Source of the DNA: Deltaproteobacteria bacterium RIFCSPLOWO2_12_FULL_60_19
GTDB taxonomy: Bacteria; Desulfobacterota; Binatia; UBA9968
NCBI GenBank assembly: GCA_001798595.1
Contig: MGSS01000131.1
Coordinates: 1-49,894 of the forward strand
DNA length: 49,894 nt
Reading direction: 5' to 3'
Part shown: in pieces, positions 1-49,894 of the stretch
Layout: every line of letters begins with the position of its first letter
Position numbering within the stretch: position 1 is the first letter of the stretch
Position numbers and translations under genes: made by a program
Notes under the pieces: model-generated
What the model saw: the letters and a program-made list of their open reading frames with translations, nothing else
The model's database searches: none
Told to the model about the DNA's origin: nothing

Positions 1-1
1 C

Positions 2-541
2 TCGGCCCACTCGAACGCCTATTTCACCGGCCTGGGAAAAAGCAAAAGAATCGTTCTCTTCGACACGCTGGTCGAACAGATGACGGTTGACGAGGGCGTG
101 GCGGTCCTGGCTCACGAGATGGGCCATTACAAAATGAAGCATATCCGGCGGATGCTCGTGCTGAGATCGGCTTGTCTCCTGGCTGGGCTTTACGTTCTGA
201 GCCTCCTTCTCGGCTACGAGCCTTTCTTTCGCGCGTTCGGATTCGATATGCCAGCGCCCCATGTGGCGCTGGTGCTCTTCAGCTTGCTCTCCGGCCCGGC
301 GACGTTCTATCTTCATCCTCTATTCAACTTCATGTCGCGCAAGCACGAATACGAGGCCGATCGCTTCGCGGCGCAGGCGCTGAAAGACGGAAAACCGATG
401 GAGGAGGCGCTGATCAAGCTCACGGTAAAGAACCTCTCCAATCTAACGCCGCATCCGTGGTATTCCGCTTACCATTATTCTCACCCGACGCCGGCGGAGC
501 GGATCGACGCAATCCGGGAGGCAAACTATGAATCTGCGTAA
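2..541 (+). CDS. M48 family membrane metalloprotease, 5'-truncated by window edge
   Basis: The frame is open from base 2, and the residues before the first internal ATG at position 80 already read like the family (SAHSNAYFTGLGKSKRIV), so the gene begins upstream of the window. The zinc motif HEMGH (in LAHEMGHYKMKH) and the downstream third ligand in EYEADRFAAQAL are both present, as in Ste24/CAAX-protease-type M48 peptidases. Two hydrophobic stretches lie between them (about LRSACLLAGLYVLSLLLGY and HVALVLFSLLSGPATFYL), so this is an integral membrane peptidase with a cytoplasmic-side active site. The C-terminal YSHPTPAERIDAI motif is typical of the family. The end overlaps the next gene by 14 bases, suggesting cotranscription. 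Family is near certain; the substrate is unknown. Confidence 0.9.
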   Translation, partial: SAHSNAYFTGLGKSKRIVLFDTLVEQMTVDEGVAVLAHEMGHYKMKHIRRMLVLRSACLLAGLYVLSLLLGYEPFFRAFGFDMPAPHVALVLFSLLSGPATFYLHPLFNFMSRKHEYEADRFAAQALKDGKPMEEALIKLTVKNLSNLTPHPWYSAYHYSHPTPAERIDAIREANYESA

Positions 542-1394
542 GAGGATGAAAGAATTGCTCGCCCGCAATCGTCTCTTGCTTGCTCCCGGAGCGTTCGACG
601 GCCTTTCCGCGCGGCTCGTCGAAGAAGCGGGGTTTGACGCGCTTTATCTGAGCGGCGGCGCCGTGGCGCGGAGCTTCGGCGTGCCGGACATCGGCCTTCT
701 CACCATGTCGGAGGTGATCGAGCGGGCGCGGCAGGTCGTGTCGGCGGTCAAAATTCCCGTCATCGCCGACGCCGACACCGGCTACGGCAACGCGCTTAAC
801 CTCGTGCGCGCGGTGCGCGAGTTCGAGCGCGCCGGCGTGGCGGCGATACACATCGAAGATCAGGTCACACCTAAGCGCTGCGGCCATTTAGAAGGCAAAG
901 AGGTGATCTCCCTCGCGGAGATGGAGCAGAAGCTTGCGGCCGCGCTGGAGGCGCGCTCCGATCCCGACTTTGCGATCATCGGCCGGACCGATTCAAGGGC
1001 GATCCATGGCCTGATAGATGCGATCGAACGCGCCAAGGCCTTCGCCCGCCTGGGCGCGGACGCCGTGTTCATCGAGGCTCCCGAGTCAGAAGCCGAACTT
1101 GAAGCCATCGCACGCTCTATCCGCAACGTCCCGCTGATGGTCAACATGTTCAAAGGAGGCAAGACGCCGCTGCTTCCCGCCGCGCGGCTCGAAGCGATGG
1201 GATACAGGATTGCGATTTTCCCTTCCGACACGCAACGCGCGGCGATTCACGCGATGAAAGAAGCTTTGGCCGTGCTCAAACGCGACGGCTTCACGGAAGC
1301 GATCGACGACCGCCTCGCCACTTTCCAAGAGCGCGACCGCGTCGTCGGGCTGGGAGATTGGCAAGAACTGGAAGGACGATACGTGAAGCGGTGA
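528..1394 (+). CDS. PEP mutase / isocitrate lyase superfamily enzyme (carboxyphosphonoenolpyruvate mutase or 2-methylisocitrate lyase-like)
   Basis: A 288-residue alpha/beta-barrel enzyme. Metal-binding motif DADTGYG lies at residues 81-87, IHIEDQ near 108-112, and the catalytic loop KRCGH at 116-120 keeps the Cys used by lyases of this superfamily. Known members cleave or form C-C or P-C bonds in small 2-oxo or hydroxy acids (methylisocitrate, oxaloacetate, phosphonopyruvate). The length is normal for the short methylisocitrate-lyase/oxaloacetate-decarboxylase branch. The start overlaps the protease gene by 14 bases, and its TGA overlaps the ATG of the next gene, so the genes are probably translationally coupled. 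A second, divergent paralogue sits at 21578-22528. The exact substrate cannot be assigned. Confidence 0.85.
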   Translation: MNLRKRMKELLARNRLLLAPGAFDGLSARLVEEAGFDALYLSGGAVARSFGVPDIGLLTMSEVIERARQVVSAVKIPVIADADTGYGNALNLVRAVREFERAGVAAIHIEDQVTPKRCGHLEGKEVISLAEMEQKLAAALEARSDPDFAIIGRTDSRAIHGLIDAIERAKAFARLGADAVFIEAPESEAELEAIARSIRNVPLMVNMFKGGKTPLLPAARLEAMGYRIAIFPSDTQRAAIHAMKEALAVLKRDGFTEAIDDRLATFQERDRVVGLGDWQELEGRYVKR

Positions 1395-2563
1395 TGGGAA
1401 TAAAAATGAGCGCACAGGTCTTGATACTCAACAACCAGGAGCTCGAATCCGTCCTGGATATGCCGTCCTCTATCGATGCCCTCTACCAGGGACTCAAGGC
1501 TTACGCCCGAGGCGACGCGGCGCGGCGGCCGCGCATCGATATCTTCGCTCCCACGTCGCGCGCCGAGGAATTCGCCTGTTTCTCATCGATGGAAGGGATC
1601 ATCCGGGGCGGCTACTACGCCATCCGCCTCAAGCCGGACGTCATCTCATGGCCGGTCGTCGACGGAGTCAAGCGCCGCGTGACCTATTGCGTGGAGCCGG
1701 GTCTTTACGGCGGACTGATTCTCCTGTTCAGCACGGAGAATGCGGCGCTGGTCGCGATCATGAATGACGGTTTCATCCAGCACATGCGCGTCGGCGCGAC
1801 CGCCGCGCTCGGCGCAAGGTATCTCTCGCGGTCCGATGCCGCCGTCGTCGGCATGATCGGCTCGGGCGGTATGGCGCGCTCTCTTGCTCTGGGATTTTCC
1901 GCCGTGAGAAAGCTTCGTAGAGTTAAAGCCTACAGCCCAAATGCCGAGCGCCTCAGCGGCTATTGCCGAGAGATGAGCGAAAAGAGCGACGTGGAGGTTG
2001 TGCCGGTGAAAAGCGCGCGCGAGGCCGCGCAGGGATCGGACATCGTCGCCTCGTGCACCAATTCGATGTCGCCGGTGCTCGAAGGGCGATGGCTCGAGCC
2101 CGGCATGTACGTCGCCAACGTAACGCGCCGCGAGCTGGATGAAGAGGTTCCGCGCCGCATCACCCTGGTGGGTTATCTCGCCTTCGGCGGCGACCCTTTG
2201 AAACTCGGCGGCTTTTCCGACGCGAACTTCGAGATCCGGACCAACGCCTTGGCTTACGTCGCCGGACGGCCCGAAGAGCGTGATTGCATCCCGGCTACAA
2301 GGGAAGACGGGATGATTCTGCCCAACGCCCGTTGGTCTCCTTGTGTAGATTGGCGGACGGAAAAAGCGATAGGGCGACAATCGGACGGCGATATCGCGCT
2401 ACTCGCCGAGCTTGCGGGGAGCAATCTGCACGGCCTGGCGAGCAGCGGCATTCAGGGGATACAGTTCGCGGCGGTAGCGGGCCGGGCGTACGAGCTGGCC
2501 TTGGAGCGCGGTCTCGGCACGCGCATGGACCTTCGCGGTTTCCTCCAGGATATACCTACTTAA
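1394..2563 (+). CDS. Ornithine cyclodeaminase / mu-crystallin family protein
   Basis: About 389 residues from the ATG at 1394, which overlaps the upstream TGA (TGATG). A second ATG at 1406 is possible, and an upstream in-frame start at 1358 lies inside the previous gene. The Rossmann signature VVGMIGSGGMARSLALGF is clear, followed by YSPNAERL and IVASCTNSMSPVLEG, as in the OCD/mu-crystallin/alanine-dehydrogenase family. These are NAD(P)-dependent enzymes that deaminate or reduce imino and amino acids. At roughly 390 residues it is longer than classical OCD (about 330), with an extra C-terminal segment. It sits in a probable operon with the lyase before it. Many members are mis-annotated as ornithine cyclodeaminase, so the reaction is left open. 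Confidence 0.85.
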   Translation: MGIKMSAQVLILNNQELESVLDMPSSIDALYQGLKAYARGDAARRPRIDIFAPTSRAEEFACFSSMEGIIRGGYYAIRLKPDVISWPVVDGVKRRVTYCVEPGLYGGLILLFSTENAALVAIMNDGFIQHMRVGATAALGARYLSRSDAAVVGMIGSGGMARSLALGFSAVRKLRRVKAYSPNAERLSGYCREMSEKSDVEVVPVKSAREAAQGSDIVASCTNSMSPVLEGRWLEPGMYVANVTRRELDEEVPRRITLVGYLAFGGDPLKLGGFSDANFEIRTNALAYVAGRPEERDCIPATREDGMILPNARWSPCVDWRTEKAIGRQSDGDIALLAELAGSNLHGLASSGIQGIQFAAVAGRAYELALERGLGTRMDLRGFLQDIPT

Positions 2564-2600
2564 AAACTAAACACGCAAAACTGAAAGCTCTGATTGCCCC

Positions 2601-3614
2601 ATGCGTTTTTACATCAACATCCTGACGACGTACTTTCCCGATCTCGATCCGCCGTATGACGTTTACTACGGACAGATCCTCGAACAGATCGAGCTGGCAG
2701 AGGAGCTGGGCTGGGAGTGTTTCATGTTCAACGAGCACCACTTCCTCGGCTACGGCGGGCTGGTGCCGAACCCGGCGGTGCTGCTGGCCGCCGCTGCCGC
2801 GCGCACTTCGCGCATCCGCCTGGGTCCCTGCATCGCGATCCTGCCGCTGCGCCATCCGCTGCAGACCGCCGAGGAGTACGCGATGGTGGATGCCGTCTCA
2901 GGCGGCAGGCTTGAGTTCGGCGTCGGCGCCGGCAACACGGAATTGGATTACCGCGTCTTCAGCCTACCCAGAGAGGGAGACAAGGAGCGTGTCGATGAAG
3001 CGCTCAAAATCATTCTCAAGGCGTGGTCCTGCGAACGCGTGAGCCACGAGGGAAAATTCTGGCGCTTCGAGGAAGTCACGCTCTATCCTCGACCGGTGCA
3101 GCAGCCTCATCCGCCGATCTGGGTAGCGGGAACGTCTGCGGAGACTTTAGGTTGGGCCGGGCGCAACGGCTACCACATCATGACGGTCGGCCATCCGCAT
3201 CCGCCGGATAAAGTTCGCCTCGGCGTGGCGGCCTGGCAGAAGGGCCTGATCGAGGCGGGAATCGATCTCACGGAGCGGCGCTGCCAGTTCCACGTCCGCG
3301 CCTGGGTGGACGAGAGCAGCGAGCAGGCCCGCGCCGTAGCCGCGCCGGCGATCACGCGCTACGACGCGATCTCCAGAATCGGCCGCAAGTCGTCTCTCCC
3401 CACAGCGGACGGCTACGATTGGGATGGGATGCTGGCGACCGGCCGCAATCTTTACGGCAATCCGGAGGAGTGCATTCAGATCATCCACAACGCCATGCGT
3501 CACTACTATTTCGACACGCTCACGACGACTTTCAATTTCGGCGGCATCCCGCACGAGGCGATCAAAAAGTCGATGCGCCTTTTTGCCAGGGAGGTGATGC
3601 CAGCCTTCCGCTGA
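2601..3614 (+). CDS. LLM-class flavin-dependent oxidoreductase (luciferase-like monooxygenase)
   Basis: 337 residues with the bacterial luciferase TIM-barrel pattern: FMFNEHHFLGYGG near residue 40, the conserved block LGPCIAILPLRHPLQTAEEYAMVD, SGGRLEFGVGAG, and PHPPIWVAGTSAETLGWAGRNG. Members use reduced FMN or F420 to oxidise small organic substrates such as alkanesulfonates, nitrilotriacetate or long-chain hydrocarbons. The gene follows the OCD-like gene after 37 bases on the same strand and may share its transcript. A hairpin with an AT-rich stem follows at 3672. The family is certain; substrate and cofactor cannot be read from the sequence. Confidence 0.9.
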   Translation: MRFYINILTTYFPDLDPPYDVYYGQILEQIELAEELGWECFMFNEHHFLGYGGLVPNPAVLLAAAAARTSRIRLGPCIAILPLRHPLQTAEEYAMVDAVSGGRLEFGVGAGNTELDYRVFSLPREGDKERVDEALKIILKAWSCERVSHEGKFWRFEEVTLYPRPVQQPHPPIWVAGTSAETLGWAGRNGYHIMTVGHPHPPDKVRLGVAAWQKGLIEAGIDLTERRCQFHVRAWVDESSEQARAVAAPAITRYDAISRIGRKSSLPTADGYDWDGMLATGRNLYGNPEECIQIIHNAMRHYYFDTLTTTFNFGGIPHEAIKKSMRLFAREVMPAFR

Positions 3615-3671
3615 ACTCAAGCGGCCGCAGCGGTCTCCTCTCCCACCATTTTCATCCCCTGACTCTTCCAT

Positions 3672-3706
3672 AAAATAAGAAAGACAAGGCGCTTTTTTCT
3701 TATTTT
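3672..3706 (+). terminator. AT-rich hairpin after the luciferase-like gene
   Basis: AAAATAAGAAA is followed 13 bases later by its exact complement TTTCTTATTTT, an 11-bp stem that ends in T residues. It lies 58 bases after the stop of the luciferase-like gene and 170 bases before the respiratory operon. It could end the first transcript or, being nearly symmetric, work on both strands. The weak A/T stem makes an operator an alternative. Confidence 0.5.
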
Positions 3707-3877
3707 TCACACTATCGCCTGTTGTCTCGCCTCATATTTCCAAACAGATCAACCACCGAATCGTCACTTAGCCTGCCTATAAGACCAGCCTTTGGATGGC
3801 CTTAGAATTGCTGTGCGTCCTAATGGTTCAACAGTCTGGGATGTTCATTCCCAGCCCCCAGGAGTCGAGAACCGGCG

Positions 3878-5815
3878 ATGGAACTCAGCGGTGGTTTCGG
3901 GTCTGCGTCCCTCCAAGTGGAAGTTCCCCAGAGCGGCCACCACAAAGAACTGATCTCCTGTCAAGCGGCCTGCCCCGTGCACACCGACGCGCGCGGCTAC
4001 GTGCGCGCGATCGCCGGCGGCGATTTCGAGCGGGCCTATCTCATCGCCCGAGGGCCCAATCCGTTCGCCTCGATCTGCGGCCGAATCTGCGGCGCGCCGT
4101 GCGAGCTCTCCTGCCGCCGGGGAAAAATTCCTCGCACGGATGACGACGGGTCATTCGTCGCATTCGACCGGCCGATCGCGATCCGTGCTCTCAAGAGATT
4201 TGTCTGCGAATCCTACGGCGCCGAGGCGCGGCCCGCGGCTGAGATTCTGGCGGCGCTCAGCAACCATCTTCCCGGCGTTGCGGCGGATGCCGAAGAGATG
4301 GCGTCGCTGCTTCACGCCGCGGTCCAGGGAACGTTTGGGCCCGCGCGCGGGGAGCGGGTCGCCGTCATCGGCTCCGGCCCCGCCGGGCTGAGCGCGGCGC
4401 ACGATCTGGCGCTCTTGGGCTTCAAACCGGTCGTATTCGAATTGGAGCCTGTGGCCGCGGGCATGCTCGCAGTGGGCGTGCCGCAATACCGCCTTCCGCC
4501 CGAGCTGATCCGCCGGGAAGTCGCCGTGATCGAAGCGCTCGGCGTGGAGATCCGCTGCAACACCAGAGTCGGGCGCGATGTTTCGTTTCAATCTCTCAGG
4601 GAAGGATTTTCCGCCGTGATTGTCGCCGTGGGGGCGAAACGCCCCAGAGCGTTAGGTTTCATGGGCGAGCAGGGTCCGGGCGTTTACGGCGGGGTCGATT
4701 TTTTGCGCGCGGTGGCGCTCGGCGAGAGTTTGGGGCTGGGGTCGGACGTGGTTGTGATCGGCGGCGGCAACGTCGCCTACGACGTCGCGCGGACCGTCGT
4801 ACGCCAGGCGGCCTACGACGCGGCGCGCACGGCGGCGCGGCTCGCTGGAACGCGGCGTGTTCGTCTCGTTTCGCTCGAGACGCTCGAGGAGATGCCCGCC
4901 GACACTGCGGAGATAGTCGAAGGCGATGAGGAGGGGATCGAGCGAGTCTCGGGCTGGGGCCCCGTAGCCATCCAGCGCGGAGATAAGGGAAATGTCGTCG
5001 CCCTCGAAATCAAACACTGCCTTCGCGTCTATGACGAACAGCGCCGTTTCGCTCCGCAGTTCGACGAAGCCCGTCAGCAGGCTCTGGAGTGCGACACGGT
5101 TTTGATCGCCGCCGGGCAAGCGCCCGATCTTTCGTTTCTGGAGCAGGGCGGCGCCGATGTCGAGCAGTTCCGCCCGGGCTGGCCGAAGGTCGATTCCACT
5201 ACGTTCATGACTACCGCCAAAGGCGTCTTCGTCGCGGGCGACCTCGCGCATGGACCGCGGCTGTTGATCGACGCCGTGGCGTCGGGAAAGAAAGCCGCCC
5301 GCTCCGTCTATCAGTATGTCACGGGGCGCGCGCTCCATCCCGAGACGCTCATGAGCTTTGTCCGCCTCGACCGCTACCGGCGCGAGCGCGGCTACGAACG
5401 AATTCGCCGCGTGGAGCTCCCGGCGCTCGCCGCGGAGGAGCGACTCAAAGACCCAAAGGCGCAGGTGGAACGATGCCTCGAAGAAGAAGCGGCGATGCGC
5501 GAGGCCTCGCGCTGCCTCGATTGCGGCGTGACGCCGGTGTTCGACGGGAGCCGTTGCATCCTCTGCGGCGGGTGCGCCGACGTCTGCCCGACGCTTTGTC
5601 TCAAGATCGTCCCGCTCTCCTCACTGGGTCAAAACGGCGACCTGGGCGAGCTGGTGCGATCTCAGCTGGGTGAGGGCGCGGATTGGGAAAATAATTCGGC
5701 GATTTTGAAGGATGAGGATCGCTGCATCCGCTGCGCCCTATGCGTCGATCGCTGCCCCGCCGACGCCATCGCCATGGAGCGCGTGAGCTTTCAAACCGAG
5801 TGGAGGATGACATGA
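3878..5815 (+). CDS. GltD-like FAD/NAD(P) oxidoreductase with N- and C-terminal Fe-S domains
   Basis: 645 residues and first gene of the respiratory operon. The N-terminal Cys-rich domain has C28, C32, C67, C71, C75 and C79, as in the Fe-S module of the glutamate synthase small subunit. An FAD site (VAVIGSGPAGLSAAHDLALLG) lies near residue 160 and an NAD(P) site (VVVIGGGNVAYDVA) near 290. The C-terminus adds Cys clusters CLDCG, CILCGGCADVCP and CIRCALCVDRCPADAI (about 545-630), so a two-cluster ferredoxin domain is fused on. Such proteins pass electrons between NAD(P)H, FAD and Fe-S partners in the cytoplasm. Its ATGA overlap with the Rieske gene suggests it exchanges electrons with the quinone/cytochrome machinery encoded downstream. 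It is unlikely to serve glutamate synthase, as no GltB gene is near. The start at 3878 has GGAG about 13 bases upstream. Confidence 0.85.
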   Translation: MELSGGFGSASLQVEVPQSGHHKELISCQAACPVHTDARGYVRAIAGGDFERAYLIARGPNPFASICGRICGAPCELSCRRGKIPRTDDDGSFVAFDRPIAIRALKRFVCESYGAEARPAAEILAALSNHLPGVAADAEEMASLLHAAVQGTFGPARGERVAVIGSGPAGLSAAHDLALLGFKPVVFELEPVAAGMLAVGVPQYRLPPELIRREVAVIEALGVEIRCNTRVGRDVSFQSLREGFSAVIVAVGAKRPRALGFMGEQGPGVYGGVDFLRAVALGESLGLGSDVVVIGGGNVAYDVARTVVRQAAYDAARTAARLAGTRRVRLVSLETLEEMPADTAEIVEGDEEGIERVSGWGPVAIQRGDKGNVVALEIKHCLRVYDEQRRFAPQFDEARQQALECDTVLIAAGQAPDLSFLEQGGADVEQFRPGWPKVDSTTFMTTAKGVFVAGDLAHGPRLLIDAVASGKKAARSVYQYVTGRALHPETLMSFVRLDRYRRERGYERIRRVELPALAAEERLKDPKAQVERCLEEEAAMREASRCLDCGVTPVFDGSRCILCGGCADVCPTLCLKIVPLSSLGQNGDLGELVRSQLGEGADWENNSAILKDEDRCIRCALCVDRCPADAIAMERVSFQTEWRMT

Positions 5816-6309
5816 CCGTCGAAGCCAGGAAGATAGAAGCGGCCCGATCCCGGCTCGAGCCGGAGGCGATGGCGCGGCGGGATTTTCTCGGTCTCACCGC
5901 CTGGTGGTCGGCAGCGGTGGCTTTGCTTTTCGGTTTCCTCGGGGCGATGCGTCTGCCGAAGGCGGCCGTGCTGCCTTCTCCGTCGCGGAAATTCAAGGTC
6001 GCCCTGCCCCCTTCGCTGGCTGCGGGACAGGCTTATGTGCCGACCGGCCGCTCGGTAGCGCTCTACAAGGAGGGCAGTCAGGTCTACGCGATCTCCACGA
6101 TCTGCACCCATCTGGGTTGCGTCGTCAAAGCGACCGACAGCGGCTTCGATTGCCCCTGTCATGGCTCGAAATTCGGCAGGGACGGCTCCGTCTTGAAGGG
6201 TCCGGCGCCCAAAGGGCTCCCGTGGCGCGAAGTGAAACACCTGGGCGGCGACAACTTCCTGGTCGATGAAGGCAAGACCGTCGCGACGGGAACAACGGTG
6301 AGCGTATGA
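5812..6309 (+). CDS. Rieske [2Fe-2S] protein of a bc-type complex
   Basis: 165 residues from the ATG at 5812, which overlaps the previous stop (ATGA). An ARRDFLG Tat-like motif (residues 21-27) precedes one membrane anchor (about 28-46), as usual for quinol-cytochrome c reductase Rieske proteins. Cluster ligands are C98-T-H100-LGC103 and C114-PC116-H117-GSKF; the two extra cysteines form the stabilising disulfide. The C-terminal PAPKGLPW matches the Pro loop. It would accept one electron from quinol at the Qo site and pass it to cytochrome c. It is followed directly by cytochrome b with another ATGA overlap. A longer upstream reading frame start (5740) lies inside the previous gene and is rejected. 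Confidence 0.92.
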   Translation: MTVEARKIEAARSRLEPEAMARRDFLGLTAWWSAAVALLFGFLGAMRLPKAAVLPSPSRKFKVALPPSLAAGQAYVPTGRSVALYKEGSQVYAISTICTHLGCVVKATDSGFDCPCHGSKFGRDGSVLKGPAPKGLPWREVKHLGGDNFLVDEGKTVATGTTVSV

Positions 6310-7874
6310 ACGGCGTCGCGGGAAAACAGCCGACGGGCGGGGCGACGGCATTGGGCCGTTTCATGGAAAATTTACAGGCCGTGCCGCGCCGTTTTGCCGA
6401 GACGATGTTCCGCACCGGCAAGCCTCAGTCGGATCGGACCCGCTCGACGTTTGTCTTCGGCAACGTCTTTCTCCATCTGCACCCGGTCCGTATCCACCGC
6501 TGGAGCCTGCGCTGGTCGACCACCTGGGGTTTGGGCATCGCCGCCGTCTCCTGCTTTTTCGTGCTCGTGGTGACCGGCGTTCTCCTTATGTTCTACTACA
6601 AGCCGTATCCCGACGTGGCCTACCTCTCGATCAAAGATATCCACTTCGTCGTGCCCACGGGGCGCTTCATCCGCAACATCCACCGCTGGTCGGGAAATTT
6701 GATGGTCGTGGTCGTGCTGCTCCACATGGCCCGCGTTTTTTATACGGCGGCTTACCGCTCGCCGCGCGAATTCAATTGGGTGATGGGCATGGGGCTGTTA
6801 GTGACGACGCTCGGCCTCTCCTTCACCGGATATCTTCTGCCCTGGGATCAGTTGGCCTATTGGGCGATCACCATCGGCGCAAACATCGCCCAATCGCCGC
6901 GCGAAGTGACGGATGCGCTGGGGATCACGGAATGGTTCGACGTAGGCGGACTCCAAAAGCTGATCCTGTTGGGTTCCGAAGAGGTCGGAGAAGAGGCGCT
7001 CATCCGCTTCTATCTGTTTCACGTGATGATCCTGCCGTTGATTTTGATCGCGCTGATGACCGTTCATTTCTGGCGCATCCGCAAGGACGGCGGCCTGGCG
7101 CGGCCCGCAGACGCGGATAGCCGGCTCGGACCACCGGCCGCGGGCGTTTACCCGGTCTTTACCGAGGCGCCGCAAAAAACCTACAGCCTAGCCGCCATCG
7201 TAAAAGGAAGAACGCCGGCCGTCGGAAGCGGGCCGGAACAGACCGTCCCGTCGATGCCCCATCTGATGTTCGGCGAAGCCGCGGTATTCATGTTGACCAT
7301 CGTCCTCTCCGTCGTGTTCGCGATTTTGATCGACGCTCCTTTGAAAGAGGTCGCCAACCCGGCCGTGCCCGAGAACCCCGCGAAAGCGCCGTGGTATTTC
7401 CTCGGACTTCAGGAGCTGGTTTCCCACTCCGCCTTCATGGGCGGGATCGGGATTCCGATGATCGTGCTGATCGGTCTCGGCCTGATTCCATATTTGGACC
7501 GCGAGATCGCGGGAACCGGAGTATGGTTCGGCGGCCCCGGCGGCCGGCCGCTGGTCGTCCGCTCGACGGTCTTCGGCCTTGCGGCGGTGTTGGCAGTGGA
7601 GGCCTTTGTGATTCGCTTCGGCTGGATTCGCCAATGGTGGCCCGGCGTGCCTCAGATGGTCATTACCTTGCTCAATCCGGGAACGGTGCTCACGGTGTTC
7701 TACGCGGCCTACTCCGTCTGGTCTCTTAAAAAATACGACTCGACACGGGCCGGCGCGCTCGCGCTGTTTACCTGTTTCATTTGCGGTTTTGTCGTCCTGA
7801 CCGTCATCGGAACTTATTTCCGCGGGCCGAACTGGGATTTTTACTGGTGGCCGTCGCAATGGCCGGGACATTAG
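6306..7874 (+). CDS. Fused cytochrome b (b6 plus subunit IV type) of a bc-type quinol complex
   Basis: 522 residues. The four haem-b ligands are visible as H126/H140 and H239/H254. The 13- and 14-residue spacings match the cytochrome b6 pattern. The GYLLPWDQLAYWA stretch and the second half, containing the Qo loop and further membrane helices, show that both halves are fused. The Qo motif usually written PEWY reads APWY here (residues 361-364, KAPWYFLGLQE). At least eight hydrophobic helices are evident. It oxidises quinol in the membrane and feeds the Rieske protein and c haems. ATGA overlap with the Rieske gene; 58 bases separate it from the cytochrome c gene. Confidence 0.92.
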   Translation: MNGVAGKQPTGGATALGRFMENLQAVPRRFAETMFRTGKPQSDRTRSTFVFGNVFLHLHPVRIHRWSLRWSTTWGLGIAAVSCFFVLVVTGVLLMFYYKPYPDVAYLSIKDIHFVVPTGRFIRNIHRWSGNLMVVVVLLHMARVFYTAAYRSPREFNWVMGMGLLVTTLGLSFTGYLLPWDQLAYWAITIGANIAQSPREVTDALGITEWFDVGGLQKLILLGSEEVGEEALIRFYLFHVMILPLILIALMTVHFWRIRKDGGLARPADADSRLGPPAAGVYPVFTEAPQKTYSLAAIVKGRTPAVGSGPEQTVPSMPHLMFGEAAVFMLTIVLSVVFAILIDAPLKEVANPAVPENPAKAPWYFLGLQELVSHSAFMGGIGIPMIVLIGLGLIPYLDREIAGTGVWFGGPGGRPLVVRSTVFGLAAVLAVEAFVIRFGWIRQWWPGVPQMVITLLNPGTVLTVFYAAYSVWSLKKYDSTRAGALALFTCFICGFVVLTVIGTYFRGPNWDFYWWPSQWPGH

Positions 7875-7932
7875 CCCTTCGGGCATCTCAAATGACAAAT
7901 CTCAAATTGCAGATCGGAATTCGGACTGACAG

Positions 7933-9602
7933 ATGAAAGCCAACAAACACCTGCTTCTTTGGTCGAGTCTCGGGACCCTGGCCGTGCTCTTGTGGGCCGC
8001 CGTCCAGGAAAATTTCTTCCGCGACTGGCGGCTGATCCAACGGGAGATTCAGGCGCGGCTGCCTTCGGCTCAGGCCGATGCGTTTGCCATTCAACTGCGC
8101 CAGATCGTCAGCCGGCAAGTCGGAACGACCGACCGCTGCGTGAGCTGCCACGTCGGCATGACGCCGGGCGAGAGCGGCATCGAAAGCAACCGGCTTTACG
8201 GCCGCCACGCCGATGTCGTCCACGACCCGGCATCCTTCGGCTGCACTGTCTGTCACGGCGGCCAGGGTCGGGCGACCGATACGGCGGACGCGCACGGGGC
8301 GATTCCCCACTGGCCGGAGCGGATGCTCGCCAAAGAATATCTGTTTGCCGGCTGCGGCGGCTGCCACACCCACCTAAGCGTCCCCAACCTCGCAGAGCTT
8401 GAAAAAGGGCGCGCCCGCTTCGAGCAGGCCGACTGCCTGGCGTGTCACAAGGTGGACGGACGCGGCGGGACGCTACGCCCGGGCGGCGCGGGGGGCCAAG
8501 AAGGGCCCGATCTCTCCCGCGTCGGGGCCTACGGATATAAGGTGGACTGGTATGAGCTTCACCTCCAGCAAAAAAAGAAAGCGACATCAGGCCCGTGGCT
8601 CTCGGCGTTCGGCGAGCTTCTGGAATCCGAGCGTACAGCGATGGATGAATATCTCCACTCCCGCGTCGGCGCGCCCGGTCTATTGGAAGCCAAGGGGCTC
8701 TTTCACACTTTCGGCTGCCGCGGCTGCCATAAAGTCGGCGGCGTCGGCGGCGACGACGGGCCGGATCTGACCGCCGTCGGGAACAAAGATCCGGGGCAGC
8801 TCAACTTCGCGCAGGTGGCGGGCGAGCGCACGTTGGCGAATTGGCTCAAGCAGCATTTCCGTTCTCCCGCATCGGTGGTTCCCGGCTCCGTCATGCCCGA
8901 GCTGGGGCTCACGGAGCGGCAAATCGATCAACTGACCTTATACGTGTTCTCACTTCGCCGCCGGAGTTACCCTGAAGCGCTGTGGCCGAAAGACAGGATT
9001 CGGGCTGAGCGCTTCGGAACCAGAGAATTCGCCACCGACGGCGCGACGCTCTATGGGACCTTCTGCGCCGCCTGCCACGGTCCGAAAGGCGAAGGGATGC
9101 GCTATCCGGGCTTTGCCGCGTTCCCCGCCATCGGGAATCCGGATTTTCTCCGACTCGCCTCGGACGATTTTCTCCGGGAGCAGATCAAGCGCGGCCGTCC
9201 CGGACGGCGCATGCCGGCGTGGGGAGCGCAGGAAGGCGGCCTCAAGGACGGCGAGATCGGTAGGCTCGTGACCTACGTTCGAGGGCTTGGCGGCGTTGCC
9301 TACGAGGGAGATTCGAGGCCGCGCCGGTGGGCTCAAGGGGATCCGGCTGAAGGGCAGCGCTTGTACGGGGAGGCCTGCGCGTCGTGTCACGGGGAGCGCG
9401 GCGAAGGCAAAGAGGGGCCGGCGCTCAACAACCCGGTTTTCCTCGATCTCGCCACGGACAGCTATCTTTTCAAAACGGTTCAAAACGGCCGCGCGGGAAC
9501 TTCCATGGCGCCGTTCGGCGCCGGCTCGTCGGTCAGAAGTACTCTGACGGACGCGGAAATTTCCACAGTCGTCGTGTTCATCCGCAGTTGGGAGGGGAAA
9601 AA

Positions 9603-9606
<4 letters not shown>
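7933..9606 (+). CDS. Membrane-anchored seven-haem c-type cytochrome
   Basis: 557 residues with an uncleaved N-terminal anchor ([18 protein letters not shown], residues 7-24). Seven CxxCH haem sites are present: residues 69-73 (CVSCH), 104-108 (CTVCH), 141-145 (CGGCH), 168-172 (CLACH), 262-266 (CRGCH), 378-382 (CAACH) and 482-486 (CASCH). The last two lie in separate class-I cytochrome c modules with likely Met ligands (MPAWG, MAPFG). The protein looks like several c domains strung together. It would sit on the periplasmic side and carry electrons between the Rieske/b complex and the molybdoenzyme encoded next; its TGA overlaps that gene's ATG. It takes the place of the cytochrome c1 of a bc1 complex. 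Confidence 0.9.
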
Positions 9607-13060
<3,454 letters not shown>

Positions 13061-13061
<1 letters not shown>

Positions 13062-14188
13062 TGGCACGCGTATATAACTGGCAACTCGGCCGTGAGATGT
13101 CCTACTGGTATCCGGAGCGGCGGCCCAAGCGGCAGTTCGCCGCCGTGTTCGACACCAACAAATGCATCGCCTGTCAAACCTGCACGCTCGCCTGCAAGAC
13201 CACCTGGACGAGCGGCAAGGGGCAGGAGTACATGCTGTGGAACAACGTCGAGACCAAGCCTTACGGCTTTTATCCCCTGGGCTGGGACTTGAATCTGCTG
13301 GAAAAGCTCGGGGCGCAGGATTGGGACGGCGGGCAGTATGCGGGCCGGACCATCTTCGAGGCGGCGCAGCCCGGCGAGCGGGTGCTCGGCTGGCGTCCTG
13401 AAGATATCGACTACGCCAGTCCGAACGTCGGCGAAGACGACTGCGCCGGCGGCGTGGAGAAGGGCGCCCACTTCACGGGCGTGCATAACTCGTGGTTTTT
13501 TTACCTCGCGCGCATGTGCAACCACTGCACCTATCCGGCCTGTCTCTCTTCCTGCCCGCGCTCCGCGATTTACAAGCGACCGGAGGACGGCATCGTCCTG
13601 ATCGACCAGGGAAGTTGCCGGGGATATCAGGAATGCGTCAAGGCCTGTCCCTACAAGAAGACTTTTTTCAACGCGATGACGGGGACCTCCGAGAAGTGCA
13701 TCGCCTGTTTTCCGAAGATCGAAAGCGGCATGCAGCCGCAGTGTTTTGTAAACTGCATCGGCAAGATTCGCTTTGCCGGATGGATCTCCAGGCCGGAGAG
13801 CGCCAGAGCCGACAACCCGATCGACTTCCTGGTGCACGTCAAAAAAGTCGCGCTGCCGCTCTTTCCGCAATTCGGCCTGGAGCCCAACGTCTATTACATC
13901 CCGCCGATGAACGTGCCGCGCGAGTTTCTCGCGCAGATGTTCGGGCCGGGCGTCGATCAGGCGCTGGAGGCTTATCGCAACGCGCCGCGGGATAAGGATC
14001 TCGCCGGCCTGCTGACGCTGTTCGGCTCGACGGAGGCGATCGTCGCGAAATGGAAGCGGGTCGAGGAACAGGTGATCGGTTACGATGAGAGCGGAAAAGA
14101 GATCATCCGGGTTCCGCTGCGCGAGCCGACGCACATCCGCCAGGCGTTCGACGCGGCCCGCGGCGTGGCGCGGACCAATGTTTCGTGA
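13061..14188 (+). CDS. NarH/NxrB-like four-cluster Fe-S beta subunit
   Basis: 375 residues; its ATG shares an A with the preceding TAA (TAATG). Four cluster motifs are seen: C35-x2-C38-x2-C41-x3-C45; C153-x2-C156-x4-C161-x3-C165; C186-x2-Y189-x2-C192-x3-C196; and C213-x2-C216-x11-C228-x3-C232. The third has Tyr where four-Cys sites have Cys; NarH has Trp there and carries a [3Fe-4S] cluster, so the same is expected here. The subunit relays electrons between the Mo subunit and the haem-b subunit. No signal peptide is seen, so it is probably co-exported with the alpha subunit's Tat signal. A start further upstream (12869) overlaps the alpha gene and is rejected. Confidence 0.92.
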
Positions 14189-14198
14189 GGAGAAGACC

Positions 14199-15065
14199 AT
14201 GAAACCGCGACATTTTATTTTTTTAGCTGCCGTTCTTTCGGCTTCGGCCCTGGCCGGCTGCGGAAAGAAAGAGCCTCCCGTCTCTGAAGCCGAGGTCAAA
14301 GCGGTGTTCGAAAAAAGTCTGCCCTCCACCGTCGACGACAAGGTTTGGGAGCGCGTTCCGGCGCATCCCGCCAAGCTTTTGCTGCAGGACATGGTGGAGC
14401 CGCGGTTGCTGCAGGCCTCGACTCCTTTCGTGCGCGTCCAGTCGGTCACGGACGGACGAAAAGTCGCCTTCCTCCTGACCTGGAAAGATGCAACGCTGGA
14501 TGACGTCCCGGGACCCGCGCTGTTCGGCGACGCCTGCGCCGTCCAACTGCCTGCGACGACCGCCGCCGATGTTCCCGCTCCGCAGATGGGAGAGGACGGC
14601 AAAACCGTGGAGATCACCTACTGGTCGGCGATCTTTCAGGCTTCGGTCAACGGACGCAAGGACGACATTCACGCCCTCTATCCGCGGGCGGCAGTCGATC
14701 ACTATCCCTTCGAGGCGCCGTCGCTGAAAGCGGGATCTCCGCCGCAGCAGGAGATGGCGAAGCGCTACGCGCCGGCGCGCGGCGCGGAGAACCCGATGGC
14801 CGGCCCGCGGACTGTCCCCGTGCAGGATCTCCTGGCCGACGGGCCGGGAACGATTCGTTTCGCTGAGAAGACCGTTTCGAGCGGCAGTGGAAAATACTCC
14901 GGCGGCGGCTGGACGGTTTTGTTGGTCCGCCCGCTGCCGAACGGCGCGCAGCCCGGCGGGCGAACCCAGGTCGCGTTTGCCGTCTGGGAAGGCTCTCGTC
15001 AGGAGGTCGGGGCGAGAAAGATGCGCACCGCCTGGATTCCCCTTTCGCTCGGGAGCGCCCAATGA
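14199..15065 (+). CDS. Haem-b-binding gamma subunit (ethylbenzene dehydrogenase/NxrC-like), predicted lipoprotein
   Basis: 288 residues from the ATG at 14199, with a GAGGAGA ribosome site 7 bases upstream. The N-terminus is a lipoprotein signal, with hydrophobic FIFLAAVLSASALAG then C, so the mature protein begins with a lipidated Cys at about residue 24. The rest resembles the immunoglobulin-like haem-b subunits of type II DMSO-reductase enzymes: VAFLLTWKDATLDD near residue 90-103 and a C-terminal VAFAVWEGSRQEVGARKMRTAW. In this family Met and Lys ligate the haem; the Lys in GARKM is a candidate. It replaces membrane NarI as electron exit/entry of the complex and is tied to the membrane by lipid. 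Family call from context and motifs. Confidence 0.8.
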   Translation: MKPRHFIFLAAVLSASALAGCGKKEPPVSEAEVKAVFEKSLPSTVDDKVWERVPAHPAKLLLQDMVEPRLLQASTPFVRVQSVTDGRKVAFLLTWKDATLDDVPGPALFGDACAVQLPATTAADVPAPQMGEDGKTVEITYWSAIFQASVNGRKDDIHALYPRAAVDHYPFEAPSLKAGSPPQQEMAKRYAPARGAENPMAGPRTVPVQDLLADGPGTIRFAEKTVSSGSGKYSGGGWTVLLVRPLPNGAQPGGRTQVAFAVWEGSRQEVGARKMRTAWIPLSLGSAQ

Positions 15066-15616
15066 ACGTCTCTGCCGATCCCAAAACGCAGCAGCTTGTG
15101 GCGCAAGCGGCGGCATGGCGTCTCGCCTCCCTTCTCCTGGAGCGACCGCGGCAGGAATGGAAAAACGAGCTTTTGGAACTCTGCTCCGAGGTGGCCGATC
15201 GAAAACTTTTATCCTCGGCTAAGCGGGCCGCTCAAGTATCCGAGGAAATCTATCACCGGATTTTCGGCCCGGGCGGAACCGCGTCTCCGAGGGAGGTGAG
15301 CTATTGTGGGTTCGAAGATCCCGGCCGTGTGATGGCGGATGTGGCGGCTTTTTATCAGGCGTTCGCGTTTCAGCCGCGCCGGGAGGAGGCGATCGACCAT
15401 ATCGCCGTCGAGGCCGGCTTCGTCAGTTACCTGCTCTTGAAAGAGGCTTACGCCCGCGCGCAGGGCGACCCGGAATCCGCCGAAGTCACAAACAACGCGT
15501 GCCGGCGCTTCGTGGGGGAGCATGTTGGACGGTGCGCCCGCGGCATGATGAATCGACTCAAGGCGGTCCCGCCCTACCTCCGCGGCGTGTTGTCGTGGTT
15601 GGCGGAGAAAAAGTAA
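15062..15616 (+). CDS. TorD/NarJ-family molybdoenzyme chaperone
   Basis: 184 residues, mostly helical by composition, starting in an ATGA overlap with the haem-b subunit. The region VMADVAAFYQAFAF and the later DHIAVEAGFVSYLLLKEAYA match the TorD/DmsD/NarJ pattern (Y-x-x-F and E-F/H-L-x-x-L-L-type motifs). These cytoplasmic chaperones bind the Tat signal and hold the catalytic subunit until the molybdenum cofactor and Fe-S clusters are inserted. Its position right after the alpha, beta and gamma genes supports a dedicated role for this complex. Last gene of the operon. Confidence 0.85.
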   Translation: MNVSADPKTQQLVAQAAAWRLASLLLERPRQEWKNELLELCSEVADRKLLSSAKRAAQVSEEIYHRIFGPGGTASPREVSYCGFEDPGRVMADVAAFYQAFAFQPRREEAIDHIAVEAGFVSYLLLKEAYARAQGDPESAEVTNNACRRFVGEHVGRCARGMMNRLKAVPPYLRGVLSWLAEKK

Positions 15617-15672
15617 GCAGCCCGCCGAAGCTTCCCCTTGACGTCTTGCCAAGATTTCAAATAACTGTAGGC

Positions 15673-16626
15673 GTGACCACGGGGAAGACGATCAAGATAC
15701 TCGTCGGCTTCCGGCCCGGCGCGGCGTACGATCTGTACGCGCGCCTAGTGGCGAGACACATGGGCCGCTATATTCCCGGAAATCCTGGCATCGTGGTCGA
15801 GAACAGCGTGGAACCGGCTCCAACAACGGCCGGGCGAATCTACCGCGCCGCGCCGGACGGGACGACGCTCGCAGCATTAATTCCCGCGCTCTATCTCACG
15901 CAACTCACAGGAAGCGGCGACGCGGGATTCGACTTGGCCCGATTTACCTGGATCGGCAGCCCGACGAAGTCTCACTACCTCCTCTACATGCGCGGCGACG
16001 CGCCGTACAAAAGCATGCGGGATATACGCGAGTCCGCCATTCCGCCCGTCTGCGGCGCGGGAGAGGTGACAACGACGGGGTATTATCTCCCGAAACTGTT
16101 CGAAGAAATTATTCAGACAAAGTTCAAGATCATCGCGGGTTACAAGGAAGGGCCGGATGTCGATAAAGCGGTCGAGCGCGGCGAGCTTCAGTGCCGCGCG
16201 CTCACGATCGACGGATTTTTTTCGCACGAGCCTTACCCGACCTGGCTCAAGACCGGCTTTGTCCGGGTGTTGCTGCAAACCGGAACGAGGCGGGATGCGA
16301 GATTGCCGGATGTCCCGACGCTGCCGGAGTTGATGGACGAATATAAGATTTCAGATTCCAACCGCCGTCTGGCGAAGCTCGTTCTCGCTTCCAGCGAGTT
16401 CGGCCGCCCGGTCGTCGCTCCTCCGGGGCTGTCGCCGGAGCGCGCGAAGGTTCTCCGCGAGGCTTACAGCCAGGCTATGAAAGATCCCGCGCTCATCGCC
16501 GAAGCCAGGAAGGAGCATCTCGAACTCAATCCGGCTCCCGGCCAGGAGCTTGAGGCGTTGGCCAAAGAGGTTCTGAGCCAGCCGCGCGAAGTTGTCGAGC
16601 GAATGAGAAAACTTCTCGGCAAGTGA
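15673..16626 (+). CDS. Tripartite tricarboxylate transporter (Bug/TctC-type) solute-binding protein lacking a signal peptide
   Basis: About 317 residues from the GTG at 15673. KTIKILVGFRPGAAYDLYARLVARHMG, IPGNPGIVVEN and APDGTTLAALIP are hallmark blocks of Bug-family binding proteins, which normally are exported. Here no hydrophobic signal precedes the first beta strand; the frame stays open upstream only into the chaperone gene. The 5' end has therefore probably been lost, or the start is unusual. No TctA or TctB permease gene is near. The mature domain itself looks full length, ending with REVVERMRKLLGK. It may be a cytoplasmic relic or a pseudogene with intact frame. Confidence 0.7.
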   Translation: MTTGKTIKILVGFRPGAAYDLYARLVARHMGRYIPGNPGIVVENSVEPAPTTAGRIYRAAPDGTTLAALIPALYLTQLTGSGDAGFDLARFTWIGSPTKSHYLLYMRGDAPYKSMRDIRESAIPPVCGAGEVTTTGYYLPKLFEEIIQTKFKIIAGYKEGPDVDKAVERGELQCRALTIDGFFSHEPYPTWLKTGFVRVLLQTGTRRDARLPDVPTLPELMDEYKISDSNRRLAKLVLASSEFGRPVVAPPGLSPERAKVLREAYSQAMKDPALIAEARKEHLELNPAPGQELEALAKEVLSQPREVVERMRKLLGK

Positions 16627-16752
16627 CGGCGCTTGCGTCATCGACCTCGTGAGGGGTAGAAATAGTCTCCATGATCTCTTGGATCGCGAAAGCCACCACC
16701 CGCTCTCCGAGCCTGCGCAATGGGTAGCTGCTTAATCCTACCCGCGGTATCG

Positions 16753-16786
16753 GATGCGCGGGCTCTCCGACCGGGCGGCGGCTTTC
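16753..16786. repeat. 34-bp dispersed leader repeat, copy 1
   Basis: This 34-base stretch, beginning GATGCGCGGGCTCT, recurs at 34252-34285 with 31 of 34 bases identical by eye. Both copies lie on the + strand 30-55 bases before the ribosome site of an enzyme gene (glyoxalase here, DapA family there). The rest of the 16627-16838 gap shows no gene. Confidence 0.55.
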
Positions 16787-16838
16787 ACTACGAGGAATCG
16801 CTTTCGTTGGAATCGGACGAAATCCTCAGGAGGAAAAG

Positions 16839-17285
16839 ATGAAAGCGCAGGGCGTTGTAGGCGATGTCAAATTACACATCCGGCACACGATGCTGCCGGT
16901 GAGCGATCTCGACCGCACGATCGACTTCTACACCCGCCTGCTCGGCATGGACCTTATGCGGCTGCGTGAGCCGCCGGGAGAGCGGGTGGGCTATTTGGGC
17001 TACGGCTGCGAGGACGACGAGCCGGCGCTGGAGTTGATCCAGACGGGCAAAGCCGGCGAGCACGCGAAGATGCCGCCGTGGGCGGGCCACGTGGCGCTCT
17101 ACGTCTCGGAGATTTACAAATTGTGCGAAATGTTGAAGCGAGAAGGCGTGACCTTTACCTGTGAGCCGCGCCCCAACCGGCCGGGGAGCCCCGACCATAC
17201 CGCATTCATCAAAGACCCCGACGGCTACACCCTCGAGCTGACCGAGCGACATTCGGTCACCGGACCACCGCTGAAGCGCACATAG
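16839..17285 (+). CDS. Glyoxalase I / VOC-family metalloenzyme
   Basis: 148 residues with a strong AGGAGGAAA ribosome site 8 bases before the ATG. The sequence follows lactoylglutathione lyase: LHIRHTMLPVSDLDRTIDFYTRLLGMDL (metal His near residue 13), LELIQTG (Glu), WAGHVALYV (His) and FIKDPDGYTLELTER (Glu), giving the His/Glu/His/Glu metal set of GloA. The reaction would be isomerisation of the methylglyoxal-glutathione hemithioacetal, or a related VOC reaction. It stands alone between two non-coding repeats. An extended N-terminus (MKAQGVVGDVK) precedes the first strand. The specific substrate is not proven. Confidence 0.85.
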   Translation: MKAQGVVGDVKLHIRHTMLPVSDLDRTIDFYTRLLGMDLMRLREPPGERVGYLGYGCEDDEPALELIQTGKAGEHAKMPPWAGHVALYVSEIYKLCEMLKREGVTFTCEPRPNRPGSPDHTAFIKDPDGYTLELTERHSVTGPPLKRT

Positions 17286-17287
17286 CC

Positions 17288-17620
17288 AGGCCGCTGAAAA
17301 AGGGCCGTCTACCCTTCGAGTTTCCTCAGGGTGGTGAGCTTAGTCGAACCACCGTCAGCCCGCCTGAGAATCTCTCTCCGGGCCGATGCGATACGTCGTT
17401 GTTGCGCTGCTCCTACGAGATGAGAGTAGCCAGGAGGTACGATTGGCACCTCGCGTCCCACGCATAGGCCCTTCGAGAGACCCCCAGGCGGGCGGTGGTG
17501 ATGGTTGCGCTTCGAAACGCCTCGCTCGACGTACTGAAAAGAGTACGCCTGCGCTCGGCTATTGATTTTTGCGCGCCTTGTGGCTATCTCAACTTGGACC
17601 TTTTTGACCGGCCCGAGGAG
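17288..17620 (+). mobile_element. Composite non-coding repeat element, copy 1 (inverted relative to copy at 21302)
   Basis: No gene is seen here. The core (about 17355-17512) matches the reverse complement of about 21388-21551 with roughly 150 of 160 bases identical by eye. The core begins GCCCGCCTG and ends with the complement CAGGCGGGC. Outer parts also correspond: GCTGAAAAAGGGCC at the left edge and GGACCTTTTTGACC at the right edge, inverted relative to each other like terminal repeats. Copy 1 carries an extra palindromic piece (GGTGGTGAGCTTAGTCGAAC with ACCACC) between edge and core. A GTACT/AGTAC hairpin lies near 17530. Possibly a MITE-like or REP-like element. Confidence 0.7.
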
Positions 17621-17633
17621 AGAGAGCAATTTA

Positions 17634-18614
17634 ATGAACATCGACTTGCACTCCCATTTTTTTCCCATAGAGGCGCTGGGCAACCCCGGCCAACACCGGG
17701 ACAAAGCGCCGAAGGTCCAGCTAACCAACGGGCGCTTGACCGTAAGCTCAGGCGGAGGAATGCGGGGAAATCTGGGCGCGGGCGCGCACGACGCCGTAGC
17801 TAGAATCCAGGACCTCGACAAGATGAGCATCGACATACAGGCGATCTCGCCGTCGCCGATCATGCTGTTCTATTGGGAAGAGCGCGCCGCCGCTTCGTAC
17901 TTCTCGCGCCTGCAGAACGAGGCGATTCAACGGATCGCGCAGCAACATCCGAATCGCTTCGTCGGCTTCGGCAGCGTGCCGCTGCAGAGCGTCCCCGATT
18001 CGATCGCCATCGCGGAAGAGGCGAAGAAAATCGGCCTCAAGGGGCTGGAGATCGGCACCAGCGTCGGCGCTAAGCCGCTCGACGATCCCGTCTTCGAGCC
18101 GTTCTTCGAAGCGACTGAATCTCTCGACTTGTTATTGTTCGTCCATCCGGTGGAGGACGGCATCGACACCGACGACCCCATTAACGGGATGCTCGGCAAC
18201 GTCCTCCACTTTCCCTTCAGGACGACGTTGATGATTGAGCGGATGATTCTCAAGGGAATGTTCGAGAAGCACAAAAATCTCAGGCTCTGTCTTTCTCACG
18301 GCGGCGGCCTTGTCGCATATAACATCTGGCGGCTCGACCACGCCTTCGGGCAAAGACCGGAGTTCAGAAAAAGTATTTCACAAAAGCCTTCCGAGTATCT
18401 TAAAAAAATCTATTTCGATACGATTGTCCACTCGGTCGTAGCGCTCGACTACTTGATTTGCGCCGTCGGCGCCGACCGCGTCGTGATCGGAACCGACTAT
18501 CCGATGGCGATGGGCGATTTCGATCCGGTCGGCAGAATCAAGGAATTAAAGATTTCCGAGCAGGAGCGGAGCCGGGTGCTCGGAGCCAACGCAGCCGAAG
18601 CTATAAGACTGTGA
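17634..18614 (+). CDS. Amidohydrolase of the ACMSD (aminocarboxymuconate-semialdehyde decarboxylase-like) family
   Basis: 326 residues from the ATG at 17634, chosen because the family starts with the metal motif at once (NIDLHSHFFP) and GAGGAGAGAGAG lies just upstream. The frame is open further up (17562), but into repeat DNA. Other active-site blocks are LLLFVHPVEDG (His), LCLSHGGGLV (His) and VVIGTDYPMAM (Asp), the metal-dependent TIM-barrel set. Members decarboxylate or hydrolyse aromatic ring-cleavage products and similar acids. The gene sits just inside the left copy of the inverted repeat, upstream of an alpha/beta hydrolase, suggesting a short catabolic unit. Confidence 0.88.
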   Translation: MNIDLHSHFFPIEALGNPGQHRDKAPKVQLTNGRLTVSSGGGMRGNLGAGAHDAVARIQDLDKMSIDIQAISPSPIMLFYWEERAAASYFSRLQNEAIQRIAQQHPNRFVGFGSVPLQSVPDSIAIAEEAKKIGLKGLEIGTSVGAKPLDDPVFEPFFEATESLDLLLFVHPVEDGIDTDDPINGMLGNVLHFPFRTTLMIERMILKGMFEKHKNLRLCLSHGGGLVAYNIWRLDHAFGQRPEFRKSISQKPSEYLKKIYFDTIVHSVVALDYLICAVGADRVVIGTDYPMAMGDFDPVGRIKELKISEQERSRVLGANAAEAIRL

Positions 18615-18633
18615 CAGGCGAAAGGCGATCGGC

Positions 18634-19548
18634 ATGAAGGCGGAAGCGAAAGAAAACGCGACTAAGGGGCGGCTCCTGTGGCTCGACATGAACCAGCAGG
18701 AGCTCGACGACGCTTACGACCAGGCTGTCTGGGCGCCGAATCGCGAGCACATCGCGACGCGCCGCCGCCTGGCGAGCGAGCGGGCGATCGCCCGCATCGG
18801 CCCGCCCCGGCGCGTGGCCTACGGCCCGACCGAGATCGAGAAGCTCGACATCTACAAAACGAAGCGGGCGAACGCGCCGATAATGATTTTTATCCATGGC
18901 GGCGCCTGGAAGGGCGGCGCGGCCAAGGACTCGGCTTACATGGCCGAGATGTATCTCGCCGCCGGCGTAAACTTCGTCATCCCTGACTTCGTGTCGGTTG
19001 AAAACGCGGGCGGCAGTCTCATGACGATGGCCGATCAGGTGCGCCGCGCCGTCGCCTGGGTGCACAAGAACGCCGCGAGCTTCGGCGGCGACCCGAACCG
19101 TCTCTATCTATCGGGCCATTCCTCGGGCGGCCATCTCGGCGGCTGCGTCGTGATCACCGACTGGCAGAAGGACTTCGGACTCCCGGCCGACATTATCAAA
19201 GGCGCGCTGCTCATCAGCGGTATCTACGATCTGAAGCCCGTGCGGCTTTCCAAGCGGAGCAGGTACGTGAACTTCGACGACGCGACGGAACAGGCGCTCA
19301 GCGCTGAGCGCCACATCGACATGATCAATATGCCGCTCATCGTGGCCCACGGCACGCTTGAGACGCCGGAGTTTCAGCGCCAATCGCGCGAGTTCACCGC
19401 AGCGGTAAAAGCGGCCGGCAAGCCGGTCGAGTTTTTCGTCGGCGAGGGATTCAACCACTTCGAGATGCAGGAGACGATGGGCAACCCGTTCGGCCTCGGC
19501 GGCCGCGCCGCGCTGGAGCTGATGAAGTTGAAGCTTGGGGACGTCTGA
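18634..19548 (+). CDS. Alpha/beta hydrolase, kynurenine formamidase / carboxylesterase-like
   Basis: 304 residues. The oxyanion motif FIHGGAWKGG (near residue 90), nucleophile elbow LSGHSSGGHLGG (near 155-165, Ser in GHSSG) and a late His in EGFNHFEM are the alpha/beta-hydrolase triad set. The HGG-W form is common in kynurenine formamidases and BD-FAE esterases. It follows the ACMSD-like gene after 19 bases and probably shares its transcript. A formamidase next to an ACMSD-like enzyme recalls tryptophan/kynurenine breakdown, but no other gene of that route is present, so the substrate is open. Confidence 0.85.
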   Translation: MKAEAKENATKGRLLWLDMNQQELDDAYDQAVWAPNREHIATRRRLASERAIARIGPPRRVAYGPTEIEKLDIYKTKRANAPIMIFIHGGAWKGGAAKDSAYMAEMYLAAGVNFVIPDFVSVENAGGSLMTMADQVRRAVAWVHKNAASFGGDPNRLYLSGHSSGGHLGGCVVITDWQKDFGLPADIIKGALLISGIYDLKPVRLSKRSRYVNFDDATEQALSAERHIDMINMPLIVAHGTLETPEFQRQSREFTAAVKAAGKPVEFFVGEGFNHFEMQETMGNPFGLGGRAALELMKLKLGDV

Positions 19549-19744
19549 AGGGAGCGATGACGCAACTTTCTTTGCGGTCTTGGCGTCTTAGCGCGATAAA
19601 TAATCCAAACTTGGTGCTCTTCGTGGTGAGAGGATTTTAACCACGAAGGACACGAAGGTCTCGAAGGAGGACAACGCGGCTCGCGCAAAGGCGCAAAGCG
19701 CGCCAAGGGTGGAAGCAGCCGAGGCCAATCTTCACCGGCCTGTT
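19549..19744. repeat. Intergenic region with short degenerate repeats
   Basis: No gene is seen between the convergent hydrolase and FAD genes. The stretch near 19639-19670 holds three tandem nine-base units of the form CACGAAGGA / CACGAAGGT / CTCGAAGGA, and 19686-19706 has GCGCAAAGGCGCAAAGCGC. Similar low-complexity units appear elsewhere in the window (25547, 34178, 45147, 49401, 49623). It probably also separates the two convergent transcripts. Confidence 0.5.
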
Positions 19745-21226
19745 TTACCCTAACGGACGGTTGGGCTTGCCGATAAAGCCCGGGCCGAACCCGGCCTCGT
19801 GAGCCGCCCAGCCTCCGGCGACGCGGCCGCTGAAGATCGACGGGCCGAGCATCGTTCCTTCCAGGCCCGCTTTTCCGTTGATGTGGCCGCCGGCCATACC
19901 CGCCACTTCGCCGGCCGCATAGAGACCGAGGATCGGCTCGAAATATCTATTGAGCGCGCGGCAGCGCAAATCGGTCTTGACGCCGCCGAAATTTTTCCGC
20001 GCCAGCGGAAAGAGCTGGATTGCATAATACGGCGGCGTGTCGAACTTCTTCGACTGCTTGAGCGACTTGCCGAATTTAGGTTCCTTCTCGAGGCTGCCGT
20101 CGAACGCTTTGTTGTACTGCTCCACTTCGTTCAGGAACGTCGGCCCATCGACTTGAACCTTCGTAGCCAGTTCGCCGAGCGACTCCGCCTTCTTGATATA
20201 GGGCGAGCTGTCGAGCAGCTCCTGCACCCTGTCGCGCCGGACCTTGTCGCCGTCGCGATAGTAAGGATCCGCGACTTCCATTTTTGCCGTCATCGGTGTG
20301 TCGAGAATCGCCCAGGCATGGGGCGGGTTCTGCGCCAGCAGCGCCGGCGTCGCCGAAGCGCCGCCGGTGCGCGACTCGTCGTGAAAGCGGCGGCCCTGCT
20401 GATTGACCCAGACGTAGCCCGGCGTCAGGCGGAAGACGAGGCCGCGCCGCCCCGCCGGATCGCGGTAGTCCGGCGTCGCGTAAACATAGAACCAGATGTG
20501 CTCCATGTGCGTGAAATAGCCGCCCAGCTCGCGAATCAGCTTGTGGCCCGAGCCGGTTGCCCCCCGTCCGGAGCCTTCCATCACTTTGAATGCTTTGAAC
20601 TCGGGTCTCGCCTCGAGCACCATGTCGAGATTGGAGTTGAAGCCCCCGGTGGCGACGATCACGGTTTTCGCGAGAATGTCCGTCGTCTGACCGCTCTTTC
20701 CGGTTTTCGCCCGCACGCCGCAGACGCGATTGTCTTGCGTGAGAAGTTTCTCGGCTGCCGTGGAACTCAGGACTTGCGTCGCTCCTTTGGCCTTCATCCC
20801 ATCGATCAACGCCGTCATGAGTCCCAACCCGTTATTCGCCGGGCGATGCCAGCGGAAAACCCGGTTGCCTTCCTGGAACTTCATGTCGATCCACTTCGCG
20901 CCGTATTTTTCCGCCCAGAAGTAAAGATCGTGAAGCGAGTGCTCGATGTAGTAGCGCGCCCACACTTCGTCGGCCGCCCCCTGCCCCCACTTCACCCAGT
21001 CTTCGAACGCGAGATCGGGCGTGTCGTGAATTCCCTGAGACTCTTGCAGCGGCGTGCCGACGATGAGACAGCCGCCGCCGGAAATCGCCGCCGTCCCTCC
21101 CAAGGCATCGGCCTGCTCAAGCAGGACGACTTTCGCTCCGGCGTCCCCTGCTTCGATCGCCGCCGCCACTCCCGCTCCCCCTCCGCCGATAATCGCCACA
21201 TCCGTGTCCATCTGACTCACTGCCAT
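19745..21226 (-). CDS. FAD-dependent oxidoreductase, flavoprotein fumarate reductase / 3-ketosteroid dehydrogenase-like family
   Basis: 493 residues. The FAD dinucleotide fold is at the N-terminus (DVAIIGGGGAGVAAAIEAGDAG, then LLEQADALGGTAAISGGG), a second FAD block TVIVATGGFNSN is near 195, and the C-terminal GLYAAGEVAGMAGGHINGKAGLEGTMLG closes the site. This arrangement fits the soluble fumarate reductase/tricarballylate dehydrogenase/ketosteroid dehydrogenase superfamily, which add or remove hydrogen next to a carbonyl or carboxyl group. A start at 21211 is a possible alternative. It is convergent with the hydrolase gene and lies just inside the right copy of the inverted repeat. The long antisense frame over it is a shadow. 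Confidence 0.85.
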   Translation of the reverse strand: MAVSQMDTDVAIIGGGGAGVAAAIEAGDAGAKVVLLEQADALGGTAAISGGGCLIVGTPLQESQGIHDTPDLAFEDWVKWGQGAADEVWARYYIEHSLHDLYFWAEKYGAKWIDMKFQEGNRVFRWHRPANNGLGLMTALIDGMKAKGATQVLSSTAAEKLLTQDNRVCGVRAKTGKSGQTTDILAKTVIVATGGFNSNLDMVLEARPEFKAFKVMEGSGRGATGSGHKLIRELGGYFTHMEHIWFYVYATPDYRDPAGRRGLVFRLTPGYVWVNQQGRRFHDESRTGGASATPALLAQNPPHAWAILDTPMTAKMEVADPYYRDGDKVRRDRVQELLDSSPYIKKAESLGELATKVQVDGPTFLNEVEQYNKAFDGSLEKEPKFGKSLKQSKKFDTPPYYAIQLFPLARKNFGGVKTDLRCRALNRYFEPILGLYAAGEVAGMAGGHINGKAGLEGTMLGPSIFSGRVAGGWAAHEAGFGPGFIGKPNRPLG

Positions 21227-21301
21227 AAAAGCTCCTTAGCTAAAAAGTTGCTCTTGTCTTCTTTCTGCGTCCCGTAACCGATCGTTCAAAAACCCTCTCT
21301 T

Positions 21302-21577
21302 AGAGCCTGATCAAAAAGGTCCTAGATGCAAGGCGCGCGCAGGTCCGCGAGCGGAGGCGTACTTTCCTAGTACGTTGACGCGAAGCGGGCCAAGCGCAAC
21401 TATCACCACCGCCCGCCTGGGGGTCTCTCGGAGGGCCTATGCGTGGGACGAGGAGCACCAATCGTACCTCCTGGCTAGTCTCATCTCTTAGGAACAGCGC
21501 AACAACGACGTATCGCATCGGCCCGGAGAGAGATTCCCAGGCGGGCTGACGGCAGATAGGCCTTTTTCATCAGGCGC
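21302..21577 (-). mobile_element. Composite non-coding repeat element, copy 2 (inverted)
   Basis: No gene is seen between the FAD gene and the lyase gene. The element begins GAGCCTGATCAAAAAGG and ends CCTTTTTCATCAGGC, near-perfect inverted termini, and its right end abuts the stop codon of the lyase at 21578. Within it are the hairpin GTACTTTCCTAGTAC near 21358 and the 160-base core shared with 17355-17512 in opposite orientation. The two copies frame 3.7 kb containing the amidohydrolase, hydrolase and FAD genes. Confidence 0.7.
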
Positions 21578-22528
21578 CTAGTGTTTCTTGTGGCCGAAGG
21601 TGCCGGCATAGTCCCGCTGCAGCGACTCGGGAATAAAAGTCTCTTCGAGCTTGCGTATCTTGCTAGTATCCAGCAGCGGTTCGCCGGCGCGCGGTACCAC
21701 TCCCCAGCGGCTCTCCTGCGCCCGCTTGTTCCATTCTTCCAAAGCCGCCGGCCCGCGCTCTTTGAAATCATGCATGAGATCCCACGTCGCCTGCAGGCCG
21801 TGCGCCGTCGTGAGACTCGGAAAAAGTACTGCGGCCGCGCCTAGATTTTGAAACTCCTCCAGGCTCGGCGAAGGCGGAGGGCCGTAGTAGGGAGCGATGA
21901 CCGGAGCGGGAATTCTGCGGCAGGCTTCTTTGATTTCCTCGCGCGATCGCAGCGTGTTCACCCAGACAACGTCCACCCCGGCCTCCTTCACGTAGGCCAC
22001 CGCGCGCTCCATCGCGCTCTCGAAGCTCCCGCCTTCGCTGCCGATAGCATCGCAGCGGGCGCAGATGACGAAATCGGGGTCGAGTTCGTTTTTCGCTGCC
22101 ACCGCGGCCTGGTACTTGCCGATCGCCTCATCGAGCGAGATCAAACGCCTCCCGGCCAGCGTGCCCGATTTTTTCGGCGCCTCCTGGTCCTCGATATGCA
22201 GTCCCGCGACCCCCGCGCGAAGGTACTGTTGGACGGTGTAGTGGACGTTGACGGCGTTGCCGTAGCCCGTGTCGGCGTCGGCGAAGATCGCGATGTTTGA
22301 GCCCGTGGCGAGCCGCCGCGCCGCCTCCAGCATCTCGCGAAAGCCGATGAGCCCTACGTCCGGCAGGCCGTAGAGATAGGCGGCGATCTGCGATCCGGCC
22401 ATGAAGAACGCCTCATAGCCCAGCGCCTCAGCCATTCGCGCATGCAACGGCCCGAAGCCGCCGGGCATCACGAGCAGCTCGGGGCGCTTCAGCAGCTCCC
22501 GGAAACGGGTGGTCATCTTTGTCGCCAT
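21578..22528 (-). CDS. PEP mutase / isocitrate lyase superfamily protein without the catalytic Cys
   Basis: 316 residues. The metal motif FADADTGYGNAVN lies at 82-94 and LHIEDQ near 110, as in the paralogue at 528-1394. However, the loop that reads KRCGH there reads KKSGT here (S121 in place of Cys, Thr in place of His). Classic isocitrate and methylisocitrate lyases need that Cys, so this protein more likely acts in another branch (phosphonopyruvate hydrolase, oxaloacetate decarboxylase or 2,3-dimethylmalate lyase-like reactions). The C-terminus is longer than in the paralogue. Its stop lies at the edge of the repeat element, so the gene's 3' end may have been touched by that insertion. Confidence 0.82.
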   Translation of the reverse strand: MATKMTTRFRELLKRPELLVMPGGFGPLHARMAEALGYEAFFMAGSQIAAYLYGLPDVGLIGFREMLEAARRLATGSNIAIFADADTGYGNAVNVHYTVQQYLRAGVAGLHIEDQEAPKKSGTLAGRRLISLDEAIGKYQAAVAAKNELDPDFVICARCDAIGSEGGSFESAMERAVAYVKEAGVDVVWVNTLRSREEIKEACRRIPAPVIAPYYGPPPSPSLEEFQNLGAAAVLFPSLTTAHGLQATWDLMHDFKERGPAALEEWNKRAQESRWGVVPRAGEPLLDTSKIRKLEETFIPESLQRDYAGTFGHKKH

Positions 22529-22590
22529 AGCGAAAGAGACTTATCACAACTCGCGCCGTCCTTCATCCTCGATTCTTATTACTGCTCCCC

Positions 22591-22634
22591 TTGACCCTTG
22601 AGGTGGTACGTATAAAATACGAACGTATACGTAC
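22591..22634 (+). promoter_or_regulatory. Promoter with operator palindrome for the VapB-like gene
   Basis: TTGACC at 22591-22596 and TAAAAT at 22613-22618 are separated by 16 bases, a good sigma-70 match. GTACGTATA (22606-22614) and its exact complement TATACGTAC (22626-22634) overlap the -10 region with an 11-base spacer. Antitoxins of this class bind such inverted repeats to repress their own promoter, so this is the likely autoregulatory operator. The ribosome site AGGAG follows at once. Confidence 0.65.
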
Positions 22635-22645
22635 AGGAGCGACTT

Positions 22646-22837
22646 ATGAAAGTCAGTCTCAAGCGGAAGAATTACTATCTTGATGAGCGAAAGATTAAGC
22701 GGGCCAAGACCATTCTAGGCGCGAAGACGGAGACCGAGGCGATCGACGCCGCTTTGGATCTGATCGTCTTCAGAAAAGAGATTTTAGACTCCCTGGAAAA
22801 GGTGGCGGGAAAAGGTGGGGTGGAGAGAATCCCCTAG
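22646..22837 (+). CDS. VapB-type antitoxin (ribbon-helix-helix), partner toxin lost
   Basis: 63 residues. KRKNYYLDERKIKRAKTILGA gives the short beta strand and first helix, and KTETEAIDAALDLIVFRKEIL the second helix and linker of a VapB-like antitoxin; the C-terminal tail ends VERIP. Antitoxin dimers of this type bind the operator just upstream and, with their C-terminus, the VapC PIN toxin. The GTG start of a VapC-like frame overlaps its TAG by one base, the usual arrangement, but that frame stops after 23 codons (see 22837-22908). It is therefore an orphan antitoxin with intact promoter and operator. GC content drops from here on relative to the flanks. Confidence 0.75.
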   Translation: MKVSLKRKNYYLDERKIKRAKTILGAKTETEAIDAALDLIVFRKEILDSLEKVAGKGGVERIP

Positions 22838-22908
22838 TGGCAAAGCACCTTATCGATACCGACAATGCAGATCCAGCTGTTCCACGAGCCGGAGCTACGC
22901 TCTATTGA
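22837..22908 (+). pseudogene. VapC (PIN-domain) toxin stub, 23 codons
   Basis: Starting at the GTG that overlaps the vapB stop, the frame reads VAKHLIDTDNADPAV and ends at a TGA. AKHLIDTD is the typical first strand of PIN toxins up to the first catalytic Asp; after it the sequence no longer fits. The Dam-type methylase starts inside this stub at 22865, so the break lies near 22860. It appears the toxin body was replaced by the methylase gene. Confidence 0.55.
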
Positions 22909-23743
22909 GCCGTTTACCGGTCAATTGCTAAAGTGGGTGGGAAACAAGCAGCGCGTCGCCCATAAGATCGCGGCATACTTTCCGCAGCATTTCGGCACAT
23001 ACTTCGAGCCTTTCATCGGCAGCGGGGGAGTATTGGCAACCCTTGCGCCAAAGAGAGCGATTGCCTCGGACACATTTAGGCCGTTAGTCGAGATATGGCA
23101 AACTCTAAAGGATTCTCCCGAGACACTGAAACGATGGTATGCGGAGAGGTGGCATTTGATGAGGAGCGGCGACAAAGTGGAAATGTACGAAAAGATCAAA
23201 GCCTCGTACAATGCCCACCCGAACGGCGCCGATCTGCTCTTCATTTGCCGCTCCTGTTACGGCGGTGTCGTTCGCTTCAGGCAGGCTGACGGCTACATTT
23301 CGACGCCATGCGGCGTGCATGATCCGATTTCGCCAAAGAGCTTCGCCGAGCGCGTAAATGTGTGGCATCGACGAACCGCCGGCACGACCTTCTATCATAC
23401 GGAATTCGAGGAGGCGATGGGGTGGGCGAAAGCCGGCGACTTTATCTATTGCGATCCCCCTTACAGCCATACCCAAGCGATACTTTATGGCGCGCAATCG
23501 TTTTCACTCCAGAAGCTTCTCGAAGTGATTGCAGACTGCAAAGCTCGCGGGGTGAATGTTGCGGTCAGCATCGATGGGACGAAGCGCTCCGGGAATTTGC
23601 TCTGCGAGTTGCCGATTCCTGACCATCTATTCGAGCGGGAAGTTTTCATCGATTGCGGACGTTCGATGTTACGGCGATTTCAGATGAACGGCCAAACCCT
23701 CGAAGGCGAAGTCGTTACAGACCGGCTCCGGCTTACTTACTGA
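22865..23743 (+). CDS. Dam-type DNA N6-adenine methyltransferase (D12 class), solitary
   Basis: 292 residues. LLKWVGNKQRV (residues 21-31), YFEPFIGSGGVLATL (46-60) with the AdoMet-binding F-x-G-x-G, and the catalytic DPPY (near 197, in YCDPPYSHTQ) are the ordered motifs of the Dam/DpnIIA family. Methylation of adenine in a short palindrome such as GATC is the expected activity; the target cannot be read from sequence. No restriction endonuclease gene is adjacent. The start at 22865 lies within the VapC stub and lacks a clear ribosome site, so translation may depend on coupling to the upstream genes. Lower GC than the flanks suggests acquisition. Confidence 0.88.
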   Translation: MQIQLFHEPELRSIEPFTGQLLKWVGNKQRVAHKIAAYFPQHFGTYFEPFIGSGGVLATLAPKRAIASDTFRPLVEIWQTLKDSPETLKRWYAERWHLMRSGDKVEMYEKIKASYNAHPNGADLLFICRSCYGGVVRFRQADGYISTPCGVHDPISPKSFAERVNVWHRRTAGTTFYHTEFEEAMGWAKAGDFIYCDPPYSHTQAILYGAQSFSLQKLLEVIADCKARGVNVAVSIDGTKRSGNLLCELPIPDHLFEREVFIDCGRSMLRRFQMNGQTLEGEVVTDRLRLTY

Positions 23744-23813
23744 AAGGGATCGAACCTGTTTCTGGATCTCTAGGCCGAGACTCTAATCGCGAGTTTTACC
23801 CTGAGTGCGCGAT

Positions 23814-23854
23814 CCCCTTACTGCTTGGACGCCTTAGGAAATATCTCGTTGAGC
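23814..23854. repeat. 41-bp direct repeat, copy 1 (3' end of HigA-like gene)
   Basis: Begins CCCCTTACTGCTTGGACG. By eye it matches 24417-24457 in 36 of 42 aligned positions with two one-base gaps. Each copy spans the stop codon and last 12 codons of a minus-strand gene, giving similar C-termini (LNEIFPKASKQ and LNEILSKAPRQ) in two unrelated proteins. Confidence 0.55.
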
Positions 23855-24180
23855 TTTGAAACTCCGCTTTTGGTTTTTGAAAGCGCAGCAGTCTTGGGTT
23901 CAACTGCCAACCGGATGCCGACGGCACTGAGGATAGTGGACAAACTAAAAAACTCGGGATTTCCTTTCGTTGAAAGCATCCTGTAGAGATTTTCTCTGTT
24001 AAGCGAAGTAGACGTCGCGAGCTTGGCCATGCCACCGTACGAATCAACAACGTCTCTCAGGGCCAGAAGAAAGACCTCAGGCTCCCCGTCTTCCAGAGCC
24101 GCGTTCAAATATTCTGCAGCCTCTACAGGGTCTTTTAGCGATTCCAAAAGATCGGTCTGATAATTTCTACTTTTAGCCAT
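23818..24180 (-). CDS. HigA-like addiction-module antidote protein, orphan
   Basis: 120 residues. LLESLKDPVEAAEYLNAALED and the helix-turn-helix GGMAKLATSTSLNRENLYRMLSTKGNPEFFSLSTIL match the putative addiction-module antidote family (HTH of the XRE type). The normal family core ends around GIRLAVEP; here about 25 further residues (KTAALSK... to KASKQ) form an unusual tail whose last part resembles the end of the neighbouring binding-protein gene. The usual RelE/HigB-like toxin lies just upstream of such genes, but the 240 bases upstream (24181-24420) hold no reading frame for it. Likely an orphan regulator or a remnant of a toxin-antitoxin pair. Confidence 0.75.
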   Translation of the reverse strand: MAKSRNYQTDLLESLKDPVEAAEYLNAALEDGEPEVFLLALRDVVDSYGGMAKLATSTSLNRENLYRMLSTKGNPEFFSLSTILSAVGIRLAVEPKTAALSKTKSGVSKLNEIFPKASKQ

Positions 24181-24301
24181 CGAGCGATCCTCGTACGAAT
24201 TCTAGCCCTTGCTCGTTGGAATCCATCCACTCATCGAAAGGACAAATACCATCAGGACGTATCTAGTTCTCGACCTGTTTTCCCGAAACTTTCACACTTA
24301 C

Positions 24302-24330
24302 CCTGTAGTTTTAAAGCTATAGATTGTCAA
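24302..24330 (-). promoter_or_regulatory. Possible promoter for the HigA-like gene
   Basis: On the minus strand a perfect TTGACA (complement of 24325-24330) is followed 17 bases later by TACAGG, a weak -10; AT-rich sequence lies between. The gap 24181-24420 otherwise holds no gene. The 120-base leader to the start codon makes this tentative. Confidence 0.35.
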
Positions 24331-24416
24331 GAGACAAATCATGGACAAAACAATGAAGCGAAAAGGAACGGCAATTGTGACAGGCATCTTGGGCTGCCCG
24401 CTCTCGACTACCGGAG

Positions 24417-24457
24417 CCCCTTACTGCCTTGGCGCCTTTGAAAGTATCTCGTTCAGC
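24417..24457. repeat. 41-bp direct repeat, copy 2 (3' end of binding-protein gene)
   Basis: Partner of 23814-23854, in the same orientation and about 603 bases away. It covers the end of the iron-type solute-binding protein gene, where this sequence is presumably native. The unit between the copies contains the complete HigA-like gene and its upstream region. Confidence 0.55.
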
Positions 24458-25527
24458 AACTTATCCGCCGGGCGGCGGTCGGAAAATTTGATGTCGTCGC
24501 CGTCAAAGTAATCGACTCCGTCGAGCCGGCGGTTTTCCGGCAGGACGGTTTGCTTGGGGATGTCGATCCTGAGGGAGTCGGCGCCGTCGCGCCGCTGAAA
24601 CTCGATCTGGCCTTCGCGGGAGAGGAGCCAGTTTACGAACAGCTTGGCGGCGTTGGGATGGGGCGCGTTGTCGATCAAGCTGATCGTGCCGCCGCCCGAG
24701 CTCAAAGTTCCGCCTTCCTTCAGTTCGAGGATCTGTCCCAGAGGGAGACCTTGCTTCATCGCCTTCTCTGTTTCACGCGTGTTGCAAGGAATGCAGAGCG
24801 AGAATTTTCCCACCGCCAGCCAGTCCACCGGCTGGCGATAGTCGCGAGCGATCGTAACGTCCATCTCGCCGTAGAGCCGCCGCATGAATTCGGGGCCGAG
24901 CTTGGAGTGGTAGTAGAAGAATAAGATCGGGGTGTCCATCCCGCGGAGCCGCGGATCGGCGGCGGCGATCTTGCCTTTCCACTTGGGTTGGAGGAGATCC
25001 CAGTAAGAGTTGAACTCTTTGGGGTTCACCAGATTCTTATTGTAGTTGATGTTGACGCCGCCGCCGTTGCCGACGAAAACGAACAGATATTTTCCCTCAG
25101 GGTCGGCGTATTTGTGTCTCCCCTGCCACCATTTAGTCTCATCCAGGATCTCAGGCAGCATCAGCGCCGGTTTGATCGGCTCCAGGGTTTTCCCGGCGTA
25201 GAGCGTCGCCAGCGCGGTTCCTTTGCCACCGGTGAAAATATCCGCCAGATATTTTCCCGCCCTGCGCTCGGCGATGATTCGCGGTCCGAGATCGTTGCCG
25301 CGCCCTCTAAGCTGGTTGACCTTGATCTTCGGAAAGGCCCGCTCAAAGGCCTGCACGGTCTCCAGCGTCACAGGCCCCTGATCGAAGATGTACGGCGTGA
25401 ACTGGCCCTCTTTCTCAGCCGCCGCCACCGTCTTCTCCCATTCAATCTGCCACGCCGGTTTCGATTCCGCGGCCAATCCGACGGTGGCGGATAAGAGAAG
25501 CGCGCAAAGACTAAATAGGAGACTCAT
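24421..25527 (-). CDS. Extracellular solute-binding protein, family 1 (Fe3+-type ABC receptor)
   Basis: 368 residues with a signal peptide (LLFSLCALLLSATVGLAAES, cut after about residue 20). VAAAEKEGQFTPYIF, VNINYNKNLV, SYWDLLQPKWKGKIAAADPR and NAAKLFVNWLLSREGQIEFQ are typical of the iron(III)/spermidine-type periplasmic receptors. It would bind a ligand in the periplasm and hand it to an ABC permease, but no permease or ATPase gene is adjacent. This is one of five solitary receptors in the window. Its 3' end is part of a direct repeat. Ligand unknown; in this family automated iron annotations are often unreliable. Confidence 0.85.
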   Translation of the reverse strand: MSLLFSLCALLLSATVGLAAESKPAWQIEWEKTVAAAEKEGQFTPYIFDQGPVTLETVQAFERAFPKIKVNQLRGRGNDLGPRIIAERRAGKYLADIFTGGKGTALATLYAGKTLEPIKPALMLPEILDETKWWQGRHKYADPEGKYLFVFVGNGGGVNINYNKNLVNPKEFNSYWDLLQPKWKGKIAAADPRLRGMDTPILFFYYHSKLGPEFMRRLYGEMDVTIARDYRQPVDWLAVGKFSLCIPCNTRETEKAMKQGLPLGQILELKEGGTLSSGGGTISLIDNAPHPNAAKLFVNWLLSREGQIEFQRRDGADSLRIDIPKQTVLPENRRLDGVDYFDGDDIKFSDRRPADKLLNEILSKAPRQ

Positions 25528-25546
25528 TCGGGTTTTCCTTCGGTCA

Positions 25547-25613
25547 TGATCGTGGGCCGTGCTCGTTGCTCGTGGTCGTGACGAACACGAATCACGATCA
25601 CGAACACGATTTG
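25547..25613. repeat. Inverted array of 6-7-bp CACGA-type units
   Basis: The first half is built from units such as GTGCTC, GTTGCTC and GTGGTC. The second half has their approximate complements ACGAAC, ACGAATC and ACGATC, so the array could fold into a long imperfect hairpin. It fills the gap between two minus-strand genes. A related array with the same arm types is at 34178-34249. Confidence 0.55.
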
Positions 25614-25617
25614 TGTA

Positions 25618-26784
25618 TCAGTCGTCCTGATCGGCGGTGTCGGAGAATGCGGTATACCCCTCAGGGATGAGACGGATGACGTCGTCCTTTGCCGCATCCC
25701 GGTTGACGCCCACGGGGTCCCCGCCGTTCTGCACCGCGCGCAGCTGATCCCGCACCAGTTTGCGGAACAGAATGACTCCCTGGTCCGATTCCCCCAGGTG
25801 CTCGTTCGGACGGTTGGCTACCGGACCCTGGCTCTCCCAGGCCATCTGGTCCTGGCTGGGAAAATTCTCCATATGAAATTCGCCCGCCTCGTTCTTGGTG
25901 CTGACAAGTTCCAGCGGCGGATCTTCCGGCTGCTCCACGACGCCGCCGTCACGGGTCGGGCGGAAGCTTACGTGGAAGATCTGCGTATTATAGTCGTCGA
26001 CCGGCGTGCGGAAATGCATGTTGTAGCTGTGGCGCGCGGGGACCAGCAGCATGTTGGGGAAGATCAGCGGGTGGGGCGTCTCGACACGCGCGGTGTCGCC
26101 GGCAAAAAATCTTCGCTTCTGAATCCCGGCCCAGGCGGGATGCACGACCAGCTCGAATTCTAGCTTGCTGAGCGGCCGATAGTAATAAGCCGCTTCTTTA
26201 TTGCCCCTCGTTCTCAACGTATGGGCATGGAGATAATAGGTGTGGACCGGATCGACCGAGTTCTCCATCGCCTGGAGCCAGTTGCAACGCAACAGCTGAT
26301 AGCTGTCAAGTTTTCTTGCTCCATCCTGCCGCATGAGGACGTCCCATTTCGGCAGCAGAGGCTTCTTCTCCGGCGGTCCCATGTAGGCGAACAACAGCCC
26401 GGCCAGTTTCTCCACCGGGTAGGCCGGCTGGCGGATTTTTTCTTTGTAGCCGGCATCCGGGCTCTCAAAGGGCTGCTCCAGACATCTGCCGCAGGCATCG
26501 TACTTCCATCCATGATAGGCGCACCGGATGCCGTCCTCTTCGACGAATCCATAGTAGAGCGACGCCCCGCGATGGGCGCAGTGCTCCGCGATCAGACCAC
26601 ACGCACCGCTCCGATCGCGGAACAAAACCAAATCTTCCCCGAGGACCCTTACTCTTTTCTTTGGTTTTTTCTCCGTAAGCTCCGACGCCGCGCCGACGAC
26701 GTGCCAGTAGCGCCTGAGGAGCTGGCCTGCCGGCGTCCCTGAACCAACGCGCGTGAGCAGCTCGTTTTCTTCTTGAGTGAGCAT
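25618..26784 (-). CDS. Rieske non-haem iron oxygenase, large (alpha) subunit, phthalate 4,5-dioxygenase-like
   Basis: 388 residues. The Rieske site is CAHRGASLYYG...CAYHGWKYD (Cys-x-His, 17 residues, Cys-x2-His), within about residues 68-95. The mononuclear iron site NWLQAMENSVDPVHTYYLH carries the bridging Asp and the two His of this class. N-terminal PAGQLLRRYWHVVG and the long C-terminal domain resemble phthalate/vanillate-type oxygenases. Such enzymes hydroxylate or demethylate aromatic acids and need a separate reductase, which is not encoded nearby. A 300-base non-coding region with a perfect palindrome lies upstream. Confidence 0.88.
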   Translation of the reverse strand: MLTQEENELLTRVGSGTPAGQLLRRYWHVVGAASELTEKKPKKRVRVLGEDLVLFRDRSGACGLIAEHCAHRGASLYYGFVEEDGIRCAYHGWKYDACGRCLEQPFESPDAGYKEKIRQPAYPVEKLAGLLFAYMGPPEKKPLLPKWDVLMRQDGARKLDSYQLLRCNWLQAMENSVDPVHTYYLHAHTLRTRGNKEAAYYYRPLSKLEFELVVHPAWAGIQKRRFFAGDTARVETPHPLIFPNMLLVPARHSYNMHFRTPVDDYNTQIFHVSFRPTRDGGVVEQPEDPPLELVSTKNEAGEFHMENFPSQDQMAWESQGPVANRPNEHLGESDQGVILFRKLVRDQLRAVQNGGDPVGVNRDAAKDDVIRLIPEGYTAFSDTADQDD

Positions 26785-26961
26785 GGAAAGCCTCTTTTAT
26801 TATCGATGGCGGTTTGAATACCTACATTACGTTCGCGATGCTAGTAAAACGCCGGTGGAGTTGTCAACTAAAGTTTATGCTTTGTCAGAGGTCGAAGAGG
26901 CTGCGGGTTAAGCCGCTCTGGGGTCGGAATCTCCAGCGTCGGTTTCACGGACCCAATTCTC

Positions 26962-26985
26962 ACGTTTTCGCAATTGCGAAAACGT
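26962..26985. promoter_or_regulatory. Perfect 24-bp palindrome in a divergent intergenic region
   Basis: The sequence ACGTTTTCGCAA is followed directly by its exact reverse complement, with no spacer. It lies in the 316-base gap between the divergent Rieske oxygenase gene (minus) and the MlaC-like gene (plus), 177 and 115 bases from their starts. A perfect two-fold site here is best read as an operator for a dimeric regulator acting on one or both genes. No regulator gene is adjacent. The rest of the gap shows a CCCTGAGCTTGAAGGGA REP-like piece near 27056. Confidence 0.5.
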
Positions 26986-27100
26986 TGAAATGTCCCGTCC
27001 GGGTTGTAATCGATGGGTAAACGCCATTTCCTTAGGCATGCTGAGCGGCGGATGCCCTGAGCTTGAAGGGACAACGCCTCTGTGCTAAATGGCCCTGGCT

Positions 27101-27718
27101 ATGAAGCATATTCATTTGTGCCGCACGGTGGCCTTGTCCTGTTTGTTGGCCGCATCAACGACCAATGCCGGCGAGCCGACCGATTTGGTAAAATTAACAC
27201 ACCAACGCTCCGTTGAACTGCTGAGAAATCCGACGCTGCAATCGGAAGACAAGGAAAGAGAACTTAACGACCGCCTAAGAGATATCCAGTTCCCCGTAAC
27301 GGATGTCGATGAAATGGCAAAACGGGTCCTGGCAACACACTGGAATCGTCTAACTGCCGCTCGACGCAAGGAATTCGTTGACGCGTTCCGTGGGTTCTTA
27401 GAAGGAGTTAACCGTATTCCTTCCAAGCACGCTTCGACAACGCTCGTGCTTGAACGCGAGACGATTCAACAAGACTTCGCTGAAGTCGAAGGGTACTTCT
27501 ATTTCCCAATGCGCAGGGACGCACGTGTCATCTATAAGCTCCACCTCGTCGATGGGAAATGGAGGATATACGACTGGAGTACCTGGAGAATCGAGAGCGT
27601 CGACAATCTTCGCGCACAATTCAACCGGGTCATCGCGAATTCGTCGTTTGAAGGACTGATAAAGCTGTTGCGAGAGAAGAAAGAACTCGTTGACAAACGG
27701 AGAGCTGCTGGAAAGTAA
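27101..27718 (+). CDS. MlaC/Ttg2D-like phospholipid-binding protein
   Basis: 205 residues from the ATG at 27101, which puts the signal peptide (KHIHLCRTVALSCLLAASTTNAG) right at the N-terminus; a start four codons earlier (27089) is possible. MAKRVLATHWNRLTAARRKEFVDAFRGFLEG and the later VDGKWRIYDWSTWRIESVDNLRAQFNRVI follow the MlaC pattern. Known MlaC proteins shuttle phospholipids across the periplasm between outer-membrane MlaA and the inner-membrane MlaFEDB complex. None of those genes is here, so it stands alone. GC content is lower than in its neighbours, hinting at a separate origin. Confidence 0.8.
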   Translation: MKHIHLCRTVALSCLLAASTTNAGEPTDLVKLTHQRSVELLRNPTLQSEDKERELNDRLRDIQFPVTDVDEMAKRVLATHWNRLTAARRKEFVDAFRGFLEGVNRIPSKHASTTLVLERETIQQDFAEVEGYFYFPMRRDARVIYKLHLVDGKWRIYDWSTWRIESVDNLRAQFNRVIANSSFEGLIKLLREKKELVDKRRAAGK

Positions 27719-27793
27719 ACTCGGTGCAACTTCCGCGCCTCCGAAATTCCACCCGGTGAATCACTGACATACGGAGCTGCTCCGCGCGATTTC

Positions 27794-28777
27794 TCAGCGC
27801 AGCTTCTCCACAAACCCGCTCTTCCTGATTTCATCCACGAAACGCAGCTCGACGAAATCCTCGGCCTTGGCTTTGGCGGCACGGGCGTCGGTCAACGCCT
27901 GAATCTCGAGCGTCTGCTTCAACCCTTCGAGCGTTGGATAGCCGTCGTCCACCAGCAGCTCGGCGTTGGCCGCGTAGGCCCCTTCCAAGATGTCGCGGCC
28001 CAGGCCGCGGGTGTATTTCTGCATTACCTTGATCGATTCTTCTTTGTGCGTTTTAAAAAAATGAATCGATTCGGCCATCGCGAACACCACCCGGCGGACC
28101 TCGTCGGGATTTTCCCGAATTCGTTTTCTCGTGGTCACGCTGCAGTTAAATTGAAACGGGACTTTGAACTTCGCCATGTCGATAATCGTTTTGAGTCCGG
28201 CTTTTTCCGCCTGGATTTTCTCTCCCTCGGTGACCACGGTAAAGTCCATCTGCCCGGTCATGGTGGCGAGCAGCCGCGCGGGACCGCCGCCGACCGTGAC
28301 CGCTTTGATGTCTTTATAAGCAACCCCCACCTTGGCCAGCGCCAGTCTAAGCGCGAAATCCGCCGAGGTTCCCGGGATATGCACCGCCGCGGATTTGCCT
28401 CTAAGTTGCTCGGGAGATTTGATGTTCGGATTTCCCACGATGAAATAGGGCAGCGTGTTCATTTGGCTCTGAATGATGGCGACGTCTCCGCCGGCAAGTT
28501 TTGCGTTGATGACCGCGGGCCCCACGGCCCCGCTGTAGCCGAGATCGCCGGCGATCAGACTTTGGATGCCGCGGACGCTGCCGTTGATAAAGATCAAATC
28601 CAGATCGAGCCCATGCTTTTTGTAGATGCCCACATCCTTGGCCAGCCAGTAGATCACCGAGGAGCTGGTCGAGTCCGAGATATAGGCGATGTAGGTCCTC
28701 GCCTCGGCGCTTGGCGCAGATGCGACGACCAAGCCGAGCAGCAAACCCGAAACAATGGACAAAAATCGGTTCTTCAT
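27794..28777 (-). CDS. NMT1/THI5-like (SsuA-type) ABC solute-binding protein
   Basis: 327 residues from the ATG complementary to 28775-28777, chosen because GGAGG lies just upstream and a signal peptide begins there (NRFLSIVSGLLLGLVVASAP). The open frame extends 59 codons further upstream without signal-like features. VIYWLAKDVGIYKKHGLDLDLIFING and SLIAGDLGYSGAVGPAVINAKLAGGDVAII are characteristic of nitrate/sulfonate/taurine-type receptors. Another paralogue is at 30146-31123. No permease is adjacent; ligand unknown. Confidence 0.85.
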   Translation of the reverse strand: MKNRFLSIVSGLLLGLVVASAPSAEARTYIAYISDSTSSSVIYWLAKDVGIYKKHGLDLDLIFINGSVRGIQSLIAGDLGYSGAVGPAVINAKLAGGDVAIIQSQMNTLPYFIVGNPNIKSPEQLRGKSAAVHIPGTSADFALRLALAKVGVAYKDIKAVTVGGGPARLLATMTGQMDFTVVTEGEKIQAEKAGLKTIIDMAKFKVPFQFNCSVTTRKRIRENPDEVRRVVFAMAESIHFFKTHKEESIKVMQKYTRGLGRDILEGAYAANAELLVDDGYPTLEGLKQTLEIQALTDARAAKAKAEDFVELRFVDEIRKSGFVEKLR

Positions 28778-28995
28778 GGCGGCAACCTCCTTTTCCAATA
28801 CCCTCCCAACCAGGCGCCCTATCCATAGCGCAACGGGAACCGCCGGACAAGACAGCGCAGCCGGCGTTTTCGGAATCGCCGGCTTGGAACGACCCTCGCC
28901 GGATCCCAAACGCTCGGGTAAGCGGGTAATTTTGCAGCGTTTAGCTATTTTCACCCCCTCGTTCGTCTAACAGGGCAGAAAAGGAGGGAGGGAAG

Positions 28996-29199
28996 ATGAC
29001 AAACTTGAGGAAGGCGTTTGCCGCAGGTTTGCTTGCGCTACTCTTAGGCTCCCTGGCGGGCTGTATTGTCGCCGAAAGGCCCTACCCGGCGGGCGAGAAT
29101 TACCGTTACCGTGATCCCCGCTGGCGCTACGATCGCTACGACCGCTACCGCGATCGTGGGCGCTATGATTACCGCCATCGAGATTGGGATCGCGATTAG
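28996..29199 (+). CDS. Small lipoprotein with Tyr/Arg/Asp-rich tail
   Basis: 67 residues with a strong AGGAGGGAGGG ribosome site. The signal ends in a lipobox, LLGSLAGC, giving lipidation at Cys23. The mature part is almost wholly Y, R and D in short repeats (RYRDPRWRYDRYDRYRDRGR), highly charged and probably disordered. No family function is recognised. A clear hairpin terminator follows at 29313, so it is probably an independent transcription unit. Such tails are seen in small outer-membrane lipoproteins of environmental bacteria. Confidence 0.7.
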   Translation: MTNLRKAFAAGLLALLLGSLAGCIVAERPYPAGENYRYRDPRWRYDRYDRYRDRGRYDYRHRDWDRD

Positions 29200-29312
29200 G
29201 TTTCGGTCTGCCGCTCGAAGAGCAGGAGGCGAGCGATATGCCCGCGAAAGTCGATTACACAACCTGCCGGAAGCGGCCGAAAAAGCGTTGAGCGCACCAC
29301 TTCTTAAACGTG

Positions 29313-29352
29313 ACAAGGCCCGGGTCATGACGACTTGGGCCTTGTTGTTTTC
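29313..29352 (+). terminator. Rho-independent terminator
   Basis: ACAAGGCCC and its exact complement GGGCCTTGT form a 9-bp GC-rich stem (15-base loop), followed by TGTTTTT. It lies 113 bases after the small lipoprotein gene; no frame of interest lies between. Confidence 0.75.
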
Positions 29353-29410
29353 CGCGGCGGCGGTTGGCGCAATTTCATGAAGCTGCTATAAGGGGAGACT
29401 CTACACGGCC

Positions 29411-30133
29411 ATGGAATCGATTCAAGCTACATTGCGGATCTACCGCGCCTCTCTTTCCCGGACCATCGAGCGGCTCGCCGGCAACTGGGCGATCGTCTTT
29501 GCTCCGCTCGCTTACGGCGCGATCCTGGCCGTCGCTGCGGTGATCTTTTCGTTCTTAGGATTTGTGGGGCGAATGATCGTGACGGCGGTGGCCGCGGCCT
29601 GCGCGAGCTCGGGCCTCTATCTCATCGAAAACATCGTCCGGGGCGGCAAGGTCGTGCCGAACGACTTCGTCAAGGGCTTTTCCGTTTATCTCTGGGAGAT
29701 TCTCGGCATCGCGTTTATCCTCTGGCTGCCGATGATGCTGCTCTCGCGTGTCGCCTATTCGATGCCTCAGGGGCCGCTCGTCATTCTAATCGTTCAGATC
29801 CTTCTCTATGTCGTCCTGAACGCCGTGCCGGAGTTGATCTACCAAAGCCGCGTATCGGGCCTGGCGCTGCTGTCGGCGAGCTATGAGTTCATCGTCGAGA
29901 ACTGGCTCGAGTGGCTCCTGCCCAACCTGTTGATCGTAGCGGCGGCCTATTTGGTGAAGGATTGGCTGATGGCCCTGGTAGTTTACCTGCCTTTTTATCT
30001 TTGGTCTTTCTTAATCCCTTTCGCTTTCGGTCTTTTTCTCATCTTCCTGATGGTCTTCCGCGGCTTTCTCTTTTCCGAGCTGAGCGGCACGACGCGCCGG
30101 AGCCGACTCTATCGTTACCGCGCCCAGGCGTAG
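29411..30133 (+). CDS. Polytopic membrane protein of unknown function
   Basis: 240 residues with about six hydrophobic helices: IVFAPLAYGAILAVAAVIF, GRMIVTAVAAACASSGLYLI, WEILGIAFILWLPMMLL, GPLVILIVQILLYVVLNAV, LLPNLLIVAAAYLV and LMALVVYLPFYLWSFLIPF onward. The ends are basic (SGTTRRSRLYRYRAQA at the C-terminus). No enzyme motif is seen. The arrangement is loosely like small DUF-type or transporter-associated membrane proteins, but no family is recognised. It starts after a terminator and has only a weak ribosome site, GGGGAG, upstream. Confidence 0.7.
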   Translation: MESIQATLRIYRASLSRTIERLAGNWAIVFAPLAYGAILAVAAVIFSFLGFVGRMIVTAVAAACASSGLYLIENIVRGGKVVPNDFVKGFSVYLWEILGIAFILWLPMMLLSRVAYSMPQGPLVILIVQILLYVVLNAVPELIYQSRVSGLALLSASYEFIVENWLEWLLPNLLIVAAAYLVKDWLMALVVYLPFYLWSFLIPFAFGLFLIFLMVFRGFLFSELSGTTRRSRLYRYRAQA

Positions 30134-30145
30134 GTGGCTGAGCGG

Positions 30146-31123
30146 CTAGAGCCCCAGCTCTTTTTGTGCCTGCTTCAAGTAGCTGAGATCGACGTACTTT
30201 TCCGGCGGCGGCAGAGGCTCTTTAAGAACGCCGTCCCGAGCTTGGACTTCGATATTCAACTTTAACCCCTCCAGCGTGACGGCGCCGTCGATAGGAAAGA
30301 TTTTATTCTTGGTGAAATAGTCCACGCCTCTGCGCGCGTAGGGCGGCTTTACGCCCATCTCGCTGGTGAAAAACTCCGCCGCCTGATCGGGATGCTCGTA
30401 GATCCAGCGCAGGCTGCGAATGTGGGCCTTGAGGAATCTGACCACGGTCGAGCGGTTTTTTTCCGTCCAGGCCGGATTGGCGTTAAGGGCGTTGAATTGA
30501 TAGACCGGGATGACTTCAAGCGTGTCGCCGAGCCGATTGAATCCCTGATCGATCGCGATGTCCGAATAGGGGATGCCGAGGACCGCGCCGGCGATCGCTC
30601 CACTCTCCAGCGCGGTCAGGCGCGCCGAGGTCCCCCCCGTAACGACGACCATCGCGAAGTCGCGCGGGTGCTGGAGCCCTTTGCTTTTTAGAAAATCGAG
30701 CAGGATCGAAGTCCCCCCGCCGCGCAAGCTCGACACGCCGAGTTTCGCCCCCTTGAGGTCCTCGAGTCTTTTATAGGTCTTGCCCCCGACCAGGATGTAG
30801 GGCGCCGCATTGTCGGTTCCGGCGATGACTTTCAAATTGCCGCCCTTTTCGTTGATCACGATGATCCCGTCGGGATTCATGCTGGCGAAGTGGAGCTCGC
30901 CCGCAATCAACGCCTGAAGCTGAACGTCGCTCCGGCCTATGAGAATCAGCTCGACCTTCAGATTTTCAGCGGCGTAGAGCCCTTTTTTCTGCGCCAGGTA
31001 ATAGGGCAGGTAGAAGAGGGTCTTTGAGGTGATGCCGACTTTGAGCGTTTGGGCGACCGTGGCGGGCGCAAGAAAGAAAAAGGCGGCAAGGAAAAGAAAC
31101 AGCGAAAGAACAATTTTCTTCAT
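30146..31123 (-). CDS. NMT1/THI5-like ABC solute-binding protein
   Basis: 325 residues. The signal peptide is KKIVLSLFLFLAAFFFLAPATVAQ. LKVGITSKTLFYLPYYLAQKKGLYAAENLKVEL, LQALIAGELHFASMNPDGIIV and GAKLGVSSLRGGGTSILLDFLKSKG are standard for this receptor family. Paralogous to 27794-28777. It lies convergent to the membrane protein gene with 12 bases between stops. No permease or ATPase is encoded nearby. GGAGGGG lies upstream of the start as ribosome site. Confidence 0.85.
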   Translation of the reverse strand: MKKIVLSLFLFLAAFFFLAPATVAQTLKVGITSKTLFYLPYYLAQKKGLYAAENLKVELILIGRSDVQLQALIAGELHFASMNPDGIIVINEKGGNLKVIAGTDNAAPYILVGGKTYKRLEDLKGAKLGVSSLRGGGTSILLDFLKSKGLQHPRDFAMVVVTGGTSARLTALESGAIAGAVLGIPYSDIAIDQGFNRLGDTLEVIPVYQFNALNANPAWTEKNRSTVVRFLKAHIRSLRWIYEHPDQAAEFFTSEMGVKPPYARRGVDYFTKNKIFPIDGAVTLEGLKLNIEVQARDGVLKEPLPPPEKYVDLSYLKQAQKELGL

Positions 31124-31232
31124 GGGCGGGAACCCCTCCTTTGAGCAGCGGGGATAGTCGGACAGCCCGAAGATAGGTCAAGTTAGGAAGCAGCGTCAAG
31201 CGGAGAAAGGGGCGCCGCATGAATAGTGCGGG

Positions 31233-33353
31233 CTAAGCCGGCGGTTTAGTCGCTCCCGTTTTTTGCTGCTCTTCCTCGCGGCGCTGCTGCCGGCTGCGCT
31301 TCTGCTCTTTGCCGGGCTGCGGCTCTTTCTGAACCTGCTGTTGGCGGAGCTGTTGTTCTTTGTGCTGCTGCTCTTGCGGCAGCCTCTCCTGTCGCTGGCG
31401 ATCGCGCTCTACTTCCTTCTGCCGGCGCTCCAGCTCGCGCCCTTGCTGTTGGCGAAGCGCTTGTTCTTGACGCTGCTGCTCTTGCAGTTGTCTCGCTTGC
31501 CTTTGACGCTCCCGCTCCAGTTGCTGCTGGCGCTCAAGGTCACGGCGTTGCTGTTCATCGCGCTGTCGCTGTTGTTCCCTGACCTGTTGCTCCAGCAGCG
31601 CTCTTTCCTGCCTTTGACGCTCTCTTTCCTGTTCCCTCTGCTGTCGTTCCAGCTCGCGGCGCTGCTCCTCTTCACGTTCCTGTCGTTGGCGATCCTGCTG
31701 CGGCTCGGTCAGTCTGGCAGTTTCCTTTTGTTCGGGAGGACGCTGAGACCGCTCCTTTCCTTGCGGCAGGTTGGTAAGAAACGGCTCGTCCCGCGTGGCG
31801 AGCTTTTTGCCCCGGGCCGCGCTCAACGGTTGCGTCGGCGGTGTCGAGCCGGTTGAAGCGCGCGGGGCGAAGTCCGCGCGGCCAGCCTCTACGGCCACGG
31901 GGCGAATCGGCATGCGGTTGTCCCCTTTAATGCTTCTCAAGCCCATCGCGAGGGCCGCGTCGGGCGCTATCGGCGCTCCCTGGCGCTTCTCGATCTCGGG
32001 CAATTTGTCGCGGAACGTCGGCGGCGGAGGGGGCGGCGCGCTCCGCACCACGGCCGGCCGCGAGAGAAGTTTTTGCGGAGGCCGCTGGAAACTATGGGAT
32101 TCTCTCTCTTCGGCCACCCGCAATGACGACCGGCGCGGGATCGGCATCTGATGTTCCATCAGGCGGGCCGAGTGCACCTCGTTCACGACCACGGAGTCGC
32201 GCACGATGTTGGTCGTAACTCTCCTGGCGGAGACAAAGGTTTCCCGCTCGACGATCACGACGCGTGTCCGGTGGACGTAGGTTGTATGCTCATAGCCGCC
32301 GCGCCGGCTCCACCACGGAACGAAGCGATCGCGCGGATGGAGCGGAAACCAGCCGATGTGTCCCCTGACCGGAACGAATACGACGTGCGCCGGCGCGTAC
32401 CTCACGAACCGAGCCCTCTTTCCAACGGGCACCCAATACCACCGGCCACGGTGAAACGCCCACCGGCCATAGTGGCATGTCGCCCATCCCCACGGCTCGT
32501 GGCTGAGCCAGCTCCAGCCCCAAGGGTCCTGCCAGAACCACTGGCCGACGGTATAGGGCTGCCACCCGACCGGAACTCTCTCCGGAGTCCAGGCGTAGCC
32601 GTAGTCGGGAATCTGCTCCCACCGGCCATAGTCACGAAGCTCCTCGGCGCCGATGACTTCATCGCTCACATAGTCATAAGCGCCCCGATAGGCTCGCTCG
32701 AAGCGGTCGTCCCTTTCATCCACCCAGCGGTCAAATGTATCCGGGCGGCGAAGCGGAAAGATTTCATAGCGCGGCGGGTCGACGCCGTAAACGCGAATCT
32801 CGCTATCCTCGACGGTTACTTCCCTGCCGTTGGCGGCGACAATCGCCCGGCCGCGCCGCACTACGACGCGACTGTTGCCGTCCTCATCCACCTCGATCCG
32901 ATAGTTTCCCGGCCCATCCAAAGTCACCGCCATGTTCGGCGTATTGACTTCGACGGTATCGTCGCGATCGAGACGGCGGATATTGAAAGAGGCCACGCCT
33001 TCGCCGAGGTAGAACTGCTTGGTATCATAGGTTAAATTCAGCGCCCTGAAATAGCTCCGGGGCGCCAGGCGGACGAAATTGCCCGCCGCAAGCTGAAGCT
33101 CGGCCCGGCCGTCAGCTGAGGAATAGATTCTGTCGCCTAGGGTGAAAGGCACGTTGGTTGCCGCGGCCTCCCACTCGTCGGGGTCGTCCCCGCGGTTATA
33201 GGAAACCGGGCCTGAAAGGTAGGAAATCCTGGCCACGGTCTGGTCGATCTGGTCGATTTCCTGCGTTCGCGCCGGCGCGGGTAAAAGGAGCAGCAGGAGC
33301 GCCGCAGCGACGCCAAGTGTGCGAAAAGTCAGTTTGGTGGATGAGAAAGGCAT
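31233..33353 (-). CDS. FecR-domain / DUF6600-like secreted protein with a Q/R/E-rich coiled tail
   Basis: 706 residues. After a signal peptide (GVAAALLLLLLPAPARTQ), residues about 40-190 resemble a FecR domain (ISYLSGPVSY, FTLGDRIYSSADGRAELQLAAGNFVRL). Residues 195-370 are rich in Trp, Tyr and Gly (GWQPYTVGQWFWQDPWGWSW, WGWATCHYGRWAFHRGRWYW) like the DUF6600 family. The last about 170 residues are a Q/R/E-rich tract with repeats of QQREQERERQRQ type, likely a long coiled coil or disordered tail. An exported structural or surface role is inferred; no catalytic motif is seen. The low-complexity tail produces a leucine-rich open frame on the other strand that is not a gene. Confidence 0.8.
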   Translation of the reverse strand: MPFSSTKLTFRTLGVAAALLLLLLPAPARTQEIDQIDQTVARISYLSGPVSYNRGDDPDEWEAAATNVPFTLGDRIYSSADGRAELQLAAGNFVRLAPRSYFRALNLTYDTKQFYLGEGVASFNIRRLDRDDTVEVNTPNMAVTLDGPGNYRIEVDEDGNSRVVVRRGRAIVAANGREVTVEDSEIRVYGVDPPRYEIFPLRRPDTFDRWVDERDDRFERAYRGAYDYVSDEVIGAEELRDYGRWEQIPDYGYAWTPERVPVGWQPYTVGQWFWQDPWGWSWLSHEPWGWATCHYGRWAFHRGRWYWVPVGKRARFVRYAPAHVVFVPVRGHIGWFPLHPRDRFVPWWSRRGGYEHTTYVHRTRVVIVERETFVSARRVTTNIVRDSVVVNEVHSARLMEHQMPIPRRSSLRVAEERESHSFQRPPQKLLSRPAVVRSAPPPPPPTFRDKLPEIEKRQGAPIAPDAALAMGLRSIKGDNRMPIRPVAVEAGRADFAPRASTGSTPPTQPLSAARGKKLATRDEPFLTNLPQGKERSQRPPEQKETARLTEPQQDRQRQEREEEQRRELERQQREQERERQRQERALLEQQVREQQRQRDEQQRRDLERQQQLERERQRQARQLQEQQRQEQALRQQQGRELERRQKEVERDRQRQERLPQEQQHKEQQLRQQQVQKEPQPGKEQKRSRQQRREEEQQKTGATKPPA

Positions 33354-33523
33354 ACTACCCCGCCTCGGACCTACTAGACGCCAACTACTCTCTACGACGC
33401 GCCCCGGGGTGGTTTATTCAAGCGCGTCCTTGGGAGTTTTGCCCCCCTCCACCCCACGGTCAGGTAAGGCTGACCAATTCTCTCTTGACGGCTGCCGCTT
33501 TACAAGGCTAAACCATAGACACC

Positions 33524-34171
33524 ATGATGAAGCTCTACACCTTTTTCCGCAGCTCCGCGTCCTATCGGGTGCGGATCGCGCTCAACTTGAAGGGGCTGGA
33601 GTACGAGCAGATCCCGATCCATCTGCGGCGCGGCGGCGGCGAGCAGTTTTCGCCGGCCTACAAAGCGGTCAACCCGCAGGCCCTTGTGCCGACGCTGGAA
33701 GACGGCGGCCGTTTTATCAATCAGTCGCTGGCGATCATCGAATATCTCGAAGAGCGCTATCCCCAGCCGCCGTTGTTGCCGCAAGATCCCGCCGACCGGG
33801 CGACGGTGCGCGCGATGGCGCTCGTCATCGCCTGCGAGGTCCATCCGATACAGAATCTCAGAGTGTTGAATTACCTCAGAAACGAGCTCAAGCAGCCGGA
33901 GGCGGAGGCGAACCGCTGGGCGCAACACTGGATCGCGCTCGGTTTTTCGGCGCTGGAGCGGATGGTGCTCTCGGCGCCCAAGCGCGGCAAGTTCTGCTTC
34001 GGCGATGCGCCGACGCTGGCGGATCTCTGCCTCGTGCCGCAGCTCTCCAACGCCAGACGATTTAGCTGCGATCTGTCGCCTTATCCGACTCTGGTTCGGA
34101 TCGACGCCCACTGCGCCGCGCTGCCCGCGTTCGCCAAAGCCGCGCCGGAAAACCAGCCGGACGCGGAGTGA
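33524..34171 (+). CDS. maiA: Maleylacetoacetate isomerase / zeta-class glutathione S-transferase
   Basis: 215 residues. The zeta-GST active-site motif SSASYRVRIALNLKGLEYE (classical form SS-C/A-S-x-R-VRIAL) opens the N-terminal thioredoxin-like domain. NPQALVPTLEDGG and NQSLAIIEYLEE are the glutathione-binding blocks; the C-terminal helical domain contains FCFGDAPTLADLCLVPQL. The length is normal for MaiA. The enzyme isomerises maleylacetoacetate to fumarylacetoacetate in tyrosine/homogentisate breakdown, or maleylpyruvate in gentisate breakdown. No other gene of those routes is next to it, so the physiological substrate is open. Confidence 0.85.
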   Translation: MMKLYTFFRSSASYRVRIALNLKGLEYEQIPIHLRRGGGEQFSPAYKAVNPQALVPTLEDGGRFINQSLAIIEYLEERYPQPPLLPQDPADRATVRAMALVIACEVHPIQNLRVLNYLRNELKQPEAEANRWAQHWIALGFSALERMVLSAPKRGKFCFGDAPTLADLCLVPQLSNARRFSCDLSPYPTLVRIDAHCAALPAFAKAAPENQPDAE

Positions 34172-34177
34172 ATCAGA

Positions 34178-34249
34178 CCGTGCTCGTGTTTCGTGTTCGT
34201 GCTGGTGGGAGGAGAAGACCGAGCACGAGAAACGAGCACGAGCCACGAA
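34178..34249. repeat. Inverted array of CGTG/CACG-type 6-7-bp units
   Basis: The first arm has units CGTGCTC, GTGTTTC and GTGTTCGTG. The second arm has the approximate complements GAGCAC, GAGAAAC, GAGCAC and GAGCCACGAA. It fills the spacer between maiA and the DapA-family gene and resembles the array at 25547-25613. Confidence 0.55.
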
Positions 34250-34251
34250 GT

Positions 34252-34285
34252 GATGCGCGGGCTCTTCAACCGGGCGGCGGCTCTC
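34252..34285. repeat. 34-bp dispersed leader repeat, copy 2
   Basis: 31 of 34 bases match 16753-16786 by eye. It lies just before the GGAGGAG ribosome site of the DapA-family gene, directly after the CACG-type array. Confidence 0.55.
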
Positions 34286-34313
34286 CTGCGAGGGAAGATA
34301 GGAGGAGACTCCG

Positions 34314-35246
34314 ATGGAGTTTAAAGGAATCTACTGCGCCAACATCACGCCGTTGGAAGCGGACGGCGGCGCGATTCGCATGGACGAATTGGAACGTCTG
34401 TTCATCGAGCTTAAACGGGCCGGCGTCGCCGGCATGGTATGCAACGGCCATGCGGGAGAAGGCGAGCTTTTGAGCCGCAAGGAGAAAATGGAAGTCGTGA
34501 AGCTGGCGCGGCGCGCGCTCGGAGCGGATTATCCGGTCGTCGCCGGCGTCCACGCGCTGCCGACGTGGGAGCTGATCGAGCAGGTGGTAGACGCGAAGGA
34601 GGCGGGCGCCAACGCCGTGATGCTTTGCGCTCCGCCGTTATTCGCCTGGCACGCCGACCGCCACCCGGATTTCGGCATCGCGCAGATCCGCGCCGTCGCC
34701 GAGGCGGTCCCGGACATGCCGATCGTGCTGTTCCAGTATTCGCCGAATAACCCGTTCTACTACCGGCCGGAGGTGCTGGCGCGCATCTGCCGCGAGATCC
34801 CGCAGGTCAAAGCTATCAAGATGGCGACCAACGTCGACGTGGCGCGGTACGAAGAAGAGGTCCGCGCCGTGCGCGCGGTTTCCCGCAAAATCTATCTCCT
34901 GCCGGCGAATGGGCGGACGTTTTACTACGCCTTTCAGCTCATGCCGGACGGCGCCTTGTCCGGCTCGGCCAATTTCTGCCCGGCGCACGATGTGGAACTA
35001 TTCGACGCTGCGAGGCGGGGAGACTTAAAGCGCGCAAAAGAATTGCACGATCAGATTTTTCCGGTCTTCCGGTTGGTCTACTGCGACCCCTACGTTTACC
35101 TTCACATCCGCTACAAATATTGCGCGTGGCTGCTCGGCAAAATATCCAGTCCGGCAGTCCGTTCGCCGTTGGTGCCGCTGCCGGCCGACGAAGGGAGCGC
35201 GCTCAAAGAAGGTTTACGCGCGAGCGGTTTAGAGCCGGTGCGTTAG
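34314..35246 (+). CDS. DapA/NAL-superfamily lyase (dihydrodipicolinate synthase-like)
   Basis: 310 residues. FKGIYCANITPLEADGG, MVCNGHAGEGELLSRKEK (the position of the GTTGE phosphate/carboxylate loop, altered here to NGHAGEG), VLFQYSPNN (Tyr) and VKAIKMAT (Schiff-base Lys) are the ordered blocks of this TIM-barrel aldolase superfamily. True DapA has GTTGES; the altered loop suggests a different 2-oxo-acid aldolase or dehydratase. GGAGGAG lies 8 bases before the ATG. The last bases overlap the convergent cyclophilin gene by 4. Substrate not assignable. Confidence 0.85.
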   Translation: MEFKGIYCANITPLEADGGAIRMDELERLFIELKRAGVAGMVCNGHAGEGELLSRKEKMEVVKLARRALGADYPVVAGVHALPTWELIEQVVDAKEAGANAVMLCAPPLFAWHADRHPDFGIAQIRAVAEAVPDMPIVLFQYSPNNPFYYRPEVLARICREIPQVKAIKMATNVDVARYEEEVRAVRAVSRKIYLLPANGRTFYYAFQLMPDGALSGSANFCPAHDVELFDAARRGDLKRAKELHDQIFPVFRLVYCDPYVYLHIRYKYCAWLLGKISSPAVRSPLVPLPADEGSALKEGLRASGLEPVR

Positions 35247-35770
35247 GCCGCCGTCACCAGACGGGCGGAGCGGATGATCACGGGCTCGGCGGGCACGTCC
35301 TGATGCATGCTGTGGCTGCCGGTCTTGACCTTCTCGATTTTTCTCACCGCGTCCATTCCTTCGATCACCTGCCCGAAGACGGCGTAGCCGAAGCCCTGAG
35401 GCGTGGGGGCTTTGTGGTCGAGGAAGTCGTTGTCGGAGACGTTGATGAAAAACTGGCAGGTGGCGCTGTCCACCACGTTGGTCCGGGCCATAGCCACAGT
35501 GCCGGTTTTGTTCTTCAGGCCGTTGGCGGCCTCGTTTTTGATCCGCGCGCCGGCCTCTTTCTGCCGCATCTTCTCGTCGAAGCCGCCTCCCTGGATCATG
35601 AATCCCGGGATCACGCGGTGGAAGATCAAGCCGTCGAAGAAGGTCTTGTTCACGTAGTCTAAAAAATTCTCGACCGTGATCGGCGCCTTGTCGGCGAAGA
35701 GTTCCAACTTGATATCGCCGTGACTCGTCGCCATGGAGACGACCGGATTTGTCTTTGTTTGTTCCGCCAT
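35243..35770 (-). CDS. Cyclophilin-type peptidyl-prolyl cis-trans isomerase
   Basis: 175 residues from the ATG complementary to 35768-35770 (GGAAAGGAAAA upstream); an upstream in-frame start at 35824 is rejected for lack of a ribosome site. TSHGDIKLELFADKAPITVENFLDYV, FHRVIPGFMIQGGG (catalytic Arg and Phe), MART and CQFFINVSDNDFLDHKAP, then YAVFGQVIEGMD are the classical cyclophilin blocks of small PpiB-type enzymes. No signal peptide, so cytoplasmic. It accelerates prolyl isomerisation in protein folding. Overlaps the DapA-family gene tail to tail. Confidence 0.93.
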   Translation of the reverse strand: MAEQTKTNPVVSMATSHGDIKLELFADKAPITVENFLDYVNKTFFDGLIFHRVIPGFMIQGGGFDEKMRQKEAGARIKNEAANGLKNKTGTVAMARTNVVDSATCQFFINVSDNDFLDHKAPTPQGFGYAVFGQVIEGMDAVRKIEKVKTGSHSMHQDVPAEPVIIRSARLVTAA

Positions 35771-35895
35771 GGATTTTCCTTTCCGAGTTTTTTCATGCCT
35801 ATGGGATTCCCTCGCCCATGTCAACTACACATCCCTTGACGGCTGCGGGCGGCCATACTAAGAAAAGGCCGATTAGCCAATCGGGTGGAAATTTG

Positions 35896-37038
35896 ATGAA
35901 GCGCTTTGCCATCATTCTTGGGATCGTCGTGCTAGTCCTCGTCGGAGGAGGCTTGCTGGGCTTCCGCCTCGCCGTGCAGATGCTCAAGGGCAAGGTGGTG
36001 GCGGCGCTGGGGGCGGGCGGCGCGGTCAAGGAGCTTAACGTCGGATGGTCGACGGTCGAGCTGGTCGGGCTTGAGATCCAGGGGCCGAAAGGCTGGCCGG
36101 CAAAAAAAACGCTTGACGCCGCGCGCGTCACGGTCGCGCCGAGTCTTCGCAGCCTGCTGGGCGATCGGATTCAGATCTCTTCGATCACCGTTGAAAAACC
36201 TTACATCTCGGTCTTACGCACGCCCGGCAAGCTGCTGATCGTGCCCAGCCTTCTCGAAGCCGGGGACGGGAAAGAGAAGAAAAAGACGAGCAGCGCGGAG
36301 GCTTCGGCGCGAGGCGTCCTGATCTCGGAAATAACGCTGCAACAGGGCATCATCGAGATCTTCGACGCGACGGTCAGCCGGCCGGCGCTCAAGGTCCGGC
36401 TCGAGCAGATCGAGGCCGTGGTGCGCAACCTGACGGCGCCCTCGTTAAAAGAGCGGACTCATTTCGAACTTGCCGCCGTTGTGAAGGGCAGGCAGCGCGA
36501 CGGGCGGATGAAAATTTCCGGCTGGATGGAACAGGTCGGCCGGGATTCCTCGTCGCAGATCGTGCTCGACACGGTCGATCTCGTGAGCCTCCAGCCGTAT
36601 CTCGTCAAGCAAGGCGAAACGCAGCTTAGCAAGGGAACGTTGGATTTGAATCTCAAATCCGAGGTCAGGAACAACAAGCTTGACGGCAAGGGCAAGATCG
36701 TCATCCGCGACCTTGAGTTTGCGCCGGGCCGGGGCACGCTCGACACCTTCATGGGGCTGCCGCGCAACGCGGTCATCGGCTTCTTAAAAAACAATCAAGG
36801 CGCGATCGACCTCGACTTCGTGCTTAAGGGCGACGTAAGCCAGCCGGAGTTTTCCCTCAACGAGGCGCTCTCTACGCGCATCGCCTCCGCTATGGCCGGG
36901 CAGTTGGGCGTGAGCATCAAGGGAGTGGCGGAAGGTTTGGGAACACTTGGACGCAAGGGCGTGGAAGGCGCCGCCGGCGTAACCGACGCTATCGGCTCAG
37001 CGGTCAAAGGGCTGTTCGGCGGAGAACAAAAGAAATAG
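35896..37038 (+). CDS. AsmA-like membrane-anchored protein
   Basis: 380 residues from the ATG at 35896; the open frame to 35749 runs antisense to the cyclophilin promoter and is rejected. One N-terminal membrane anchor (FAIILGIVVLVLVGGGLLGF) is followed by a mostly beta-strand body with repeats such as VKELNVGWSTVELVGLEIQGPKGWP, RVTVAPSLRSLLGDRIQISSITVEKP and ISEITLQQGIIEIFDA. This resembles AsmA/TamB-type proteins that span the periplasm and affect outer-membrane lipid or protein assembly. It is shorter than full AsmA. The last about 60 residues are helical and glycine-rich. Convergent with the next gene, 28 bases between stops. Confidence 0.75.
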   Translation: MKRFAIILGIVVLVLVGGGLLGFRLAVQMLKGKVVAALGAGGAVKELNVGWSTVELVGLEIQGPKGWPAKKTLDAARVTVAPSLRSLLGDRIQISSITVEKPYISVLRTPGKLLIVPSLLEAGDGKEKKKTSSAEASARGVLISEITLQQGIIEIFDATVSRPALKVRLEQIEAVVRNLTAPSLKERTHFELAAVVKGRQRDGRMKISGWMEQVGRDSSSQIVLDTVDLVSLQPYLVKQGETQLSKGTLDLNLKSEVRNNKLDGKGKIVIRDLEFAPGRGTLDTFMGLPRNAVIGFLKNNQGAIDLDFVLKGDVSQPEFSLNEALSTRIASAMAGQLGVSIKGVAEGLGTLGRKGVEGAAGVTDAIGSAVKGLFGGEQKK

Positions 37039-37066
37039 CCCGGATCGAGACTGATCACAGAAATCC

Positions 37067-38104
37067 TCATGCGCCGAAGAACGCAACGAAGCGCTTCTTG
37101 ATCTCCTCCGTGCGCCGTTCCAGTTCTTCCGGGTCCACCGTTAGGACTTTGAGATCGGAAAGCTTGGGCTTGTCCGCAGGGTAGGTCACGTCGGGATGAG
37201 GGACATACAGCCCCTCGCTGTCGGCCAGGAATTGCTGGACATCTTTGGTGAAGATGAAGTCGGTAAAGAGCCTGGCGGCCGTCGGGTGAGGGGCGGAGCT
37301 GGTGATCGCTGAGGGCGAAACGACCAGCGGTATACCGTCCTGCGGATAGACGATCCCGATTGGATTCCCTTTTTTCCTCTGTGAGTAGAGGAAGTACTCC
37401 GCCCCATTGGCCCCTACCATTCGCTCTCCCGCTGCGACCACCTGCGCGGGGTCATGAACGGATTGCGTGAGATGCGGCTGGTTCTGAGCCAACTGTTTGA
37501 AGTAGTCCCAGCCGTAAAGGTTCACTAACGCCAGCATGTAGGTCGCGATACTGCCGCTGTAACCGGGGTGCGCGGTCACGAGCTTTCCTTTCCACTTCGG
37601 GTCGAGGAGGTCCTTCCACGTTTTGGGCGCATCCCCACTGGCGACCAGCTTGGAGTTGTAAGAGATCACGATCAGGAAGGCACGCCAGCCGAAAGCGATT
37701 CCATCCGGGTCTCGGAAGCCTTGAGCGAAACGCTCAGCGCCGGCGGCCGTGTATTTGGCCAGCATCCCCTTTTTTTTGAGGAGCACGTAGTGTCCGACAT
37801 CGGAGGAGTTAAAGACGTCGGCGTTTTTGATCCCGGCTGCCGCCTCCTGCATGATGCGTTGGAGGATCCGCTCCGAGCCCGAGCGATGAACCTCTACTTC
37901 GATCCCAGGATAAGCCTGCTTGAAGAGGCTGGCCACCTTTTCAGCGGTGGCGAGAGCGGCCCCCGTGTACCAGACGACCTTTCCTTCCCTGCGGGCCTCG
38001 GCGAGCCTCGCGTCCTGCGACAGACACGTATCGGTCTGCACTAACACGATCAGAAAGGCTGCCGCTCCGAGAATCCACGCGCGCAAGTATCCGTTTGCTT
38101 GCAT
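37067..38104 (-). CDS. Family 1 extracellular solute-binding protein (Fe3+-type receptor)
   Basis: 345 residues from the ATG complementary to 38102-38104 (GGGGGAG upstream); a start 8 codons earlier (38128) is less likely. Signal peptide LRAWILGAAAFLIVLVQTDTCLSQ. ARREGKVVWYTGAALATAEKVASLFKQAYPGIEVEVHRSGSE, LLDPKWKGKLVTAHPGYSG and HPTAARLFTDFIFTKDVQQFLADSEG are typical of iron-type periplasmic receptors. No ABC partner genes are nearby. A tRNA fragment marking the start of a foreign island lies 168 bases upstream. Confidence 0.85.
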   Translation of the reverse strand: MQANGYLRAWILGAAAFLIVLVQTDTCLSQDARLAEARREGKVVWYTGAALATAEKVASLFKQAYPGIEVEVHRSGSERILQRIMQEAAAGIKNADVFNSSDVGHYVLLKKKGMLAKYTAAGAERFAQGFRDPDGIAFGWRAFLIVISYNSKLVASGDAPKTWKDLLDPKWKGKLVTAHPGYSGSIATYMLALVNLYGWDYFKQLAQNQPHLTQSVHDPAQVVAAGERMVGANGAEYFLYSQRKKGNPIGIVYPQDGIPLVVSPSAITSSAPHPTAARLFTDFIFTKDVQQFLADSEGLYVPHPDVTYPADKPKLSDLKVLTVDPEELERRTEEIKKRFVAFFGA

Positions 38105-38271
38105 CGTCGTCTCCCCCCTTGCTGACAAATTGTTGAGGAAACCCCCAAGCCATGGGCGGTCTAGGTATATGCCCGTCCGAGGGAGCTAGTCAAGGTTGTT
38201 TAGAGGGTTCCTATCGAATGAACCGAATCGAGCGGCGCCAGGGATCGACCACTGAAGGGTGCGGAGAAAAA

Positions 38272-38298
38272 TGGTCGGGGCGAGTGGATTTGAACCAC
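38272..38298 (-). pseudogene. 3' fragment of a tRNA (T-arm, acceptor strand and CCA), probably tRNA-Pro; attachment-site remnant
   Basis: On the minus strand the sequence reads GTGGTTCAAATCCAC followed by TCGCCCCGACCA: a T-stem/loop (GTGG-TTCAAAT-CCAC), the 3' acceptor strand CGCCCCG, discriminator A and encoded CCA. A CGGGGCG 5' partner as in tRNA-Pro is absent; the sequence upstream on the minus strand diverges right at the T-stem. Such 3' fragments are left at the far end of tRNA-integrated islands. The orientation places the island at coordinates above 38298. Confidence 0.6.
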
Positions 38299-38324
38299 AC
38301 CGATAGGAAAAAGGGCGACGAGTG

Positions 38325-38363
38325 AAAGCGCCTGTAACCCTAAGCGGTTGCGGCGCTTTTTCT
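38325..38363 (+). terminator. Hairpin terminator-like structure
   Basis: AAAGCGCC and its exact complement GGCGCTTT form an 8-bp stem followed by TTTCTTTG. No plus-strand gene leads into it in the window, so it may be a remnant of the element that integrated at the tRNA. Confidence 0.45.
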
Positions 38364-38847
38364 TTGTTTGACCGCTTCGCGTTCGTCCTCAATAAACCCG
38401 CGTTTACCCCACGAAGTCACACGAAAACCGCAACGGTTTCGGTTTAGGTTCTGAACGAAAATGGCCGTTAACAGACAATCCAGGGACCTCAGTCGCCGGC
38501 GGCTAAGAACCATTCTCTTCCCAGGGATGATTGCGGAGTCGCGAGCTGCATCTGAAATTGGATTTCATGTGACAGGCGCCGGGGTCGAACGACGGCGACG
38601 AATGCAATTGCAAGCGGTTTCTTTTGACTACCGTAGGCATGTTTTGATTTGGGCGACCCGCTTGGCCGGAGTCTCTGAAACGACCGGCAGGGAGGCGGCG
38701 GGAGAGCCGCTGGTCCCCAAGCTATGGCCGACCAACGTGCGTTGTGCCTGTGCAGTATTATGTTCGCTCTAGCAACAACAAGTTCGCTCCGCTTGCATTG
38801 TGTTATAGGATTGCCCAAGTAGAATCAGGTTACACCGGGAGCCAGGC
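38364..38847. other. Low-GC gap without a supportable gene
   Basis: Two short overlapping frames on opposite strands (38461-38772 plus, 38489-38818 minus) have Arg-rich, low-information translations and no recognised motif or ribosome site. A small hairpin AACCG/CGGTT is near 38425. Nothing else is seen. It belongs to the island that begins at the tRNA fragment. Confidence 0.4.
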
Positions 38848-40332
38848 ATGAGCCAAATATTAACACGGGAAGAAAGCCAAGAACTCATCAAGCTCTGCAA
38901 AAACGGTCGGCTCTACGAAATCAGAGACTGGATTTCAGCCGGCAAATCGCTCCGAATGGCGCCGGAGATTACGAAGACTATCCTCTCGGTAGCCATCAAG
39001 ACCGGATTCCACAGTCTCGTTGAAATGATTGCGCCGCATGAGACCCAGGAGGCGAAAAACCAGGGTTTGGCAGATGCGGTTTCACAAAAACGACTGGATC
39101 TCGTGGAATTGCTAGTTGCGTGCGGTGCTGAAGTCAAAGCCGTTCCTTTCAGCGACGCGCTGCTCTGCTGGGAGCCCCGCATTATCCGATTTTTCCTCGA
39201 CAACGGAGCCGATGTGATCACAGGCTCGCCCTTTACTCTTGCCTTCGAAGCAAGAGTTCGGACTGCTCTTCGCCCCTTTCTCGAATGCAAGCAGAGATAT
39301 CCAGAGCTAACAACCGAATTACAGGAGCAGGCGGACTGTGCCCTGCGGAAGTTCGCTTACGATGGAGACCTTAAATGGGTGAGCCTGTTGATGTGGGCCG
39401 GAGCAGACCCACGCAGCCGCGGGCCGAAATTGGGAGATGAATACGATGGCGGCGCAGATGAGGAGATAGACGAAGATTATACAACAGCCCTCAAGGAGGC
39501 ATGCTACCAGGAGAGCCTGGTTGTCCTTAAAAGGCTGAAGCCTGATCCTGAACGTGACAACCTGACTGAGCTGCTCAATTGCGCTTCTTTCTTCGCGTGC
39601 AAGGAAATTATCAAATACCTGCTGGAAATTGGAGCTAAGCCGAACGATAAACCCAACGGCGCCTCGATGGCAATGGACCGTTGTCTGTCTCATTTGGATT
39701 TCGAGGCGATACTGTACAGGCAACGAATCACCAGATGGGGAGTGCGCCGCACGATGGAATGCCTCGAAGAACTGGTGAAGCACGGAGCCATCTGGCGGCC
39801 GGACGATTCATGGCGGATGAGTACCGTCCGGAGAACGCTTTACCGGGCTGATCCGGAAGTCACGGTAGATTTGCTCATGCTTTTTATCAAGCACAGGTCC
39901 TGCTCTGAGGAGACGCTCTGCGAGCTCGTGCGCCCGCCGAAGATGAGACAGCATCTCAAACCTTGTGAAAAGAACTTGCTGCGGCTCGGGCTGGACCTAC
40001 GAAGTGCACGGGAGAAGGCTGAAAAGGCTCGGATCGAAGCGGCTCGACAGGCGTACGTTCTACTAAATCGTTATAACCGGGAACAGCTCTACGAAGAGGT
40101 TTGGTCGGAATCTACGCAGAAGGTGGCAAAGAAATACGGCCTCTCGGATGTCGGACTGGCGAAAGTCTGCAAAAAACTGAACGTTCCCCGCCCAGGCGTA
40201 GGGCACTGGGCAAAGAAAGCCGCGGAGGCATATGGGAAAGCCTCCCCCGTTGCCCCCATTGTTGAATCCATCCTGAGGAAAGAGACAAAGAGGCTGTTTG
40301 GTGCCGCGACCGGGAACTGCGACATTAAATAG
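38848..40332 (+). CDS. Ankyrin-repeat protein with C-terminal HTH-like domain
   Basis: 494 residues. The N-terminal two-thirds carry degenerate ankyrin-like units: AVSQKRLDLVELLVACGAEVK, EPRIIRFFLDNGADV, GDLKWVSLLMWAGADPRSRG, CKEIIKYLLEIGAKPND and MECLEELVKHGAIW. Residues about 408-465 read YNREQLYEEVWSESTQKVAKK then YGLSDVGLAKVCKKLNVP and GHWAKKAA, a helix-turn-helix-like segment that I recall at the ends of other unknown proteins near mobile DNA. An acidic insert (DGGADEEIDEDY) sits mid-protein. GC content is visibly lower than outside the island. No signal peptide; cytoplasmic. A ligand-sensing DNA-binding role is inference. GGGAGCC precedes the start. Confidence 0.75.
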   Translation: MSQILTREESQELIKLCKNGRLYEIRDWISAGKSLRMAPEITKTILSVAIKTGFHSLVEMIAPHETQEAKNQGLADAVSQKRLDLVELLVACGAEVKAVPFSDALLCWEPRIIRFFLDNGADVITGSPFTLAFEARVRTALRPFLECKQRYPELTTELQEQADCALRKFAYDGDLKWVSLLMWAGADPRSRGPKLGDEYDGGADEEIDEDYTTALKEACYQESLVVLKRLKPDPERDNLTELLNCASFFACKEIIKYLLEIGAKPNDKPNGASMAMDRCLSHLDFEAILYRQRITRWGVRRTMECLEELVKHGAIWRPDDSWRMSTVRRTLYRADPEVTVDLLMLFIKHRSCSEETLCELVRPPKMRQHLKPCEKNLLRLGLDLRSAREKAEKARIEAARQAYVLLNRYNREQLYEEVWSESTQKVAKKYGLSDVGLAKVCKKLNVPRPGVGHWAKKAAEAYGKASPVAPIVESILRKETKRLFGAATGNCDIK

Positions 40333-40363
40333 AAGGAGAATTCAGTTCAATCTCAGGGCTAAC

Positions 40364-40511
40364 GAGCCTGTAGAAAAAGCCCCAACCAACTAAAAAATGT
40401 CCAAATCAGGGGTATCAAAATGGTCACTCGATCCGAAATCGTCGTTTAAATCGCAAATACGGAGATCGTTTTTTCTGGCAAATTATCCACTCTACCTTTT
40501 TCTACAGGCTC
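40364..40511. mobile_element. 148-bp element with perfect 16-bp terminal inverted repeats
   Basis: The left end GAGCCTGTAGAAAAAG (40364-40379) is the exact reverse complement of the right end (40496-40511). The 116 bases between are AT-rich and hold no gene. The ends resemble those of the element at 21302 (GAGCCTGATCAAAAAGG), so both may belong to one MITE-like family moved by a transposase encoded elsewhere. It lies between the ankyrin gene and the first cassette-like gene. Confidence 0.65.
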
Positions 40512-40571
40512 AACGCAAAGGCTGAGCCGCGCTATGAGCGTCGGTCTCAAGCCGGAGGTTCAAGTAAGCCG

Positions 40572-41081
40572 CTACGCGGCAGGCTTCCTCGCACCTCGCC
40601 ACTCGAGAACAAAGCCCAGAACCTGGCTGGCGGTGCCTACCAAGAACACAGACAGTCCGATGTAGAAGGCACGCTGTGCAATACCTGAGGCGACCAACTC
40701 CGCAAGTTCATCCCGCCGGAGGCGCACGACACGGCCGGAGCCAAGTTCGAAAACCAGGTGATGCTCCTTCGGAATCCCCAGGTTACCGATGGTGGCGTCG
40801 GGAAACCACTGGCGGATAAGTCGAACTGATGCGGCACCTCCGCGGAGCTCAATCGCCTCGGATGACGTGAGCGTTCCGGCAACAATGATGATTTCGTGAA
40901 AGCCGGGGTCGGTTGGGACCAACTCCTGGGATTCGATTTGCGCCAGCGCTTGCCGGGCCTGCCGATAGAAGGGCGCGATGGTGGCAAGAACACCGGGGAT
41001 GTGCTCAGCGTTGCTAGCGGCGAAGCCGCCCACTTCAAGTGCCAGGCCAAGCGTGAAGAGAATGAGCAAGCGTCTTTTCAT
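40572..41081 (-). CDS. Small two-helix membrane protein, unknown, cassette-like
   Basis: 169 residues. An N-terminal hydrophobic segment (RLLILFTLGLALEVGGFAAS) and a C-terminal one (FYIGLSVFLVGTASQVLGFVL) flank a soluble part of about 110 residues (VRLIRQWFPDATIGNLG, HHLVFELGSGRVVRLRRDEL). No family is recognised. The start codon lies 17 bases from the attC-like site at 41098-41172, the short spacing normal for integron cassettes. Either strand carries open frames here, but this one has the membrane pattern and position expected of a gene. Confidence 0.6.
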   Translation of the reverse strand: MKRRLLILFTLGLALEVGGFAASNAEHIPGVLATIAPFYRQARQALAQIESQELVPTDPGFHEIIIVAGTLTSSEAIELRGGAASVRLIRQWFPDATIGNLGIPKEHHLVFELGSGRVVRLRRDELAELVASGIAQRAFYIGLSVFLVGTASQVLGFVLEWRGARKPAA

Positions 41082-41097
41082 ACTCCGCGCTCTGCCG

Positions 41098-41172
41098 GCC
41101 TAACGCCGCCGATGACGCGCCGGGTAAGCCACGCAACGGATTGCTCGGTCGCGGTCCATCGGCTTGTTAGGG
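41098..41172. other. attC-like integron recombination site
   Basis: GCCTAAC (41098-41104) fits the attC outer core RYYYAAC and GTTAGGG (41166-41172) nearly fits its partner GTTRRRY. Inside them GCCGATG and CATCGGC pair, and further weak pairing (ACGCG with CGCGGT) continues inwards, giving the long imperfect hairpin of an attC. It lies 35 bases past the stop of the gene at 41208-41768 and 17 bases before the start of the next minus-strand gene, exactly where a cassette attC should be. Found by eye; no integrase gene is in the window. Confidence 0.5.
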
Positions 41173-41207
41173 TTGAACCCCTTACCCATCTGTATCGAAA
41201 CCTGACA

Positions 41208-41768
41208 TCAACTCACCCCGATGAAAGTTTTCATCTTGTTGCGATCTCCCCACAGTTCATTGACCCGTTTGCTCTTCCCGCCAAATGAAAACATGGGGTC
41301 TCCTTCAACTTGCTGGTCCGCATTCTTCGGGGACGCGATAACGGCCATCAGCAGTCCATAAATTACGTCGATCGGCAGAAGGAGCTCGCCATCGTTACCG
41401 AGTTGGATAACGGGCTGCTTTGTAAACCGCAGATTGTCTGGGAGTTTAGCTTCGTGAACCGCCGTGCATCGTACGACGTCATACAGCATTTCTGGCATTG
41501 TCCGGACGGCTATGCCAGGCGATCTTGAGTCGAGTCGTCGATACCTAAAATTGATAGGTTGTGAGACGCCAAACGACACCCAACCGATCCGACTGATGAT
41601 CGGAAGGTTCTTTTCCAAGAATTTCCGGCACGCGGTCGGATCTCCATCCGTCGGATACTCGAGGCGGGCGGTTGCTGACAGTGCAACGCTAGTGGCAACA
41701 ACGGCATCTTCGAAACGGTCCTCCGAGAGTTTTCTCATTGCGTCGGTCACTTGGCTTCCCACGCTCAT
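41208..41768 (-). CDS. Protein of unknown function, probable gene cassette
   Basis: 186 residues from the ATG complementary to 41766-41768. Features are an N-terminal helix-rich part (VTDAMRKLSEDRFEDAVVATSVALSATARLEYP), a central CRKFLEKNLPIISRIGW and a C-terminal LLLPIDVIYGLLMAVIASPKNADQQVEGDP. No signal peptide or membrane helix; probably cytoplasmic. No family is recognised. It is flanked on both sides by attC-like palindromes (41098-41172 and 41837-41930), so I read it as an integron cassette transcribed on the minus strand. Lower GC than the genome flanks. Confidence 0.6.
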   Translation of the reverse strand: MSVGSQVTDAMRKLSEDRFEDAVVATSVALSATARLEYPTDGDPTACRKFLEKNLPIISRIGWVSFGVSQPINFRYRRLDSRSPGIAVRTMPEMLYDVVRCTAVHEAKLPDNLRFTKQPVIQLGNDGELLLPIDVIYGLLMAVIASPKNADQQVEGDPMFSFGGKSKRVNELWGDRNKMKTFIGVS

Positions 41769-41836
41769 AGCATCGTTCCGTCCTCAAGTAATCCGAATAC
41801 TGCGGGCCTAATTGCGCGTAGTTCCCTTCCCAATCG

Positions 41837-41930
41837 CCCTAACGTATAGCGTTTTATCCCCAAAGCCTGGGAGCAATCAAGCCTCGGGTAGGTTGGCGAA
41901 GTGGCGACGAGAGAATAAAACGTGTTGGAC
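41837..41930. other. Second attC-like site
   Basis: CCCTAAC (41837-41843) and GTTGGAC (41924-41930, full GTTRRRY match) bound a 94-base stretch in which CGTTTTAT (41850-41857) pairs exactly with ATAAAACG (41915-41922). The inner spacers are unequal (6 and 1 bases), which is atypical, so this is weaker than the first site. It lies 68 bases upstream of the start of the 41208-41768 gene. The remaining gap to 42018 holds no gene. Confidence 0.4.
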
Positions 41931-42018
41931 TAACTCGCGGAGCTAAACGCAACTTGCGGCTATGGGGATTTGAAAGCACTTAACCAGCGACATGCCCCAG
42001 GACTAAACGCCGCTTCAA

Positions 42019-42456
42019 TCAAAGTACGACTTGATGAGACTTCAAGAAGCCCTCCACAATCCGCAGGAGCGTCTTAGACGGTCGGCGCCTTCCAGTTTCC
42101 CACAAGAGGATGGTACTCGGATCAACCCCTAATCGCGTGGCCATCGCCCTCTGCGACAAGCCTAAAACCTTACGGGAAAGCTTTAGCCGTTCCGGCAATG
42201 AGCTTGCGGCCGGCAATGGGTCGTATCCCAGAAACCGGATGATCCGGGGAATGGATCGGTTTGTCGGCCGGGTTTCGTTGCTTTCCCAATTGAAGATAGT
42301 GGCCGCATCTACCCCGATCTGGCGTGCTACCTCCCTTTGGAACAGCCCGAGATCGAGTCTCCGCTTTCGGATATGGTCGCCTAAGGTATTGAGTTCCTTA
42401 GAATATTTCGATGACTTGGGTTTCTGAGTTTTCAGGCTGGCATGGCAAAAAGGCAA
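42019..42456 (-). CDS. Transcriptional regulator with two XRE-type helix-turn-helix domains
   Basis: 145 residues with a TTG start; the family-typical N-terminus (CHASLKTQKPKSSKYSKELNTL) supports it. Two tandem HTH units are seen: HIRKRRLDLGLFQREVARQIGVDAATIFNWES and RLKLSRKVLGLSQRAMATRLGVDPSTILLWETGRRRPS. The repeat linker is PRIIRFLGYDPLPAASSLPE. Proteins of this design are frequent in high-GC environmental genomes and bind DNA as dimers. Its start abuts the truncated comM gene on the other strand, at the right edge of the lower-GC island. Target unknown. Confidence 0.8.
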   Translation of the reverse strand: MPFCHASLKTQKPKSSKYSKELNTLGDHIRKRRLDLGLFQREVARQIGVDAATIFNWESNETRPTNRSIPRIIRFLGYDPLPAASSLPERLKLSRKVLGLSQRAMATRLGVDPSTILLWETGRRRPSKTLLRIVEGFLKSHQVVL

Positions 42457-42938
42457 CGCGGGAGTGTCCCTGCGGCTTCTTCACCGATCCGCAGAAAGAA
42501 TGCGGCTGTACGCCGCCGCAGATCCAGCGCTACCGCTCCCGCGTCTCCGGCCCGTTGCTCGATCGAATCGACATTCAAGTTGAAGTCCCGGCGCTGCGCT
42601 ACCAGGAGCTGGCGAGTAAAGACGCCGGCGAGCCGTCGTCGGCGATCCGCGAGCGCGTTAACCGCGCCCGCCTGGTCCAGCTCGCCCGCTTTCAGAAAAA
42701 GGGCCTCCACGCCAACGCCCAGATGGGAACGCGGGACATCAAGCGCTACTGCGCCGTGAAGCAGGAAGCGGAAAAACTGCTTGAAGTGGCAATCAACAAA
42801 CTCGGACTCAGCGCCCGCGCCTACAGCCGCGTCTTAAAAGTAGCCCGCACCATCGCCGACCTCGAAGGGGCCGAAGACATCCAACCCGCCCACGTCTCGG
42901 AAGCGATTCAGTACCGGAGTCTGGATCGGAGGATGTGA
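42411..42938 (+). pseudogene. ComM/YifB (Mg-chelatase-like AAA+) C-terminal fragment
   Basis: The recognisable part starts near 42463 with ECPCGFFTDPQKECGCTPP, then IQRYRSRVSGPLLDRIDIQVEVP and the C-terminal GLSARAYSRVLKVARTIADLEG, all classic for the last third of ComM. The Walker motifs and N-terminal two-thirds (about 340 residues) are missing. Upstream codons (TWVSEFSGWHGKKATR) run antisense to the regulator gene and do not fit the family. Full ComM is a hexameric helicase aiding branch migration in natural transformation; this piece cannot act. The break marks the right edge of the island. Confidence 0.8.
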
Positions 42939-43231
42939 AAAATAAGCCGATGATCTTTGCCCTGCTCCATTGTCGGCTGAAGTCAGCGCTTGTCGAAAAA
43001 ACAGCTCCTGGACTCGGCGTTTCGGTGGTTCCGGCTCGTGTTACGCGGCGCGAGCCGGCTTGAAGCAGCGGCGGCGCATTTGACAACCGAAGTCAACAAT
43101 TGTTATAAGGATGTGGGGACCGTTTTCCAGATATCCGGCGCCTATGGCTAAAGTTGATACTTAGCCGAGCGCCGGTTTCCGCTCTATCGGTGGAATCGGC
43201 GGTTCAGGGGTTTTTTCGCGGGAGGTCGTCG
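42939..43231. other. Gap before the exopolysaccharide locus
   Basis: No supportable gene. A short palindromic tract GCGGCGCGAGCCGGCTTG lies near 43045. The leader of the next gene probably lies in 43100-43231, with the ribosome site GGGAGG at 43220. Confidence 0.4.
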
Positions 43232-43750
43232 ATGAAGCAAGCTTGCTGCGCAGTCGTTGCCGCTCTGCTGATTCTATCCGTGGCGCCTGGGCGGGTTATG
43301 AGCCTGCCGGGTTCCATGTTGGTCGGCGTCGTATACGACGCCGGGGGCCGACCTGTCGGCGGGCTCAAGATAATCGCTAAAGATCCGTCAGGCAGAATCA
43401 TGGGCGAAGCCGTAAGCGACGCCCGCAAGCCCTACGTTCTACCGAACCTGCCCACCGGCCAGTATCAGTTGACGCTGGATCCTGCGCAATCTCCTTTCAA
43501 AGGCCAAACTGTTTTGAGTTTTATCGGGGCCGAGGGCCTCACGGTCAATTGGCTCGTCTCCGAAATGGCCGATGCCGTGGCGACAGCCACCCCCGGCACC
43601 GATGGCGGCGGGCTGTTCGGTCTAGGTCCGGTGACAACCGGCGCGATCGTTCTCCTGGGTACCGGCGGCCTCGTTACGGGCATTCTTTTCGCCACCGGCG
43701 CAATCGGCGGGGGCGGCGGCGGCTCCAAGGCAGGAACTGCGTCGCAATAG
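43232..43750 (+). CDS. Secreted protein with carboxypeptidase-regulatory/transthyretin-like domain
   Basis: 172 residues from the ATG at 43232 (GGGAGG upstream); the frame is open back to 43154. A signal peptide (CCAVVAALLILSVAPGRVMS) is followed by a prealbumin-like fold, MLVGVVYDAGGRPVGGLKIIAKDPSGRIMGE...YVLPNLPTGQYQLTL. The C-terminus has a hydrophobic, glycine-rich segment (GPVTTGAIVLLGTGGLVTGILFATGAIGGGGGG), which could anchor the protein. It precedes the polysaccharide export gene by 45 bases, so it may be a cell-surface or export accessory protein. Function inferred from position only. Confidence 0.75.
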   Translation: MKQACCAVVAALLILSVAPGRVMSLPGSMLVGVVYDAGGRPVGGLKIIAKDPSGRIMGEAVSDARKPYVLPNLPTGQYQLTLDPAQSPFKGQTVLSFIGAEGLTVNWLVSEMADAVATATPGTDGGGLFGLGPVTTGAIVLLGTGGLVTGILFATGAIGGGGGGSKAGTASQ

Positions 43751-43795
43751 CCTCCATGGTTCGGTCGCCCGGTTCGGACGCAGCACGGGGTGGCA

Positions 43796-44923
43796 ATGAA
43801 GTTGTTCCTGATCCGCTTCAGTCGTTGGTTGGGATTACTTTTCCTGGCCGGGTGTTCCTTGTTCGGCCCCGCTTCACAGTCAAATAACGCCCCCGCATCT
43901 CACGTTTCGCAACTCGAAAAGAAAGACAACCCTCGGTCGTCGGTTCGAGAGCCGCGGGACTTGGAAAGATTGGCGGCTCTTTTGCAGGAGCGACGCCGCC
44001 GGGGCGGCGGCCTCGATTATCCTATCGGCGCCGGCGACGTGATCGAAATTTCCGTCCCTGCAATGCAGGAGATCGGCGCCAAAACCGTGCGGGTGTCGGG
44101 CGAAGGCGCGATCTCTTTGCCCTTTGTGGGGCTTATCCAGGCCGAGGGTTTGAGAGAAGAAGAGCTTGCGCAAGCGATCCGGGCCAGGCTGGAAAAATAC
44201 ATGTACAACCCTCGCGTGGCCATTTTTATCAAGGAGTACCGCAGCCGCCAGGTGGCCGTTCTGGGCGCGGTCGGAAAACCCGGCCTTTATAGCCTTAGCA
44301 GCGGCGCCGATACTATTATGGACGTGGTCTCGCGCGCCGGCGGTATTTTGCCTACGGCCGATCCGCGGATTCATTTTGTCCCCGCCGAGCCGGTGGAAAA
44401 GGAGAAAGCCAAGGAGCTGGCTCTGTTCTTGCCCGAAGGCGTGCTGGCTAAGGATCCTTCTCCGCTCATTCTCAAAAAAACCGACCCCATTTTTATCGAT
44501 ATTAAAGAGCTGGCCTATGGAGGCAACCAGATATATCTCTCGCTTCCGGTCCGGCCGGGAGATGTGATTATGGTGCCGGGAGGCGGTCAGATTCTAGTTG
44601 AGGGATGGGTAGAGAAACCGGGGGCCTATTCCGTGACTCCGGGATTGACGGTCTCAGGTATCGTCGCCGCGGCCGGCGGCCCCTCATTTCCGGCCGATAC
44701 CGGGAGCGTAAAGATTTTCAGGGCCGCGCAGCAAGGGGGCAAGAGCGTGCTGGTCGCCAACCTGCAAGATATCAAAGCCGGCAAGGAGGCCGACATCGCG
44801 CTCCAGGGCGGCGACATTGTGGAGATTGCATCCGTCACTTCCAAGCTGATCCCTTACGCGCTTTACAAGTTCATCACCACGGTCGTGAGCGTCGGTGTCA
44901 GCGGCAATGTTCCTATTTTCTGA
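43796..44923 (+). CDS. Wza-like polysaccharide export outer-membrane lipoprotein (Poly_export and SLBB)
   Basis: 375 residues from the ATG at 43796 (the frame also has a GTG two codons earlier). The signal ends in a lipobox, LLFLAGC. The Poly_export domain (DYPIGAGDVIEISVPAMQEIG, VSGEGAISLPFVGLIQAEGL, YMYNPRVAIFIKEYRS) is followed by SLBB-type modules (AVLGAVGKPGLYSLSSGADT and ILVEGWVEKPGAYSVTPGLT). Such proteins form the outer-membrane channel for capsule or exopolysaccharide and work with a Wzc-type kinase, which is encoded at 46897. Its TGA overlaps an ATG that begins a sensor-kinase fragment. Confidence 0.9.
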   Translation: MKLFLIRFSRWLGLLFLAGCSLFGPASQSNNAPASHVSQLEKKDNPRSSVREPRDLERLAALLQERRRRGGGLDYPIGAGDVIEISVPAMQEIGAKTVRVSGEGAISLPFVGLIQAEGLREEELAQAIRARLEKYMYNPRVAIFIKEYRSRQVAVLGAVGKPGLYSLSSGADTIMDVVSRAGGILPTADPRIHFVPAEPVEKEKAKELALFLPEGVLAKDPSPLILKKTDPIFIDIKELAYGGNQIYLSLPVRPGDVIMVPGGGQILVEGWVEKPGAYSVTPGLTVSGIVAAAGGPSFPADTGSVKIFRAAQQGGKSVLVANLQDIKAGKEADIALQGGDIVEIASVTSKLIPYALYKFITTVVSVGVSGNVPIF

Positions 44924-45153
44924 TGAGCAATGCCTGCTCCCACACATGTCCCGGCTACACTGGGCATCTAAAACTCCAGGTCAGAGACAACGGCGGCGGC
45001 ATCCGGAAGAGCAAGCTTTCCGACCCGCAGTCGCTCGGGCTGCTGGGCATGCGCGAGCGCGCTATGCTCGTCGGCGGCAATCTCGTCATCGCCGGCGCGC
45101 GCGGGAAAGGAACGACGGTCACCGTTAGAATACCAGTGGAAACCAGTTCTTAG
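44923..45153 (+). pseudogene. C-terminal stub of a NarX/DegS-type sensor histidine kinase
   Basis: From about 44970 the frame reads LKLQVRDNGGGIRKSKLSDP, SLGLLGMRERAMLVGGNLVIA and GKGTTVTVRIPV: the N/G1, G2 and end blocks of a HATPase domain. The phosphoacceptor, dimerisation and sensor regions are missing and the first codons (SNACSHTCPGYTG) do not fit. The stop codon lies in the first unit of a 7-bp repeat array. A response regulator of the matching NarL type follows at 45242, so this is probably the remnant of its partner kinase. Confidence 0.75.
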
Positions 45154-45224
45154 TTTTAAGTTTCGAGTTTTTAGTTGCCCCTCCTTCCCAACTGAAAACT
45201 GAGAACTGAAAACTAAAAACTCTA
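45147..45224. repeat. Inverted pair of 7-bp tandem arrays
   Basis: Left arm: TTCTTAG, TTTTAAG, TTTCGAG, TTTTTAG. Right arm: AACTGAA, AACTGAG, AACTGAA, AACTAAA, AACTCTA. The period is exactly 7 in both and the arms are roughly complementary (AACTAAAAACTC pairs with GAGTTTTTAGTT). The array lies between the kinase stub and the response regulator and could fold into a hairpin in the transcript. Confidence 0.7.
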
Positions 45225-45241
45225 AGGGGGAGTTGGTAGAG

Positions 45242-45871
45242 ATGTTGCGGGTATTAATAGCCGACGATCACCCTGTGGTGCGACAGGGGCTAAAGCAGAT
45301 TCTCGTGGACGAGCCCGATATCATCGTGGCCGGAGAGGCGGCGAATGCAAGGGAGCTGCTGGAAATGGCGCGCCGGACAACCTGCGATGTCATTCTGCTC
45401 GACGTGACGATGCCGGGTCGCGACGGGTTAGAGGCGCTGAAGGATCTGCGGCGCGATCACCCGAAGCTCCCCGTCCTCATCCTGAGCATTCACCCCGAGG
45501 ATCAGCTCGGCATCCGTGCCATCCATGCGGGCGCGGCGGGCTACGTGACCAAAGACAGCGCGCCGGAGCAGTTGGTCACCGCGATCAGGAAAGTATGCAG
45601 CGGCGGGAAATACATCACCCCGGCCCTGGCTGAAAGATTGGCCGCGCACATAGCCGCAGATTCCGCAAATCCGCTGCACGAGACCCTGTCCGACCGGGAG
45701 TTCGAGGTGCTGCGCTCCATCAGCGGCGGCAAGACGGCGAGCCAGATCGCCAGGGAGCTTTCGCTGAGCGTCAAGACCATCAGCACCTACCGAACACGCA
45801 TCCTCCAGAAGCTACAACTTAAAACCACCGCCGCAATCACTCGCTACACGCTCGACCACCAGCTACTCTAG
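45242..45871 (+). CDS. NarL/LuxR-family response regulator
   Basis: 209 residues from the ATG at 45242, with AAGGGGGAG upstream; a TTG start at 45233 is less likely because the family begins at once with MLRVLIADDHPVV. The receiver domain has the acidic pair DD, phospho-acceptor D54 (ILLDVTMPG) and the Lys in YVTKDSA. The C-terminal domain LSDREFEVLRSISGGKTASQIARELSLSVKTISTYRTRIL is a LuxR-type HTH. Phosphorylation by a sensor kinase would allow DNA binding. Its expected kinase is reduced to a stub upstream. It may control the exopolysaccharide genes and the repeats at 45923-45964. Confidence 0.92.
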   Translation: MLRVLIADDHPVVRQGLKQILVDEPDIIVAGEAANARELLEMARRTTCDVILLDVTMPGRDGLEALKDLRRDHPKLPVLILSIHPEDQLGIRAIHAGAAGYVTKDSAPEQLVTAIRKVCSGGKYITPALAERLAAHIAADSANPLHETLSDREFEVLRSISGGKTASQIARELSLSVKTISTYRTRILQKLQLKTTAAITRYTLDHQLL

Positions 45872-45922
45872 CCGCTCTCCCTTGCCCCCTGGCTCTCATT
45901 CTCCCCTGCTCTCTTCTACCCC

Positions 45923-45964
45923 GTAGGACAAACGCCTATGCGAAAGGTAGGATAAACGCCTACG
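45923..45964. promoter_or_regulatory. Two direct repeats with internal dyad, likely operator
   Basis: GTAGGACAAACGCCTATG (45923-45940) and GTAGGATAAACGCCTACG (45947-45964) differ at two bases and are spaced 24 bases apart. Each contains the partial dyad TAGG-N7-CCTA. They lie in the 229-base gap between the response regulator and the next sensor-like gene; binding by the LuxR-type regulator is a reasonable guess. Confidence 0.5.
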
Positions 45965-46003
45965 TAAAATTCATCACTGCACCGATGTTCTTGAACCACG
46001 CGC

Positions 46004-46021
46004 GGGTATATATTTATACCC
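46004..46021. promoter_or_regulatory. AT-centred inverted repeat
   Basis: GGGTATA-TATT-TATACCC is an exact 7-bp inverted repeat with a 4-base centre, 80 bases before the start of the sensor-like gene. It may be an operator or a small hairpin; the TATATT part could also serve as a -10 box. Confidence 0.4.
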
Positions 46022-46100
46022 CTAATAGTCGGCCGTAGCGCTCATCGCGGAAAGAGGCTGATAGCGTGGCGTCCGTCACTGCCTGACGAGGGCGGGTTCG

Positions 46101-46883
46101 ATGTGGACTCTCGCGACACAACAGTTGAGCAACCTACTCTTCTTTCATGACAAGGGTACGCCGAGCGTTAAGAAGCTTGTCGTCTTTCTGTTGCTCGTCT
46201 TGCCCGTGTTGCTCATCGGCGCCTTCAGTTATCAACAGGCATATCGGGACCTGACCGCCAACACCTACGCCCGCAGGCAGGCCCTCGCCTACTTGGCGGC
46301 CGGCATAACGACGGAAAAACTCGATCGCCTCAAGGATATCGGCGTATCGCTGGCCACGCGCGTGCGCTTCCGCCAGTTAGTGGCGGAAAACAAATGGCGC
46401 GAAGCGATCGAAATCCTGCGCTCCGTGCCCAAGGACTTCCCTTTCATAGAGCGGCTGTTTCTTGCAACACCGGAGGGCACGCTGACGGCCGACATACCTG
46501 AAGTGGCCAGCTTGCGCGGGCAAAACTTCTCCCATCGGGACTGGTATCGGGGGGTAAGCCGAAACTGGGAGCCTTACGTCTCGGAAGTTTACAGGAGGGC
46601 CGCCGCCTATGAGCCGATGCCCGGCTACGGTTGGGGGGTCATCGTCCAGCAACCGACGTCTACGGCCTTTGAGGCCAGAGACGTCAACCCCAGGCGAATT
46701 TTAATCGCTTACGGCCTGATCTTTCTTTTCGCCACGTCCCTGGCTCATATCATCGTCCGCGCGGTCTCCGAGCGCGAGCAAGCCGCCCGGGAGATCGGCA
46801 AGCTCAACGAGGATTTAGAGCAGAAAGCCGTCGAACTCGAAGCGGCCAACAAAGAGAGAAACAGCCTGTTGACCGGCGTGTGA
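46101..46883 (+). CDS. Truncated membrane sensor (dCache-like) lacking its kinase domain
   Basis: 260 residues. N-terminal membrane helix (KLVVFLLLVLPVLLIGAFSYQQ), an extracytoplasmic Cache-like region (RDLTANTYARRQALAYLAAGI, NFSHRDWYRGVSRNWEPYVSEVYRRAA), then YEPMPGYGWGVIVQQPTSTAFEARD, a second helix (ILIAYGLIFLFATSLAHII) and a coiled coil (REQAAREIGKLNEDLEQKAVELEAANKE). In intact relatives as I know them, about 70 residues of Cache core lie between RRAA and the AYEP block, and a HisKA kinase domain follows the coiled coil; both are missing here. The protein stops at NSLLTGV. It may be an unpaired sensor or a decayed kinase gene. The start has only a weak ribosome site. Confidence 0.7.
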   Translation: MWTLATQQLSNLLFFHDKGTPSVKKLVVFLLLVLPVLLIGAFSYQQAYRDLTANTYARRQALAYLAAGITTEKLDRLKDIGVSLATRVRFRQLVAENKWREAIEILRSVPKDFPFIERLFLATPEGTLTADIPEVASLRGQNFSHRDWYRGVSRNWEPYVSEVYRRAAAYEPMPGYGWGVIVQQPTSTAFEARDVNPRRILIAYGLIFLFATSLAHIIVRAVSEREQAAREIGKLNEDLEQKAVELEAANKERNSLLTGV

Positions 46884-46896
46884 GGAGCCTGCATGC

Positions 46897-49239
46897 ATGA
46901 ATGAGCCATCCCCATACTTTATCAAACGCGCCAGGCAAGCCCCCCAAGGCCCCCAAGCCCCCGAAGACGAGCCCATCGCGCTCGACCAGCCGTGGGCCGA
47001 TTACGAGGAAGACGAGCCCCTACTCAAGGGATACTGGCATATCCTGCTCAAACACCGCTGGCTGATTCTCTCGTGCAGTATTTCAGCCCTCGCTATCGGC
47101 CTGATCTATGTTCTCACCCGGACTCCCCTCTACACGGCCCAGAGCACCGTGCTCATCGAATACAAGCCGCCCCAGATTCTCAATATCCAGGGGGCCATGG
47201 CCGACCCGCTCACAACCGGCGAGTCGAGTTTTTATAAGACGCAATATGAAACCTTGAAGAGCCGCTCTTTATCGGCCCGCGTCGTCTCAAGCGAGGGGCT
47301 GACCCGGAGCGGGCTTGTCGGCGGCGCCGCCGAAAAAACCGATTTTTTGGAGAGTCTTTGGTCTGCCGCCCCGTGGCTTAAGGACCTTAAGGATCTTCTC
47401 GGCGCACCGTCGAAAAACGCCGGGCCGCAAGCCGTCGGGGCGAACGATGTGGTTGACGTTTACCTTCCGCTGCTAAAAATAGAACCCGTCCGCGGCACCA
47501 GCCTGGTCAACATTGGCTTTACTACCGCCGACCCGGGGTTGTCGGCGCGTTTGGCCAATGCCCATGCGAACGCTTACGTCGGCTTTGGGATCGATCTGCG
47601 GCTGCGGGCCAATGAAGGAGCGCTCCATTTCCTGGAAGGGAGGCTGGTAGAACTCAAAGACCGGGTGGAGAAATCCGAAGCGGCCCTCAATGCCTATCGC
47701 CGCGACCGTGGAATCATCTCCTTGAGCGACAAGGAAAACATCGTCGTCGACAGGCTGGCCGACCTCAACCGGCGGCTGACGGAAGCCGAAGTCGAGCGAA
47801 TCTCCATCGAGGCGCAGGTCAGACTGATCCGCAGCGTCGAGCCGCAGTCTCTTCCGGAGGTCCTCAAAAGCGCCCTGGTCATCAGCCTCAAGACCCAGTT
47901 GGCCCACGCGGAAGGCGAATATTTGAAGCTCGCCGCCGAATTCAAGCCCGGCTACCCGCTGCTGGATAAAGCGAAAGTGCAGCTCGATAATTTCCGGCGC
48001 CGCTTAGAGCAGGAGGTCCGCTCCCAGGTGAGAGCGATGGAGTCCGCCTACGTTGCCGCCTCATCGAAAGAGAGGGAGCTCAGGGCGCGCATGGAGGCCC
48101 AGAAAAAGGCGACGCTCAATCTTAAAGACTCGGCGGTGGGGTACGCGATCCTGGACCGGGAGGTCAACACCAACCGCCAGCTTTACGACGCGGTGCTCCA
48201 CCGGATGAAAGAGATGGGGGTGGCGGCGGAGGTCCGTTCCTCCAACGTCACGGTGGTGGAGAACGCGATGGTTCCGAAGGCGCCGTCGTATCCCAGGACC
48301 GCGCACAATCTGGCGTTGTCCCTGCTGTTCGGTCTGCTGGGAAGTCTCGGCATCGCTTTTGTTCTGGAGCACCTCGACGATACCTTCAAGACCGGCGACG
48401 AGATCAGGCGTCATCTCCATCTCCCCTATATAGGCATGGTGCCGGACTTTTCACAGCTCCATCAAGACAAGACTCCGTACGGCGGGAAGCTTGCGCCCCA
48501 GGCCGAGCCGCGAGCGGTAATGCCCCCGGCGTCGACCAACGGCAAAGAGCTCGTGCTGGCTCACCACCCCCTCTCGGCGCTCACCGAGTCCTATCGCACG
48601 ATTCGCACGGCGCTTTTGCTTTCGTTGGCGGACGGTCCTCCCAAGACGATCGTCTTTACCAGCGCGACGCAAAAAGAAGGGAAGACGGCCACCGCCGTCA
48701 ACACGGCGGTCGTCTATGCCCAGATGGGTTTGCGCGTCATGCTGGTCGACGCCGATCTTCGGCGTCCGCGCCTCCACACGATCCTTAAAATCGACAACAC
48801 CGCGGGTCTTTCGGAGATCCTGGCCGGCCAGATGGAGCCCCAAAGAGGAATCAAAAAAACGCCGGTCGATAACCTGTCTTTCATCAATAGCGGCGCCCTG
48901 CCGCCCAATCCGACCGAGCTCCTGGGTTCGAGAACCATGAGCAAGCTGTTGGCGGCCTTGAAGGAGGAGTACGACTGCGTGGTCATCGACTCGGCGCCGG
49001 TGCTGCCGGTGAGCGATGCCATTGCACTGTCGGTGATGGCGGATGGCGTCGTGATGGTGGTGGACAGCCGGAATACTCCCAAGCAGATGGTCCGGGAGGC
49101 GTGTTCCCGCCTTTCGGTTTCCGGCGCGAAGATCCTGGGAACGGTGCTGAACAAGGTCGATTTTGTAAACGGCCGCTACTCGTACCGATACAGTCCTTAC
49201 TACTCCTATTACCATTCCGACTCCCCTGAAAAAAGTTGA
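46897..49239 (+). CDS. Wzc-like chain-length determinant with tyrosine autokinase (BY-kinase)
   Basis: 780 residues; GAGGAG lies upstream of the ATG at 46897. The N-terminal Wzz domain starts with a membrane helix (WLILSCSISALAIGLIYVL, about 50-70). Periplasmic coiled coils (LEGRLVELKDRVEKSEAALNAY) follow, and a second helix near 468-490 (LALSLLFGLLGSLGIAFVLEH). The cytoplasmic kinase has Walker A SATQKEGKTATAVN (about 588), Walker A' VMLVDADLRRPR (about 615) and Walker B CVVIDSAP (about 693). The C-terminus is a tyrosine cluster with seven Tyr in YSYRYSPYYSYYH, the autophosphorylation site. It regulates polymer length and export together with the Wza-like protein at 43796. Confidence 0.93.
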   Translation: MNEPSPYFIKRARQAPQGPQAPEDEPIALDQPWADYEEDEPLLKGYWHILLKHRWLILSCSISALAIGLIYVLTRTPLYTAQSTVLIEYKPPQILNIQGAMADPLTTGESSFYKTQYETLKSRSLSARVVSSEGLTRSGLVGGAAEKTDFLESLWSAAPWLKDLKDLLGAPSKNAGPQAVGANDVVDVYLPLLKIEPVRGTSLVNIGFTTADPGLSARLANAHANAYVGFGIDLRLRANEGALHFLEGRLVELKDRVEKSEAALNAYRRDRGIISLSDKENIVVDRLADLNRRLTEAEVERISIEAQVRLIRSVEPQSLPEVLKSALVISLKTQLAHAEGEYLKLAAEFKPGYPLLDKAKVQLDNFRRRLEQEVRSQVRAMESAYVAASSKERELRARMEAQKKATLNLKDSAVGYAILDREVNTNRQLYDAVLHRMKEMGVAAEVRSSNVTVVENAMVPKAPSYPRTAHNLALSLLFGLLGSLGIAFVLEHLDDTFKTGDEIRRHLHLPYIGMVPDFSQLHQDKTPYGGKLAPQAEPRAVMPPASTNGKELVLAHHPLSALTESYRTIRTALLLSLADGPPKTIVFTSATQKEGKTATAVNTAVVYAQMGLRVMLVDADLRRPRLHTILKIDNTAGLSEILAGQMEPQRGIKKTPVDNLSFINSGALPPNPTELLGSRTMSKLLAALKEEYDCVVIDSAPVLPVSDAIALSVMADGVVMVVDSRNTPKQMVREACSRLSVSGAKILGTVLNKVDFVNGRYSYRYSPYYSYYHSDSPEKS

Positions 49240-49243
49240 TGGG

Positions 49244-49894
49244 ATGGCTATCTGGCTCGATCGGATTAGCGTTGCGACGATTTGTTTTCTGATCTTCTTT
49301 ACCCCGCTGGCCTTCGGTTCCGTCCATCCGTGGGCCTTCTCCCTCCTGGAAGTCGCCGTCTTTTTTCTCGTCATCCTCTGGATGGCGAAGGTAATCATTA
49401 CGCCTCTCGCCTCACGCCTCACGCCTCACCCCTCACGCTTCACGCCTTACGTCTTACCCCCGGCGTTATTTCTTGTTCTCGTTCTTTTTCAAATGACGCC
49501 GCTGCCGGCGTCGTTCCTAGCGGCGCTTTCGCCGGCGACGCACGAACTTTACCGGAAAAGCCTTCCCGGATGGCCCTCCGAAATTCCCTATGGCGAGATC
49601 GTGGGAGGCGAAGCGCAAGGAAATCAGAGGTCAGAGGTCAGAGGCCAGAGATCAGAGGTCAGAGGTCGGAGGTCAGAGGTCAGAGGTCGGAGGTCAGAGG
49701 TCGGCGGTCGGAGGTCAGAAGTCAGCGGTCATCCTGCCGACGCCGGACGAGGTCCGCCGTGGGGCGCGGGTGCCCTTCGAACCGTCCACCTCGCCAGGGG
49801 TGGGAGGGCAGAGGTCAGAAGTCAGAGATCAGAGGTCAGAAGTCAGAGATCAGAGGTCAGAAGTCAGAGATCAGAGGTCAGAAGTCAGAGATCA
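49244..49894 (+). CDS. Membrane protein of the O-antigen ligase/polymerase kind, 3'-open, carrying repeat insertions
   Basis: The frame is open from the ATG at 49244 to the end of the window (at least 217 codons). The start reads ISVATICFLIFFTPLAFGSVHPWAF and LLEVAVFFLVILWMAKVII, then LPPALFLVLVLFQMTPLPASFLAAL and HELYRKSLPGWPSEIPYG, all typical of the N-terminus of O-antigen ligase/Wzy-like proteins in exopolysaccharide loci. Between helices 2 and 3, eight 7-bp units encode TPLASRLTPHPSRFTPYVL. After residue about 126 the frame enters 7-bp repeats coding RSEV-type heptapeptides where further membrane helices would be expected. The gene may be interrupted or extended by these repeats. Function is inferred from position and the first 120 residues. 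Confidence 0.65.
   Translation, partial: MAIWLDRISVATICFLIFFTPLAFGSVHPWAFSLLEVAVFFLVILWMAKVIITPLASRLTPHPSRFTPYVLPPALFLVLVLFQMTPLPASFLAALSPATHELYRKSLPGWPSEIPYGEIVGGEAQGNQRSEVRGQRSEVRGRRSEVRGRRSEVGGRRSEVSGHPADAGRGPPWGAGALRTVHLARGGRAEVRSQRSEVRSQRSEVRSQRSEVRSQRS
49401..49456 (+). repeat. Eight 7-bp tandem units (CGCCTCA type) inside the ligase-like frame
   Basis: Units in order: CGCCTCT, CGCCTCA (three times), CCCCTCA, CGCTTCA, CGCCTTA, CGTCTTA. The period is exactly 7 over 56 bases. The array is translated as part of the loop between two membrane helices. Confidence 0.85.
49623..49727 (+). repeat. Fifteen 7-bp tandem units (GTCAGAG type)
   Basis: Exact period 7: ATCAGAG, GTCAGAG, GTCAGAG, GCCAGAG, ATCAGAG, GTCAGAG, GTCGGAG and so on to GTCAGCG. 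Seven is not a multiple of three, so any frame reads through all phases; no stop arises in any of them. It keeps the ligase-like frame open. Confidence 0.88.
49807..49894 (+). repeat. Second GTCAGAG-type array with 21-bp higher-order unit, open at window end
   Basis: From 49814 the order GTCAGAA, GTCAGAG, ATCAGAG repeats without error three times and continues in part to the window end. The 21-bp unit translates as an identical seven-residue repeat. An 80-base non-repeat segment separates it from the array ending at 49727. Confidence 0.88.

What the first reader, a model, noticed from the sequence alone, without database searches (positions are those of the whole stretch)
3878..15616. bc-type quinol complex and an exported NarG/NxrA-like molybdoenzyme built as one operon
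Seen: eight genes in one direction, mostly with ATGA or TAATG overlaps, encoding flavoprotein/ferredoxin, Rieske, cytochrome b, seven-haem cytochrome c, Mo subunit with Tat signal, Fe-S subunit, haem-b lipoprotein and chaperone; no NarI. Known: outward-facing nitrate reductases of haloarchaea are linked to Rieske/cytochrome b genes, and nitrite oxidoreductases use c cytochromes. Inference: this is a supercomplex that moves electrons between quinone, c haems and nitrate/nitrite (or another oxyanion), with the GltD-like protein as a possible NAD(P)H link, a combination I do not know as a described unit.
Basis: partly seen in the sequence, partly recalled or inferred. Interest (0 to 1): 0.72.

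Follow-up and report, generated by a model that had tools for sequence, protein, structure and literature searches.

The report
Quinol-fed outward-facing nitrate reductase operon
Eight adjacent genes, kept in the same order in bacteria of at least six phyla including one cultured nitrate-breathing species, very probably build one machine that carries electrons from the membrane quinone pool through a cytochrome bc-type complex to a nitrate-reducing enzyme outside the cell, possibly also feeding NADH, and sequence surveys are likely to mistake it for a nitrite-oxidising enzyme.

Summary
The eight genes are GltD-like flavoprotein/ferredoxin, Rieske, fused cytochrome b, seven-haem cytochrome c, Tat-exported Mo alpha, Fe-S beta, haem-b lipoprotein gamma and chaperone. 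The order is kept in 46 of 47 testable loci from at least six phyla, and subunit distances correlate (r 0.83-0.89). The alpha is full-length NxrA-like (891 bits to Kuenenia NXR-A; next best 182). It forms its own clade, sister to anammox-type NXR, and bc genes occur only in this clade: 16 of 16 anammox-type NXR loci lack them. A genome that must be cultured Thermogutta terrifontis R1 (identical length, 4,810,751 bp) has the whole unit. There it is the only NarG/NapA/NXR-like Mo enzyme in an organism reported to grow on nitrate, so the likeliest direction is quinol to nitrate. The published note called it cytoplasmic NarGHI beside bc1 genes. The FAD/Fe-S subunit resembles Nfn/Bfu bifurcating enzymes, and anammox Rieske/cytochrome b complexes carry a counterpart proposed to make NAD(P)H; that link is unproven here. 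Close analogues: haloarchaeal Nar and anammox R/b complexes. A sister operon couples the same module to a PcrA-type enzyme. New variant of a known kind, likely miscounted as nitrite oxidation.

The parts
3878..5815 (+). GltD-like FAD/NAD(P) oxidoreductase with N-terminal Fer4_20 and C-terminal [4Fe-4S] ferredoxin domain, no signal peptide seen (cytoplasmic side)
   Evidence: best solved relatives are bifurcating NfnABC 9bov/9bp5, 8oh5, NfnA 9n5u
5812..6309 (+). Rieske [2Fe-2S] protein with RR-type N-terminus; cluster motif CTHLGC...CPCHGSKF
   Evidence: near-best solved relatives include 9rk4/9rk3, named in the PDB as Rieske proteins and taken to be the anammox ones of PMC12954380
6306..7874 (+). 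fused b6/subunit-IV type cytochrome b, 522 aa; haem ligands H126, H140, H239, H254 invariant in 65/65; no haem cN cysteine (Gly75 in 65/65)
7933..9606 (+). seven-haem cytochrome c with N-terminal membrane anchor (7 CXXCH in 62 of 71 relatives)
9603..13061 (+). Mo catalytic alpha subunit, NxrA-like, Tat signal, FS0/substrate motif CAPNDTHNC, Mo-ligand motif NYSWHTD
13061..14188 (+). NxrB/NarH-like Fe-S beta subunit
   Evidence: (393 bits to Kuenenia NXR-B 7b04_A)
14199..15065 (+). EbdC/NXR-C-like haem-b gamma subunit, lipoprotein signal LAGC, conserved Met and Lys at ligand positions
15062..15616 (+). TorD/NarJ-type Mo-enzyme chaperone

Best explanation
The operon encodes a periplasm-facing, quinol-driven nitrate reductase system. 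Quinol is oxidised by the Rieske/cytochrome b pair. The high-potential electron goes through Rieske and the membrane-anchored seven-haem cytochrome c to the gamma haem b, the beta Fe-S chain and the Mo site of the NXR-type alpha, where nitrate is reduced to nitrite outside the cytoplasmic membrane. Because the electrons pass through a bc-type Q-cycle, this can conserve energy, unlike simple Nap systems. The cytoplasmic GltD-like FAD/Fe-S subunit sits at the low-potential face and links the complex to NAD(H), most simply by the quinol-bifurcation route proposed for anammox Rieske/cytochrome b complexes. Shown: gene content, order, conservation, alpha clade, cofactor motifs and presence in Thermogutta. 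Inferred: physical complex, nitrate as substrate, direction, and the NAD branch.
For: Alpha matches Kuenenia NXR-A end to end (891 bits; PcrA 182, EbdA 158, NarG 134), with the C-x2-N-D-x3-C motif that carries substrate Asn70 and cluster ligand Asp71 in the solved NXR (PMC8387239) in 77/77 relatives, and NYSWHTD in 81/81. Beta and gamma best match NXR-B and NXR-C. Eight-gene order: 46/47 loci. Subunit distances correlate, r 0.83-0.89, 0 of 500 permutations as high. In 396 Acidobacteriota genomes, every genome with the cytochrome b at about 70% identity or more also has the alpha, 26 of 26 by comparing lists. Flanking genes in relatives are Rrf2, RIC/ScdA, Crp/Fnr and YwiC; three of 12 genomes have full-length NrfA; G006 lacks a credible haem-copper oxidase. 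Haloferax larsenii has the same layout, Rieske-cyt b-NarG-NarH-EbdC-TorD, and haloarchaeal Nar is antimycin-sensitive (cited in PMC4683180).
Against: NXR-type enzymes are bidirectional (PMC8387239), so sequence cannot fix the direction. No biochemistry was found for any member of this clade. The window's own flanks hold no nitrogen-oxide genes and its genome gave no NrfA hit. The cytochrome b lacks the haem cN cysteine, whereas the anammox complexes are modelled with haem cN, so the bifurcation path cannot be copied unchanged.
Confidence: 0.68

Rival explanations
1. It is a nitrite oxidoreductase system: nitrite is oxidised outside, electrons enter the seven-haem cytochrome c, and the bc-type complex runs in reverse, driven by proton-motive force, to make quinol and, through the GltD-like subunit, NAD(P)H.
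For: The alpha's sister clade is bona fide NXR; Kuenenia NXR works in both directions (PMC8387239); most bearer genomes, including the window's, have haem-copper oxidases; a GltD-like subunit would suit reverse electron transport.
Against: Cultured bearer T. terrifontis is a nitrate-reducing, fermenting or oxygen-respiring heterotroph; Rrf2/RIC/Crp flanks and NrfA fit nitrogen-oxide reduction; G006 lacks a credible haem-copper oxidase; the window's organism also has a separate anammox-type NXR without bc genes.
Confidence: 0.17
2. The enzyme reduces another oxyanion, such as (per)chlorate or selenate, with the same electron route.
For: Type II DMSO reductases act on several oxyanions; a sister operon in Acidobacteriota couples the same GltD-Rieske-cyt b-multihaem c module to a PcrA-type alpha (984 bits to PcrA).
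Against: The window alpha scores about five times more bits against NXR than against PcrA and keeps the NXR-type FS0/substrate motif in 77/77 relatives; in Thermogutta it is the only nitrate-reductase candidate.
Confidence: 0.1
3. The bc-type genes and the Mo enzyme share an operon for regulation only; the bc part is a general complex III feeding a soluble cytochrome c pool, and the GltD-like protein does unrelated NAD(P)H/ferredoxin chemistry.
For: No physical data; the same cytochrome b subfamily occurs elsewhere in other settings; T. terrifontis authors described a complex III beside Nar.
Against: Near-perfect linkage and co-occurrence and correlated divergence; the window's genome has two other cytochromes b, so this one is not needed as the only complex III; the layout recurs with a different alpha and in haloarchaea.
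Confidence: 0.15

Closest known systems
Nar/bc1 gene group of Thermogutta terrifontis R1 (THTE_1506-1512; PMC5673643)
   Same: Same eight genes in the same order in the genome whose length matches R1 exactly (L179:4251-16242, minus strand). The authors already suggested complex III involvement in nitrate growth.
   Different: They read it as cytoplasmic NarGHI with a NarI and did not mention the GltD-like gene; here the third subunit is an EbdC/NXR-C-type haem-b protein and the alpha carries a Tat-type N-terminus. The wider family was not described.
Anammox Rieske/cytochrome b complexes Kuste4569-4574 and Kustd1480-1485 (PMC12954380)
   Same: Rieske + b6-like cytochrome b/subunit IV + multihaem c + cytoplasmic NAD(P) oxidoreductase related to NfnABC 9bp5; the window's flavoprotein has the same best solved relative and its Rieske matches 9rk4/9rk3.
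   Different: Anammox complexes are modelled with haem cN and have separate b6 and subunit IV; their high-potential partner is an HAO-like protein or unknown, not an NXR-type enzyme.
Periplasmic nitrite oxidoreductase NXR of anammox, Nitrospira and Nitrospina
   Same: Alpha, beta and haem-b gamma homologous, Tat export, Asp/Cys FS0 motif.
   Different: Separate clade at about 43% identity; 16 sampled anammox-type loci lack Rieske/cyt b/GltD and most have a dihaem c-fused gamma.
Haloarchaeal outward-facing nitrate reductase operon (Haloferax)
   Same: Gene order Rieske-cyt b-NarG-NarH-EbdC-type-TorD; cyt b and gamma homologous.
   Different: Alpha only about 25% identical, no multihaem c and no GltD-like gene.
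Bacterial NarGHI
   Same: Type II DMSOR alpha and beta plus NarJ-type chaperone.
   Different: Cytoplasmic, NarI quinol oxidase; here no NarI in the operon and an exported alpha; 134 bits to E. coli NarG.

Membership tests
Periplasmic NXR (anammox/Nitrospira type) | alpha inside the NXR clade | tested here: not met
   forms its own 100%-supported clade sister to the anammox-type clade (quick tree); 42-44% identity
Periplasmic NXR (anammox/Nitrospira type) | FS0 with three Cys and one Asp, substrate Asn, Mo-ligand Asp | tested here: met
   CAPNDTHNC 77/77 and NYSWHTD 81/81; residues from PMC8387239
Periplasmic NXR (anammox/Nitrospira type) | EbdC-type gamma with Met/Lys haem b | tested here: met
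Periplasmic NXR (anammox/Nitrospira type) | nitrite oxidation in vivo | not testable with these tools
   no biochemistry; the cultured bearer reduces nitrate
Bacterial NarGHI | NarI di-haem membrane subunit and cytoplasmic alpha | tested here: not met
   no NarI-like gene in the operon; Tat-type N-terminus
Anammox-type NAD(P)-linked Rieske/cyt b complex | Rieske, b6-like cyt b with subunit IV, multihaem c, Nfn-like FAD/Fe-S subunit | tested here: met
Anammox-type NAD(P)-linked Rieske/cyt b complex | covalent haem cN in cytochrome b | tested here: not met
   b6 Cys35 position is Gly in 65/65 (position assigned by eye from the b6 sequence)
Anammox-type NAD(P)-linked Rieske/cyt b complex | NAD(P)+ reduction by quinol bifurcation | not testable with these tools
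   only proposed for anammox (PMC12954380)
Haloarchaeal Rieske/cyt b-linked Nar | Rieske-cyt b-NarG-NarH-EbdC-type-chaperone operon | tested here: met
Haloarchaeal Rieske/cyt b-linked Nar | alpha of the haloarchaeal NarG clade | tested here: not met
   about 25% identity; distant branch

The most novel reading that the evidence does not exclude
The eight proteins form one supercomplex that bifurcates each quinol's two electrons: one goes out through Rieske, seven haems and the NXR-type enzyme to nitrate, the other in through cytochrome b and the FAD/Fe-S subunit to NAD+, so that nitrate respiration directly drives NADH formation. The same chassis takes other oxyanion enzymes (PcrA type).
Probability: 0.33. 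Interest if true: 0.87.

Novelty: new variant of a known kind. Interest (0 to 1): 0.63.

Why it matters
The unit is common: about 7% of 396 sampled Acidobacteriota species carry it, and it occurs in Planctomycetota, Myxococcota-type and other lineages. By sequence its alpha looks like nxrA, so marker-gene surveys can report 'nitrite oxidisers' where nitrate reducers live (a published Planctomycetota survey faced exactly this ambiguity, PMC10732223). If the NAD branch is real, it makes the proposed but untested quinol-bifurcating Rieske/cytochrome b mechanism testable in a cultured heterotroph, Thermogutta terrifontis, instead of anammox bacteria, in which mutational studies cannot be done (PMC8387239).

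Tried and rejected
No 16S rRNA was found, so the organism is placed only by its relatives. Diagnostic idea dropped: the FLHLHP histidines before the first cytochrome b helix looked like the extra haem-b ligands modelled in anammox complexes, but the motif also occurs in b6-type cytochromes whose loci have no GltD-like gene in view (L186), so it is not specific. Rieske Phe instead of Tyr was considered as evidence for low potential; dropped because Kustd1480 also has Phe and still measures +335 mV (PMC12954380). A first synteny count with stop-to-stop HMMs gave spurious order breaks and was redone with phmmer best hits. L079 is the one exception: truncated alpha, and the genome believed to hold it (G424) is absent from the cytochrome b match list; probably a broken or misassembled copy. 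Structure prediction was not run: single-chain models would not decide complex formation. Paper searches found no description of the eight-gene family in the open library.
Full report
WHAT IS THERE. The eight genes reported are real, all on the + strand, at 3878-15616. Five of the seven junctions overlap (ATGA or TAATG); the cytochrome b/c junction has a 58-nt gap and beta/gamma a 10-nt gap. Domains: Fer4_20/Pyr_redox_2/Fer4; Rieske; cytochrome b; seven CXXCH; molybdopterin oxidoreductase; Fe-S beta; ethylbenzene-dehydrogenase-type haem-b gamma; nitrate reductase delta/TorD-type chaperone. The alpha begins with a Tat motif and the gamma with a lipobox, both read from the sequence. No NarI-type gene is in the operon.

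WHAT THE ENZYME IS. The alpha matches Kuenenia NXR-A over its whole length with 891 bits; perchlorate reductase, ethylbenzene dehydrogenase and NarG score 182, 158 and 134. Beta and gamma also match NXR-B and NXR-C best. In the solved NXR, Asn70 is placed to bind substrate, Asp71 with three cysteines holds FS0, and Asp275 binds Mo (PMC8387239). The same motifs are invariant here: CAPNDTHNC in 77/77 and NYSWHTD in 81/81 relatives. A quick ML tree puts the window alpha in a clade of its own (100% SH-aLRT), sister to the anammox-type clade (100%), with haloarchaeal and E. coli NarG far off. The tree lacks named Nitrotoga, Nitrospira and Hydrogenobacter sequences, so its place within the published 'sister clade' of NXR (PMC6050957) is not settled.

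THE UNIT IS CONSERVED. A genome scan gave 80 loci. Where the contig is long enough, all eight genes stand in order in 46 of 47 loci, in records titled Acidobacteria, Planctomycetota, Deltaproteobacteria/Anaeromyxobacter, Verrucomicrobiae, Poribacteria, Abyssobacteria and Acidimicrobiia (some bins may be wrong). Subunit distance matrices correlate with the alpha's at r 0.83-0.89, with 0 of 500 permutations as high. In 396 Acidobacteriota genomes, all 26 with a cytochrome b of about 70% identity or more also have the alpha (comparison). The bc link is specific to this clade: 16 of 16 anammox-type NXR loci have no linked Rieske, cytochrome b or GltD gene and most have a gamma fused to two c haems, and four loci of intermediate alphas (60-63% identity; one at 55%) also lack an adjacent bc module. 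The window's own genome has both kinds: this operon, and an anammox-type NXR (1813 bits to Kuenenia NXR-A) without bc genes.

A CULTURED BEARER. Genome G501 has one contig of 4,810,751 bp, the exact length given for Thermogutta terrifontis R1 (PMC5673643); it is in the order of G003, a Pirellulales record, as Thermogutta is. Its alpha lies on the minus strand, as THTE_1509 should, and nrfHA lies where THTE_1449-1450 should. It carries all eight genes, including the seven-haem c and the GltD-like gene. Its only other PF00384 proteins are TtrA-like and NuoG. The paper reports anaerobic growth with nitrate and noted bc1 genes beside 'NarGHI'. So in one cultured nitrate reducer this unit holds the only NarG/NapA/NXR-type candidate. 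Its third subunit is of the EbdC/NXR-C haem-b type, not NarI, and the alpha has a Tat-type N-terminus, so the published cytoplasmic NarGHI assignment should be revised.

DIRECTION. Flanks in relatives hold Rrf2 regulators, RIC/ScdA repair proteins, Crp/Fnr and YwiC. Full-length NrfA occurs in three of 12 bearer genomes. One bearer, G006, has no credible haem-copper oxidase (MAG completeness not given). These fit nitrate reduction. Against certainty: NXR is bidirectional, most bearers have oxidases, and the window's own flanks hold no nitrogen-oxide genes.

MECHANISM. Cytochrome b has all four haem ligands (65/65) but no cN cysteine (Gly75, 65/65). The Rieske protein's near-best solved relatives include 9rk4 and 9rk3, which by their PDB names and date I take to be the anammox Rieske proteins of PMC12954380. 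The GltD-like protein's best solved relatives are bifurcating NfnABC 9bov/9bp5, 8oh5 and NfnA, and 9bp5 is the relative named for the anammox subunit. In the anammox complexes one electron of quinol is proposed to go to NAD(P)+ and one to a high-potential acceptor. Here the high-potential acceptor enzyme is encoded in the same operon. Conserved 'sLE' where GltD-type proteins have Arg (alignment) hints at NADH rather than NADPH (inference from general knowledge of Rossmann folds).

MODULE RE-USE. Two Acidobacteriota loci carry GltD - Rieske - cytochrome b (58-59% identity) - six-haem c - a PcrA-type alpha - beta - gamma, with the TorD-type chaperone, RIC and Crp seen in one (L190, L191; the Rieske gene was read in L190 only). 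Haloferax larsenii has Rieske - cytochrome b - NarG - NarH - EbdC-type - TorD. The bc module therefore looks like a chassis used with several exported type II DMSO reductase-family enzymes.

VERDICT. Observation confirmed; interpretation mostly upheld and sharpened. It works like an outward-facing, bc-coupled nitrate reductase and is not a member of the NXR clade or of NarGHI. The supercomplex and the NAD branch are inferences that can be tested in Thermogutta.

Noticed in passing
L114:7349-16175 (G000:C8): The window's own genome has a second, anammox-type NXR cluster: EB_dh gamma fused to two c haems, NxrA (1813 bits to Kuenenia NXR-A), NxrB, TorD-type chaperone; no bc genes.
   Followed up: partly
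L190:2337-12900 and L191:792-10956: Acidobacteriota operon with the same GltD-Rieske-cytochrome b-multihaem c module joined to a PcrA-type molybdoenzyme (984 bits to PcrA); Crp and RIC genes beside it in L190.
   Followed up: partly
L187:5277-11689 (G006:C73): Another pairing: NxrB-like, gamma-like and TorD-like genes next to split b6/subunit IV and an eight-haem cytochrome c in an Abyssobacteria genome; the alpha may lie past the contig end.
   Followed up: no
L153, L067, L069: Members near the base of the alpha clade have separate b6 and subunit IV genes, and some have 8-9-haem cytochromes, closer to the anammox layout.
   Followed up: no
L167:9700-13390 (Natronococcus occultus plasmid 2): An alpha 50% identical to the window's, with no listed gene over it, followed by a 4Fe-4S protein and a TorD-type chaperone, with a cbb3-type oxidase subunit I gene and ric nearby; possibly a broken gene, as its open frame begins inside the protein.
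   Followed up: no
G000: The window's genome gives 20 matches to the molybdopterin oxidoreductase family, many for a 4.2 Mb genome.
   Followed up: no
L186:3769-8413 (G000:C9): A second bc-type complex in the window's genome with split b6/subunit IV, haem cN cysteine (TWCMGG) and an eight-haem cytochrome c, no GltD-like gene nearby.
   Followed up: partly

Follow-up and report, generated by a model that had tools for sequence, protein, structure and literature searches.

The DNA analysed here, 49,894 nucleotides from Deltaproteobacteria bacterium RIFCSPLOWO2_12_FULL_60_19 (the window; positions 1–49894 of a 57,887-bp contig that goes on past the window end), carries several heptanucleotide arrays that share a period and differ in sequence. 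Our question was what these arrays are, and whether some process makes or spreads 7-bp arrays irrespective of sequence, as the first-pass annotation had supposed.

Period-7 arrays in the window and in its genome

TRF detected period-7 arrays at 45190-45221, 49400-49457, 49624-49731, and 49804-49894 of the window, and an autocorrelation scan located them at 45190-45221, 49401-49457, 49624-49725, and 49804-49889 (features are listed in Table 1). Markov-shuffled sequence of window length contained none. Both methods recovered the arrays of the first-pass annotation, which had called them exact; this they are not, since the units vary, mostly at fixed positions.

The period-7 scan proposed there was run on 971 kb of the window's own genome (59 stretches, the window and the end of the window's contig; two contigs of the sample were picked for carrying arrays) and on relatives, which also carry arrays or hairpins. 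Autocorrelation found 44 period-7 arrays in the 971 kb, compared to 0 in Markov-shuffled sequence, i.e., tandem repetition above chance as in heptanucleotide simple sequence repeats. Periods 14 and 21, both multiples of 7, gave 32 and 16 arrays, respectively, and every other period gave at most 9. The heptad families of this genome include AAANTGM (F1), TCRGANR (F2), AACTGAA (F3), AATCNAA (F4), NATTCAA (F5), and AAATCTC; most are A/T-rich, and their loops are varied. The coexistence of several unrelated sequence families with one 7-bp period, which dwarfs other periods, was correctly recognised from the window, and it extends to relatives. A single TCA core for all arrays was considered and dropped, because a backward control pattern was equally common.

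Table 1. Heptad arrays and adjoining genes; coordinates are window positions.
Feature	Position	Strand	Remarks
ORF with HATPase_c domain only (histidine-kinase ATPase); stop codon within left arm	44605..45153	+	
Left arm of F3 (AACTGAA-family) heptad hairpin, AGTT-type units (AGTTCTTAGTTTTAAG...)	45145..45177	+	Hairpin score 18.0, arms 33 bp; shuffles 7–7.5
Loop of F3 hairpin, 11 nt (CCCCTCCTTCC)	45178..45188	+	Similar loop GCCCCTCCCCC in orthologous hairpin of G013
Right, inverted arm of F3 hairpin, AACTGAA-type units	45189..45221	+	TRF, autocorrelation, hairpin scan; first array of the first-pass annotation
Response regulator gene (Response_reg + GerE), immediately after F3 hairpin	45233..45871	+	
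Start of O-antigen-ligase/TPR gene, arrays in frame; runs beyond window and 10-N gap	49244..49894	+	Wzy_C E 5.8e-12 past gap
CGCCTCA-type direct heptad array, in frame	49401..49457	+	TRF, autocorrelation
F2 (TCRGANR-type) heptad array, read in frame as RSEVRGQ peptide repeats	49624..49725	+	TRF, autocorrelation
Second F2 array, with a perfect higher-order repeat of 21 bp; interrupted by assembly gap	49804..49894	+	TRF, hairpin scan

Hairpins with heptad arms

The first array had been described as AACTGAA-type from 45147 to 45224. This holds for the right arm, but the whole is a hairpin and not one direct array. For 45145-45221, RNA folding gave −26.7 kcal/mol (z −6.1) and DNA folding −15.8 (z −4.75); Rfam 15 had no match in the window at gathering score. 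The ORF upstream appears to be a C-terminal kinase fragment. At the orthologous junction of the relative G013, the hairpin also belongs to F3 and has a similar loop. A paralogue of the junction in the window's genome (C59), with flanks 88% identical, has inverted arms of period-8 units (AGCAGGGG / GCTCCCCT, period assigned by eye) instead of F3.

Of 47 array loci, 22 reached a hairpin score of at least 15, compared to 0 of 141 shuffles. When periodicity was ignored, 91 long imperfect hairpins emerged in the 971 kb (shuffle null, 1), and period-7 arms were present in 41 of these. Many of the period-7 arrays are hairpin arms, and the principal structure is a hairpin, its arms inverted to each other, rather than a direct array. 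The 41 heptad hairpins, together with arrays or hairpins in many relatives, dispose of the possibility, raised with the first-pass annotation, that the arrays occur only on this contig. Stop codons were found in most of the six frames of the hairpins, not consistently in all. Hairpins of the same architecture with 8-bp units also exist, and 7 is therefore strongly preferred, not absolute.

The unit consists of a nearly invariant core of 4-6 nt and 1-2 nearly free positions. Among 40 TCAGCNN units of the relative G113 the core letters were fixed in 198 of 200 cases, and the N positions had entropies of 1.83 and 1.94 bits. In the window's genome all 32 F4 units contain AATC, with T, G, or C as the next letter; in F1 the letters AAA, T, and G are almost constant and two positions are free. 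Core letters pair across the arms (98/100, 354/380, and 87/96 in three sets); pairing at the free positions was at chance level compared to shuffled sequence (15/40 versus 11.5, 64/152 versus 62.0, and 7/16 versus 5.1). Choosing hairpins by pairing creates a bias toward constant cores, but this bias alone leaves the near-random remaining positions unexplained. No compensatory change between the arms was seen at free positions. We also rejected the idea that the arms are copied from one another at each locus: arms from one locus resembled each other no more than re-dealt arms did (p 0.96), so there was no recent copying between arms at each site. Units are heterogeneous at fixed positions, and a whole-unit length difference between sister species was seen once, in one orthologous hairpin of the G113 set (described below) that is exactly one heptad (7 bp) longer or shorter in one arm.

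The arrays at 49.4-49.9 kb, and another at 51.2 kb of the contig, are in frame within an O-antigen-ligase/TPR gene, for whose window part Pfam gave no match. No inverted partner of the CGCCTCA array was found (hairpin score only 8.5). The array at contig 51166-51236 repeats 71 bp of the window (49627-49697) identically, with unit order kept. The array at 49804-49894 enters the 10-N gap, and on the far side an inverted arm closes it (hairpin, contig positions 49921-49979). An assembly artefact, the other objection foreseen, is excluded for the class, but the last 86 bp of the window adjoin the gap as a perfect 21-bp repeat, and copy number and length are therefore unreliable there. In a homologous gene of another deltaproteobacterial MAG (L016), two of these arrays have counterparts by position, made of (CACGCTC)n and (CGGCGTC)n (judged by eye from flanking peptides). 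It thus seems that tolerant protein loops take up heptads which differ from lineage to lineage.

Copies, junctions, and insertions among relatives

Within the 971 kb, 21 F1 elements of about 70-145 bp could be aligned, and the F1 arm CAWTGCAAAATGAAAATTGCAAAATGCAAAAGTC is conserved between loci. Like MITEs, F1 elements are short, non-coding, and present in many similar copies. RNAalifold predicted only 4 pairs for F1, none of them joining the arms, as the 3′ arm does not keep one register; the model (R1) was therefore worked as a sequence profile. It gave at least 42 matches in each of the window's genome, G004, G006, and G012, and 40 in G037, a genome of another family. Some matches are one element on both strands, so that 42 counts matches and not elements. 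Nine f3 genomes searched had no match, and 18 of 97 relatives were positive, in a patchy distribution over several genera. A hairpin pattern of three TCA units, a spacer, and three TGA units (18 fixed letters) was present in 62 of 297 genomes of the phylum and in 41 of 199 genera, with up to 65 matches per genome.

Heptad hairpins often occupy tight gaps, with a stop codon directly followed by the hairpin and then a start codon. Between etfB and etfA the gap is 0 (stop abuts start) in six or more relatives within the family; F1-type hairpins fill it in the window's genome and in G006, and hairpin-like inserts of other units in G002, G004, G007, and G009 (some assignments by eye). Filled and short sites were also seen at petB/petD and hemA/hemC (some unit assignments by eye). 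Such positions raise the question of whether the hairpins are functional RNA or DNA elements under selection at operon junctions (mRNA-stability or translation-coupling hairpins, or protein-binding arrays), with a sequence that turns over and a hairpin that stays. Their place in stop-start gaps, the unrelated hairpins at one junction in several genera, and the constancy of the core in every unit are in agreement with such a role. Nevertheless, many relatives lack a hairpin at the same junction, often with gap 0, similar elements are also present inside ORFs, and free positions show no compensatory pairing. The share of hairpins between co-directional genes is near background as well (26 of 36, versus 190 of 288 for all gaps). 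We therefore regard selection for function as an improbable explanation of the hairpins.

Exact insertions were caught within a set of four sister species (G113, G150, G185, and G213), which belong to another genus of the same phylum as the window's bacterium. Their flanks are about 91-98% identical, and unrelated hairpins stand at fixed intergenic sites. A 144-bp element of G113 with a TCAGC heptad core is an exact insertion with a 10-bp duplication (CAACTTAATT), and the site is empty in three relatives. A 170-bp element of G113 with F1-like heptads has an 8-bp duplication (GGTGATTC) and an empty site in G150, and another TCAGC element of G113 an 11-bp duplication (CATGAGGCAGT) and empty sites in two sister species. 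The combination of target-site duplication and empty site that characterises MITEs was found in this set of genomes only. Heptad-armed hairpins are mobile in one genus of the phylum.

The heptad core of the G113 elements is enclosed in longer sequences that bear inverted ends of their own (TTCATCCGGAAAC; GTAACA...TGTTAC), and elements nest in the loops of others. The TCAGC elements are homologous copies with shared ends, and an element of this set with 8-bp units has ends that resemble those of the F1-like element. As the heptads form the inner part of longer elements, they may be cargo rather than the mobile signal. In 400 kb of G113 there was no obvious transposase gene between inverted ends that could be an autonomous partner. 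The end sequences TTCATCCGGAAAC and GTAACARTTTAG can serve for comparison with transposase genes.

No target-site duplications were found around the 41 heptad hairpins of the window's genome, where flanking direct repeats were no longer than in re-dealt flanks; these copies may be too old to keep duplications. We therefore call the elements of this genome MITE-like and not MITEs, and the mobility of the window's families is proposed by analogy. A RAYT partner was considered as well and found no support: the loci of the three Y1_Tnp genes of this genome (2-3.3 kb) contain no period-7 array or long hairpin. A GTAG or CGTC tag is absent from the F1 consensus, which starts with CAATGCAAAATG; a separate palindrome family of the same genome (GTAGGGGCGACC) does bear a tag of GTAG/CGTC type. 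The heptad hairpins thus have neither of the two marks of REP/RAYT systems, a Y1 gene flanked by the same palindromes and the tag. As to the process assumed in the first-pass annotation, spreading is largely borne out by the multi-copy F1 family across genera and by insertions with target-site duplications in sister species, and the making of arrays de novo found no support.

Origin of the heptad hairpins and relation to known repeats

Our data demonstrate the hairpin architecture, the pattern of core and free positions, multi-copy families across genera, and operon sites that are filled in some genomes and empty in others. We consider it probable, with moderate confidence, that the heptad arrays are for the most part arms of short dispersed palindromes, MITE- or REP-like, which are mobile but non-autonomous. 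In each arm some 3-6 heptads stand in tandem, with a core of 4-6 nt that is fixed and 1-2 free positions, and the opposite arm is the same kind of run inverted, which gives core-to-core pairing with regular small mismatches. A transposase acting in trans may move the palindromes, the window's own families would have moved as the G113 elements did, and unit number may drift by 7-bp slippage. Selection would clear most insertions in genes, so that elements remain in tight intergenic junctions and in tolerant loops of proteins, the O-antigen ligase among them.

A broader reading, which we hold to be possible though doubtful, is a class defined by structure: some activity would recognise or build units of 7 (sometimes 8) nt made of a core and free bases, in inverted arrays and with any core. 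The repeated filling of the same junctions by unrelated sequences in sister species would be explained in this way.

Ordinary heptanucleotide microsatellites, which originate locally and drift by polymerase slippage in 7-bp steps with no mobility, are likewise an unlikely source. Heptanucleotides are reported to outnumber other long simple repeats in many bacteria, and a contact of the polymerase with 7 nt has been put forward as a hypothesis (PMC4679880, PMC4692102); the CGCCTCA units form an ordinary direct array, and exactly one unit separates the orthologous hairpins mentioned above. Slippage does not explain inverted arms, the same unit order at separate loci, variation that stays within 1-2 positions per unit, or the insertion of whole elements together with target duplications. 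As a full account it is already hard to hold. Least likely of these is a structure-directed activity that (re)builds inverted heptad arrays de novo at certain sites, with a fixed core, untemplated bases, and lineage-specific units: it would account for different units at one site, both among sister species whose flanks are 91-98% identical and at the paralogue of the window's junction, and for free positions that are near-random and unmatched between arms, but F1 and TCAGC elements are homologous copies (common unit order or ends), and the insertions that were caught show target duplications, with inverted ends that lie beyond the heptads.

Several known repeats resemble parts of the mobile palindromes that we favour. 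The GGGAATC heptamers of Xanthomonas (Rehm et al. 2015, PMC4692102) share with them 7-bp units with one core and variable positions, a mainly intergenic location, and inverted pairs, with 70-75 cases per genome of two arrays that are inverted and convergent. They are one G-rich family, read as quadruplex-forming, whose authors did not generally find association with mobile elements, whereas here many unrelated and mostly A/T-rich families occur, with evidence for insertion in relatives. TAACTGA repeats of marine Beggiatoaceae (MacGregor 2015, PMC4679880) are also intergenic heptamer arrays near start codons and patchy across phyla, but they are direct repeats of one fixed heptamer with a single inverted case in the genome, in contrast to the inverted arms and variable units described here. 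Long heptanucleotide simple sequence repeats (Mrazek 2007, as cited in PMC4679880 and PMC4692102) have a strong over-representation of period 7 in common with our arrays, and so do cyanobacterial STRR, likened by period alone; in the accounts cited these are treated as slippage tandem repeats, whereas our arrays are mostly hairpin arms.

Bacterial MITEs, including the enterobacterial RU elements (PMC2759123), are comparable in being short, non-coding, intergenic, and present in many copies, with inverted ends and target duplications of 8-11 bp (shown here in G113). They differ from the heptad elements, whose inner arms are runs of 7-bp units, which comprise several unrelated families of one design, and for which no autonomous partner was found. 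REP/BIME palindromes with RAYT (PMC3733652, PMC3116915) are likewise dispersed intergenic palindromes in many copies; the F1 ends have no GTAG tag, and Y1 transposase genes lie apart from the heptad hairpins. In the open-access literature we found no paper that treats heptad hairpins of many families as mobile elements (most subscription-journal papers lie outside this search).

For annotators, in-frame heptads mean peptide repeats (RSEVRGQ, LTPHPSR) within real proteins. Heptanucleotide arrays of bacteria have long been noticed, and slippage has been the usual guess. In one phylum, much of the phenomenon can now be assigned to hairpin elements with a defined anatomy of constant core, free positions, and paired arms. 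These elements turn over rapidly at operon junctions and, in one genus, insert with target duplication. Why the unit has 7 bp turns into a question open to test, since sister species with filled and empty sites can be compared in search of the enzyme and of the step that recognises the core.

Heptad arrays and a duplicated segment

At least six arrays of the TCRGANR heptad family (F2) lie within 6.5 kb on another contig of the same genome (C65; L060:4883-11295), and part of them are hairpins. This family is common to the C65 arrays and to those inside the O-antigen-ligase ORF of the window. The segment at 44962-46607 of the window, which carries a kinase fragment and a response regulator, has a second copy on contig C59 (stretch L378) that is 88% identical, while the intergenic hairpin differs between the two copies.

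Other dispersed hairpins and palindromes

The non-heptad hairpin of about 136 bp has 33-bp arms (GCCCGCCTGRGRRTCTCTC...) and a 70-nt loop, and further copies were found on other contigs of the genome. The second dispersed family has arms GCCGCCACCCGCTCTCCGAGCC...GCGCA and a 35-nt loop (ATGGGTAGCT...GTATCGGA). A third family (GGGGGCGAGCC...), also with a 35-nt loop, was seen elsewhere in the genome. The GTAGGGGCGACCGG-CCGGTCGCCCCTAC palindromes carry a GTAG tag, as in REP elements; the genome has three Y1_Tnp genes.

Hairpins with 8-bp units in a relative

In G113, a relative from another genus of the phylum, the hairpins with 8-bp units share the architecture of the heptad hairpins. One of the two is located inside an element with GTAACA...TGTTAC ends, which are similar to those of a heptad element.

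Positions of hairpins and palindromes (L, stretches examined)
Feature	Genome	Position	Source
Non-heptad hairpin, copy 1	G000 (window)	17358-17493	long-hairpin scan
Non-heptad hairpin, copy 2	G000 (window)	21411-21546	long-hairpin scan
Second family, one copy	G000 (window)	16688-16786	long-hairpin scan
GTAGGGGCGACCGG-CCGGTCGCCCCTAC palindromes	G000	L056:15654-15689; L099:6826-6853; L100:6713-6740	
8-bp-unit hairpins (AACTCAGG)	G113	L277:2856-2936; L277:8041-8121
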